Assembly: GCA_021775575.1 (NCBI GenBank)
Contig: JAJFHO010000011.1
Location: forward strand, 1-41,266
Direction: 5' to 3'
Length of the DNA stretch: 41,266 nt
Source of the DNA: Hyphomicrobiales bacterium
GTDB taxonomy: Bacteria; Pseudomonadota; Alphaproteobacteria; Rhizobiales; Methyloligellaceae
Each line of letters begins with the position of its first letter. Position 1 is the stretch's first letter. The translations under genes were made by a program, and so were the position numbers. The notes beneath the pieces are model-generated. The model was not told the origin of the DNA. It did no database searches and worked only from the letters and a program-made list of their open reading frames with translations. Positions 1 through 41,266 of the stretch are shown in pieces.

Positions 1-197
1 GCCACCAGTTTGCGAACAGCGAACTGGCCAGAAATCTGTCTGAAGAGGTTGACTATCTTGGCATTATCCGCCGGGGTGAACATGTGACGGTTCTTTACCG
101 GCAACGGAGCGCCAAAAAGGAAGGCGAATGGCTTGGCAGGCTTGTTCTTGGCTATGAAGGCGGAGAGGTCAGGATTTTCGGTGCATCCATCTTCTGA
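1..197 (+). CDS. C-terminal end of an unknown protein (partial)
   Basis: An open frame enters from the left edge (first full codon at base 3) and stops with TGA at 195-197, giving the last 64 residues of a protein. The tail is rich in charged residues (RRGEHVTVLYRQR, then KKEGEWLGRLVLGYEGG) and ends GASIF. The alternation looks like beta strands. I do not recognise the family. It lies 20 bp upstream of the SlyD-like gene on the same strand, so the two could share a transcript. Confidence 0.5.
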   Translation, partial: HQFANSELARNLSEEVDYLGIIRRGEHVTVLYRQRSAKKEGEWLGRLVLGYEGGEVRIFGASIF

Positions 198-217
198 GCA
201 GTTGGTTTGGATTTGAT

Positions 218-727
218 ATGAGTGAAAACATCCAGGACGGCAAGTTTGTCGAACTAACCTACAAAGTGACTGATAAAGAATCGAGGCATGTCCTCACCAC
301 GGTCGAGTTCCCGTTGGGCTATATTCACGGATACAATGAAATTCTGGCCCCTTCCATCCACAAGGAGCTCGAGGGCAAGTCAGTCGGCGAGGTGATCGAG
401 GTGCCGATCGATGGCAATCAGATTTATGGCCCCAGAGACGAGTCGTTGGTTTTTACTGATAACATTGAGAACGTTCCCAAGAAGTATCGGCAAGTCGGCA
501 CTTCCATCCTCATGGAGAACGACAAGGGCAAAACCCACAGCTTTTTCGTGACGCGGATGGACGACAAGACACTGACTGTCGATGGCAACAATCCGCTTTG
601 CGGGAGAGAGGTCATTTTTACGCTCGAGATACTGACCGTGCGCGACGCAACCGATGAAGAGACAAGAGCAGGCGGGCCCATCGTCGCGGATGCTAATGTC
701 AATGAAGCACTCAAGAGATCTATCTGA
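218..727 (+). CDS. SlyD-like FKBP-type peptidyl-prolyl isomerase
   Basis: This 169-residue protein reads as a SlyD/FkpB-type FKBP, a cytoplasmic prolyl isomerase and chaperone. Visible support is the N-terminal strand 'GKFVELTYKVTD', the 'PLGYIHGYNEILAP' segment matching the family's G-x-G-x-L/I-x-P-x-x-E region, a central insert (about residues 65-130), and the late motif 'TVDGNNPLCGREVIFTLEIL', which corresponds to the highly conserved DGNHPLAG segment of SlyD. The histidine- and cysteine-rich metal-binding tail of E. coli SlyD is absent; the C-terminus is short and acidic. The start ATG follows a weak ribosome site. A 52-residue gene begins 43 bp downstream and is probably cotranscribed. 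Confidence 0.85.
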   Translation: MSENIQDGKFVELTYKVTDKESRHVLTTVEFPLGYIHGYNEILAPSIHKELEGKSVGEVIEVPIDGNQIYGPRDESLVFTDNIENVPKKYRQVGTSILMENDKGKTHSFFVTRMDDKTLTVDGNNPLCGREVIFTLEILTVRDATDEETRAGGPIVADANVNEALKRSI

Positions 728-770
728 GTGGCAACACGAACCGAAATCTCCGTTACACAAGAGGTGACTT

Positions 771-929
771 ATGAGCGAGAAAAAACCCACCCCCAAAGTT
801 CCTGAGGGCAAAACGCGCTTTTTAAAAACGCGTCAGAAAAAGGCTAATGAAAAAGGGTTCGTTGGTTACGACACCATCTGGGAATCGTTCCAGAAGGAAG
901 TCAAATACACGACCCCAAAACGGCCATAG
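771..929 (+). CDS. Small basic protein of 52 residues, unknown function
   Basis: A short frame with ATG at 771 and TAG at 927-929 is preceded by a good ribosome site (AGAGGTG, six bases before the ATG). The product is lysine-rich at the N-terminus (MSEKKPTPKVPEGKTRF, then LKTRQKKANEKG) and ends in a more hydrophobic part with GYDTIWESFQKEVKY. There is no signal peptide and no membrane segment. The charge suggests nucleic-acid or ribosome binding, but that is inference; I do not recognise the family. It sits directly after the SlyD-like gene and before a GC-rich hairpin. Confidence 0.6.
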   Translation: MSEKKPTPKVPEGKTRFLKTRQKKANEKGFVGYDTIWESFQKEVKYTTPKRP

Positions 930-1068
930 GCGTCGACCCAAAGCGTAGATGAGCCGGATTGCGCGGCTATTGTCCGGACCCGTAAATGGGATTCCATCAG
1001 CGGCGGTTGCGTGATTCACGGTATGCGATGGGAGACCGAACGTGATTCGCCACCAATTTTCTGTAATT

Positions 1069-1091
1069 GCGGCCGGCCTTTGGTCGGCCGC
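1069..1091 (+). terminator. GC-rich hairpin after the small basic protein gene
   Basis: The arms GCGGCCGGCC and GGTCGGCCGC pair over ten positions (one G-U) around a three-base TTT loop. It lies between the 52-residue gene and the phosphodiesterase gene. No clear T-run follows, so it may be a weak terminator or only an mRNA end-stabilising structure. Confidence 0.4.
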
Positions 1092-1133
1092 TCGCGTATT
1101 AGATCCACACTTTGCTGATAGGCTCGGACGATC

Positions 1134-1952
1134 ATGATTATCGCCCAGATATCCGACACCCATATCGCGCTCGACACGCCCGATGCCAGGCGCCGGATAG
1201 AGGATTTCGAGGACACCGTCGCCGATATCAACGCGCTTGATCCGGCGCCGGACGTGGTCGTTCATACCGGTGATATTGTTCAGAACGGAAGGCCGGACGA
1301 ATACGCTCAGGCTGCAGCCACGCTGGCGAAGTTGCATGCACCGGTATATGTGATGGTCGGCAATAAGGACGACAGGCCTAATTTGCGCGAGGCGTTTTCG
1401 GGGTGCGAATATCTTTCGCGCAGGTCCGGGTTTGTCGATTATGCTATTGAAGACTACCCGGTGAGGCTTATTGCGCTGGATACATTGAATCCGGACAGCA
1501 AAAAGGGTGATTTTTGCGAGCAGCGATTCAGAAACCTGCACGACCTTATCGGCTCCGATACCTCCAAACCTGTCGCTGTTTTCATGCACCATCCGCCATT
1601 TGAAGTCACGGTAGGGCCGGACCTGCGCCACTTCGACGTAGTGGAAACGATGTTGAGGCTGCGCCGGGCCTTGCAGCAATCCGGGCGCGTTGTCGTTGTT
1701 TTCAGCGGCCACGTTCACCGGTCTGTGACAGGTTCCGTCGGTAGCATTCCGGGTTGGGTAATGGCGAGTATCGCCACCACGCTTCGCAAGGGCGAGTATC
1801 CGGAAAATGTCAGAGCCCGGCCGATCTACCAGATTCACAGGTTTGATCCGCAATGGGGCTTTACGACCGAGTCGCGGGTTGTGATCTCAAGTCCTGAAGA
1901 GCCCCACGATGGCGACAGGAGCGGCTGGTCCACCCAAGACGCCCGGCTGTGA
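1134..1952 (+). CDS. CpdA-like metallophosphoesterase (class III cyclic nucleotide phosphodiesterase family)
   Basis: A 272-residue calcineurin-fold phosphoesterase. In order, the metal-binding motifs are DTH (D8, H10), GD (D47), GN-x-D (N77), the His pair in MHHPPF (H152/H153) and GHVH (H193, H195). This set is typical of CpdA/Rv0805-type enzymes that hydrolyse 3',5'-cAMP or other phosphodiesters in the cytoplasm. One residue stands out: the usual GNHD reads GNKD, with Lys78 where the family normally has the catalytic His. The codon is AAG, so it is not a one-base slip from CAC or CAT. The C-terminal tail after about residue 225 is poorly conserved and may be disordered. No signal peptide. 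A class III cyclase gene at 28634-30457 could in principle supply a cyclic nucleotide, but the link is only inference. Confidence 0.8.
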   Translation: MIIAQISDTHIALDTPDARRRIEDFEDTVADINALDPAPDVVVHTGDIVQNGRPDEYAQAAATLAKLHAPVYVMVGNKDDRPNLREAFSGCEYLSRRSGFVDYAIEDYPVRLIALDTLNPDSKKGDFCEQRFRNLHDLIGSDTSKPVAVFMHHPPFEVTVGPDLRHFDVVETMLRLRRALQQSGRVVVVFSGHVHRSVTGSVGSIPGWVMASIATTLRKGEYPENVRARPIYQIHRFDPQWGFTTESRVVISSPEEPHDGDRSGWSTQDARL

Positions 1953-2472
1953 TCGAGAGAAACTGACCGACATAGAGATTTGCGCCGCCGGAGCGCGAAC
2001 AATGTATGGCGCTCATGGGATGCGGTGAATTTTTGGCGACGTATTCCGGTCCGTGGTTACCTCCTTTTTTCCGATCCTTAAATGACAATCTGCCGGATCT
2101 GGCACGAGCTGCTTTGAATGATGAAGGGAACGGATTTGCCACGGTAACAGTAGCGCAGTCTGCGGCACTTGCTTTGAAACGACATTTCTTCGGTATATAG
2201 CCACTGCCGATCTGGATGCAGTTTTGCACGAATTGATGTTCGTAATCCTCTGGAAATTCCAACGTGATTGCGAGCGGCAAAAAGTGATTTTTCTGTAGGT
2301 TGACTGACGCGTTTGCACATTTCCAGGCTTCATTATTACCGGAAGGCCCCGCCACATTTTCACAATTCCAGGGTTCGGACACAGATACGAGCTTGACGCC
2401 CTGGGCGAAGAGCTCGTTATGCCAATCCGCAAAAAACGAGAGTCCCGGATAGTAGTGCGCCCCTGTTCGTGA
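1861..2472 (-). pseudogene. Reverse-strand remnant of an unknown protein gene
   Basis: Between the phosphodiesterase and the ykgJ-like gene there is no forward gene, but one reverse frame is open throughout and reads like protein. It carries GAHYYPGLSFFADWHNEL, then SEPWNCENVAGPSGNNEAWKC, then LPLAITLEFPEDYEHQFVQ. It is rich in aromatic residues and has five evenly scattered cysteines. No ATG start is present in the protein-like part; a GTG at 2382-2380 could start a 173-residue product, without a convincing ribosome site. The frame overlaps the 3' end of the convergent phosphodiesterase gene by 92 bp and runs into the broken ykgJ gene at its 5' end. I read it as a gene that lost its N-terminus. 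Family not recognised. Confidence 0.3.
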
Positions 2473-2477
2473 TCTTG

Positions 2478-3116
2478 ATGGCAAAAAGGATGAGCTCGAA
2501 CCGGCATCGCCGGACGAGGAACGGCTCACGGGCGGCGACAGCTTCTGTTTCAATTGCCACAAGGGCGTCTCCTGCTGGAATGAATGCTGCCACGACACCG
2601 ATATCACGCTGACGCCATTCGACTATTCTGCGTTTATCGCGCCGACTGGATATCCCTCCAGCAGATTTCCTGGCGACCTACGCTTATCCGGAAATGTGGA
2701 ACCGGGCGGAGCTTCCTGTTGCCAAACTATCCATGGTCGACGCGGAAGGCGGCCAGAACCCAAGCGTCTTCATGGATGCGGACAGTGGCTGCACGGTCTA
2801 TGAGGACCGCCCTGTTTTCTGCCGCTATTACCCGCTTGGCCTGGCGACCGTGAAGATGATGAGCGACACGGAAGCGAATGATTTCTACTTCCTCGTGAAG
2901 GAGGCGCACTGCAAGGGCCATGACGAGCCTGACGAGCAGACAGTTGCGGACTTTCGCCGCGGACAGGGCGTGGAGGAATATGACGCAAGAAACCGTGGCT
3001 GGATGAACATTCTGATGAAGACGGTGTCCTGGCAAATTCTCGGTGGACCCTATGGCCAGGAAATGGATCCCCGCACCAAGAAGATGTTCTTCATGGCGAC
3101 CAGAGACTTGGCATAA
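2478..3116 (+). pseudogene. YkgJ-family cysteine-cluster protein gene, broken by two frameshifts
   Basis: Three adjoining frames together encode a YkgJ/UPF0153-type protein with putative metal-binding cysteines. The middle frame gives the signature FCFNCHKGVSCWNECC, then HDTDITLTPFD. After an apparent extra T near 2624 the frame shifts and continues ILRLSRRLDIPPADFLATYA, then WNRAELPVAKLSMVD, and on to SGCTVYEDRPVFCRYYPLG. The middle frame has no start codon: stop at 2453-2455, none after it. ATG 2478 would reach it only if the five-A run at 2483-2487 had six. Read straight through, ATG 2478 hits TGA at 2610-2612. The result is a pseudogene, or a sequence with two indel errors. The remaining C-terminal 140-residue frame starting at 2694 lacks the first Cys cluster. 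Confidence 0.75.
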
Positions 3117-3156
3117 ATCGTTGTTTTTATGATCGAGGTCATATTCGGACTCCCGG

Positions 3157-3717
3157 ATGAGGCCTACTTTGCCGGCCATGATCACGCACAGGCCGTTATC
3201 CGGCAAAGCGCGGTTGGACGATGCTGGTGCGCGGGGTTTCGCCCGGCTGGCGCCGCCAATCCCGCTATTCGCGCTCCAGCCGCTGCTGGGGCACATCGTT
3301 ACGACGATCGCGGGGCGTCACCCGGAGCTGATCGCGCGGCTCGGTGACAATTGCCGGAAGCGCTTCCTGATCGATCCGCATAATTTGCCCTTTTTTCTGT
3401 TGCTTCAGCCGGACCCCGACAGGCCGCGGCTGAAAGCCTATGGCCGCGCCCGGGACATCGAGCATGATGTTCATATTTCCGGAACATTTCTGACGTTGCT
3501 CAGGATGATCGACGGCCAGAGCGACAGCGACGCCCTGTTTTTCAATCGCGACCTGACCATCACAGGCGATACCGAAGCGGTCGTCGCCTTGCGTAACGCG
3601 CTCGACAATATGGATGTCACGCTCGCCGACGATGTCGCGGCTTGCTTTGGCCCGCTGTCGCGACCGGTGCGTGCCGTTATTGATTTGACCTTCAAGTTTG
3701 CGAGCCCGAAACCATGA
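3157..3717 (+). CDS. ubiT: UbiT-like SCP2-domain protein, oxygen-independent ubiquinone biosynthesis
   Basis: A 186-residue protein with one SCP2 (sterol-carrier) domain over about residues 35-165. It has hydrophobic N-terminal stretches (PPIPLFALQPLLGHIV) and the late segment LTITGDTEAVVALRNALDN that recurs in UbiT. UbiT is a lipid-binding accessory factor thought to present ubiquinone intermediates. The call rests heavily on context: its end overlaps the ubiU start by four bases (ATGA) and ubiV follows, the usual ubiTUV order. Two starts are possible: ATG 3157 or ATG 3178 (MITHRPLSG); neither has a strong ribosome site and the N-terminus before about residue 20 is not conserved. The region lies directly after the broken ykgJ gene. 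Confidence 0.85.
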   Translation: MRPTLPAMITHRPLSGKARLDDAGARGFARLAPPIPLFALQPLLGHIVTTIAGRHPELIARLGDNCRKRFLIDPHNLPFFLLLQPDPDRPRLKAYGRARDIEHDVHISGTFLTLLRMIDGQSDSDALFFNRDLTITGDTEAVVALRNALDNMDVTLADDVAACFGPLSRPVRAVIDLTFKFASPKP

Positions 3718-4718
3718 CACAATTGTTCAAACCGGAGCTGGTATGTCCGGCCGGGACCCCCGCTGGTCTGCGCACCGCCGTGGATGCGGGCGCCGATGCC
3801 GTTTATTGCGGCTTTCAGGGCCCGACCAATGCGCGCAATTTCCCTGGCCTTAACTTCACCGTTGCCGAGATGGCCGGTGCCGTGTCCTACGCCCACGACC
3901 ATGGCGCCAAAGTCCTGGCGGCAATCAATTCATTTCCCACCGCCGGGCGCACCGAACTCTGGAAGGAAGCCATCGATGAGGCTGTGAGCATCGGCGTTGA
4001 CGCGGTGATCGTCGCCGATATCGGCATGACGCAATATTTGAGCAAAGCCCACCCCGGCCAGCGCATCCATCTGTCCGTGCAGGCAGGCGCCTCATCGCCA
4101 GAGGCGATCAACTTTTATTGCCGAAGATTCGATATCAAGCGCGTGGTGCTGCCGCGCATTCTGACCGTTGCGGAAATCAAGCAAGTGCATGACGAGATCG
4201 GTTGTGAAATCGAGGCATTCGTCTTCGGCAATATCGGAATGATGGCAGAAGGACGCTGCGCGCTCACCAACTATGTCACCGGTCAGTCGACCAATATGGA
4301 TGGCGTGTGTTCGCCGGCGAGTCATGTTCACTATGAAGAAGACGAAGACCGGAATTTGAAGACCAGGCTCGGTGAATTCGCCATTGACTGCATCGCCTGC
4401 GGAGAACATGCGGGCTATCCGACGATCTGCAAGGGCCGCTACAATGTCAGCCACAAACAAGAATATTACGCCTTCGAGGAGCCGGTCAGCCTGAACCTCA
4501 CCCGGTTGTTGCCTGATCTGATGCGGGCCGGGGTAACGGCCCTGAAAATCGAGGGCCGGCAACGCTCGCGGGCCTATGTCAAAGCCGTGGTCTCCGCATT
4601 TCGCCAAGCCGTCGATGCCTATTCAGAAGGCGGTGAACCCGATATCAGCAACCTTTTGGCACTGACCGAGGGCAGCCGGGAAACCCAAGGCGCATTCCGC
4701 TCAAAAACCTGGAGATAG
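3714..4718 (+). CDS. ubiU: UbiU, U32-peptidase-like iron-sulfur subunit of the anaerobic ubiquinone hydroxylase
   Basis: A 334-residue U32-family protein. Matches to UbiU are ELVCPAGTPAGLRTAVDAGA near the N-terminus, LNFTVAEM, INFYCRRFD, VVLPRILT, GRCALTNYVTGQSTNMDGVC, HAGYPTICKGRY and ALKIEGRQRSRAYV near the C-terminus. UbiU and UbiV form a complex that hydroxylates ubiquinone precursors without O2, each holding a [4Fe-4S] cluster. In E. coli UbiU the ligands are, as I recall, C169, C176, C193 and C232. Equivalents of the last three are C182, C199 and C239. The first is glycine here (G175 in FGNIGMMAEGRC; codon GGA). Two extra cysteines, C226 and C229, lie ten residues before C239 and might substitute. 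Starts inside the end of ubiT and ends two bases before ubiV. Confidence 0.93.
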   Translation: MTQLFKPELVCPAGTPAGLRTAVDAGADAVYCGFQGPTNARNFPGLNFTVAEMAGAVSYAHDHGAKVLAAINSFPTAGRTELWKEAIDEAVSIGVDAVIVADIGMTQYLSKAHPGQRIHLSVQAGASSPEAINFYCRRFDIKRVVLPRILTVAEIKQVHDEIGCEIEAFVFGNIGMMAEGRCALTNYVTGQSTNMDGVCSPASHVHYEEDEDRNLKTRLGEFAIDCIACGEHAGYPTICKGRYNVSHKQEYYAFEEPVSLNLTRLLPDLMRAGVTALKIEGRQRSRAYVKAVVSAFRQAVDAYSEGGEPDISNLLALTEGSRETQGAFRSKTWR

Positions 4719-4720
4719 CC

Positions 4721-5620
4721 ATGACCCCGCAACTCACGCTGGGACCGGTTCTGTACAACTGGGCGCCCGAACACTGGCGCGATTTTTATTTTCAGGTGGC
4801 CGATGAAGCGCCGGTGGACACCGTCTTCCTCGGCGAGGTGGTTTGCTCAAAACGTGCAGCCCTGTTTGATCCATATCTGGAGGAGGTCGTTGCACGCCTG
4901 GAAAATGCGGGGAAAAAGCTGGTGTTTTCCACGCTTGCCGAAGTGACCAGTACCATCGACCGCCGGCTTGTGGAGCGGGTGGCGGCATCGGACGAGTTCT
5001 TCATCGAGGCCAATGATGCATCCGCGCTTTCCTATCTCGATGGCCGCCCGCACGCTATTGGCCCTTATATGAATGTGTACAACGAAGACTCTCTGGATTT
5101 CTTTGCCGGCAACGGCGCACGCAGCATCTGCCTTCCGCCGGAAATGCCGGCAAGTGGTATTGCCGCTATGGGCAGACAAGCGGCCGAACTTGGCCTCGAC
5201 CTGGAAGTTCAGGTTTACGGGCGCATTCCGCTGGCGTTGTCGGCCAGGTGCTATCACGCGCGGGCCCACGACCGCACCAAGGACAGTTGCCAGTTTGTCT
5301 GTGACAAGGATCCCGACGGCATGGTGCTGAACACATTGGAGGGCAGGGCGTTTCTCGCCGTCAACGGCATCCAGACGCAGTCCTATACCTGTCTCAACCT
5401 TGCCAATGAACTGGATGAGCTTGGTGCATTCGGGATCAGCCGGTTTCGCGTCTCGCCGCAAAGTACCGGAACTGTGGCGGTCACCAAATCCTTCCACGCT
5501 CTCTTGAACAAGGAATTGAGCCCGGCGGAGGCAAGTGCAAAGTTGTGCGAAATTGGGCTCGATGTGCCATTCTCAAATGGCTTTTATCATCAGCAGTCCG
5601 GATTTGAATGGCACGCGTAG
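4721..5620 (+). CDS. ubiV: UbiV, U32-peptidase-like iron-sulfur partner of UbiU
   Basis: A 299-residue U32-family protein starting two bases after the ubiU stop, so the pair is translationally linked. It begins LTLGPVLYNWAPEHWRDFY and has FLGEVVCSKR (C42) and SARCYHARAHDRTKDSCQFVC (C177, C190, C194). The spacing C-x12-C-x3-C plus one N-terminal Cys matches the four [4Fe-4S] ligands reported for E. coli UbiV (C39, C180, C193, C197), so this cluster looks intact. The C-terminal part keeps NGIQTQSYTCLNLANEL and FRVSPQS, as in the family. Role: with UbiU, oxygen-independent ring hydroxylation of ubiquinone intermediates. The next gene downstream is convergent. Confidence 0.93.
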   Translation: MTPQLTLGPVLYNWAPEHWRDFYFQVADEAPVDTVFLGEVVCSKRAALFDPYLEEVVARLENAGKKLVFSTLAEVTSTIDRRLVERVAASDEFFIEANDASALSYLDGRPHAIGPYMNVYNEDSLDFFAGNGARSICLPPEMPASGIAAMGRQAAELGLDLEVQVYGRIPLALSARCYHARAHDRTKDSCQFVCDKDPDGMVLNTLEGRAFLAVNGIQTQSYTCLNLANELDELGAFGISRFRVSPQSTGTVAVTKSFHALLNKELSPAEASAKLCEIGLDVPFSNGFYHQQSGFEWHA

Positions 5621-5661
5621 CGCGCGCTTGCGGGCAGATATCGTTTCCCGGTTGAGGGGCG

Positions 5662-6318
5662 CTAGTTCCGTGCCATCGGGTCGCTGGTTAGGACGGGGTT
5701 GCCGTCCTCGTCAAACTCTGTCAGCCCATGCTCGTTCAGGATCTCGCGGGTGCGCGCGTGCCACTCGTTATTGACGGTGAGAATGCCTTCCTTTTCGCCT
5801 GCCTGAGCCCATTTCAAAACGGCCAGCGCCTTGCGCTTGCAGTTGGCGACATATTCCAGCAGCACCGGAAAGCTCGGGCCATTCTTGCGCGGCCGCATGT
5901 CCTGGACGCCCTTTTCGAGATTGGTCGCGACTTCGGCCTGAAGACAGACCCAATCGGTTAGCTCGTTATCGCGAAGGTCGCGGATTCTCTCCAGCGCGTC
6001 GCGCCGCTGGCCGCTCCGCGCAAGCGTCCCGCGGTCCCGGTAGGGCGTGGCGTGAATATATTTGTGGATCAGTTGCCACTTCTCGAATTCGGCTTCCCGG
6101 GCGGCGAGTGAATGGCTCGCATCGCCCGTGAAAGAGCGATGGTGAAGGATGGCCTGGCCAACGCGGGCCTTCAGCTCGCGCAGTGCGCCGGGCGCATGTC
6201 CGGCGGCACCGACCAACAGCTCTTCCAGCCGTTTTTCCATGCCATCCAGGCAATCATTCTGCGTTTTGTCTTGCGGCCTCGGCGCATGGTCTCGGGGTTT
6301 TGCCTGACACTGCCCCAT
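5662..6318 (-). CDS. Hypothetical protein, helical, unknown function
   Basis: A 218-residue soluble protein; if it starts at Met27 (6240) it is 192 residues and begins MEKRLEELLVG. The sequence is charged and mostly helical, with several tryptophans (FEKWQLIHKYIHA, NELTDWVCLQAEV, ALAVLKWAQAGEKEG, NNEWHARTREILNEHGL) and an acidic C-terminus EFDEDGNPVL. No signal peptide, transmembrane segment or known motif is visible. Conserved-looking tryptophans argue that it is a real gene rather than noise. It is convergent with ubiV. I do not recognise the family and assign no function. Confidence 0.6.
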   Translation of the reverse strand: MGQCQAKPRDHAPRPQDKTQNDCLDGMEKRLEELLVGAAGHAPGALRELKARVGQAILHHRSFTGDASHSLAAREAEFEKWQLIHKYIHATPYRDRGTLARSGQRRDALERIRDLRDNELTDWVCLQAEVATNLEKGVQDMRPRKNGPSFPVLLEYVANCKRKALAVLKWAQAGEKEGILTVNNEWHARTREILNEHGLTEFDEDGNPVLTSDPMARN

Positions 6319-6419
6319 ATTAGAAAGCGCCCCGCCGGCTTACACAAGAGCCCGCAACCGCCGTGACCGCGCCTCACGGCGAGGCCCGAATATCCCCGCC
6401 GGCATAGCGCGCGGCGTGC

Positions 6420-6836
6420 CTATTTGCACACGAGCGCGCCGGCTGTGCAGATTGCCGGTGCGAACAGGCCTTCCCAGCATTGCGTATAATCCCTGGCCGT
6501 TACGATGTCGGGCCTGAAGAATTCACTTGCCGGAACGCTGTCGCGCAATGAAGGGTTCGGCTTGGCGCGTTTCGCACGAATCTTCACCTGGGAGCGCCGC
6601 CAGCCTTGCTGCCGGATCAGATCGACGATCTGCGTCTTGAGACCCGTACGGGAAATTTTCTGCGATTCCGCTTTGGTGCTGGCGCTTCGCGTGAAGGAAA
6701 CGATAAAGCAGTTGGCGCCGCTCGGCTCGATTTCGACGCGTCCGTTGCCCCAGTCCTGTGCGGTTGCCGGCCGGGTGAAAGCGACAAGCGCGGCAATGCC
6801 CGCGGCCAATCCCAAATAACCAATGACCCCTCTCAT
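6420..6836 (-). CDS. Small secreted protein, unknown function
   Basis: A 138-residue protein with a clear Sec signal peptide: Arg2, then a hydrophobic core (YLGLAAGIAALVAF) and a likely cut after ATA (about residue 26) before QDWGNG. The start ATG is preceded by a very strong ribosome site (GGGGGGAGGTAGCC). The mature part of about 112 residues is basic in the middle (KIRAKRAKPNP) and ends with three cysteines in the last 22 residues (QCWEG, AICTA, LVCK) plus one near residue 43, compatible with two disulfides in the periplasm. Family not recognised. Confidence 0.6.
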   Translation of the reverse strand: MRGVIGYLGLAAGIAALVAFTRPATAQDWGNGRVEIEPSGANCFIVSFTRSASTKAESQKISRTGLKTQIVDLIRQQGWRRSQVKIRAKRAKPNPSLRDSVPASEFFRPDIVTARDYTQCWEGLFAPAICTAGALVCK

Positions 6837-6909
6837 GGCTACCTCCCCCCTGGATCATTAAACAATACGGCGGGATAATGCCGTGGAACAGGGCCGCTGC
6901 CCAGCCCCT

Positions 6910-8052
6910 TTAGCGGGATTGATTGGCGGTCGTGTCTGTTCCGTCATAGCCGAAGCGTTTGAAATAGGCCGCCCAGCGTTTGCGCACGAGTGTCCGTTTT
7001 TCTTCGGGCAATTCATAGACATTGGTTTGGTATTCGCGTGTCCCGGACAGATAGCTGTCGACGGCCTCCTCGGCACGCGAAAAATCACCAAGATCGAGCC
7101 GCGCGTAGATCGACTTCATGACGGCCTTGGGGTCGGCGACCAGCGCCTCATAGGTGATTTCGGTGAGCTGCTCGTCAGGAATCAGCTTCCGGTCCTCCTC
7201 ATAGCGCTTGAACAGAACGGAGAATGTATCCAGCACATAGTCTTCCAGCCAGGGCTCGTCATTCGGTGGATGCTCCAGTCCCTGCACCGAGGTCATGGTT
7301 TTCCAAAGGCGCATGGTGGAGGGAAATACGGTCATCGGATCACGGGTGATATGAATGAAGCGGGCGTCGGGGAACATTTCGAGCAGGGTCGCGACGCGTG
7401 CCGTGTTCTGTGGCGATTTGAGGATCAGTGGCTTGCGGCAGCGGTAGGAGACGCGCCGAAAAAACCAGAGAAAGCCTTCGCGCCAGCGCCGCTTGTCCTC
7501 GGCAGGCAAGTCCCGCAAATCGAGATGCGAGTGATCGATGGGACCGCGGCGCGGCAGCGCCCAGGCGACATAGATCGACGGCAGGCCGAAATTGCAGAGC
7601 GCGAATTCCTCTTCCTGCGGCCGGTCGGTGCCGACGGCGACATCGTCCATCGGGCGCTTCTCGGGCTGCACCAGTCCAAAGCCGAAGCGGGCCAGAGGGC
7701 CAGTCAGCAGAAAATGGTTCGGGAAGATGCATTCATAGGTTGTCGGGTAGCCGAATTCAGGGTCGCAAGCCAGAAGATCGTGCAAATAGGTAGTACCGGT
7801 ACGCCAGTGGCCGAGCACAAAAATCGGCGGATGCTCAATCTTGTAATCCGCTATTCGCCGGCCATAGACCGCTTCCGACAGCCGGTACAAGAGCGAATTG
7901 AGCGGCGTCAGAAGGCTGACGGTTATGATCTGCGGCAGGCAATTCCAAGTGAAGCGAAAATCGTTTTTCTTGAGCAGGTTATACCAGGCACCAAAGCGCA
8001 TCCCGTGCCAGAAATAAAGCACCATGCCCGCATATTTTTCCCGTCTTAACAT
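6910..8052 (-). CDS. Sulfotransferase family protein
   Basis: A 380-residue PAPS-dependent sulfotransferase-fold protein. The 5'-phosphosulfate loop is FVLGHWRTGTTYLHDLL (residues 78-94) and the 3'-phosphate site is FIHITRDPMTVFPS (residues 232-245), both in the expected order and spacing. The N-terminal 60 residues hold a hydrophobic stretch (LPQIITVSLLTPLNSLLY) that may touch the membrane. The acceptor cannot be read from the sequence; bacterial members of this subfamily often act on lipids or small hydrophobic molecules. No ribosome site is obvious before the ATG. It lies 68 bp downstream of the SDR–FAD oxidase gene on the same strand, so the two may form an operon. Confidence 0.8.
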   Translation of the reverse strand: MLRREKYAGMVLYFWHGMRFGAWYNLLKKNDFRFTWNCLPQIITVSLLTPLNSLLYRLSEAVYGRRIADYKIEHPPIFVLGHWRTGTTYLHDLLACDPEFGYPTTYECIFPNHFLLTGPLARFGFGLVQPEKRPMDDVAVGTDRPQEEEFALCNFGLPSIYVAWALPRRGPIDHSHLDLRDLPAEDKRRWREGFLWFFRRVSYRCRKPLILKSPQNTARVATLLEMFPDARFIHITRDPMTVFPSTMRLWKTMTSVQGLEHPPNDEPWLEDYVLDTFSVLFKRYEEDRKLIPDEQLTEITYEALVADPKAVMKSIYARLDLGDFSRAEEAVDSYLSGTREYQTNVYELPEEKRTLVRKRWAAYFKRFGYDGTDTTANQSR

Positions 8053-8120
8053 AAGGAGGCTTTCTGTGCGTTGTCCTGATCCGGAATGGCGATAGGTGAG
8101 TGCCCGCGGCAGCGGCGGTA

Positions 8121-10400
8121 TCAGTCGTCGGCGGAAGCGGCGGCCTGGGCGTCCTTGCCCAGCTCCCCGGATGTCCCGCCGGCGCCCAGGAATTCGTCGA
8201 AATAACTGTTGAGCAACCGGTCATTCGGGTCGCGCGCGCGGCGCGCGGCCTCAAACTCATTCAGCCGTTTTCCAAACGCTTTTTGCACCTGACCGGCGTT
8301 CAGATGCTTGGTCTGGTTGAGCATCGGCATACCACCATGTTCACTGCAGAAATTGTTATACTCCTTCAAGAAGTCGTCCCATCCTTCCCCTCCTGTCGCA
8401 GCCGGGTCGATGCTTATCACGGTTCCATCATGGGTGTAGGACAGTAAAGCGTTGCGGTCCTGAACGATGCGGTATCCGACGGCGGGAAGGTCGCAGCGAT
8501 AGCCCGTGCGTTCGTCATAGTCATGGCAGAATTTAAAATAGCCTTCCAATATGTCAAAAAATTTCTTCTCGTTGAAAGACCACATGCTGAAGACATATTT
8601 CACCGGTCCGGGATTATCGGGGTAGCGAATAATCTGTGCGTCGGGCCGGGTATGCTCGCCGCGTATGAACCACGACATTCCTCTGCGCATGATGCGGTGA
8701 AAGGCGCCGATCAGAGCATTCTCGATGGCGACGCTGGGCGATATGCGTTTTATCGCCAATACAAGCAAGGGGCCCCATTTGCGCCAGAAGGCATTTCGCA
8801 GCGCCCAGCCAAACGCTCCGCCACGCGCTTCCACGTCCGGCACCTCGCGGCGAAGCTCCACGACAATTCTGTCCGCGAAGGGAAAAAAATACATCATGAG
8901 AGCGTAATTCTGCGCGACCAGATTTGGCACGGCATCGCGGAGTTCGGCGAGCGTATAGATGCGGTGCTCGACGAAAACGGCAGTCATCGGTTTAACGCGC
9001 AGCGTCACCTCGGCGACGATCCCGAGCAGCCCGTAGCTTGAACGCAAGAGCCGTATCTCCTCGGGATGTTCTTTTTCCGTGTAGCTGTGGACGCTTCCAT
9101 CGGGATGTACGACCTTCATGCCCGTCACATAGGAACTTATCTGCCCGTAGCGCGAACTCTCGATCAGCGAGCTGTCCTTGGTGGTGGCGCAGGCCATTGC
9201 TCCAAGCGTGACATTGCCGATCTCCGTATTGACATGGAATTGGAGACCGCGGCGCGCCAGCTCCTCCGCCACGTCGATATAGATCGCGCCGGCTTGCGCC
9301 GTCACGGTGTCCTCACCGATCTCCACTATTTTTGTCATCCCGGTCATATCGACCATCGTGCCTTTATCGTCCGCCGAACAGCGGGCCGGTGAGTGGAGGG
9401 TGCCGACCGCGCGAACAGGCGCGGGATATTGGTCAGTGTCCTTTACAACGCGAACGATATCGTCAAGCGTCTCTGGCCGGACGATTATTTCGGGCCGATA
9501 GGTCAGGCCGCCTTCCCAATTGGAAACTTCGCCCGATGCGGAGACAACCGCGTGGCTCTTGCGTTGACCTGAGGCCGGCCCCCGCAGTTTCAAAAGCCAA
9601 GCGATGAAGGGCACGAGCGCGAAATGCGGCGTGAGTTTCATTGCCAGCGCGGAGACCATGTTAAAGACCCCGGGGATGATCAGCCGGCGGCCGGCGAGGA
9701 ATTTGTCCGTGGCGTAACGCGCCACATCTACCGGGTCCTGCAAGCCGAGGAATTTGATGTAATAGGCGGTTTCGGCACCCATCCGGCTGTGGAATTCGGT
9801 TTTTACCGGCCCGCATGCGAGAACGCCAACTTTCACGCCGGTTCCCGATGTTTCATACGCCAGCGCCGCGCTGAGCGAATTCACATAGGCCTTGGAAGCG
9901 TAATAGGCGGCTTGGTATGGACCTGGCGTCATACCCGCCATGGACGACACGTTGAGTATGCCGCCGCGCCCCGCTTCGACCATTCCGGGAAGAAACCGGC
10001 TTGCCAGGTCAGTAAGGACGCGGATATTGAGGTCCACCATATTGAGCGTTTGTTCCCGCTCTATCTCGGCGAAATAGCCGGCGAGCCCGTAGCCGGCATT
10101 GTTGACCAGATATTCGACGAAAAGACCCTGGTCGCGTACAGCCGCCTCCACCGCTTCGCAGCCGTCCCCCGCGGTCAGGTCGGCTTCCAGCGTGTAAATA
10201 TCAACTCCGGTCTTTTCAGTGAGGGTCGCGGCCAGCGCGTCGAGCTCCTTTCGCGTCCTGGCAACCAGCATCAGCGAATGGCCCCGGCGTGCGAACTCGT
10301 CCGCAAACCCCAGTCCTATCCCCTTGGTTGCGCCGGTGATCAAAGTCACGGGTTTCCGGTCGCTCTTCCGGCTTTCCGGACCATCCTCCTTCTTGCTCAT
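8121..10400 (-). CDS. Fusion of a short-chain dehydrogenase and a GULO/ALO-type FAD-linked oxidase
   Basis: A 759-residue two-domain protein. Residues 16-250 are a classical SDR: TGATKGIG (22-29), VNNAG (99-103), serines at 152-153 and YYASK with Tyr166 and Lys170. Residues about 300-480 form a PCMH-type FAD-binding domain (RPETLDDIVRVV, AVGTLHSPARCS, then TEIGNVTLGAMACATT), followed by an aldonolactone-oxidase-like C-terminal half to about residue 745. The link region (250-295) contains a hydrophobic stretch, FALVPFIAWLLKL, that could be a membrane anchor. ATG at 10400 has a good ribosome site (GGAGAAAG). One polypeptide may therefore carry out two successive redox steps on one substrate. 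It is divergent from a flavin monooxygenase gene and shares an upstream region full of inverted repeats. Both domains are read with confidence; the substrate is unknown. Confidence 0.85.
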   Translation of the reverse strand: MSKKEDGPESRKSDRKPVTLITGATKGIGLGFADEFARRGHSLMLVARTRKELDALAATLTEKTGVDIYTLEADLTAGDGCEAVEAAVRDQGLFVEYLVNNAGYGLAGYFAEIEREQTLNMVDLNIRVLTDLASRFLPGMVEAGRGGILNVSSMAGMTPGPYQAAYYASKAYVNSLSAALAYETSGTGVKVGVLACGPVKTEFHSRMGAETAYYIKFLGLQDPVDVARYATDKFLAGRRLIIPGVFNMVSALAMKLTPHFALVPFIAWLLKLRGPASGQRKSHAVVSASGEVSNWEGGLTYRPEIIVRPETLDDIVRVVKDTDQYPAPVRAVGTLHSPARCSADDKGTMVDMTGMTKIVEIGEDTVTAQAGAIYIDVAEELARRGLQFHVNTEIGNVTLGAMACATTKDSSLIESSRYGQISSYVTGMKVVHPDGSVHSYTEKEHPEEIRLLRSSYGLLGIVAEVTLRVKPMTAVFVEHRIYTLAELRDAVPNLVAQNYALMMYFFPFADRIVVELRREVPDVEARGGAFGWALRNAFWRKWGPLLVLAIKRISPSVAIENALIGAFHRIMRRGMSWFIRGEHTRPDAQIIRYPDNPGPVKYVFSMWSFNEKKFFDILEGYFKFCHDYDERTGYRCDLPAVGYRIVQDRNALLSYTHDGTVISIDPAATGGEGWDDFLKEYNNFCSEHGGMPMLNQTKHLNAGQVQKAFGKRLNEFEAARRARDPNDRLLNSYFDEFLGAGGTSGELGKDAQAAASADD

Positions 10401-10434
10401 TCTTTCTCCATGCAGGAACCCGTAACCGGCAAAT

Positions 10435-10458
10435 AGTCACTGTGACACAATAGTGACT
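10435..10458. promoter_or_regulatory. Repeated GTCAC/GTGAC half-sites in the divergent promoter region
   Basis: AGTCAC-T-GTGAC is a perfect palindrome with a one-base centre, and a third half-site GTGACT follows ten bases after the centre (AGTCAC and GTGACT are also perfect inverted arms). It sits about 35 bp upstream of the SDR–FAD fusion gene, in the gap shared with the monooxygenase gene, and looks like an operator. Confidence 0.4.
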
Positions 10459-10468
10459 CCCCTCAACG

Positions 10469-10480
10469 CATACGAGTATG
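10469..10480. promoter_or_regulatory. CATAC-GA-GTATG palindrome
   Basis: A perfect inverted repeat with five-base arms and two-base centre lies 11 bp from the GTCAC cluster in the same divergent gap. It may be a second operator or part of a promoter. No regulator gene is adjacent. Confidence 0.3.
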
Positions 10481-10614
10481 AGATATTCTTTTGCGTTGGC
10501 AATTGCATATATAGAAGGGACCGGGGCGAGCGGTCGGAGTTGCTATCGTATTTGCCCGAGGCGTAAGAGGGCACCCTACATAGTGGGTTCCGCAAAGTAG
10601 GTAAAGTAGAGGTC

Positions 10615-12015
10615 ATGGAACAGTCGGCGGGTGAGGTGAAGTATTGCATTATCGGTGCTGGCGCATCGGGACTTGCGGTAGCAAAGAACTTCAGACAGCG
10701 TGGAATTCCATTCGATTGCATTGAGCGCGAAAGCGAAGTCGGCGGTCTCTGGAACGAAGCGACAGGCGCGGGCCGCGTTTACAAGTCGACCCATATGGTG
10801 TCCTCCAAGGAGTTCACCGCGTTCGACGATTATCCGATGCCCGACGACTATCCGCTCTACCCCAATCACAAGCAGGCCATGGCCTATCTGCATGACTATG
10901 CGGATCATTTTGGCATTCTCGACGCCGTTGAGCTTAATACGTCGGTTGAGTCGCTTGAGCGATGGGATGACGGCTGGAAGGTGCAGATTGCCGGAGAGCG
11001 CACGCCACGCAAATATGCCGGCGTGGTAATCGCTAACGGTCATCATGAGATTCCGCGGATGCCGGATATTCCCGGTCGTTTTACCGGCGAGTTTCTGCAC
11101 AGTGTCGCGTATCGGCATCCTTCGCAACTCGCTGGAAAACGGGTGCTGGTCGTGGGCGCGGGCAATTCCGGCGGCGACATCGCCGTCGATGCGGTCCATC
11201 ATGCGAAGTCGACCTATCACAGCATGCGCCGCGGCTATTATTTCGTCCCGAGATTCCTGCTCGGCATTCCGATCGACGACGTCATCGATTTCGTCGAAAA
11301 GTTCCGGTTGCCGCGCTGGTTGCGCCAGCGCATGTTTGGCCTCGGCTATCTCTTGGCCGTAGGTCCGAATTGGCGCTACGGACTGCCGACCCCCGAGCAT
11401 CGCATTCTCGACACCCATCCGACCGTCAATTCGGAATTGCCTGTAATGGTTGCCGAAGGCCGCCTGACAATCAAACCCGACATAACCGGGTTTTCAGGCT
11501 CGCGCGTTTCCTTTGCCGACGGCAGTGAGGTGGATGTGGATTTGGTGGTTGCCGCGACCGGCTTCATTCCGCAATTTCCGTTCTTCGACCAGTCGCAGTT
11601 CTTCGACGATGCGCGCCGGCCCAAACTGCAGCTGAATGTCTTCCATCCCGAGTGGGATGATCTGTTCGTCGTCGGCTTGATAAACGCCAATGGCAGCATG
11701 TGGCGGGTCGCCGACTACCAGGCGCAGCTGGTTTCCGGATTTATCCAGACTTGCGAGTCCGCGCCGCAGCGCGCGCGCGCCTTCCGCACCCGAATCGCCG
11801 CGGCCGACCGGCGCGAGCGGTCGAAACGGTTTCTCCAGACCGAAAGGCACAGGCTGGAAGTCGACTATCACGGCTATAGCCGTCTTCTGAAAAGACTGGC
11901 CCGCAAACTGGCCGCGCTGACGGTCCGGCAGGATGCCGCCGCCAAGCCGGCGATCAATGAAGACCTGAACGATGGAAATATGGAGACGGAAGCCAAGCGC
12001 ATGCGCGCGGCCTGA
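10615..12015 (+). CDS. Flavin-containing monooxygenase (FMO/Baeyer-Villiger type)
   Basis: A 466-residue class B flavoprotein monooxygenase. It has the FAD-binding loop IIGAGASGLAVAK (residues 12-24), the FMO identifying motif FTGEFLHSVAY (F156, G158, H162, Y166) and the NADPH loop VVGAGNSGGDIA (179-190), then VVAATGFIPQFPF near residue 320. Such enzymes insert one oxygen atom into a soft nucleophile or ketone using NADPH and O2; the substrate cannot be told. The length is usual for bacterial FMOs. The last 40 residues are charged and poorly conserved. It is divergent from the SDR–FAD fusion gene, and a strong hairpin follows its stop codon. Confidence 0.85.
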   Translation: MEQSAGEVKYCIIGAGASGLAVAKNFRQRGIPFDCIERESEVGGLWNEATGAGRVYKSTHMVSSKEFTAFDDYPMPDDYPLYPNHKQAMAYLHDYADHFGILDAVELNTSVESLERWDDGWKVQIAGERTPRKYAGVVIANGHHEIPRMPDIPGRFTGEFLHSVAYRHPSQLAGKRVLVVGAGNSGGDIAVDAVHHAKSTYHSMRRGYYFVPRFLLGIPIDDVIDFVEKFRLPRWLRQRMFGLGYLLAVGPNWRYGLPTPEHRILDTHPTVNSELPVMVAEGRLTIKPDITGFSGSRVSFADGSEVDVDLVVAATGFIPQFPFFDQSQFFDDARRPKLQLNVFHPEWDDLFVVGLINANGSMWRVADYQAQLVSGFIQTCESAPQRARAFRTRIAAADRRERSKRFLQTERHRLEVDYHGYSRLLKRLARKLAALTVRQDAAAKPAINEDLNDGNMETEAKRMRAA

Positions 12016-12041
12016 CTTTAACCCGCATCCAGACAAGACTT

Positions 12042-12066
12042 GAGGCGGAGCAATATGCTCCGCCTC
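12042..12066. terminator. Strong hairpin between convergent genes
   Basis: GAGGCGGAGC and GCTCCGCCTC form a perfect ten-base stem with a five-base AATAT loop, followed on the forward strand by TTCTCGTTC. It lies 27 bp after the monooxygenase stop and before the convergent VWA gene end, so it is best read as the monooxygenase terminator and possibly serves both. Confidence 0.75.
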
Positions 12067-12076
12067 TTCTCGTTCG

Positions 12077-12094
12077 CCGGTTCGTTTGAACCGG
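12077..12094. terminator. Second hairpin between convergent genes
   Basis: CCGGTTC-GTTT-GAACCGG is a perfect seven-base stem with a four-base loop, 11 bp after the first hairpin and 19 bp from the VWA stop. It probably helps to end the leftward transcript, although no T-run is obvious. Confidence 0.5.
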
Positions 12095-12112
12095 ACTTCG
12101 CCTTGCGAAGAC

Positions 12113-14251
12113 CTACCGGGGGGGCAGGGGCTCGAGGGAGGAAGCCGTTTTCGCAAGCCGCACGAGATTTATGAATTCCGCGCGGTAGCCGAATTCGTCT
12201 GCGCCCTTGGCGCCCTGGGCCATGGCGATCACGTCGTTATAATTGTAGGCGCCGGTATAGCGTCCGCCTTTGAGGATCTGGCCGAAAGCGGCGACAGCGG
12301 TAGCGAAACGGGCATCCGTTGATGCCGCCGCCACGCTTCCATGTTCGATATTGCGCCCGATTGGCGTCGTGATCAGCTTGCTCTTGTCTTGGCCGGGCAG
12401 CTTGTAGCGGATTTTCAGGAATGCATATTCCTCGCTCTTGCCACCGGCCGCGGGCAACGGTTTCACTGTCTCATACCGCAGACCGTCCACCAGCTTGCTG
12501 GCGTTACCCGTCGGCGTGATTTCATAGATCGCCGTAACCGTGTGACCGGCGCCGATATCGCCGGCATCGACCTTGTCGTTATTGAAGTCTTCCCGTTTGA
12601 GCATCCTGGTCTCGTAACCAATCAGCCGGTATTCGGCGACGGCGCGCGGATTGAATTCGATCTGCATCTTCACATCCTTGGCGATTGTGAAAAGCGTCGA
12701 ACCGGCTTCTTCGACCAGAACCTTGCGCGCCTCTCCGAGCGTGTCGATATAGGCGGCATTGCCGTTGCCGTTCTGAGCAAGCGTTTGCATCAGCGCGTCG
12801 TTATAATTGCCCCTGCCGAAGCCCAGGACCGAAAGCGTAATGCCGCTCTCGCGCTGACGCTCGATAAAGCTCTTCAACTCGTCACGATTGGTGATACCGA
12901 CATTGAAATCGCCGTCCGTTGCGAGAATGACCCGGTTCACGCCCTTCTTGTCGAAGCTCTGCCGTGCAAGCGCATAAGCCTGCCGGATGCCTTCCGCGCC
13001 GGCCGTCGAGCCGCGCGAGGACAGGCTGTCGAGCGCACGCACGATCTTTGCCTTGTCCTTGACCTTGGTCGGTTCAAGCGCCGTACCGGCATTGCCGGCA
13101 TAGGTGACGATCGCGACTGTATCCTCGGGGTCGAGGCTTTCCAGCAGGAGCTTCATCGAAATGATGACCAGCGGCAGCTTGTTCGGAGCGTTCATCGATC
13201 CCGACGTGTCGAGCAGGAACACAAGGTTCGACGCCGGTTTCTGTTCGGGCTTGAACTCGAATCCGGCGATGCCGATATGGACAAGCTTTCGCTCCGCGGC
13301 CCAGGGCGCGGGCATCACAGAAACATGCGCCTTGAAGGGGGCCGCGCGGTCGGCGGGCGGACCGTAACTATAGGGGAAATAATTGATCATCTCCTCGATG
13401 CGGACCGCATCCTTCTGCGGCAAGACATTGTTGTTCAGTGAAGCCCGAATGAAGGCGTAGGAGGCGGTATCGACGTCGGTGGAGAATGTCGAAACCGGCT
13501 GCTGGCTCACGACATTGACCGGGTTGGCGTCAACGCTCTCAAAACGGTCCCGGCCCTGATCCTGATAAGTGCCGCGGTGTGACGGGTCGCGCAGCGCGGC
13601 GCTCTGGTCCAGATGCAGTGCGCCGGGCGCGATTTGCCGCATCGCGACTGCGGGCGGCGCCGGCTGAGAAGCGACTCTCTGCTGTCCCGCCAATCTGCCG
13701 TCCTTCCCGATTTCAAGCGTTCCGACTCTCATTCTGGCGTCGGAATCCTTTTTTGCCCGCGCGACCTTCGTCGTTGTGCTTTCGGCCTCCCGGACTATCG
13801 GTTGGCGGTCGTGCTCGGCCTTGGCTATTTTCGTCTTTTCCTGCCCCAACTGCTGCCGAAGGGCATCCTTAAACGGTGTCGGCGTCAGTGTAGGAGCTTT
13901 CGTGGTGGGCGTGACCGGCGCAGGTGCAGGCTGCACACCGGTCCGCGTATCGCGAAGGCCGGTCTGGATATATGTGGCGCTCAGAACTGCCAGTGCGAGC
14001 ACGCCGAGGCTGGCGCCGCCCGCCAATGCGGATGAATGTTTCATGGGTCGTCTCCCGATAACTGTTTCGAACACAGCACGTGCTGTGTCCTTGAGACGAT
14101 CCGCGATGCCGGTTCCTTGGGAGGCCCGCGCCAAATTCTCATCATAGGCCGACATCGCCTGCGCAATTGCGGTGCGTTTGGCGCCCTTGCGCGCAACGAT
14201 GGGACCTTCCTGCGCGAAGGCCGCTTTCAGAATCTTGAGTTCGTCGGTCAT
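12113..14251 (-). CDS. Membrane VWA-domain protein with DUF3520-like tail, paired with an ECF sigma factor
   Basis: A 712-residue protein of the YfbK-like VWA group. I chose ATG 14251 because it overlaps the sigma factor stop as ATGA; an upstream in-frame start at 14305 lies inside the sigma gene. Order: a charged cytoplasmic segment of about 70 residues, one transmembrane helix (residues 73-95), a proline/threonine-rich linker, then a periplasmic part with the VWA domain carrying the metal site DTSGSMN (348-354), TDGDFNVG and GFGRGNYND, and a C-terminal DUF3520-like region (EFNPRAVAEYRLIGYE, then GHTVTAIYEITPTG). The N-terminal segment sits where a transmembrane anti-sigma factor would have its sigma-binding domain. 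A role in controlling the neighbouring sigma factor is inference. Confidence 0.85.
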   Translation of the reverse strand: MTDELKILKAAFAQEGPIVARKGAKRTAIAQAMSAYDENLARASQGTGIADRLKDTARAVFETVIGRRPMKHSSALAGGASLGVLALAVLSATYIQTGLRDTRTGVQPAPAPVTPTTKAPTLTPTPFKDALRQQLGQEKTKIAKAEHDRQPIVREAESTTTKVARAKKDSDARMRVGTLEIGKDGRLAGQQRVASQPAPPAVAMRQIAPGALHLDQSAALRDPSHRGTYQDQGRDRFESVDANPVNVVSQQPVSTFSTDVDTASYAFIRASLNNNVLPQKDAVRIEEMINYFPYSYGPPADRAAPFKAHVSVMPAPWAAERKLVHIGIAGFEFKPEQKPASNLVFLLDTSGSMNAPNKLPLVIISMKLLLESLDPEDTVAIVTYAGNAGTALEPTKVKDKAKIVRALDSLSSRGSTAGAEGIRQAYALARQSFDKKGVNRVILATDGDFNVGITNRDELKSFIERQRESGITLSVLGFGRGNYNDALMQTLAQNGNGNAAYIDTLGEARKVLVEEAGSTLFTIAKDVKMQIEFNPRAVAEYRLIGYETRMLKREDFNNDKVDAGDIGAGHTVTAIYEITPTGNASKLVDGLRYETVKPLPAAGGKSEEYAFLKIRYKLPGQDKSKLITTPIGRNIEHGSVAAASTDARFATAVAAFGQILKGGRYTGAYNYNDVIAMAQGAKGADEFGYRAEFINLVRLAKTASSLEPLPPR

Positions 14252-14781
14252 GACACCGGTTCCACCAGATTTTTCAGCTTCTTGCGGACTTCGTGCATAC
14301 GCCATGAAACGGTGCTCTCGGCACAGCCAAGCGCGCCCGCGGCGCTAGCGTGGCTGAGATTTTCAGCCAGCACGAGGATCGCGGTCTCCCGCAATTTTGG
14401 CTCCAGCGAAGCGACGGCGCCGTGCAGCCAGTCAAGCCGCATCGCATCATGCTCCCGGTCGGCGTCGTCCATTTCGCGAAAGACGGCGTAATTCTCCTGT
14501 AAGACCCGGGTCGATTTCTGTTTGCGGGCATGATCTCGGCAAGCGTTCACTACAACGCTGTAGAGCCAGGTCGTGAAGCGGCTCTTGCCGCGGAAGGTAC
14601 GAAGCCTGTTTGCAAGCGTGAGACAGACATCCTGCGCGATGTCTTCGGCATCCTCGACGGAGTGGGTAAAGCGGAACGCCACCCGGTAAGCAGTATCATA
14701 GTGCCGTTCCAGCAACTGCCGGAATGCTTCGCGGTCGCCACCGCCGGCTCTTTCGGCGAGATCGCTATCGTATATTTTCAT
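14248..14781 (-). CDS. ECF-family RNA polymerase sigma factor
   Basis: A 177-residue sigma factor with region 2 (YRVAFRFTHSVEDAEDIAQD, then TFRGKSRFTTWLYSVVVNAC, residues about 32-85) and region 4 helix-turn-helix (LRETAILVLAENLSHASAAG, then CAESTVSWRMHEVRKKL, about 130-171). This is the short two-domain ECF layout. It directs transcription of a stress or envelope regulon, which cannot be identified from here. Its stop overlaps the VWA gene start by four bases, so the two are translationally coupled. The ribosome site AGGAAGG just before the ATG can pair with an upstream arm. Confidence 0.92.
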   Translation of the reverse strand: MKIYDSDLAERAGGGDREAFRQLLERHYDTAYRVAFRFTHSVEDAEDIAQDVCLTLANRLRTFRGKSRFTTWLYSVVVNACRDHARKQKSTRVLQENYAVFREMDDADREHDAMRLDWLHGAVASLEPKLRETAILVLAENLSHASAAGALGCAESTVSWRMHEVRKKLKNLVEPVS

Positions 14782-14782
14782 G

Positions 14783-14809
14783 CCTTCCTGACTATTAGAC
14801 GCAGGAAAG
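14783..14809 (-). promoter_or_regulatory. Hairpin covering the ribosome-binding site of the ECF sigma gene
   Basis: Read on the transcribed strand, CTTTCCTG (14809-14802) pairs with CAGGAAGG (14790-14783) over eight positions including one U-G pair, with an 11-base loop. The second arm contains the Shine-Dalgarno sequence and ends one base before the ATG. It could limit translation until melted or bound. Confidence 0.35.
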
Positions 14810-14875
14810 ACGAGATTCCTTTGGCGGGCATCAAAAAAATTCAGCCTGGAATTATTTGGCGGCAGGTTTCCGGCT

Positions 14876-16495
14876 CTAGCCCTGATCGGCGAGGATCATG
14901 TCGGAGGCTTTCTCGGCGATCATGATTGCCGGCGCATTGGTGTTGCCTGAAACCAGCGTCGGCATGATCGAGGCATCCGCGACCCGGAGATTGGCAACCC
15001 CGTGCACGCGCAATCTCTCATCCACGACGGCTGCCGGGTCCGACCCCATCTTGCAGGTGCTGGTGGGGTGGTAGATGGTCTGTGCGATGTTGCGCGCCAT
15101 ATCCAGCAACTCGGCATCACTCTTCGCTTTGGCGCCTGGAACCTTTTCCTCGACAATGAAGCGGGACATCGCCTTCGTCTCGGTCAATTGGCGCGAAACA
15201 CGCATTCCCGCCACCGCAGTCTCCTGATCCAGCGTGGTCGAGAGATAGTTGGGGTGGATTTCGGGATAGACGTGCGGATCGGGTGAAACGATGTCGATAC
15301 GGCCCCGGCTTTCCGGCCGCAATTGGCAAACCGACATCGTAATCCCTGAGAAGGGGTGCATCTCTACACCCGGCTTGTCGGCGCTCAAAGGCTGGAAATG
15401 GAACTGAATGTCCGGGTTGTCCATTTCAGGACGTGTCTTGCAGAAAATGCAGACCTGGCTCGCCCCCATCGCCATGGCGCCACGGCGTGCTGCCACATAT
15501 TGGATGCCGATTAACATCCGGTGGAAGAAATTGTTGATTTCGTCGTTTAACGTCGGGACGTTGACCTCGTAAATCATGCGGATTTGGAGGTGATCCTGAA
15601 GGTTCCCGCCCACCCCCTGCAATTCGTGCCGCACGGGGATGTTCAGTCCCTGAAGCAGTTCGCCTGGACCGATGCCCGAAAGCTGGAGGACTTGCGGCGA
15701 TCCAATCGCACCAGCGGAGAGGATGACCTCGCCGCCGGGTTTCAGGGTTGCATGATGGGGGCGGCCCTTGACGGAGAAGGAGATGCCTTTCGCTTCGCGG
15801 GATGTGTCATCCCCGAACAGCAATCCTTCGACATGGGCATGGGTGATGATCTCTAGATTGTCGCGTTTGCGGGCCGGGCGGAGATACGCGACCGCAGAAG
15901 AACAGCGCAATCCGTTTCGGGCGGTCAGTTGAAAGTAACCGGCGCCTTCCTGAACCGCACCGTTAAAATCATCGTTTCTGGGGATGCCGATTTCCTCCGC
16001 GGCATCGATCAACCCTTTGCAAACATCCCGGTGAACCGGCATGTCTGATACCGAAAGCGGCCCATCGCCTCCGTGATACTCACTATCGCCCCGTTCCTGA
16101 TTTTCAGAGCGGATGAAATAGGGCAGGACATCATCGTAAGACCAGCCGGCATTCCCGAGCTGGCGCCAGAGATTATAGTCGTCATGCTGGCCGCGAATAT
16201 AGAGCAGCCCGTTGATTGAACTGGACCCGCCAAGCGTCTTGCCTCTGGGCCAGTCGATACTGCGCCCGTTCAATCCGGGATCGGGCTGGGTCTTGTAGGA
16301 CCAGTCGGTCTTCGGGTTGTGGAGTGTCTTGAAATAACCGACGGGTACATGAATCCAGGGATTGTTGTCCTTGCCTCCCGCCTCCAGCAGCAGAACCGTG
16401 TTCCGGCCGCCCGCGCTCAGCCTGTTTGCCAGGACGCATCCTGCCGATCCCGCGCCTGCGATGATGTAATCAAATTGCCCGACTGATTGGGTCAC
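14876..16495 (-). CDS. GMC-family FAD oxidoreductase (choline/alcohol dehydrogenase type)
   Basis: A 539-residue GMC oxidoreductase. Evidence: FAD loop FDYIIAGAGSAGCVLANRLS (8-27), LLLEAGG (35-41), GMC signature WPRGKTLGGSSSINGLLYIR, second signature GAIGSPQVLQLSGIGP, and the C-terminal catalytic pair in YHPTSTCKMG (His) and GNTNAPAIMIAEKASDMI (Asn). Enzymes of this type oxidise primary alcohols, from choline to polyethylene glycol, to aldehydes. The start is GTG at 16495-16493. It is divergent from the TRAP transporter genes and shares a palindrome-rich gap with them, which suggests co-regulation and a role in oxidising the transported compound. Its exact substrate is unknown, so betA is not assigned. 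Confidence 0.88.
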   Translation of the reverse strand: MTQSVGQFDYIIAGAGSAGCVLANRLSAGGRNTVLLLEAGGKDNNPWIHVPVGYFKTLHNPKTDWSYKTQPDPGLNGRSIDWPRGKTLGGSSSINGLLYIRGQHDDYNLWRQLGNAGWSYDDVLPYFIRSENQERGDSEYHGGDGPLSVSDMPVHRDVCKGLIDAAEEIGIPRNDDFNGAVQEGAGYFQLTARNGLRCSSAVAYLRPARKRDNLEIITHAHVEGLLFGDDTSREAKGISFSVKGRPHHATLKPGGEVILSAGAIGSPQVLQLSGIGPGELLQGLNIPVRHELQGVGGNLQDHLQIRMIYEVNVPTLNDEINNFFHRMLIGIQYVAARRGAMAMGASQVCIFCKTRPEMDNPDIQFHFQPLSADKPGVEMHPFSGITMSVCQLRPESRGRIDIVSPDPHVYPEIHPNYLSTTLDQETAVAGMRVSRQLTETKAMSRFIVEEKVPGAKAKSDAELLDMARNIAQTIYHPTSTCKMGSDPAAVVDERLRVHGVANLRVADASIMPTLVSGNTNAPAIMIAEKASDMILADQG

Positions 16496-16535
16496 TGTGA
16501 TTTTACCTGTTCGTGGTCTCGGATCTAAAAACCGC

Positions 16536-16549
16536 TGAAACCGATTTCA
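16536..16549. promoter_or_regulatory. TGAAA-CCGA-TTTCA palindrome upstream of the GMC gene
   Basis: A perfect inverted repeat with five-base arms lies 41-54 bp upstream of the GTG start of the GMC oxidoreductase. Its form (TGAAA-N4-TTTCA) resembles operators of IclR-type regulators, and an IclR gene lies at the end of the divergent TRAP operon. Confidence 0.4.
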
Positions 16550-16628
16550 TCTTTTAACGAAACAGGTTAGCGCGGCAAACAGCATTTCGCATACTGCCTG
16601 ATGCCGCTTCCTGCATGATTTCAATCTT

Positions 16629-16677
16629 GCCATACCAATTTAAATGTCGCAATAATGAAACGGTATGGCTCATTATT
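16629..16677. promoter_or_regulatory. Two interleaved inverted repeats upstream of dctP
   Basis: GCCATACC (16629-16636) and GGTATGGC (16662-16669) are perfect eight-base inverted arms 25 bp apart. AATAATG (16651-16657) and CATTATT (16671-16677) are perfect seven-base arms 13 bp apart, overlapping the first pair. The block ends 44 bp before the dctP start, where a promoter or operator is expected. Confidence 0.5.
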
Positions 16678-16721
16678 GATACACTTAAAAGTCACGAAAC
16701 TATCATCCCAGGGAGGAAATT

Positions 16722-17957
16722 ATGGTGCAAGTATCTGACAAGTTGCGGGGTATTTCCCGGCGCGATCTGCTGCGTCTGACGAAGCATTTCGGCGTCACAT
16801 CAACGCTTCTGGCGGCCGGCGGGCTGACCGGAGCGGTTTCGTTTTCGCGGCTCGCGGAAGCGGCCAATTCAACTTATGAGAAACGCTTCAAGACGCCGGC
16901 GAAGCACTCGCTGAAATTCGGTGCGGCAGGGTTCAACGAGCGTAACCTGCTGATCGAGCGGGCCGGCCCACTTCAGTTCATCAACGATCTGGAGGAGCGG
17001 TCAGAAGGTGCGATTCGCGTCGAGTTTATCGGCAACAATCAGATTTGCGGCCAGCTCAATTGCGTGAAAAAGACCCAGCAGGGCATCGTCGACTTCTATG
17101 CCGCTTCGACCCAGAATTCGGCCGGCGGCGCGCCCTATCTGAATGTGCTGGACTATGCGTTTATGTTCCCGTCCCGGGCGTCTCAGTATCACTTCCTGTA
17201 TCATCCGGGCAGCCAGAAAGTGCTGCGCGACCCGATGCGCAAGAAGCACAATATCGAGTTCCTGTTCAGCCATGCGGAACTGCGCGGGATCATGCTGGGC
17301 CTGAAATGGAAAGACAAACCTCTGGTCACGAGCGTCACGCAGCTCGCGGGCACCAAGAACCGCGTCACGGGCACGCAGCTCGGCCGTATCGCCATGAATC
17401 TCATGAAACTCAATCCGACCCCGATCGCCTGGTCAGAGACGCTTGACGGTCTCAAGCAGGGTCTGATCGACGGTGCCGAGACCTGGCCTTCGGCCGTGGC
17501 CTACGCCAATATGTCGCCGGTCGTGTCACAATGCGTGAACCTGGAGTTCTTCTGCGGTACCGAGCATACGGCGATGAGCTCAAAGGTGTTCGACAAGGTC
17601 GGTGGCCAATTGCAGGACGACATCATGGAGTCGGCCTATCTTACGCAGGTCCATGTGCAGGCTGCGCATGAAGCCTCGCTTGTCTACACCTGCGGCTTCT
17701 CATATCCGCAGCTTCCCAATACGATCTTTGCCAAAAACGGCACGCGCGTTGCCTGGATGAGCGAAGCGGCCAGAAAGGAAGCGGAAGAAATGTGCTCGCC
17801 CCAGCACCACCCGAAGGAATGGGAGCAATGGCGCGAGCGGATCAATGGCTGGTCCGGCGGGATGGACACCTACAAGTTTATCTCCGATATCGCCCGCGAA
17901 ATTCCAAAAGATACGCTGCCGGAGAATGTCGAACCCCGCCGTTGGTGGAAAAGCTAA
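16722..17957 (+). CDS. dctP: TRAP transporter substrate-binding protein (DctP family)
   Basis: A 411-residue periplasmic solute receptor for a TRAP transporter. The N-terminus carries a twin-arginine-like signal (SRRDLLRLTKHFG at residues 12-24, hydrophobic core, likely cut after AEA near residue 47). The mature part has the DctP-fold features INDLEERSEGAIRVEFIGN, TQQGIVDFYAAS, the ligand-loop region with Arg in TKNRVTGTQLGRIAMNLM, and AWSETLDGLKQGLIDGAETW. A strong ribosome site (GGGAGGAA) precedes ATG 16722. It is the first gene of the transporter operon and is followed by a hairpin before dctQ. The ligand is unknown; members bind organic acids, but alcohols, ketoacids and osmolytes are also known. 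Confidence 0.88.
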   Translation: MVQVSDKLRGISRRDLLRLTKHFGVTSTLLAAGGLTGAVSFSRLAEAANSTYEKRFKTPAKHSLKFGAAGFNERNLLIERAGPLQFINDLEERSEGAIRVEFIGNNQICGQLNCVKKTQQGIVDFYAASTQNSAGGAPYLNVLDYAFMFPSRASQYHFLYHPGSQKVLRDPMRKKHNIEFLFSHAELRGIMLGLKWKDKPLVTSVTQLAGTKNRVTGTQLGRIAMNLMKLNPTPIAWSETLDGLKQGLIDGAETWPSAVAYANMSPVVSQCVNLEFFCGTEHTAMSSKVFDKVGGQLQDDIMESAYLTQVHVQAAHEASLVYTCGFSYPQLPNTIFAKNGTRVAWMSEAARKEAEEMCSPQHHPKEWEQWRERINGWSGGMDTYKFISDIAREIPKDTLPENVEPRRWWKS

Positions 17958-17966
17958 AGATTACCG

Positions 17967-17998
17967 GGCGGGCCACGATGTGCTAATCATGGCCCGCC
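17967..17998 (+). terminator. Hairpin between dctP and dctQ
   Basis: GGCGGGCCA and TGGCCCGCC form a perfect nine-base stem with a 14-base loop, nine bases after the dctP stop. It lacks a T-run. It may stop part of the transcripts or protect the dctP mRNA end, so that more receptor than membrane protein is made. Confidence 0.6.
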
Positions 17999-18061
17999 TG
18001 CCTTTCGATCTGTTGTAGACTCCTGTTTGTTGCTACAAGGCAGTTTATTTTCGCGCGCTCA

Positions 18062-18075
18062 GTCAGATATCTGAC
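18062..18075. promoter_or_regulatory. 14-bp perfect palindrome before dctQ
   Basis: GTCAGATATCTGAC reads identically on both strands and lies 49-62 bp upstream of the dctQ start, within the 166-bp gap after dctP. It could be an operator for an internal promoter. A looser TTGTAG/CTACAA pair (18013-18018 and 18033-18038) lies just before it. Confidence 0.35.
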
Positions 18076-18123
18076 ATTGGGAGGAACACGCAGGCTGCTA
18101 TAAGACCGTTAGAGGAGGGGGCA

Positions 18124-18642
18124 ATGGCAGTTCTAAAGTGGCTCGATGAGAACATCGAGAAAATCATTATTCTCGTCAATTATGTGGCGATGGCGGCGAT
18201 CATCTTCGTTGAGGTCATTCGCCGCTTTCTGTTCAATGAACAGGCGGCATGGAGTTCGACGATACCGATCTACCTGTTCCTTTGGGTATGCTGGATCGGC
18301 TGTGCCTATAATGTAAAGATCCGGGCGCATCTGCGGTTCGACGAAGTGCGCCAGCGCCTGCCATATCCCGCCCAATTCGGATGTTTGCTGCTGGATTCCG
18401 CGCTGTGGATTATTTTTTCCGTGATCGTTCTAATCTACAGCGTCGAACAGGTGATGTTGTCCTATGATAATTTCGCGATCGTCCAGGGCACCGACGATGT
18501 GATGCAATGGTGGTTCTATACAGCCACTCCGATTGCCTTTTCGCTGCTAATCTATCGGGTTCTTGAGAATGTCTGGCGGGACGTCTCGGACTTCCGCAAG
18601 GGCGAGCCGCTGCTCATCAAAACCAATATCTTCGGCGACTGA
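18124..18642 (+). CDS. dctQ: TRAP transporter small permease (DctQ family)
   Basis: A 172-residue membrane protein with four predicted transmembrane helices: ILVNYVAMAAIIFVEVIRRF, TIPIYLFLWVCWIGCAY, FGCLLLDSALWIIFSVIVLI and WFYTATPIAFSLLIYRVLEN. This is the layout of the small DctQ subunit that joins DctM in the inner membrane. The phrase FLWVCWIGCAYNVKIRAHLRFD matches the conserved DctQ segment around helix 2-3. A good ribosome site (AGAGGAGGGG) precedes the ATG. It ends 12 bp before dctM. Confidence 0.88.
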   Translation: MAVLKWLDENIEKIIILVNYVAMAAIIFVEVIRRFLFNEQAAWSSTIPIYLFLWVCWIGCAYNVKIRAHLRFDEVRQRLPYPAQFGCLLLDSALWIIFSVIVLIYSVEQVMLSYDNFAIVQGTDDVMQWWFYTATPIAFSLLIYRVLENVWRDVSDFRKGEPLLIKTNIFGD

Positions 18643-18654
18643 GGGGCCAGGGCG

Positions 18655-20055
18655 ATGGAAAATACACTGGTTGTTCTTATCTCGCTCGGCGTCACGGCGT
18701 TCTTCGTGCTGGGCGTTCCGATTTTCCTGGTTATCGGTTTTTGGGTGATCGGCGTCAGCCTGGTGCTGGACTTCACCCTCGCCAATATCGGCGTTACCCT
18801 CTATGAGGGGCTCAACTTCTTCGGGCTTCTGGCGCTGCCTCTCTTCATCCTTACCGGGGATCTGATCAAGGGTGGAGGGATCGCCAAACGGCTCTCTGAT
18901 TTCGCCTATTCCTGTCTTGGATGGCTCAGGGGCGGTCTTGCGATGGCTTCGCTCGGCGCCTGCGGCTTGTTTGCCGCGATCTCGGGATCAAACTCCGCCA
19001 CGACGGCCACGATTGGGTCGATCATGCATCCGGAAATGACGGAAGGCGGCTATGATACGAACTTTGCGGCCGCGACCGTGGCGGCAGGCGGCACGGTCGG
19101 CATTATCATCCCGCCGAGCATTATTTTCATCGTTTACGGCTTCTTGCTGAATCTGTCGATCAGCGATCTGTTTGTCGGCGGGCTGTTGCCGGGCGTCCTC
19201 ATGGTGATCGCCATGCAGCTGGCGTGCTGGATCGTTTGCCAGATCAACGGCTGGGGGCATCTGATTTCCATCAACCTGATGCGTATTCTAAAGACCGGCA
19301 TTGGCGCCTGGCTTGGTTTCGGCGCCATCCTTCTCGTGATCTGGGGTATCTATTCCGGAAAATTCTCGCCGACCGAAGCCGCTGGCGTCACGGCTGGTTT
19401 TTGCGCAATTGTCGGCATTCTTTTCTATCCCATCTACCAGTTTCTGCACAAAGGCAAAGTCGCTGCCGGGCAAGGGAAGATCGAGGAATATAGCGACGAT
19501 ACAGGCTTCCTTGAACGGATCATCATTCCCGGCTTCCATATCAAGGAACTGCCGGACCTGATCATGAGGTCGGGACAGATCACCGGTCTGCTGGCTCCAT
19601 TGATTGCGGTCTCGGTTGTCATGCAGCAGATCCTCTCGCTGCTCGGCGCCAAGGCTTTTGTCACCGCCGCACTTGGCTCTCTGGGCGACTATTACGCCAT
19701 TCTGTTTGCCTGCATGGCGCTTGTTCTGGTTGCGGGCACGATATTGGAGAGCTTGCCAAACACGATCATTCTGGCTCCTATCCTGGCGCCGATCGCCGCC
19801 CAGACTGGCGTCGATCCAATCCATTTCGCGGTGGTCTTCCTAGTCGGTGACGCTATCGGCTTTATAACGCCGCCCTATGGCCTGAACCTTTATGTCGCAA
19901 GTGGTATTACGGGCATTCCCTATTTCCGATTGTTGAAGTACACGTTGCCCTACTTGTTCGCGCTACTGATCACTTGGCTGCTCATAGCGCTCGTTCCCGA
20001 GCTATCCACCATCTTGCTGGTGCATGAGGGTGCGGGCGTATTCCAGCATCAGTGA
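18655..20055 (+). CDS. dctM: TRAP transporter large permease (DctM family)
   Basis: A 466-residue membrane protein with about twelve to thirteen hydrophobic helices, typical of DctM, the ion-coupled transport subunit. Conserved stretches are FGLLALPLFILTGDLIKGGG, LGACGLFAAISGSNSATTAT, GGTVGIIIPPSIIFIVYGF, GKFSPTEAAGVTAGFCAIVG and GDAIGFITPPYGLNLYVASG. A cytoplasmic loop of about 50 residues (KGKVAAGQGKIEEYSDDTGF) in the middle is longer than in the shortest family members. It works with DctQ and DctP for sodium-driven uptake. Confidence 0.92.
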   Translation: MENTLVVLISLGVTAFFVLGVPIFLVIGFWVIGVSLVLDFTLANIGVTLYEGLNFFGLLALPLFILTGDLIKGGGIAKRLSDFAYSCLGWLRGGLAMASLGACGLFAAISGSNSATTATIGSIMHPEMTEGGYDTNFAAATVAAGGTVGIIIPPSIIFIVYGFLLNLSISDLFVGGLLPGVLMVIAMQLACWIVCQINGWGHLISINLMRILKTGIGAWLGFGAILLVIWGIYSGKFSPTEAAGVTAGFCAIVGILFYPIYQFLHKGKVAAGQGKIEEYSDDTGFLERIIIPGFHIKELPDLIMRSGQITGLLAPLIAVSVVMQQILSLLGAKAFVTAALGSLGDYYAILFACMALVLVAGTILESLPNTIILAPILAPIAAQTGVDPIHFAVVFLVGDAIGFITPPYGLNLYVASGITGIPYFRLLKYTLPYLFALLITWLLIALVPELSTILLVHEGAGVFQHQ

Positions 20056-20098
20056 CGGGCGGCACATTGACGGGTTTGGACGGCAGCAGAGGATTCCT

Positions 20099-20887
20099 GT
20101 GTCACGGCAATCGCGCTCCATAAGGGTCATCCAGATACTGGAAGCGGTCGCTGGCGCCGACCGGCCCATGCAGGTTGCCGACATTATGGACGCTTGCAAG
20201 CTGCCGAAGGCGACGGTTCACCGGATTTGCGGTCTGCTCCGGGAGCGCAACTATCTGCGCCCGTCAATCGCCGGGCGCGGAATGGTTCCCGGACCGGAGC
20301 TTCTTCGGCTGGCCCAGACCATTTTCGCCAACCAGTCCAACTATGCCCTGCGCCATGCCGTGCTCGAGTGGGTCGCCCGGGAGACGGGCGAGACCTGCAA
20401 TCTGGCGCGGCCCGAAGGGACTGCCATGGTCTATTGGGACCGCGTGGAGACGGAGTGGCCGCTGAAAGTGCAGATGCCAATCGGTTCGCGCGTGCCGCTC
20501 CATTGCTCCGCCAGCGGCAAGATGTATTTGTCCAGTTTGCCGCCGGCGCGGCGCGGGCTGCTTGTCAAGAAGCTGGATTTGGTTTCCAGAACGCCCAATT
20601 CGATTACCGATGTGGAATTGCTCGAAAGAGAGCTGGAGAACGTTGCCACGGCGCAGATGGCGACGGATGATCAAGAATTCTCCGAGAGCATGATCGCTGT
20701 CGCAGTCTCGGTAAGTGATCCCTCGGGGCGCCTGTTCGCGACACTCTCCATCCACGCCCCGGTCTTCCGCATGAAGCTGAAAGAGGCGGTAAAGCATGTT
20801 GATCTGTTGCGTGCCGCGGCGGCCGAGCTGGGTTCCGATATCAGATCGGTGCAAGAGTCCGGGATGCCCCCGCCATTCGGTTCGTGA
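20099..20887 (+). CDS. IclR-family transcriptional regulator
   Basis: A 262-residue IclR-type regulator. The N-terminal winged helix-turn-helix covers about residues 5-65 (SRSIRVIQILEAVAGADRPM, VADIMDACKLPKATVHRICG, LLRERNYLR) and the effector-binding domain follows (PIGSRVPLHCSASGKMYLS, then FSESMIAVAVSVSDPSGRLF). I chose GTG 20099, with AGAGGA five bases upstream; an alternative ATG at 20024 would overlap dctM by 32 bp and add 25 residues unlike the family. It is 43 bp downstream of dctM and probably cotranscribed with it, which makes it the likely local regulator of the TRAP, GMC and perhaps CoA operon genes. The ligand is unknown. Confidence 0.88.
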   Translation: MSRQSRSIRVIQILEAVAGADRPMQVADIMDACKLPKATVHRICGLLRERNYLRPSIAGRGMVPGPELLRLAQTIFANQSNYALRHAVLEWVARETGETCNLARPEGTAMVYWDRVETEWPLKVQMPIGSRVPLHCSASGKMYLSSLPPARRGLLVKKLDLVSRTPNSITDVELLERELENVATAQMATDDQEFSESMIAVAVSVSDPSGRLFATLSIHAPVFRMKLKEAVKHVDLLRAAAAELGSDIRSVQESGMPPPFGS

Positions 20888-20951
20888 TCGGGCCATGGAG
20901 TCCTGATACAAGGTCATCCCTCCAGCACGGTCGCGGACTGACGGGCGGCTT

Positions 20952-20972
20952 GGCGCTGATCGATCACGCGCC
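20952..20972. terminator. Hairpin at the convergent ends of the iclR and crotonase genes
   Basis: GGCGC and GCGCC arms enclose the perfect ten-base palindrome TGATCGATCA. It overlaps the crotonase stop codon and lies 65 bp after the iclR stop. It is a possible terminator without a T-run. Confidence 0.25.
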
Positions 20973-21758
20973 GGGATACCATTCCGGTTTTCGCTTTTGC
21001 AGGAAACTTTGCAAGCCTTCCACCGCCTCTTCACTCATGCGCTTCCTGGCGTGGATTTGCGCCATCTCTTCCAACTCGTTATCGGTAAATTCCAGCCCGG
21101 CCGATTTGAGCGCATTGGCTTTCGTGATGGCGAGTGCATCGGGGGGACAGTGAAGAAGCGCATCGATAATTGGTTCCGCCGTCTCATCCAGACGGCCCGG
21201 TGCGCAGACCTCGTCAACGAATCCGATCTCGAAAGCGCGCTTGGCGTCAAAGCGTTCGCCGGAGAGACTATAACGGCGCAACCGCCCGGGCCCGAGCCGT
21301 GAGAGCAGCTGCGGCACAATCGGCGTGGCGACCAGCCCCCAGCGTGCTTCGGTGATAGCGAATATTGTGTCTTCCTGCGCGATGATGATGTCACATGCCG
21401 ACGCGATGCCGGTACCGCCGCCGAAGCACCCGCCATGCACAAGCGCAATTGTCGGCTTGAGACATGTGGTCAGTCCATGCACTGCCGCGGTCGTCGCGCG
21501 CGACACTTCGAGGTTTTCATCAAAGCTCTTGCCGGCGCATTCCTGAATCCAGTTGAGATCGGCGCCGGCCTGGAAGTGGCGGCCATTGCCGCGAATGACG
21601 ATCACGCGCACCGCGTCGTCTTTCCCGAGCGTTTCCACGCCTTCGATCAATGCGTCGATTACGTCGCCGTTATAGGCGTTGTTCACCTCCGGGCGGTTGA
21701 GGCGAACGGTCGCGACACCGCGTGAGTCCAATTCAGTGATGACAATCTCCGCAGTCAT
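20964..21758 (-). CDS. Enoyl-CoA hydratase/isomerase family protein, LiuC/AtuE-like
   Basis: A 264-residue crotonase-fold protein. ATG 21758 has AAGGTGA upstream and lies five bases after the caiB stop; an in-frame TTG at 21767 is less likely. It shows RLNRPEVNNAYNGDVIDAL, the oxyanion-hole segment FQAGADLNWI, GGCFGGGTGIASACDIIIA and FAITEARWGL. The first catalytic Glu of classical hydratases (in GGGxELAxxCD) is glycine here, while the second (Glu in TEARWGL) is kept. That pattern and the following VATPIVPQLL recall the 3-methylglutaconyl/isohexenylglutaconyl-CoA hydratase group, so the substrate may be a branched or polar enoyl-CoA. Last gene of the five-gene CoA operon. Confidence 0.82.
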   Translation of the reverse strand: MTAEIVITELDSRGVATVRLNRPEVNNAYNGDVIDALIEGVETLGKDDAVRVIVIRGNGRHFQAGADLNWIQECAGKSFDENLEVSRATTAAVHGLTTCLKPTIALVHGGCFGGGTGIASACDIIIAQEDTIFAITEARWGLVATPIVPQLLSRLGPGRLRRYSLSGERFDAKRAFEIGFVDEVCAPGRLDETAEPIIDALLHCPPDALAITKANALKSAGLEFTDNELEEMAQIHARKRMSEEAVEGLQSFLQKRKPEWYPGA

Positions 21759-21763
21759 GGATC

Positions 21764-22960
21764 TCAAATCACCTTTGCGTTTCGCAGGACTTGCAGCCGA
21801 TCGGGGCCGTAGCCGATGCCCTGCAGGATTTCCGTCGTCTGCTGTCCCAGTTTCGGAGCCGGGTTGGCCGGCGTTTGCGATCCGCCGCTCAGGACCGGCG
21901 ACGCTATCATGCGATAATCACCATGGCCCTCAAGGCTCAGCGTCTGCACGCCACCGCGTTCGGCTACGAACGGATTGTCGAGCGCGGCGGCGATGTCATT
22001 GATCGGCGATGCCGGGACGCAGCCTGCAAAATGGTCCAGCCATTCAGAGGTGGTCTTTCTGGAGAGTTCCTTGTCCAGCATCTCCTGGATAAGATCTCGG
22101 TTCTCCAGCCTGTCCTTGAAGCGCAGGAATTGCGGGTCTTCGGCCCATTCGTCCTTGCCGATCGCATGGCACAGTGCGGGCCAGAATTTCTCCTTGTTGC
22201 ACATGATGAATATCCAGCCGTCCTTGCTGGTGTACAGCTGGCAGGGGGTCAGCGCGGGGTGCGCTGAACGCGCCAGGCGTTCCTGCACATGGCCCTCGTT
22301 CAGATACCAGATGGCGGGGTAGGCTGTGTTGCACAGCGCGATGTCGAACAGGCTCACATCCATATCGCGGCCGACCCCGCTCGCGCGCGCGCCGGTCAGT
22401 CCGGCCAGCAGCGCGTAGGCAAGCGCCAGGCCCGTCATCTGATCAACGACGGAGAGGCCGAAGCGCGCCGGCGGCGTATCCGGCTCGCCCGTCAGAGAAA
22501 AATATCCAGCCTCCGCCTGCATGAGATAGTCAAAGCCCGGCCAGTTCGCCCGCGACCCTTCACGGCCGTAAGCGGAGAGATGCGCGCAGACAATCTTCGG
22601 GTTCACAGCTTTGAGCGCCGCATATGTCAGCCCGAGCTTATCCGGCACGTCGCCGCGCAAGTTGGAGGCGACCGCATCGGCGCTTTTTACCAGATCGTGG
22701 AATACCTCGATTCCTTGCGGTTTGGAGAGATCAAGGCTCAGGCTTTTCTTGTTGCGATTATAGGCGTGGAAGAATTCTGAATCTTCCGGCGTGAAGAAGT
22801 AGGGTCCGACATCACGGGCAAAATCTCCACCGCTATTGGGGTTTTCGATCTTGATGACTTCAGCGCCCTGATCGGCCAGAAACAGGGTGCCAAACGGCCC
22901 TGCGCCATACTGTTCGACAGCCAGAACCCGAACGCCCTCAAGCGGAAGCGGTGCACTCAT
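21764..22960 (-). CDS. CaiB/BaiF (class III) CoA-transferase
   Basis: A 398-residue family III CoA-transferase, which moves CoA between acyl-CoA and a free carboxylic acid by way of an aspartyl-CoA anhydride. Visible: LPLEGVRVLAVEQYGAGPFG, LADQGAEVIKIENPNSGGDF, NRNKKSLSLDLSKPQGIEVF, WPGFDYLMQAEAGYFSLTGE and the catalytic Asp in LSVVDQMTG (D173). Length is normal. It starts three bases after the acyl-CoA dehydrogenase stop and ends five bases before the crotonase start, so it sits firmly in the operon. It probably activates the acid handled by the pathway; the CoA donor and acceptor are unknown. Confidence 0.88.
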   Translation of the reverse strand: MSAPLPLEGVRVLAVEQYGAGPFGTLFLADQGAEVIKIENPNSGGDFARDVGPYFFTPEDSEFFHAYNRNKKSLSLDLSKPQGIEVFHDLVKSADAVASNLRGDVPDKLGLTYAALKAVNPKIVCAHLSAYGREGSRANWPGFDYLMQAEAGYFSLTGEPDTPPARFGLSVVDQMTGLALAYALLAGLTGARASGVGRDMDVSLFDIALCNTAYPAIWYLNEGHVQERLARSAHPALTPCQLYTSKDGWIFIMCNKEKFWPALCHAIGKDEWAEDPQFLRFKDRLENRDLIQEMLDKELSRKTTSEWLDHFAGCVPASPINDIAAALDNPFVAERGGVQTLSLEGHGDYRMIASPVLSGGSQTPANPAPKLGQQTTEILQGIGYGPDRLQVLRNAKVI

Positions 22961-22963
22961 TTT

Positions 22964-24127
<1,164 letters not shown>

Positions 24128-24646
24128 CTAGTAATCCGCCTTATCGTCGACGGCGTGACCGCGCTTGGGGATCAGCATGGTCCGCTCATAGGACATGAAT
24201 TCCGTGCCATCCGCCTTTTTGCCGGTGGTTCTTACGGTAACGATACCTTGTGTCGGGCGCGACTTCGACTGGCGTTTGGCAAGCACTTCCGATTCCGCGT
24301 AAATCGTGTCGCCGATATAAACGGGCGCGGTCAGCTTTATCTTGTCCCAGCCGAGATTGGCGATCGTTTTCTGGCTCAGGTCGGAAACGCTCATGCCGGC
24401 GATGATGGACAGCGTCAGACAGCTGTTGACCAGCGGCCTGCCGAACTCGCTTTTCGCCGCATATTCGAAATCGAAATGCAGCGGATGCTGGTTCATGGTC
24501 AGCAGCGTGAACCAGGTATTGTCGGCTTCCGATATGGTCCGGCCCGGGCGGTGCTCATAGACATCGCCGACCTCGAATTCCTCGAAATAACGGCCATAGG
24601 ATTCCCGGTAGCGCTGTGGACCGACTGCTCTTGCCTCTGCAACCAT
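24128..24646 (-). CDS. MaoC-family dehydratase/hydratase
   Basis: A 172-residue hot-dog-fold hydratase of the MaoC group. The N-terminal part has YFEEFEVGDVYEHRPGRTIS and the active-site segment FTLLTMNQHPLHFDFEYAAK. In classical (R)-enoyl-CoA hydratases this segment reads GDxNPxHxD; here the Asp position is Asn52, the Asn is His54 and the His is kept (H57). That variant is, to my knowledge, found in the mesaconyl-CoA / beta-methylmalyl-CoA branch, so a branched C4-C5 dicarboxyl-CoA substrate is possible. It lies three bases after the MmgE/PrpD stop and abuts the dehydrogenase start. Confidence 0.85.
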   Translation of the reverse strand: MVAEARAVGPQRYRESYGRYFEEFEVGDVYEHRPGRTISEADNTWFTLLTMNQHPLHFDFEYAAKSEFGRPLVNSCLTLSIIAGMSVSDLSQKTIANLGWDKIKLTAPVYIGDTIYAESEVLAKRQSKSRPTQGIVTVRTTGKKADGTEFMSYERTMLIPKRGHAVDDKADY

Positions 24647-24649
24647 GGG

Positions 24650-26029
24650 TCAGGCCCCGCCTCCCTGGCTGAGCGCCATCACCGCCGCGACACTGTTCGC
24701 CTGTTCGAGCGCCAGCAAAGAGTCCGCTAACCGGTTTGCGCGCTCTTCGCCAAGATAGGGCGCGCACAGCCCGTCGAACTTGTCGCGGAATTCCTCGTCG
24801 GCGAGAAAATTGCCGGGCTCGCCCTTGGGAACGACGACAAGGGTCTCATAGTCGCCGTTCGGCGTCTTGATCCGGGCGACGCCGCTCATATTGGCGGGGA
24901 ACTCCGCTTCGGCACGCGGATCGACCACGGTTTTCACCTTGCGGGTGAGCGACCGCGTCGTCTCGTCCTTCAGATGTTTCTCGTAATCGTCCCAGACGAA
25001 GCCGCCCTCGCGCAGCGCCACCGCGGCGCAGAAGGGCATCGAGAATTGCCCGTCGACCACGCTTTGCGGCTCGGTCTTGTCTTCCGGTCCGCCAATGATT
25101 TTCCAGCCGGTTTCGGGCAGGCCGATCTCGACTTCCTCCACGTCTTGCGCCGAAAAACCATGTTCCTTCATCAGCGCGACGATGCCGTCGATTGCCGCAT
25201 GGCTGTAACGGCAGGAGGGGTAGGGTTTGACCGCGAGCCGCATGGTCTCCCAACTTTCCCCGAGACCCGCGACGGCCTTGTCCGGTTCAGGGCTAGGCGA
25301 ATAGGCCTTGAGGAAACCGGCATGCCCCTCGAAAGCCTTTTCGACACCCTTGAAGCCTTCCGCCGCCATGACAGCGCAGATCAGGCCATTTTGCGCCGCC
25401 TGTCCCACATGCGAGCGCTTGGTCCAGGCGCCGTCGGCGAGAAATTCCATGGAGCCCGCCGCTTGGCTCAAGGCAATGCCGAAGGCGCTCCGGATGCCGT
25501 TTGCGTCCATGCCGAGCAGCTTGCCCGCCGCCGCCGCCGCGCCGAAAACGCCGCAGGTGGCGGTCGGATGAAAGCCCCTGTCGTAATGATCCGACGGGTT
25601 GAGCGCCAGCGACAGCCGGATCTGAACCTCGTAACCGGCGACCACGGCCGTGATCAAATCCTTGCCCGAGGCGTCCACCATCTCGGCCGCCGCAAGGGCC
25701 GCCGGCACGATTGGCGCGGAGGAGTGGATGGAGCCTTCCGCATGGGTGTCGTCAAAGTCGAGCGAGTGGGCGAGCGTACCGTTGATGAGCGCCGCAGCGG
25801 TTGGCGCGTAGGAGCGCGCATCGCCCATGACCGAACATTTGCCCTCCGCGAGCCCGAGGCGTTCGACCGCCGCAATGAGGCTCGGTGTGGATTCCGCATC
25901 ATTGCGCGCGCGGATCACGATTCCGGTCATGTCGAGGATCAGGCGTTTGGCGCGTCCGGTAACCTCGGCGGGAAGATCCTCATACGCCAATTCGGCGACA
26001 AAGCCCGCCAGTTTCTTGGTGATTCCCAT
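24650..26029 (-). CDS. MmgE/PrpD family protein
   Basis: A 459-residue member of the MmgE/PrpD family, which contains 2-methylcitrate dehydratase, cis-aconitate decarboxylase and uncharacterised enzymes. Family features: LINGTLAHSLDFDDTHAEGS (conserved DFDD and His), IHSSAPIVPAALAAAEMVDA, YDRGFHPTATCGVFGAAAAA, AVKPYPSCRYSHAAIDGIVA and DGQFSMPFCAAVAL. These are the segments that hold the proposed active-site residues, so it should be active. First gene of the CoA operon. Whether it dehydrates or decarboxylates cannot be decided here. Confidence 0.87.
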   Translation of the reverse strand: MGITKKLAGFVAELAYEDLPAEVTGRAKRLILDMTGIVIRARNDAESTPSLIAAVERLGLAEGKCSVMGDARSYAPTAAALINGTLAHSLDFDDTHAEGSIHSSAPIVPAALAAAEMVDASGKDLITAVVAGYEVQIRLSLALNPSDHYDRGFHPTATCGVFGAAAAAGKLLGMDANGIRSAFGIALSQAAGSMEFLADGAWTKRSHVGQAAQNGLICAVMAAEGFKGVEKAFEGHAGFLKAYSPSPEPDKAVAGLGESWETMRLAVKPYPSCRYSHAAIDGIVALMKEHGFSAQDVEEVEIGLPETGWKIIGGPEDKTEPQSVVDGQFSMPFCAAVALREGGFVWDDYEKHLKDETTRSLTRKVKTVVDPRAEAEFPANMSGVARIKTPNGDYETLVVVPKGEPGNFLADEEFRDKFDGLCAPYLGEERANRLADSLLALEQANSVAAVMALSQGGGA

Positions 26030-26077
26030 GATTCGGCGTTCCTACCCCTGTTAAGGCAACCTTATTGTTCCGGCCGC

Positions 26078-26749
26078 TCAGAAGCCTTCGAAAACGGCGA
26101 AGCTGGAGACCGGCTCACGTTCGGTCTTGAGCGTGTTTTCGGGTGCATCGGTATCTTCATAGCCCAGGGACATGCCGCAGACAATTTCTTCGCTGTCGGG
26201 GATCTCCAGCACATCACGGATGACTTTGTGATACTTCGCCCACGCTGCCTGCGGGCAGGTGTGCAAGCCGCCGCCGCGCGCCGCCGCCATGATATTCTGC
26301 AGGAACATGCCATAGTCGAGCCAGCTGCCAAGCTCCAGCGACTTGTCGATTGTGAAGATCATGCCGACGGGGGCGTCGAAGAATGAATAGTTGCGCCCGT
26401 GCTGCCGGTGCATCCTGTCCGCCTCGCCTTTGGCGATGCCGAGCAGGCCGTAAAGGTCCCAGCCGACTTTGCGGCGGCGGCTCAGATAGGGCTCTTCAAA
26501 CTTCGCCGGGTAATAGCGGTAGGCATTTTCATGCGCTTCCGGTTCGCTGTTATGAGCCTTGAGAACGGCCGCCGACAGCCGCTCGCGCGCCTCGCCGGCA
26601 AGCACCCGGACCTTCCAGGGCTGCATATTGGTGCCGCTCGGCGCTCTGCTGGCGACGGCAAGCAGATGTTCCACGATTTTGGCCGGCACCGGTTTGGGCA
26701 AATAGGCGCGTACCGAGCGTCGGCTTATTATTGCTTCATCGACTGTCAT
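26078..26749 (-). CDS. Nitroreductase-family FMN oxidoreductase
   Basis: A 223-residue flavoprotein of the nitroreductase group. It has the N-terminal FMN-phosphate motif ISRRSVRAYLPKPVPAKIVE, then ASRAPSGTNMQPWKVRVLAG, LDYGMFLQNIMAAARGGGLH, TCPQAAWAKYHKVIRDVLEI, and the closing EEIVCGMSLGYEDTDAPENT. Members reduce nitro groups, quinones, enones or act in cofactor breakdown with NAD(P)H. It is 48 bp upstream of the MmgE/PrpD gene on the same strand and may be cotranscribed. No strong ribosome site lies before the ATG. Substrate unknown. Confidence 0.88.
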   Translation of the reverse strand: MTVDEAIISRRSVRAYLPKPVPAKIVEHLLAVASRAPSGTNMQPWKVRVLAGEARERLSAAVLKAHNSEPEAHENAYRYYPAKFEEPYLSRRRKVGWDLYGLLGIAKGEADRMHRQHGRNYSFFDAPVGMIFTIDKSLELGSWLDYGMFLQNIMAAARGGGLHTCPQAAWAKYHKVIRDVLEIPDSEEIVCGMSLGYEDTDAPENTLKTEREPVSSFAVFEGF

Positions 26750-26825
26750 TGTGGAGGAAACCCGTTGATCTCGGTTGCCAAATCAATCTACTCGGCCGGT
26801 CGCGGTTCTGACCGGCACGGCTTAT

Positions 26826-28076
26826 TCACAATAGCAATCTGCGTAACAGATCGACAAACAGGAAGGCAATTGTAACGAGGAATCCCGTTGGCGGCAGCCA
26901 GTGCGGGACACAAAAGCCATCGACGGGCGCGGGGTCCCGGGCCTTGATCCGCCATAGCGCGAGATTGACCAGCGAGAAGACCACCAGGATCAGGATCGAG
27001 GTCGTTTGTGCGAGCCGGTCCAGCGGGAACAACAGCGCCAGAAGAAGGATGGCGGCGACAACGAGGAGGCTCGCGCGTACCGGCGTATGGGTCGCGGGAT
27101 TTATCGTGCCGAGAAGGGCAGGAAGGTTGCCCATGCGGGACAGTCCATAGAGCACGCGCGCCGCCATCACCATCTGGATCAGGACGCCGTTCAGGACGGC
27201 GGCCACGGCGATTGCCGAAATTGCGGTTCCTGTTGCCCCCGCCGAGCGCTCCAGGACCAGAGAAAGCGGCGCCGAGGCTTCGGCCAATTCTTCCAGCGGA
27301 ACCGTGAGGACGGCGATTCCACTGACGAGGACGTAGAATATTATGGTCACGATCAGCGTCAGGCCGATGGCCCAGGGAATTGTCCGGCGCGGATTTTTGA
27401 CCTCCTCGGCGATATTGACGATATCTTCGAAACCGATGAAGGCGAAAAACGCCAAAAGGCCGGCCGAGACGACACCGGCCAAGGCGTCGGCGTCGAAAGC
27501 GGGAAGGGCAAAGGAGGGGTCGGCCAGCCGCTCCGCCGCCGCACCGCCGCCACTGCCAATGACCAGAAGCAGTCCTCCGACTTCGACAAGCGTCAACAAC
27601 GCCGCCACGCGAAGCGATTCCGAAATACCCCAAATGGCGACTGACCCGAGCAGGAGCGGAATAACCACCACATAGACAATCCTTGGCAGGTCCCACAGGG
27701 CGGTCAGGTAGCCCGCGCCGCCTTGCACAAGGGTGGCCGAGGAGACAATGCCGGAAGCCGCGACGAGCAAGCCGGTCAGGAGCGGCAATGCTCCGGGCCC
27801 AAAGCCGGCACGCACATAGGCGGCTTCGCCGGCGCTGACGGGAAAGCGCCCCGACAGTTCGGCAAAACAGGCGGCGGAAAAGGAGATAACGAGCGCGGCA
27901 ATGATAAAGGCGAGCGGCGCATAAAGTCCCGCCCGGGCGGTAGTGGCACCGATCAGAACGTAGATGCCGGCGCCAATCGTCGTGCCGAGGCCGTAGAGCG
28001 TGATCAGTGGCAGGGTAACGGTTCGGCGCAGCGCGGGCCCGCTCGCCGGCGAAGTATCATTTGCGTTTCCCGCCAT
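26826..28076 (-). CDS. APC-superfamily amino acid/polyamine permease
   Basis: A 416-residue inner-membrane permease with about twelve hydrophobic helices. The N-terminal part, LITLYGLGTTIGAGIYVLIG, shows the unwound helix-1 glycine motif of APC transporters, followed by FAELSGRFPVSAGEAAYVRA on helix 2-3 and GFEDIVNIAEEVKNPRRTIP on helix 6. This last segment is a classic APC signature. Members exchange or import amino acids or amines with protons. It starts 21 bp after the end of the host-attachment-type gene, so both may be one transcript. Substrate unknown. Confidence 0.88.
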   Translation of the reverse strand: MAGNANDTSPASGPALRRTVTLPLITLYGLGTTIGAGIYVLIGATTARAGLYAPLAFIIAALVISFSAACFAELSGRFPVSAGEAAYVRAGFGPGALPLLTGLLVAASGIVSSATLVQGGAGYLTALWDLPRIVYVVVIPLLLGSVAIWGISESLRVAALLTLVEVGGLLLVIGSGGGAAAERLADPSFALPAFDADALAGVVSAGLLAFFAFIGFEDIVNIAEEVKNPRRTIPWAIGLTLIVTIIFYVLVSGIAVLTVPLEELAEASAPLSLVLERSAGATGTAISAIAVAAVLNGVLIQMVMAARVLYGLSRMGNLPALLGTINPATHTPVRASLLVVAAILLLALLFPLDRLAQTTSILILVVFSLVNLALWRIKARDPAPVDGFCVPHWLPPTGFLVTIAFLFVDLLRRLLL

Positions 28077-28097
28077 TGGCTGACCCGCTTTGTCCTG

Positions 28098-28547
28098 CTA
28101 ACCGGCAAGAATATTGCTCAAATGGCCGGTAAGTTCCTTTATTCCAAGAGGCGTCAGATCCTTGGCGATTTCTTGGTGAACCGCGCCGGCGACATTCTTT
28201 GGCAAGGCATCGCGCAAATCCCCGAGGGTCGTCGGCGGAGCAATCAGGACAAGGCGGTCGAAGTCCTTGGTCTGATATGTCTTGGCGAGCATATTCGCGA
28301 TTTCTTTGGCGAAGTTACGTTTGGCATGGCGCTTGGCGTCTGTGGGTGGCTCCATGGCGTGACGTCCCTGACCGCCGGAATCGAAAGTCCGGCCAGGCCG
28401 GTCGGCGTCGATTTCCCGGCTCGCCTTAAGATCGCTCTCAAGTTTATGCTCGGGCAGTTCGGTTACGCCGTGCCCCCGGCCTTCATTGAGGAAGATGCGG
28501 GCGCGGGTCGCGTCGGCAACGAGAATCCAGGTTTTTACTGAGGCCAT
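28098..28547 (-). CDS. Host-attachment-family protein (PF10116-like)
   Basis: A 149-residue cytoplasmic protein. It matches the 'protein required for attachment to host cells' family: TWILVADATRARIFLNEGRG near the N-terminus, LPEHKLESDLKASREIDADR, PGRTFDSGGQGRHAMEP, FAKEIANMLAKTYQTKDFDR, LVLIAPPTTLGDLRDALP and the closing GIKELTGHLSNIL. The family is widespread in alphaproteobacteria; its name comes from attachment mutants of plant bacteria and its biochemistry is not known. An FNR-type box lies 62 bp upstream of its start, pointing to control by oxygen. Confidence 0.85.
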   Translation of the reverse strand: MASVKTWILVADATRARIFLNEGRGHGVTELPEHKLESDLKASREIDADRPGRTFDSGGQGRHAMEPPTDAKRHAKRNFAKEIANMLAKTYQTKDFDRLVLIAPPTTLGDLRDALPKNVAGAVHQEIAKDLTPLGIKELTGHLSNILAG

Positions 28548-28608
28548 TGGTGGAAGTCCTCCAGCTATCTTTCATCCTTGACGATGCGCCGGCGGCGCTT
28601 GGCAAACC

Positions 28609-28622
28609 TTGATGAAGGTCAA
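28609..28622 (-). promoter_or_regulatory. FNR/FixK-type box upstream of the host-attachment gene
   Basis: TTGAT-GAAG-GTCAA matches nine of ten fixed positions of the FNR consensus TTGAT-N4-ATCAA. Its near edge is 62 bp upstream of the ATG at 28547 and it lies 12 bp before the cyclase stop codon, in the correct place for a class II activator site. Confidence 0.6.
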
Positions 28623-28628
28623 CCAAGT

Positions 28629-28644
28629 CCAGGTCATGACCTGG
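28629..28644. other. 16-bp perfect palindrome at the cyclase stop codon
   Basis: CCAGGTCATGACCTGG is self-complementary over its full length and contains the TGA stop of the cyclase gene. It has no loop, so it is less likely a terminator than a protein-binding site. It lies seven bases beyond the FNR-type box. Confidence 0.3.
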
Positions 28645-30457
28645 TGCGCAGTTTCTTCAACTCCGCGGGCGGAATGCGCAAATACGGCATCGGTTCATCG
28701 AAGCCCTTGAGCGCGGCGCTGTCCTTTTTCAGTCTGAATTTTTTCAGCTCGGGGCTCACGGCCGGCTCGGTGACAAATTCCTCCGACAGGACAATATCGC
28801 CGCCGCCGCTGCGGTCGGCAAGCCGCGCGGTTTTATTGACCGCGGTGCCGTAATAATCCAGCCGGTTGTTCAGAGTCACGGCGATGCAACGGCCGACATG
28901 AAGTCCGATCTTCACACCGATCGGCGTGCGGCCCGACTCGGCGTTAAAGCCATCGATATCCGTCTGAATTTGAATGGCGGCGAGGAGAGCATCGCGGGGA
29001 TTGGCGAAAGCGCCGTGAACGGCGTCGCCGATGGTCTTGACCATGGCTCCGTTATTGTCCCGGATGGCGGCGCCCAGGACTGCGAAGAAATCGCGGACCA
29101 GGGAATAGGCCTGAAAATCGCCAACCGTTTCATAGAGCGCCGTGGACCCCTCAAGGTCGGTGAACATTATGGTGATATTGTCGACTTCGAGATTGTCTCC
29201 GGGGCGCAGTATTTCGGTATCATACAAATCGCGAAAAGCCTGAAAGGTCGTCGCCCGGTGAGCGTTCAGGGCGTCGCGGCGCCAGGTCATCTCCTCAATG
29301 ATGAAGGTCAACGGCCGCTTTGTCTCATTTTTCAGGACCAGCGTGCCTTGCCGCGATGCGGGCGCCGCCGCGATGGTCTTGCCTTTCGCGACGACATCGG
29401 GGAACGCGCCGCTGTTCCAATCCACGATTTCCTCATCGCCGGCCTCCAATGTTCTGAGCCTGTAGACGCCGTGATCGAGACGCGCCTCGACCGTTTCCAT
29501 ACTTGCGGCGCCGACTGTAATCTGAATGTCGACATGGGGCGTGCTCCACGGGCCGAACAGGCAGAATTCGCGATCGTCGACAGGCCGGACCAGACTGTTG
29601 GGGAAAAATGCGAGTTCGATATTGTTGGCGTAATCGCGCTCGTAATCGATGTTGCAGGTGGGGCAGTGGGCGCCGCTCGGTAATTCGTCCAGCGCAAAGG
29701 AGGATGTCTTGGCGACCTGACAGCGCGGACACAGCAAGTCCCAGCGCATGGCCAGAATATTCTCGCGCGCGGCCTGCATGCACAGCTCGATCGCGTGGCG
29801 CTCGGGCACATTCCAGATGCGCGCCAGATGCAGCGGGCGGATCTTTCGAACGTCGACCTCCTGGCGGGTCGCGAGATAACTTGCCAGACGTTCAGCCAGG
29901 CCGTGCCCATAGGGCGTAGCCTCTATCCTGGCAACCGCGTCGTGGAGCTTTTCAGCCGCGCCCGCCGGCAGTTCCGGCGCTGGCGTGTCGAACTCGGTTT
30001 CCGCCTCGCCAGCACAAAAATCATTGGCGTTGTCCGCAAGACACGCAAACTTTTTCTCGGTGGAGGGAAAAAAAGAGGTGGCGAGCATGAGCCGGCCGAC
30101 CGGATTGGCGGCTTCCACGTCAATTGTATATTCGCCCCGGCAGCCGCCCTTCTCGGGGAACATTTTCAGCGTTGCGCAAAGAAAGGTGAAAGGGCCGTTG
30201 CGAAAATTACGGCGGTGGCGGAACCAGCGGTTGGCAACCCAGTTGGTCGGCTCCTCGTCCCACACAAGCGTGTAGGGACCGACCTTTGCTTCCGCCACAA
30301 AGTCGATGCTGCCATCGGGTTTGGGGTGTTCTTCAACATTATACCGGGGCAATTGCGCGGCCTCGTTGAAGCGCTCGGTATCGGCGAGGATGGGCCAAAT
30401 CTCTTCAACCGGACAGTCGAAGTGCCAAGTAAACGTCCGGCTTTTGACGCCACCCAT
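28634..30457 (-). CDS. Multidomain class III adenylate/guanylate cyclase with SRPBCC and zinc-ribbon domains
   Basis: A 607-residue soluble protein. Residues 6-145 look like an SRPBCC (Bet v1/START) ligand-binding domain (FTWHFDCPVEEIWPILADTE). Residues 165-400 form a regulatory region resembling DUF5939 and contain a zinc ribbon, CPRC (243-246) and CPTC (265-268). Residues 425-590 are the cyclase domain: NITIMFTDLEGSTALYE (metal Asp434), AMVKTIGDAVHGAF (Lys474, Asp478), LDYYGTAVNKTARL (Asp534, Asn541, Arg545). The Lys474/Asp534 pair favours ATP over GTP. There is no membrane segment. The protein likely senses a hydrophobic ligand or a partner and makes cAMP. It starts 69 bp downstream of the korB end. 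Confidence 0.87.
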   Translation of the reverse strand: MGGVKSRTFTWHFDCPVEEIWPILADTERFNEAAQLPRYNVEEHPKPDGSIDFVAEAKVGPYTLVWDEEPTNWVANRWFRHRRNFRNGPFTFLCATLKMFPEKGGCRGEYTIDVEAANPVGRLMLATSFFPSTEKKFACLADNANDFCAGEAETEFDTPAPELPAGAAEKLHDAVARIEATPYGHGLAERLASYLATRQEVDVRKIRPLHLARIWNVPERHAIELCMQAARENILAMRWDLLCPRCQVAKTSSFALDELPSGAHCPTCNIDYERDYANNIELAFFPNSLVRPVDDREFCLFGPWSTPHVDIQITVGAASMETVEARLDHGVYRLRTLEAGDEEIVDWNSGAFPDVVAKGKTIAAAPASRQGTLVLKNETKRPLTFIIEEMTWRRDALNAHRATTFQAFRDLYDTEILRPGDNLEVDNITIMFTDLEGSTALYETVGDFQAYSLVRDFFAVLGAAIRDNNGAMVKTIGDAVHGAFANPRDALLAAIQIQTDIDGFNAESGRTPIGVKIGLHVGRCIAVTLNNRLDYYGTAVNKTARLADRSGGGDIVLSEEFVTEPAVSPELKKFRLKKDSAALKGFDEPMPYLRIPPAELKKLRTRS

Positions 30458-30526
30458 GTACCGCCCCGTGAATCCCGATTTGCCTTCAGGCTCTTTGCGA
30501 ACCCGTTATATCGGTATCATCGAACC

Positions 30527-31510
30527 CTAGAGCAAGGACTTAAGCGCTTCGCGGTCGAATGGCTTGCGCTTCGCGGTAAAGCCGCGCGCATGCGCATATT
30601 CCGGGGCGTCGCTGGCGTAGAGGACGCCAAGGGCAACGGGAAAGTCCGGTTGTTCCAGCCGGGCGAGCGCGAAGGCGCGCTGGATGTTGGTTTCGTCATG
30701 GACAGCCAATTGTTGCTCTGGAGTGTCGGCCAGTGCGACGGCGCGGAATTCTTGCGCCTTTTCGTTCCAGACGAGCCCTTTATCCTCCTCCTTGCCGAAG
30801 ATCATCGGTTGCCCATGTTCCAGGCGGATCGTGGCATTGTGGGACTCCGAACGGTCGTTGATCGCGCCGAACGCGCCGTCCGCGTAAACAATGCAGTTCT
30901 GCAATATCTCGACGAAGGACGCGCCCTTATTCTCATGCGCCCGTTTGAGCACGGTCGGCAGATGCGTCTGCAGTGTATCCGCGCCGCGGGCGACGAATTT
31001 CGCGCCCGCCCCGAGCGCGAAGGCGAGGGCGTTGACCGGCTGTTCGACGGAGCCGTTCGGAGTGGTGGGCGAGCGGGTGCCTATGGGCGATGTCGGTGAC
31101 GATTGACCCTTGGTCAGCCCGTAGATGGCGTTGTTGAACAGCAGCATATTCAGATCGACATTGCGGCGCAGTGCATGCAGCGTGTGATTGCCGCCAATCG
31201 ACATAAAATCGCCGTCGCCGCCGATTACCCAGACATCGAGGCCGGGATTGGCGAGCTTGACGCCGGTGGCAACCGCGGCCGCGCGCCCGTGGATGGTGTG
31301 AAAACCGTAGGTCGACAGATAATAGGGAAAGCGCGCCGCGCAGCCGATGCCGGAGACGAACACCACCTCGTCGCGCGGACGGGCGATCTCCGCCAGCACA
31401 TTCTTGACCACCTTGAGGATTGCATAATCGCCGCATCCCGGGCACCAGCGTACTTCCTGGTCGGAGGCGTAGTCGGCGGCTGTGACGGGCTTGGTATCCA
31501 TCAAATTCAT
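30527..31510 (-). CDS. korB: 2-oxoacid:ferredoxin oxidoreductase beta subunit (KorB)
   Basis: A 327-residue thiamine-diphosphate subunit. It carries VRWCPGCGDYAIL (C23, C26), GIGC (C57) and LQNCIVYADGAF (C206), the four cysteines of the [4Fe-4S] cluster, and the TPP motif VIGGDGDFMSIGGNH through LLFNN (residues 96-127). SPTSPIGTRSPTTPNGSVEQ is typical of 2-oxoglutarate-type beta subunits. With KorA it converts a 2-oxoacid plus CoA into acyl-CoA and CO2, reducing ferredoxin. It starts three bases after the korA stop. 2-Oxoglutarate is the most likely substrate, by subfamily. Confidence 0.9.
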   Translation of the reverse strand: MNLMDTKPVTAADYASDQEVRWCPGCGDYAILKVVKNVLAEIARPRDEVVFVSGIGCAARFPYYLSTYGFHTIHGRAAAVATGVKLANPGLDVWVIGGDGDFMSIGGNHTLHALRRNVDLNMLLFNNAIYGLTKGQSSPTSPIGTRSPTTPNGSVEQPVNALAFALGAGAKFVARGADTLQTHLPTVLKRAHENKGASFVEILQNCIVYADGAFGAINDRSESHNATIRLEHGQPMIFGKEEDKGLVWNEKAQEFRAVALADTPEQQLAVHDETNIQRAFALARLEQPDFPVALGVLYASDAPEYAHARGFTAKRKPFDREALKSLL

Positions 31511-31513
31511 GGC

Positions 31514-33364
31514 TCAGTTCTCCAGTCGCGCAAGGAGGTTGCGTTTCAGATCCGAGACCCGGAAAGGTTGGCCGGTCACCTGTGAAATGGATTTGATCGG
31601 CGCCAGATATTCGCTGCGCAGCAATGCCGCAAGCTGGCCGGTGTTGAGCTCCGCGGTAACGGTTACAGGGAATTTTGCGATCAGCTCCTCAAGACCGCGC
31701 GGCAGCGGCCAAAGCTGCCGGAGATGCAGATGGGCGATCTTTTGCCCCTCTTCGTTGAGCTCCGCGACCGCCTGTGTGATGGCCCCCCAGGTGGAGCCCC
31801 AGCCAATAACCAGCAGATCGGCGTCTTCGCAAGCAATGTCGAGCTCGACGGCCGGGCGTCTGGCGGCGATACGGTCGATCTTTTCCGCGCGCAGACGGGT
31901 CATTTCGGCGTGATTGCCGGGATCGTAGGAGATATTGCCGGAGCCCGATTCCTTCTCGATCCCGCCGATGCGATGGGCGAGGCCGGGCGTGCCCGGCGGC
32001 ACCCAAGGACGGGCGAGCGTCGCGTCGTCGCGCGCATAGGGCTGGAAATCACCATTGAAATCCTGCGCTGGAATGACGATGCCGGGCAGCGCGCCGACGT
32101 CTGGCGGGATCCAGTCCGACGCCGCATTGGCCAGATAGGCATCCGACAGCACGATCACCGGGGTCATGGCTTCCACCGCAATCTGCGCCGCCTCGACCAT
32201 GATCGAAAAACAGTCGGCCGGGGTCGATGGCGCCAAAACGGGCAGCGGGGATTCGCCATGGCGCCCGAAAATCGCCATCTGCAAATCAGATTGCTCGGGC
32301 TTTGTCGGCATGCCTGTGGACGGTCCGGCGCGCTGTACGTCGATGGCGATCAGCGGCAATTCCGCCGTCAGGGCCAATCCCAGCGCTTCGGTCTTGAGCG
32401 CCAGACCGGGTCCCGAGCTTGCCGTGATGCCAATCGAGCCGGCGTAGGACGCGCCGATGGCGGCGCAGGCGGAGGCGATTTCGTCCTCGGCCTGGAATGT
32501 CTTGACACCTCCCTCCAGCCGCGCGAGCGCATGCAGCAGGGAGGAAGCCGGTGTGATCGGATAGGAGCAGTAAAGCACGTCACGTTCCGCAAGCGCGGCG
32601 ACGGCCGCGATCCCGAGCGCCATGGCGTGCGCGCCGGAAATGATCTTTGCCTTTTGAGCGGTGTTGGGCCTGGCGGGTCCGGCAATATCCGCGAAAGCCG
32701 CGATCTCCATTGTCTCGCCATGGGCGTGGCCGGCGCGCAGCGCCGCGATATTGGCTTTTGCCGTCAGCGGGTCTTTGGCGAATTTTTGCTCAAGCCAGGC
32801 TTCGGTGGATTTCAGCTCGCGTCCGAACAGCCAGTAAACCAACCCGAGCGCCCAGAAGTTTTTTGCCCGCGTCGCCTGCTTGCGGCCGAGGCCGAAGGAC
32901 ACCAGCGCCTCCAGCGTCCGCTTGACGATGTCAATCCGGATCAACTGGTGAGCACCAAGCGAGCCGTCTTCGAGCGGATTGGATTCTATCCCGGCTTTTT
33001 TCAGTCCGCGGGCATCGAAATGGGACTCATCGACAACGAGAAGGCCGCCTTGCTTCAGATGCTGGAGATTGGTGATGAGCGCAGCCGGGTTGAAGGCGAC
33101 GAGGACGTCCGCTTCATCGCCCGGCGTCAGGACGTCGTCGGCGCCGAATTGAATCTGGAAGGCCGAAACGCCGAACAAAGTGCCCTGCGGTGCGCGGATC
33201 TCCGCCGGATAGTCGGGAAAGGTCATAAAGTCGGCCTGTGCGTCCGCGGTCGACTTGGCGAATTCGTGGCCGGCAAGCTGGATGCCGTCGCCGGAGTCTC
33301 CGGCAAAGCGCACGACGGTTGCAGGCGCGCCGGAGGCGGGCCGGGTGTCGATAATCGTGGTCAT
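31514..33364 (-). CDS. korA: 2-oxoacid:ferredoxin oxidoreductase alpha subunit, gamma-alpha fusion (KorA)
   Basis: A 616-residue subunit in which the gamma domain (residues 15-200, VVRFAGDSGDGIQLAG, DFMTFPDYPAEIRAPQGTLF) precedes the alpha (pyrimidine-binding) domain. The alpha part has AEDEIASACAAIGASYAGSI, TASSGPGLALKTEALGLALT, AIDVQRAGPSTGMPTKPEQS and DLQMAIFGRHGE, the KorA hallmark, and ends with the CoA-side domain (LLVIGWGSTWGAITQAVAEL). Length fits two-subunit KORs. korB follows three bases downstream; fdxA lies 42 bp upstream, the expected electron acceptor. Confidence 0.92.
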   Translation of the reverse strand: MTTIIDTRPASGAPATVVRFAGDSGDGIQLAGHEFAKSTADAQADFMTFPDYPAEIRAPQGTLFGVSAFQIQFGADDVLTPGDEADVLVAFNPAALITNLQHLKQGGLLVVDESHFDARGLKKAGIESNPLEDGSLGAHQLIRIDIVKRTLEALVSFGLGRKQATRAKNFWALGLVYWLFGRELKSTEAWLEQKFAKDPLTAKANIAALRAGHAHGETMEIAAFADIAGPARPNTAQKAKIISGAHAMALGIAAVAALAERDVLYCSYPITPASSLLHALARLEGGVKTFQAEDEIASACAAIGASYAGSIGITASSGPGLALKTEALGLALTAELPLIAIDVQRAGPSTGMPTKPEQSDLQMAIFGRHGESPLPVLAPSTPADCFSIMVEAAQIAVEAMTPVIVLSDAYLANAASDWIPPDVGALPGIVIPAQDFNGDFQPYARDDATLARPWVPPGTPGLAHRIGGIEKESGSGNISYDPGNHAEMTRLRAEKIDRIAARRPAVELDIACEDADLLVIGWGSTWGAITQAVAELNEEGQKIAHLHLRQLWPLPRGLEELIAKFPVTVTAELNTGQLAALLRSEYLAPIKSISQVTGQPFRVSDLKRNLLARLEN

Positions 33365-33406
33365 GTTGCCTGTGGCGTCTTTCGTTCCGTTGTGGGCCGC
33401 GCCAGC

Positions 33407-33739
33407 TCAGAGGGCGGCGGGCTCGGAACTTATATAGTCCATTTTGTCCGGTTTGCCCGACCATTCCGCAACATCGGGCGGCGGATCCTTGCGTTCGGTT
33501 ATATTGGGCCAGATATCGGCATATTTGCGGTTGAGTTCAACCCACTTCTCCGCGTCGGGTTCAGTGTCCGCGAGAATGGCTTCCTCCGGGCATTCAGGCT
33601 CGCATACGCCGCAGTCGATGCACTCGTCAGGGTGAATGACGAGCATGTTTTCGCCTTCGTAAAAACAATCCACCGGGCATACTTCGACACAATCTGTATG
33701 CTTGCAGCGAATGCAGGCTTCGTTGACGGCGTAAGTCAT
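33407..33739 (-). CDS. fdxA: 7Fe ferredoxin FdxA
   Basis: A 110-residue ferredoxin with one [3Fe-4S] and one [4Fe-4S] cluster. Comparing with Azotobacter FdI, C9, C17 and C50 hold the 3Fe cluster and C21, C40, C43 and C46 hold the 4Fe cluster ([47 protein letters not shown]). The long C-terminal extension [20 protein letters not shown] is typical of FdxA. I chose ATG 33739, where the conserved MTY/V start falls; a longer frame upstream is not conserved. It carries electrons for KorAB downstream and possibly for the sulfite reductase upstream. An FNR-type box lies 58 bp before it. Confidence 0.93.
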
Positions 33740-33796
33740 TATCGTACCGATGCTCCGATTACCCGCGATACTTACCGGTTCTTTGCAACTGGAGAA

Positions 33797-33810
33797 TTGA
33801 CTGAGGTCAA
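33797..33810 (-). promoter_or_regulatory. FNR/FixK-type box upstream of fdxA
   Basis: TTGAC-TGAG-GTCAA is a fully symmetric FNR/FixK-type site (eight of ten positions of TTGAT-N4-ATCAA). Its near edge is 58 bp upstream of the fdxA start, and it overlaps the stop codon of the DUF934 gene. It would give fdxA-korAB its own oxygen-responsive promoter, apart from the cys genes. Confidence 0.6.
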
Positions 33811-34319
33811 ATAGCTGGTGAGGCGCCGCATGCCGAATTCGTCTCGTAACGCGTGACCGCCCCGCCCTCATAGCCGCGCTGATAGGCGAGCGAGATCGCC
33901 CGCGGCGCATTTTTCCAAGTTTCTATATCTTGACCGCAGGCTATCTCGAAACTGTCGAAGCCCACGCGCCGCATGAAGGCCGCTTGATCCGGCAATACGT
34001 TCCCCGTGGCTCTGAGTTCTCCCGAGTAGCCCAGCTTAGTGCGCAGCTGGCGGGCCTGCGAATAGGCGCGACCGTCGGTAAATGCGGGAAATTCAAGAGT
34101 CACCAGCGCAAGGCAGGAGAGGAGGGACTCAATCTCTTCCACATCGGCCGTATTGGCAAGCTGGACGCCGGTCAGGCCGCGCCGACCGGCGAGTTGCGTG
34201 CCTTCGTGCAGCAGCCTTTCGAGCGGGAGGATCAGATCACCATCGGCGGGCAACGGCGCATCGTCTTCATGGCGCACCCAGCTATCTGCAATGACATCGC
34301 CATTTCTAATGAGTGGCAT
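33807..34319 (-). CDS. DUF934 protein of the sulfite-reduction operon
   Basis: A 170-residue protein starting [20 protein letters not shown], with [80 protein letters not shown] and GFDSFEI. This is the DUF934 family, found next to sulfite reductase genes in alpha- and other proteobacteria; its biochemical role is unknown. ATG 34319 overlaps the end of cysI by 14 bp. The neighbour cysH, often present in such operons, is not found here. Confidence 0.88.
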
Positions 34320-35961
34320 AGATGGCCTCCTTGAACGGTTCCGGGCCGATCCGGCGATAGGCATCGAGAAACGTCTCGCCGTCATCGCGCAGCCCGATAT
34401 AGGTGTCGATAATTGTCTCCACGGTGTCGGTGATTTCTTCGCCCGAAAACCCAGGACCGATAATCTCGCCGATCGATGCATTCTCGTCGCCCGATCCGCC
34501 AAGCGTGACCTGGTAAAATTCCTCGCCGGCTTTCTCAAGGCCGAGGATGCCGATATGGCCGGCATGGTGATGGCCACAGGCGTTGATGCAGCCCGATATC
34601 TTGATCTTGAGACCGCCGATCTCATTCTGGCGGGCGTCGTCGCCGAGCCGTGTGGAGATCTCCTGGGCAATCGGAATCGAGCGCGCAGTGGCCAGCCCGC
34701 AATAATCGAGGCCCGGGCAGGAAATGATATCGGTCGCCTTGCCGATATTGGCGCTGGCCAGAGCGTGTTCCATCAACTGTTGCCAAACCGCATGGATGTC
34801 TTTCTTGCGGACGTTTGGCAGAACCAGATTCTGCTCATGGGTGACGCGTATCTCGTCGAGCGAGTATTTTTCAGCCAGATCGGCGACGGCACGCATCTGC
34901 TCCGCGGTTGCGTCGCCGGGGACGCCGCCGACAGGCTTGAGCGAAATATTGACGATCGCGTAGCCCGGCACGCGATGGCGCTCGACGCTTGCGCTCGCCC
35001 ATGCCGCGAATGCGGCGTCTTCGGCAATAGCCTTCGCGTGGACGGGATCGTCGTCGGGAAGGTCCTGATACTCGGGAGCCGCAAAATAGGCCGAGATCCG
35101 CGCCAGTTCCTGCTCCGGCGGGACGACCTGCGGCGCGTCGATCCGGGCGAACTCCTCTTCGACCTGACGGGTGAACTCATCCGCACCCAGTTCGCGCACG
35201 AGAATCTTGATCCGCGCCTTGTATTTGTTGTCGCGCCGGCCATGCAGATTATAGACGCGCATGATCGCCTCAAGATATGCGAGCAGATCCTCGCCAGGGA
35301 GCCAGTCGCGCACGGGTGCCGCGATCAAGGGAGTGCGCCCCATACCGCCGCCGGCCAGAATTTCGAACCCGGTCTCGCCGGCGTCGTTCTTTTTGATACG
35401 CAAGCCAATATCGTGGAACGCGATCGCCGCCCGGTCGGCGGCGGCTCCGGTGACGGCAATCTTGAATTTGCGCGGCAGGAAGGAAAATTCAGGATGCAGG
35501 CTCGACCATTGCCGAATGAGTTCGGCATAGGGGCGGGGGTCCGCCACCTCATCGGCGGCAACGCCGGCCCAATGGTCGGCGGTGACGTTTCGGATGCAGT
35601 TGCCGCTGGTCTGGATCGCATGCATCTCGACATCCGCCAGGTCATCAAGGATGTCCGGTACGTCAGACAGTTTGGGCCAGTTATACTGGATATTCTGGCG
35701 CGTCGTGAAATGGCCGTAGCCCTTGTCGTATTTCTCGGCGATCGCCGCAAGCTGGCGCATCTGCGCTGAATTCAGCGTGCCGTAGGGTATGGCGACGCGC
35801 AGCATATAGGCGTGAAGCTGCAGATAGAGGCCGTTCATCAGCCGCAGCGGGCGGAATTCCTCTTCGCTCAGTTCACCTTCTATCCGCCGCTCGACCTGAT
35901 TGCGAAACTGGCTGACGCGCTGGCGAACGAAACGGGCGTCGAACTCGTCATATCTGTACAT
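34306..35961 (-). CDS. cysI: Nitrite/sulfite reductase hemoprotein (CysI type)
   Basis: A 551-residue siroheme/[4Fe-4S] reductase for assimilatory sulfite reduction to sulfide (six electrons). The ferredoxin-like half-domains (GYGHFTTRQNIQYNWPKLSD, then TSGNCIRNVTADHWAG) and the cluster cysteines C415 and C421 (ISCPGLDYCGLATARS) and C458 and C462 (ISGCINACGHHHAGHIG) are intact. The Arg/Lys set for siroheme and sulfite (RQN; RNVT; ATARS) is present. No flavoprotein partner CysJ is seen nearby, so electrons may come from ferredoxin. It follows the DUF2849 gene by 19 bp. Nitrite as substrate cannot be excluded, but the DUF2849/DUF934 context speaks for sulfite. Confidence 0.9.
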   Translation of the reverse strand: MYRYDEFDARFVRQRVSQFRNQVERRIEGELSEEEFRPLRLMNGLYLQLHAYMLRVAIPYGTLNSAQMRQLAAIAEKYDKGYGHFTTRQNIQYNWPKLSDVPDILDDLADVEMHAIQTSGNCIRNVTADHWAGVAADEVADPRPYAELIRQWSSLHPEFSFLPRKFKIAVTGAAADRAAIAFHDIGLRIKKNDAGETGFEILAGGGMGRTPLIAAPVRDWLPGEDLLAYLEAIMRVYNLHGRRDNKYKARIKILVRELGADEFTRQVEEEFARIDAPQVVPPEQELARISAYFAAPEYQDLPDDDPVHAKAIAEDAAFAAWASASVERHRVPGYAIVNISLKPVGGVPGDATAEQMRAVADLAEKYSLDEIRVTHEQNLVLPNVRKKDIHAVWQQLMEHALASANIGKATDIISCPGLDYCGLATARSIPIAQEISTRLGDDARQNEIGGLKIKISGCINACGHHHAGHIGILGLEKAGEEFYQVTLGGSGDENASIGEIIGPGFSGEEITDTVETIIDTYIGLRDDGETFLDAYRRIGPEPFKEAIYATH

Positions 35962-35980
35962 GGATGATGCCTTTCGGCCG

Positions 35981-36289
35981 TTATCCGTGGAAAATCAGGG
36001 AATTGCCGGCCGTCGGGCCCTTCATACGCATACGCTCGCGGTGCTTGACCGGCACGAAGCCATGTCCGTTGCACGTCTCTACCTCGATGAGGTAGGGATC
36101 GACGACAATGTTGGCCTTTGCCGCCGCGACCGCGTCTTGTTCGAGCGTTGCGATCGCGGCATCATTCTCCACGACGCGCGCGCCGCACAGATTGCGGGTC
36201 CATTCTCCCTTGCCGTCCAGGAACACGACGAGACCGTCACGCAGCCGGTTGGCCGTGGCAATACGCGGTCCGTTGATCTTCCTGGCCAT
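35981..36289 (-). CDS. DUF2849 protein of the sulfite-reduction operon
   Basis: A 102-residue protein: MARKINGPRIATANRLRDGL, VVFLDGKGEWTRNL, NDAAIATLEQDAVAAAKANI, VVDPYLIEVETCNGHGFVPV and KHRERMRMKGPTAG. This matches DUF2849, a small alphaproteobacterial family encoded directly before the sulfite reductase gene. Function unknown; a role in siroheme enzyme assembly is only inference. First gene of the transcript here. Confidence 0.87.
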   Translation of the reverse strand: MARKINGPRIATANRLRDGLVVFLDGKGEWTRNLCGARVVENDAAIATLEQDAVAAAKANIVVDPYLIEVETCNGHGFVPVKHRERMRMKGPTAGNSLIFHG

Positions 36290-36560
36290 TGCTCTGTCCT
36301 CTCGCGTCCGGGCTTGAATGCCAGCGGCCCGACGACCGTTTTCTTATGCCTAGCGGGTCATCACGTTATATAGAATAATTTTTCTCGTGCGCTGCTACAA
36401 ATCATCAATTTAGGAAAATCATTGCAGAATAGGGGAAAAAACCGAAAAATATACTTGATGACGGTGGAGTGACGGCATTTGGGCATCGGTCCGGAAGAGA
36501 CGATTGGAAATGCCGCCTTTTTTTCGCAAATCGCACGCTGCCAGGTTTTTTGGTCCGCCC
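36290..36560. other. AT-rich gap with promoter of the cys operon
   Basis: The 271-bp gap between the exporter adaptor gene (leftward end) and the DUF2849 gene start is AT-rich next to DUF2849. It holds the near-palindrome AGAATAATTTTTCT (36372-36385, 12 of 14 symmetric positions), 83-96 bp upstream of the DUF2849 start, a candidate regulator site for the sulfur operon. I see no gene here. Confidence 0.35.
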
Positions 36561-37787
36561 CTAGGGAGACGCGTTTGCGTCGCGCCGCTCGACCGCCACC
36601 TTGTCGCTGACCTTGTCGCTGGGATGCAAAACAACCATGTCGCCTTCAGTCAGACCGGACAAGAGTTCGGCCATTTCCGTGTTCCGCTGACCGATCTCGA
36701 CCTTGGTCAACATGGCAACTCCTTCATCGACCCGGAACACGGTCCAGTCCTTCCCGCGCCTGAAGAGTGCGCTTAAGGGCACAGTAAGCGAGCCCTGCGA
36801 ACTCCACACTGTAATCCTCACGAAAACCCTGAAATCGTGACCCAACTCGGTCCATTTTTTCTTGTCATCGGTTAAATCCAGGATCGTGTTGACCCGCTGT
36901 TCCTCGATACCCAGCGCCGAAACCTTGGTGAAGCCGGCCGGGTCGACCCGCAGCACGGTCGCCTTCAGAACGCCGATGCCTCCCCAGCCTTCGATCTGCG
37001 CCTCCGCGCCGGCTTTTACCTTCACCGCGTCCGTTGACAGCAGATCGACGACGATCTCCAGATCATGCGGGTCGCCGATCTCCAGCAGTGGAGCGCCAGA
37101 GCGGACAATCTGTTCGCTTTCATGGTGGATTTTGAGCACCCGCCCACTGACCGGCGCGCGCACCTCCACGCAACAGGAGGAACCCGGGTCGACAGCATTC
37201 TGCTGTTCGGGTCCGATGAGCCGCGCCTTGGCGCTCTCCAGCTCGCGCTTGCGCAGCTCCAGATTGGCTTCGGCCTGGGCCAGTCCGGCTTCGCGGACCT
37301 GGACCTCCAGCGCCGCCTTTTCCAGCGTGCGCTGCGATATGGTGCCGCGGCCAGCCAGAGACTGGGCCCGCTTGAGGTCGCTGCGGGCAAATACCAGCTC
37401 TGATCTGGCGCGACGGATTTCCGATTCGGTCAGAACGATGGTGGCGGCGGCCGCGGCCACCGCCGCTTCCAGTTCGCGGCGTGTGCGGATGTCGAGGAAA
37501 GAGGGGTCCTCCGGCTGGATGACCGCGACCAGCGTCTTGTCTTTGACGGCCGCGTCGCCGACCTCACGAGGCGACCGTCTGACTTTGCCGCCGATCGGCG
37601 CGGAGACAACGTAGATTTCGCGGATCCGGGTCTCGCCTTCTTCATCGACGGTAACTTTCAGCGGGTTGCGTGAGATGACAGCCGTATCGACAAGGATCGG
37701 CTTTGGCGCCAGCGCATAGTAGAAGCCGGCGGCAATTGCGAGCAGCAGGCCGAGCAGAAGAACGCGCTTGATCCATTTTCCGTTCAT
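36561..37787 (-). CDS. HlyD-family periplasmic adaptor of an ABC exporter
   Basis: A 408-residue membrane fusion protein. One N-terminal transmembrane helix (residues 8-25) anchors it in the inner membrane. A lipoyl half (KVTVDEEGETRIREIYVVSA, PIGGKVRRSPREVGDAAVKD) precedes a coiled-coil hairpin (RRELEAAVAAAAATIVLTES through EANLELRKRELESAKARL, about residues 103-193) and the second lipoyl half with VRAPVSGRVLKIHHESEQIV, then a beta-barrel. It bridges the FtsX-type permease to the outer envelope. Third gene of the exporter operon, three bases after the permease stop. No outer-membrane channel gene is present in the window. Confidence 0.88.
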   Translation of the reverse strand: MNGKWIKRVLLLGLLLAIAAGFYYALAPKPILVDTAVISRNPLKVTVDEEGETRIREIYVVSAPIGGKVRRSPREVGDAAVKDKTLVAVIQPEDPSFLDIRTRRELEAAVAAAAATIVLTESEIRRARSELVFARSDLKRAQSLAGRGTISQRTLEKAALEVQVREAGLAQAEANLELRKRELESAKARLIGPEQQNAVDPGSSCCVEVRAPVSGRVLKIHHESEQIVRSGAPLLEIGDPHDLEIVVDLLSTDAVKVKAGAEAQIEGWGGIGVLKATVLRVDPAGFTKVSALGIEEQRVNTILDLTDDKKKWTELGHDFRVFVRITVWSSQGSLTVPLSALFRRGKDWTVFRVDEGVAMLTKVEIGQRNTEMAELLSGLTEGDMVVLHPSDKVSDKVAVERRDANASP

Positions 37788-37790
37788 TGC

Positions 37791-40238
37791 CTATTCCCGT
37801 GTTTTGAGGGCCCGGATCATATTGAGTCTGTCGATCCTCCTGCGCACGATTGCCGCTGATGCGGCCGCAGCACCGAGCACAACGAAGCTGGCGATCGCAT
37901 AGGTATCGCTATTGATCATGAAGGGCACGCGGTAAAGATCGCTTTCAAAGCCCTGGATTGTTGCCCAGCCGAATGAATAGCCAAATCCCCACGACAGGGG
38001 GATTGCGGTCAGGACCATGATTGCCAGTTCGAGCAGCAGGACATGCGAGACCTCGCCCTTGGTAAAGCCCAGCACGCGCAGGCTGGCGAACTCGCGGGCG
38101 CGTTCCGACAGCTGAATGCGGGCGCTGTTATATATGACGCCGAAGGCAATAATCAGGCTCAATCCGACATAGACCGTTGTCATAATTTGGATATTCTGGC
38201 CGATGGTCTCTCTGAATTTCTCCAGCGCCGCGCCCTGCAGGGCGATTGCCGCGACCGCTGGCAATTTCTTGATCGCATTGAACAAGGCCGCCGTTTCGTT
38301 CTGGTCGAATGAAAAATAGACGCCGCTGACAACGGGAGATTCATCCATCATTTCGTTCAGGGCATCGAGGTCCATATAGACGAGCAGTCCCATATAGGAC
38401 TGAAAGATCTCAGTTACAGGCAATCGCCTGAGGCCACGCCTGCTGTCCGTTATGACAGTGCCGGTCTCGCCATCCGTCCGGACTTTCGAGACTTGTGTCT
38501 CCAGCGTCCGCGCCTGTCCCTTTTTTCCTTCCAGGATTTCGACCTCGATGACGTCTCCGCGGCGCGCCTGCAACAGATAGGCGACGCGCTCGGACAGGAC
38601 GAGGCCTGTCTCGGGCATTGTGATCGGTTCGAGATTGAGGTCGAGGACACGGCTCAGATCAGTGCCGGGGGGCTTGCCCAATATGGCCAGCTTTCGGTGG
38701 AGATGACCTTTGCGCAACCGAACCGCGACGCTGCGATAGGGCTCGGAAACCGTGACGCCGGGCAGGCGCCTGACTTCCTGCAATATTGTCATCGGCCGCT
38801 CGTCGGTGAAATTCAATGTTGCGTCCTGCCGGTCGGCGCGGAAAAACATGATCTCGACCAAATGCTCGAGGGAATCCATCATGAAAAGCGCCGTCGTCAG
38901 CAGCGCGCCGCTCATGGCGATGCCGATAATCGTCAGACCCGTTCTCACCGGCCAGCGAAACATATGCCGCAGCGCCATCATCGTCAGTTGGGAAAAGGCG
39001 CCAAGCGCGATCAGGCGCTCGATACCAAACAGGGCATATTGCGTCGGCGCGGGGGGCGCCATGGCAACGGCCGGTGGCAGCGTCAGCGCGGCGTAGACAC
39101 CGCGCATCCCGCCGGCGAGCGCAGTGACCGTCAGGATGCCGCCGGCGATTGCGTAGATATCGGGACTGCGCAGAAAAATCAGGAAGGGGAAATGGAAGAA
39201 GTCGGCATAAAGGACCGTCAGGCCGTGCCCGAGCCAGGTGCCCGCGCCCGCGCCGATGGCGATGCCGATGGCGGCGATGGCCAGAACGAGCTTGGTGTAA
39301 TGGGCGGCAATGGCCAGACGCCCGTAACCGATTGCCTTCAGCAGGCCGATTTGTTCGCGCTCCAATGCGATCAGCCGGGTCAGCGTCATGTTGATCAGGA
39401 AGGCCGAGACCAGCAGAAAGATAGGCGGAACCACCTTGGCCATGGCCTTCAGCTGTTTCAGTTCGGCATCGATGAAAGCGTTGGACTGATGGTCCTTGCG
39501 CCCATAGGCTCCGGTGCTGCCATAGCGGTCCAGCACATCGTCCAATTGCTTGACGACCTCCGCTTCGGACGTGCCCCTGAGAAGTTTGAGCGTGACCGCG
39601 TTGAACGCGCCTTCCAGATCGAATATGGCGGCCAGTGCCTTTTCCGACATCCACATGACGGCAAAGCGTCTGTCATCGGGAATCAGGTCGCCGGGCCCCA
39701 GCGCGTAGATGAACTCCGGCGAGAGCGCGATACCGACAATTTTCAGCGTGCGCTTGTAGCCGTTCAATATCGCCTTGAAGGTCGAGCCGAGCGCAAATCC
39801 GTGCGCCTTGGCGAAAGCCTCGTTGACGGTCACCTCATCGGGGCGGCCGGGCTGCGGGAGGCGGCCTGAGCGAATATAGAGGCGGTTGAGCCGGTTTTCC
39901 CGATGGTCTGGCAGCGAAATGGCCATGCCCGTGGCCGGCTGCACCATACCGTCGATGTCGAGCAGGGCGAATTCCAATATCCGGGCCTCGGCCGCGGCGA
40001 CGCCCGGAATCTCCAGAATGCGCTGTTCGACAACCTTGGGAGCGCGCTTGAGCGTGGTGAAGACATCGGCAAAACGGTAGCGCTCATAATAGGCGGCGCG
40101 GGTTTCCTCGAGCGACCTGTAGGCTCCCACCGCCAGGATCAGGGTGGCGGCGCCTGCGGCCATGACAAGAGCGATGGCCAGGGCTTGCGCCCAAAGCCGC
40201 CCTATATCGCGCAGCAGTTTTTTGTCGAGCGCGTTCAT
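37791..40238 (-). CDS. FtsX-type ABC transporter permease
   Basis: An 815-residue inner-membrane protein. It starts with a transmembrane helix (IGRLWAQALAIALVMAAGAA) and a large periplasmic domain, then an FtsX core (VPPIFLLVSAFLINMTLTRL, EREQIGLLKAIGYGRLAIA). A second half with its own periplasmic domain ends in a second FtsX core (LSLIIAFGVIYNSARIQLSE, RAREFASLRVLGFTKGEVSH, VLLLELAIMVLTAIPLSWG) and a final helix. The duplicated layout and length fit permeases that work with HlyD adaptors and LolD-like ATPases for lipid or peptide export. It is followed by the adaptor gene three bases on and preceded by the ATPase. Confidence 0.88.
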   Translation of the reverse strand: MNALDKKLLRDIGRLWAQALAIALVMAAGAATLILAVGAYRSLEETRAAYYERYRFADVFTTLKRAPKVVEQRILEIPGVAAAEARILEFALLDIDGMVQPATGMAISLPDHRENRLNRLYIRSGRLPQPGRPDEVTVNEAFAKAHGFALGSTFKAILNGYKRTLKIVGIALSPEFIYALGPGDLIPDDRRFAVMWMSEKALAAIFDLEGAFNAVTLKLLRGTSEAEVVKQLDDVLDRYGSTGAYGRKDHQSNAFIDAELKQLKAMAKVVPPIFLLVSAFLINMTLTRLIALEREQIGLLKAIGYGRLAIAAHYTKLVLAIAAIGIAIGAGAGTWLGHGLTVLYADFFHFPFLIFLRSPDIYAIAGGILTVTALAGGMRGVYAALTLPPAVAMAPPAPTQYALFGIERLIALGAFSQLTMMALRHMFRWPVRTGLTIIGIAMSGALLTTALFMMDSLEHLVEIMFFRADRQDATLNFTDERPMTILQEVRRLPGVTVSEPYRSVAVRLRKGHLHRKLAILGKPPGTDLSRVLDLNLEPITMPETGLVLSERVAYLLQARRGDVIEVEILEGKKGQARTLETQVSKVRTDGETGTVITDSRRGLRRLPVTEIFQSYMGLLVYMDLDALNEMMDESPVVSGVYFSFDQNETAALFNAIKKLPAVAAIALQGAALEKFRETIGQNIQIMTTVYVGLSLIIAFGVIYNSARIQLSERAREFASLRVLGFTKGEVSHVLLLELAIMVLTAIPLSWGFGYSFGWATIQGFESDLYRVPFMINSDTYAIASFVVLGAAAASAAIVRRRIDRLNMIRALKTRE

Positions 40239-40245
40239 GCCCCTC

Positions 40246-40953
40246 TCACCATTTGACCTTTGCCGGCGCGATGCGCTTTTTGTTCACGTCGGTGCGCACG
40301 ATATGCCCGTCGCCGAAATAGAACACGCGGTGCGCGATATTCTTGATCGCCACATTATGGGTAATCACCGCGGTGCTGGTGCCCAGCTCTTTATTTACCG
40401 AGGTCAGCGCTTCCAGCACGACCACACCGGTCTTGGAATCGAGCGCGCCGGTCGGTTCGTCGCAAAGCAGGACGTCGGGGCGTTTCGCAATGGCGCGGGC
40501 AATGGCGACGCGCTGCTGCTCGCCGCCCGACAGCTGCGCTGGAAAATGGTCCATTCGGTGGTCGAGGCCGACCAGCGAGAGCGCTTCCTCGGGCTTCATC
40601 GGATCATTGGAGATTTCCGTGACCAGGGCGACATTCTCTTTCGCGGTCAGACTTGGGATCAGATTGTAGAACTGGAACACGAAGCCGACATGCTCGCGCC
40701 TGTACGTTGTTAGCCGCCGGTCGCTGAATGAGGTTATTTCCTCATCCCGAAACCGCACCGTGCCGCGGGTCGCTGTATCGAGACCGCCGAGGATGTTCAA
40801 CAGCGTCGATTTGCCGCTGCCGGAAGGTCCCAGCAATACGGCCAGCTCACCTTCATACAGCGTCAGATCCACATCCCAAAGGGCCCGGATTTCAACGTCG
40901 CCGGTATGATAGGCCTTGCTCAGGCCACTTACGCTGAAGATTGGTTCCGGCAT
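40246..40953 (-). CDS. ABC transporter ATP-binding protein (MacB/LolD type)
   Basis: A 235-residue ATPase with Walker [10 protein letters not shown] (42-50), Q-loop FQFYNLIP, signature [14 protein letters not shown] (141-154), Walker B VLLCDE (161-166) and switch His in AVITHN. The [18 protein letters not shown] phrase marks the LolD/MacB subfamily that drives FtsX-type permeases. First gene of the exporter operon, seven bases before the permease. It starts 58 bp downstream of an FNR-type box. Confidence 0.92.
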
Positions 40954-41266
40954 GGACTGCAGCTCGACTCATGGAGGATCGCCAGTGTGGCGCGAAAATT
41001 GGGCCGCGCGTTGCGCTGGATCAAGTTAATGATCCTGAAATGCCGCGTCCAAAAATATCGTCTTTTGGCGCATTACCAATTGTGAAAGCGTTTGTTCCCA
41101 TGCTTCTTGGAATATCGGCGAGAGTCGATGACGGTGAGGGGCGTTAACCCTAGCCGGCGCGCATGCTGAGGCGCCGTTCGGTTCCCAACGGTAGAGTGGT
41201 CGTCAAGTTATCGACGACCGCGGTGTCGGGCTGATGGAATCAGCGGATGCCGCCGTCAAGTCCCGC
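40954..41266. other. Intergenic region with regulatory repeats at the right edge
   Basis: No gene is supported in these 313 bases. They contain an FNR-type box (41011-41024), an overlapping palindrome GGATCA-AGTTAA-TGATCC (41018-41035), and a hairpin GGTCGTC-N8-GACGACC (41198-41219) without a T-run. The last 27 bases could be the end of a leftward gene (reading ...GLDGGIR then stop), but that is too short to call. Confidence 0.4.
41011..41024 (-). promoter_or_regulatory. FNR/FixK-type box upstream of the ABC exporter operon
   Basis: TTGCG-CTGG-ATCAA keeps the TTG and CAA ends and the full ATCAA half (eight of ten positions). Its near edge is 58 bp upstream of the ATPase gene start, the same distance as the fdxA box. 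Confidence 0.5.

Follow-up and report, generated by a model that had tools for sequence, protein, structure and literature searches.

A single gene in the 41,266-nucleotide stretch of Hyphomicrobiales DNA analysed here (hereafter the window) encodes a protein in which two complete redox enzymes are joined: a classical short-chain dehydrogenase (SDR; residues 1 to about 275) followed by a FAD protein of the VAO type (about residues 290–750). The fusion is confirmed as real; it is probably not recent, and selection has probably maintained it. The reading favoured here, to which a probability of roughly 0.35 is assigned, is that both halves act in turn on the same hydroxyl or keto position of one substrate, with net inversion or editing as the outcome, much as in the DprE1/DprE2 pair. 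Table 1 gives the positions of the gene, its parts and its immediate neighbours.

Table 1. Features of the fusion gene and flanking genes (window coordinates; residues are those of the fusion protein)
Feature	Coordinates	Strand	Basis or remark
SDR-FAD fusion gene	8121..10400	-	759 aa, one ORF
SDR core, residues 18-207	9780..10349	-	Pfam adh_short and motif positions
YxxxK catalytic motif, Tyr166-Lys170	9891..9905	-	Motif position
SDR C-terminal hydrophobic tail, residues 246-275	9576..9665	-	Alignment with free SDRs
Short junction, residues 276-290	9531..9575	-	Aligned free SDRs and free FAD proteins
PCMH-type FAD-binding domain (FAD_binding_4), residues 303-438	9087..9494	-	Pfam
His336 of GTLHS	9393..9395	-	Flavinylation histidine position; no variation among aligned family members
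ALO-type cap (substrate) domain, residues 465-736	8193..9008	-	Pfam
LNQT, residues 694-697	8310..8321	-	Columns of HWGK in annotated lactone oxidases
Sulfotransferase (Sulfotransfer_3)	6910..8052	-	Pfam; 68 bp from the fusion stop to its start
Divergent promoter region of the fusion and monooxygenase genes	10401..10614	.	Intergenic
Flavin-containing monooxygenase (FMO-like), divergent neighbour	10615..12015	+	Pfam

The reading frame begins with ATG and contains no internal stop, and its three Pfam domains, adh_short (E 7e-41), FAD_binding_4 (E 5e-23) and ALO (E 1.4e-8), all score above the curated cut-offs. The original prediction of an SDR and a FAD oxidase in a single protein is thus borne out by one intact frame carrying the domains of both halves, and the motifs that it listed (TGATKGIG, Tyr166, Lys170 and GTLHS) are all present, with exact numbering of the two catalytic residues. 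The junction falls where, judged from the aligned free proteins, an SDR would naturally end and a FAD protein begin, with roughly 4–14 codons between these two points. It is located deep within the 41-kb contig, far from the contig ends, and GC3 stays between 0.63 and 0.75 across all ten blocks of the gene. The source genome, the sole one of its genus in the comparison, is a 4.06-Mb draft (281 contigs, 4.45% contamination). A structure model of the full fusion reached a mean pLDDT of 52.5, too poor to place the two active sites relative to each other.

The N-terminal half carries the set of motifs that characterizes classical SDRs: TGxxxGxG (TGATKGIG at residue 22), NNAG at residue 100, and the Ser-Tyr-Lys residues Ser153, Tyr166 and Lys170, the last two within YxxxK. 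In SDRs, an arginine after the second strand is the rule for NADPH preference. The arginine found at this place suggests that the SDR half is of the NADPH type, and this half is probably an NADPH-dependent ketoreductase. Its best solved relatives are the classical SDRs 4bmv and 6zdz (126 and 114 bits, respectively). The top NCBIfam model is that of mycolate reductase (NF040690), but the score of 157.2 bits is below the cut-off of 380 and the window SDR, moreover, is fused to a flavoprotein. We take these three relatives to be SDRs that accept bulky alcohol or lipid substrates. A hydrophobic stretch (about residues 246–270), which had been read as a linker that may attach the protein to the membrane, turned out to be the SDR's own C-terminal tail, as it aligns with the C-terminal tail in all nine free-standing SDR homologues used. 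Membrane attachment itself is still plausible, although through a segment of the SDR: because of this hydrophobic tail, the SDR half probably sits on the membrane.

The C-terminal half displays the domain and the fold of VAO/PCMH proteins. FAD_binding_4 (PF01565) matches all 18 aligned family members, and the ALO cap (PF04030) is found in the window protein, where the match is weak (35–37 bits), and in 16 of the 18 aligned members. According to PMC11505616, a histidine at the GxxHS site carries FAD covalently in GULO-type enzymes, and one such enzyme lost flavin binding and function when the His or the Trp of its HWxK motif was mutated. The GxxHS histidine, within GTLHS at residue 333 in the window protein, is kept in 18/18 members checked for which the N-terminus is visible. 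The HWxK motif of the aldonolactone oxidases, by contrast, is present in none of the 19 FAD-family members checked (29 are known, window included); the same columns hold (L/F)NQ(T/S) in all 19, and HWGK in the four annotated plasmid-borne lactone oxidases used as a control. The NCBIfam models for lactone oxidases and GALDH are missed as well: TIGR01678, TIGR01676 and TIGR01679 gave 94.4, 62.2 and 104.4 bits for cut-offs of 396.8, 458.25 and 292.25, respectively.

The best solved relatives of the FAD half by sequence are an ancestral GALDH and alditol oxidase. A model of this half alone (mean pLDDT 65.8, pTM 0.68), which served for fold matching only, matched, along almost its whole length and with near-tied scores, GALDH (Z 35.7), DprE1 (Z 34.2) and alditol oxidase (Z 33.8). 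GULO, ALO, GALDH and AldO therefore share with the window protein the FAD_binding_4 and ALO domains, a flavinylation-type histidine and the best fold matches, but they differ from it in the HWxK columns and in the NCBIfam cut-offs. Since HWxK is replaced and every one of these cut-offs is missed, the FAD half is classified by its sequence as a VAO-fold subfamily of its own, probably with covalently bound FAD. The designation as a GULO-type oxidase thus holds for the fold and the flavin-attachment site and fails for the HWxK signature, and a label such as GULO-like or D-arabinono-1,4-lactone oxidase would mislead. The NQT signature that replaces HWxK is tied to no known reaction in this analysis.

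Besides the window gene, 28 distinct FAD-family genes were collected, 19 in the window's family and nine elsewhere (G117, G316, G863, G1134, G1136, G1137, two from Acidobacteriota and one from a plasmid); locus L039 is on the same contig as G1136 and L040 on the same as G025, and each was counted once. The fusion was seen in one genome only: none of the 28 genes is fused at any of the 26 visible 5' ends (those of G005 and G024 lie off their contigs), a scan of genome contigs yielded four relatives, none of them fused, and no plasmid record among 4613 matches covers 80% of the fusion. Nor was an architecture joining an SDR to a VAO/ALO-type FAD protein found in the open-licence PMC literature, judged in part by titles and the starts of abstracts. 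The Hyphomicrobium-type genome G117 had appeared as a second fusion on account of an 812-codon open frame, but was rejected: the locus holds a 493-aa free FAD gene with the frame open upstream. The FAD subfamily itself is rare. In overlapping sets of genomes, it was found at E 1e-60 (E 1e-50 in one search) in 16/397 genomes of the order (E 1e-60; window's genome included), 1/385 of a class draw (the window's own), 3/398 of the phylum (window's included) and 1/399 of the order of G863 (G863 itself).

The history of the two halves is best seen from the SDR. Its closest relatives, 45–55% identical, are located in a TerB-SDR-GATase gene row of related bacteria (TerB and GATase identified by Pfam), and have the same C-terminal tail as the window SDR, but are free-standing. 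The order TerB, SDR, GATase is found at seven loci (L065–L071), and L072 has the SDR and GATase with no TerB called; these eight loci were chosen for holding such an SDR and are no proof that every TerB operon has one. Locus L079, on contig C254 of the window genome, has TerB and GATase adjacent, with about 120 bp between them and no SDR, and the next two genes are placed as in L065. No other SDR of this kind was detected in that genome at E <= 1e-30. The same gap is seen in a second genus: in G005, TerB and GATase lie together (L080), the SDR is likewise absent, and it is found on another contig (L047) as a separate gene about 50 bp downstream of the FAD gene. In two genera, thus, the TerB row has no SDR, and the FAD gene has it as a neighbour or fusion partner. 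The FAD gene of G005 is the only one of the 28 other family members that this SDR adjoins. Five SDR homologues in Hyphomicrobium-type genomes (38–43% identical) are beside neither TerB nor GATase.

The original prediction would have been contradicted by evidence that one strain alone had lost a stop codon while its close relatives carry the halves as two genes. Relatives with two genes were indeed found. In G005, however, the FAD gene precedes the SDR, the reverse of the arrangement in the window fusion, and therefore no single lost stop yields the fusion. A recent loss of a stop codon is unlikely. Either order might have arisen from the other through tandem duplication and subsequent loss.

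Further traces come from the free FAD proteins of Hyphomicrobium type. The N-termini of three of these (L046, L059 and L039) match the tail of the window SDR with scores of 63, 50 and 49, which 0/2000 shuffles attained in each case, and they rank 1–3 of 793 ORF N-termini from the collected loci, many of which are not genes. When compared with the tails of five of the nine free SDRs, the three gave mixed results: L046 gave 4, 9, 24, 38 and 125 of 2000 shuffles, L039 gave 0, 13, 26, 42 and 209, and L059 gave 13, 97, 466, 467 and 547. The N-termini of three other FAD proteins, used as controls, gave 729–1382 of 2000 against the window tail, but one control, L064, reached 30/2000 against one free SDR tail, so that little weight attaches to any single match of that strength. 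The fourth Hyphomicrobium-type protein, L058, which is the earliest branching, shows no SDR tail (522/2000 against the window tail), and inspection by eye of the 240 bases upstream of the four genes, in three frames, revealed no further recognisable SDR sequence.

In the FAD tree, for which 19 of the 29 members were used, the window protein and the four Hyphomicrobium-type proteins are joined at 97/96, followed by G005 at 95/93. When the tree is restricted to the C-terminal part, the former group has 88/91 and the placement of G005 is left open. In the SDR tree, the window SDR and its G005 counterpart do not group together; the branch of the window SDR measures 1.0 for a median of 0.74, and is not flagged as long by the tree tool. 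Because the SDR tree leaves the relation between window and G005 unsettled, the case for an ancestral fusion rests on the tails and on the FAD tree. On these grounds, the tail-like N-terminal segment is read as a remnant of an ancestral SDR-FAD fusion, and the simplest account would be that this fusion lost its SDR domain and kept the tail in the Hyphomicrobium-type lineage.

The surroundings of the FAD gene were also compared. Of the 17 same-family relatives with a visible 5' flank, 16 (all but L052) have an FMO homologue in divergent orientation next to the free FAD gene; eight of the 17 were read at about 20 kb and the others with about 1.5 kb per side. This pairing may be simple synteny, because the same loci share other, housekeeping genes. 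In the same-family loci of about 20 kb (L048–L052 and L062–L064), SDRs of other types flank the FAD-FMO pair (c5 in 8/8, c8 in 7/8). No homologue of the sulfotransferase was detected at E <= 1e-5 in the other loci compared, many of which are short. The divergent promoter region that separates the fusion from the FMO gene contains an inverted repeat, AGTCACT...AGTGACT (10435–10441 and 10452–10458), which may be operator-like.

Other oxidoreductase genes occur near members of the family. At three distant loci (L061, L053 and L045), the FAD gene lies beside that of an animal-type haem peroxidase (PF03098), divergently at two and with the peroxidase just upstream on the same strand at one, possibly as an oxylipin-type gene pair. 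A GMC oxidoreductase gene is present in the window at 14876–16495, about 4 kb from the fusion, and a GMC protein adjoins the FAD gene in a locus from Bryobacterales (Acidobacteriota), L042, a shared occurrence that is possibly due to chance; a 1128-aa protein encoded there (L042:11367–14753) has a GMC oxidoreductase as its N-terminal half and no Pfam match (E <= 0.001) beyond residue 541. Farther away in the window, a nitrite/sulfite reductase-like gene is followed by HlyD-type and FtsX-type export genes (34306–40238). Since the window also encodes a UbiU-UbiV pair (3714–5620, above the NCBIfam cut-offs), which serves anaerobic ubiquinone synthesis, an oxygen-free mode of life is also probable for this bacterium.

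Among the closest known systems is the decaprenylphosphoryl-ribose 2'-epimerase pair formed by DprE1 and DprE2. DprE2 is an SDR, and DprE1 binds FAD without a covalent link. The FAD half of the window protein has the fold of DprE1 (Z 34.2 with an rmsd of 4.1 over 396 residues for the whole-length match, tied with alditol oxidase), a likeness that is common to the wider VAO group. It scores 48.7 bits with the DprE1 model NF053785, for a cut-off of 500, and keeps the GxxHS histidine. DprE1 and DprE2 are separate chains, whereas the window protein is a single one. According to PMC9993113, the flavoprotein oxidises and the separate NAD(P)H-dependent partner reduces one lipid hydroxyl, and the two proteins co-purify and work in sequence, with DprE2 raising the activity of DprE1. 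The architecture of the window protein is compatible with such an oxidation followed by reduction at the same hydroxyl, and by analogy the protein most likely works like this pair without belonging to those families. The flavin half, probably with covalently bound FAD, would oxidise C-OH to C=O, which the SDR half would then reduce with NADPH, leading to net inversion or editing of the alcohol; the direction of these steps is that which we infer for the pair of halves. Membrane contact would be made through the SDR tail, and the shared substrate would probably be a lipid. A hopanoid polyol was considered as this substrate and dropped, as the FAD subfamily is rare in the order. In a more specific and doubtful form of the proposal, the protein would be a single-chain redox epimerase, with a flavoprotein subfamily of NQT signature, acting on a lipid that is subsequently sulfated.

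The absence of the SDR from its usual operon, and its place fused to, or beside, a FAD protein that is normally free of SDR, suggest that the partnership between the two enzymes has been selected. The idea that the halves are functionally linked thereby gains evolutionary support, to which the three apparent tail remnants add. What counts against a shared substrate is that the FAD enzyme usually does without this SDR (27 of the 28 other genes). One possible alternative, held with less confidence than action on the same position, extends the original prediction and has the halves acting on one molecule at different positions or in consecutive steps of a pathway: the SDR would set an alcohol, for instance, the flavin half would oxidise or desaturate a neighbouring carbon, the FMO would add oxygen and the sulfotransferase would cap the alcohol. 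The divergent FMO gene of most relatives and the sulfotransferase gene immediately downstream of the fusion fit such a sequence, and the haem peroxidase or GMC oxidoreductase genes beside the FAD gene (three loci and one locus, respectively) may point to oxygenated substrates; it is weakened by the synteny that may explain the FMO pairing and by the finding of the sulfotransferase at the window locus only. Of comparable, tentative standing is the view that nothing is channelled, and that the fusion, by way of the SDR and its tail, serves to anchor the FAD enzyme at the membrane or to have it co-expressed, with a separate substrate for each activity. It would account for the fact that the piece seemingly kept in the Hyphomicrobium-type proteins is the hydrophobic tail, with no SDR catalytic domain, and for free FAD proteins that manage without an SDR, but not readily for the separate SDR gene that adjoins the FAD gene in G005, or for the intact SDR motifs of the fusion.

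These intact motifs, together with the even GC3 and 759 codons without a stop, also make it improbable that one half is decaying and that the fusion is a passing state toward the loss of the SDR, an outcome that the Hyphomicrobium-type genomes, whose FAD proteins have no SDR domain, would illustrate and with which the somewhat longer, although unflagged, branch of the window SDR would agree. Least probable, by a small margin, is an error of sequencing or assembly, or a stop lost in one strain. The fusion is indeed known from one draft genome, with the contig number and contamination given above and as the only representative of its genus compared; the position of the junction far from the contig ends, the absence of the SDR from its usual operon in that genome, the reversed order in G005, the tail-like segments of the Hyphomicrobium-type proteins and the few codons between the natural ends all speak against it. 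A fusion by chance or artefact was rejected on the junction, the missing operon SDR and these tails.

Fused redox partners are known as a kind, as are both folds. Fusions point to enzymes that work together, and the present one singles out two orphan enzyme families that could be studied as a pair. If the two halves invert a hydroxyl, the window protein would serve as a model, in one natural chain, for a mechanism that elsewhere takes two proteins and is a drug target.
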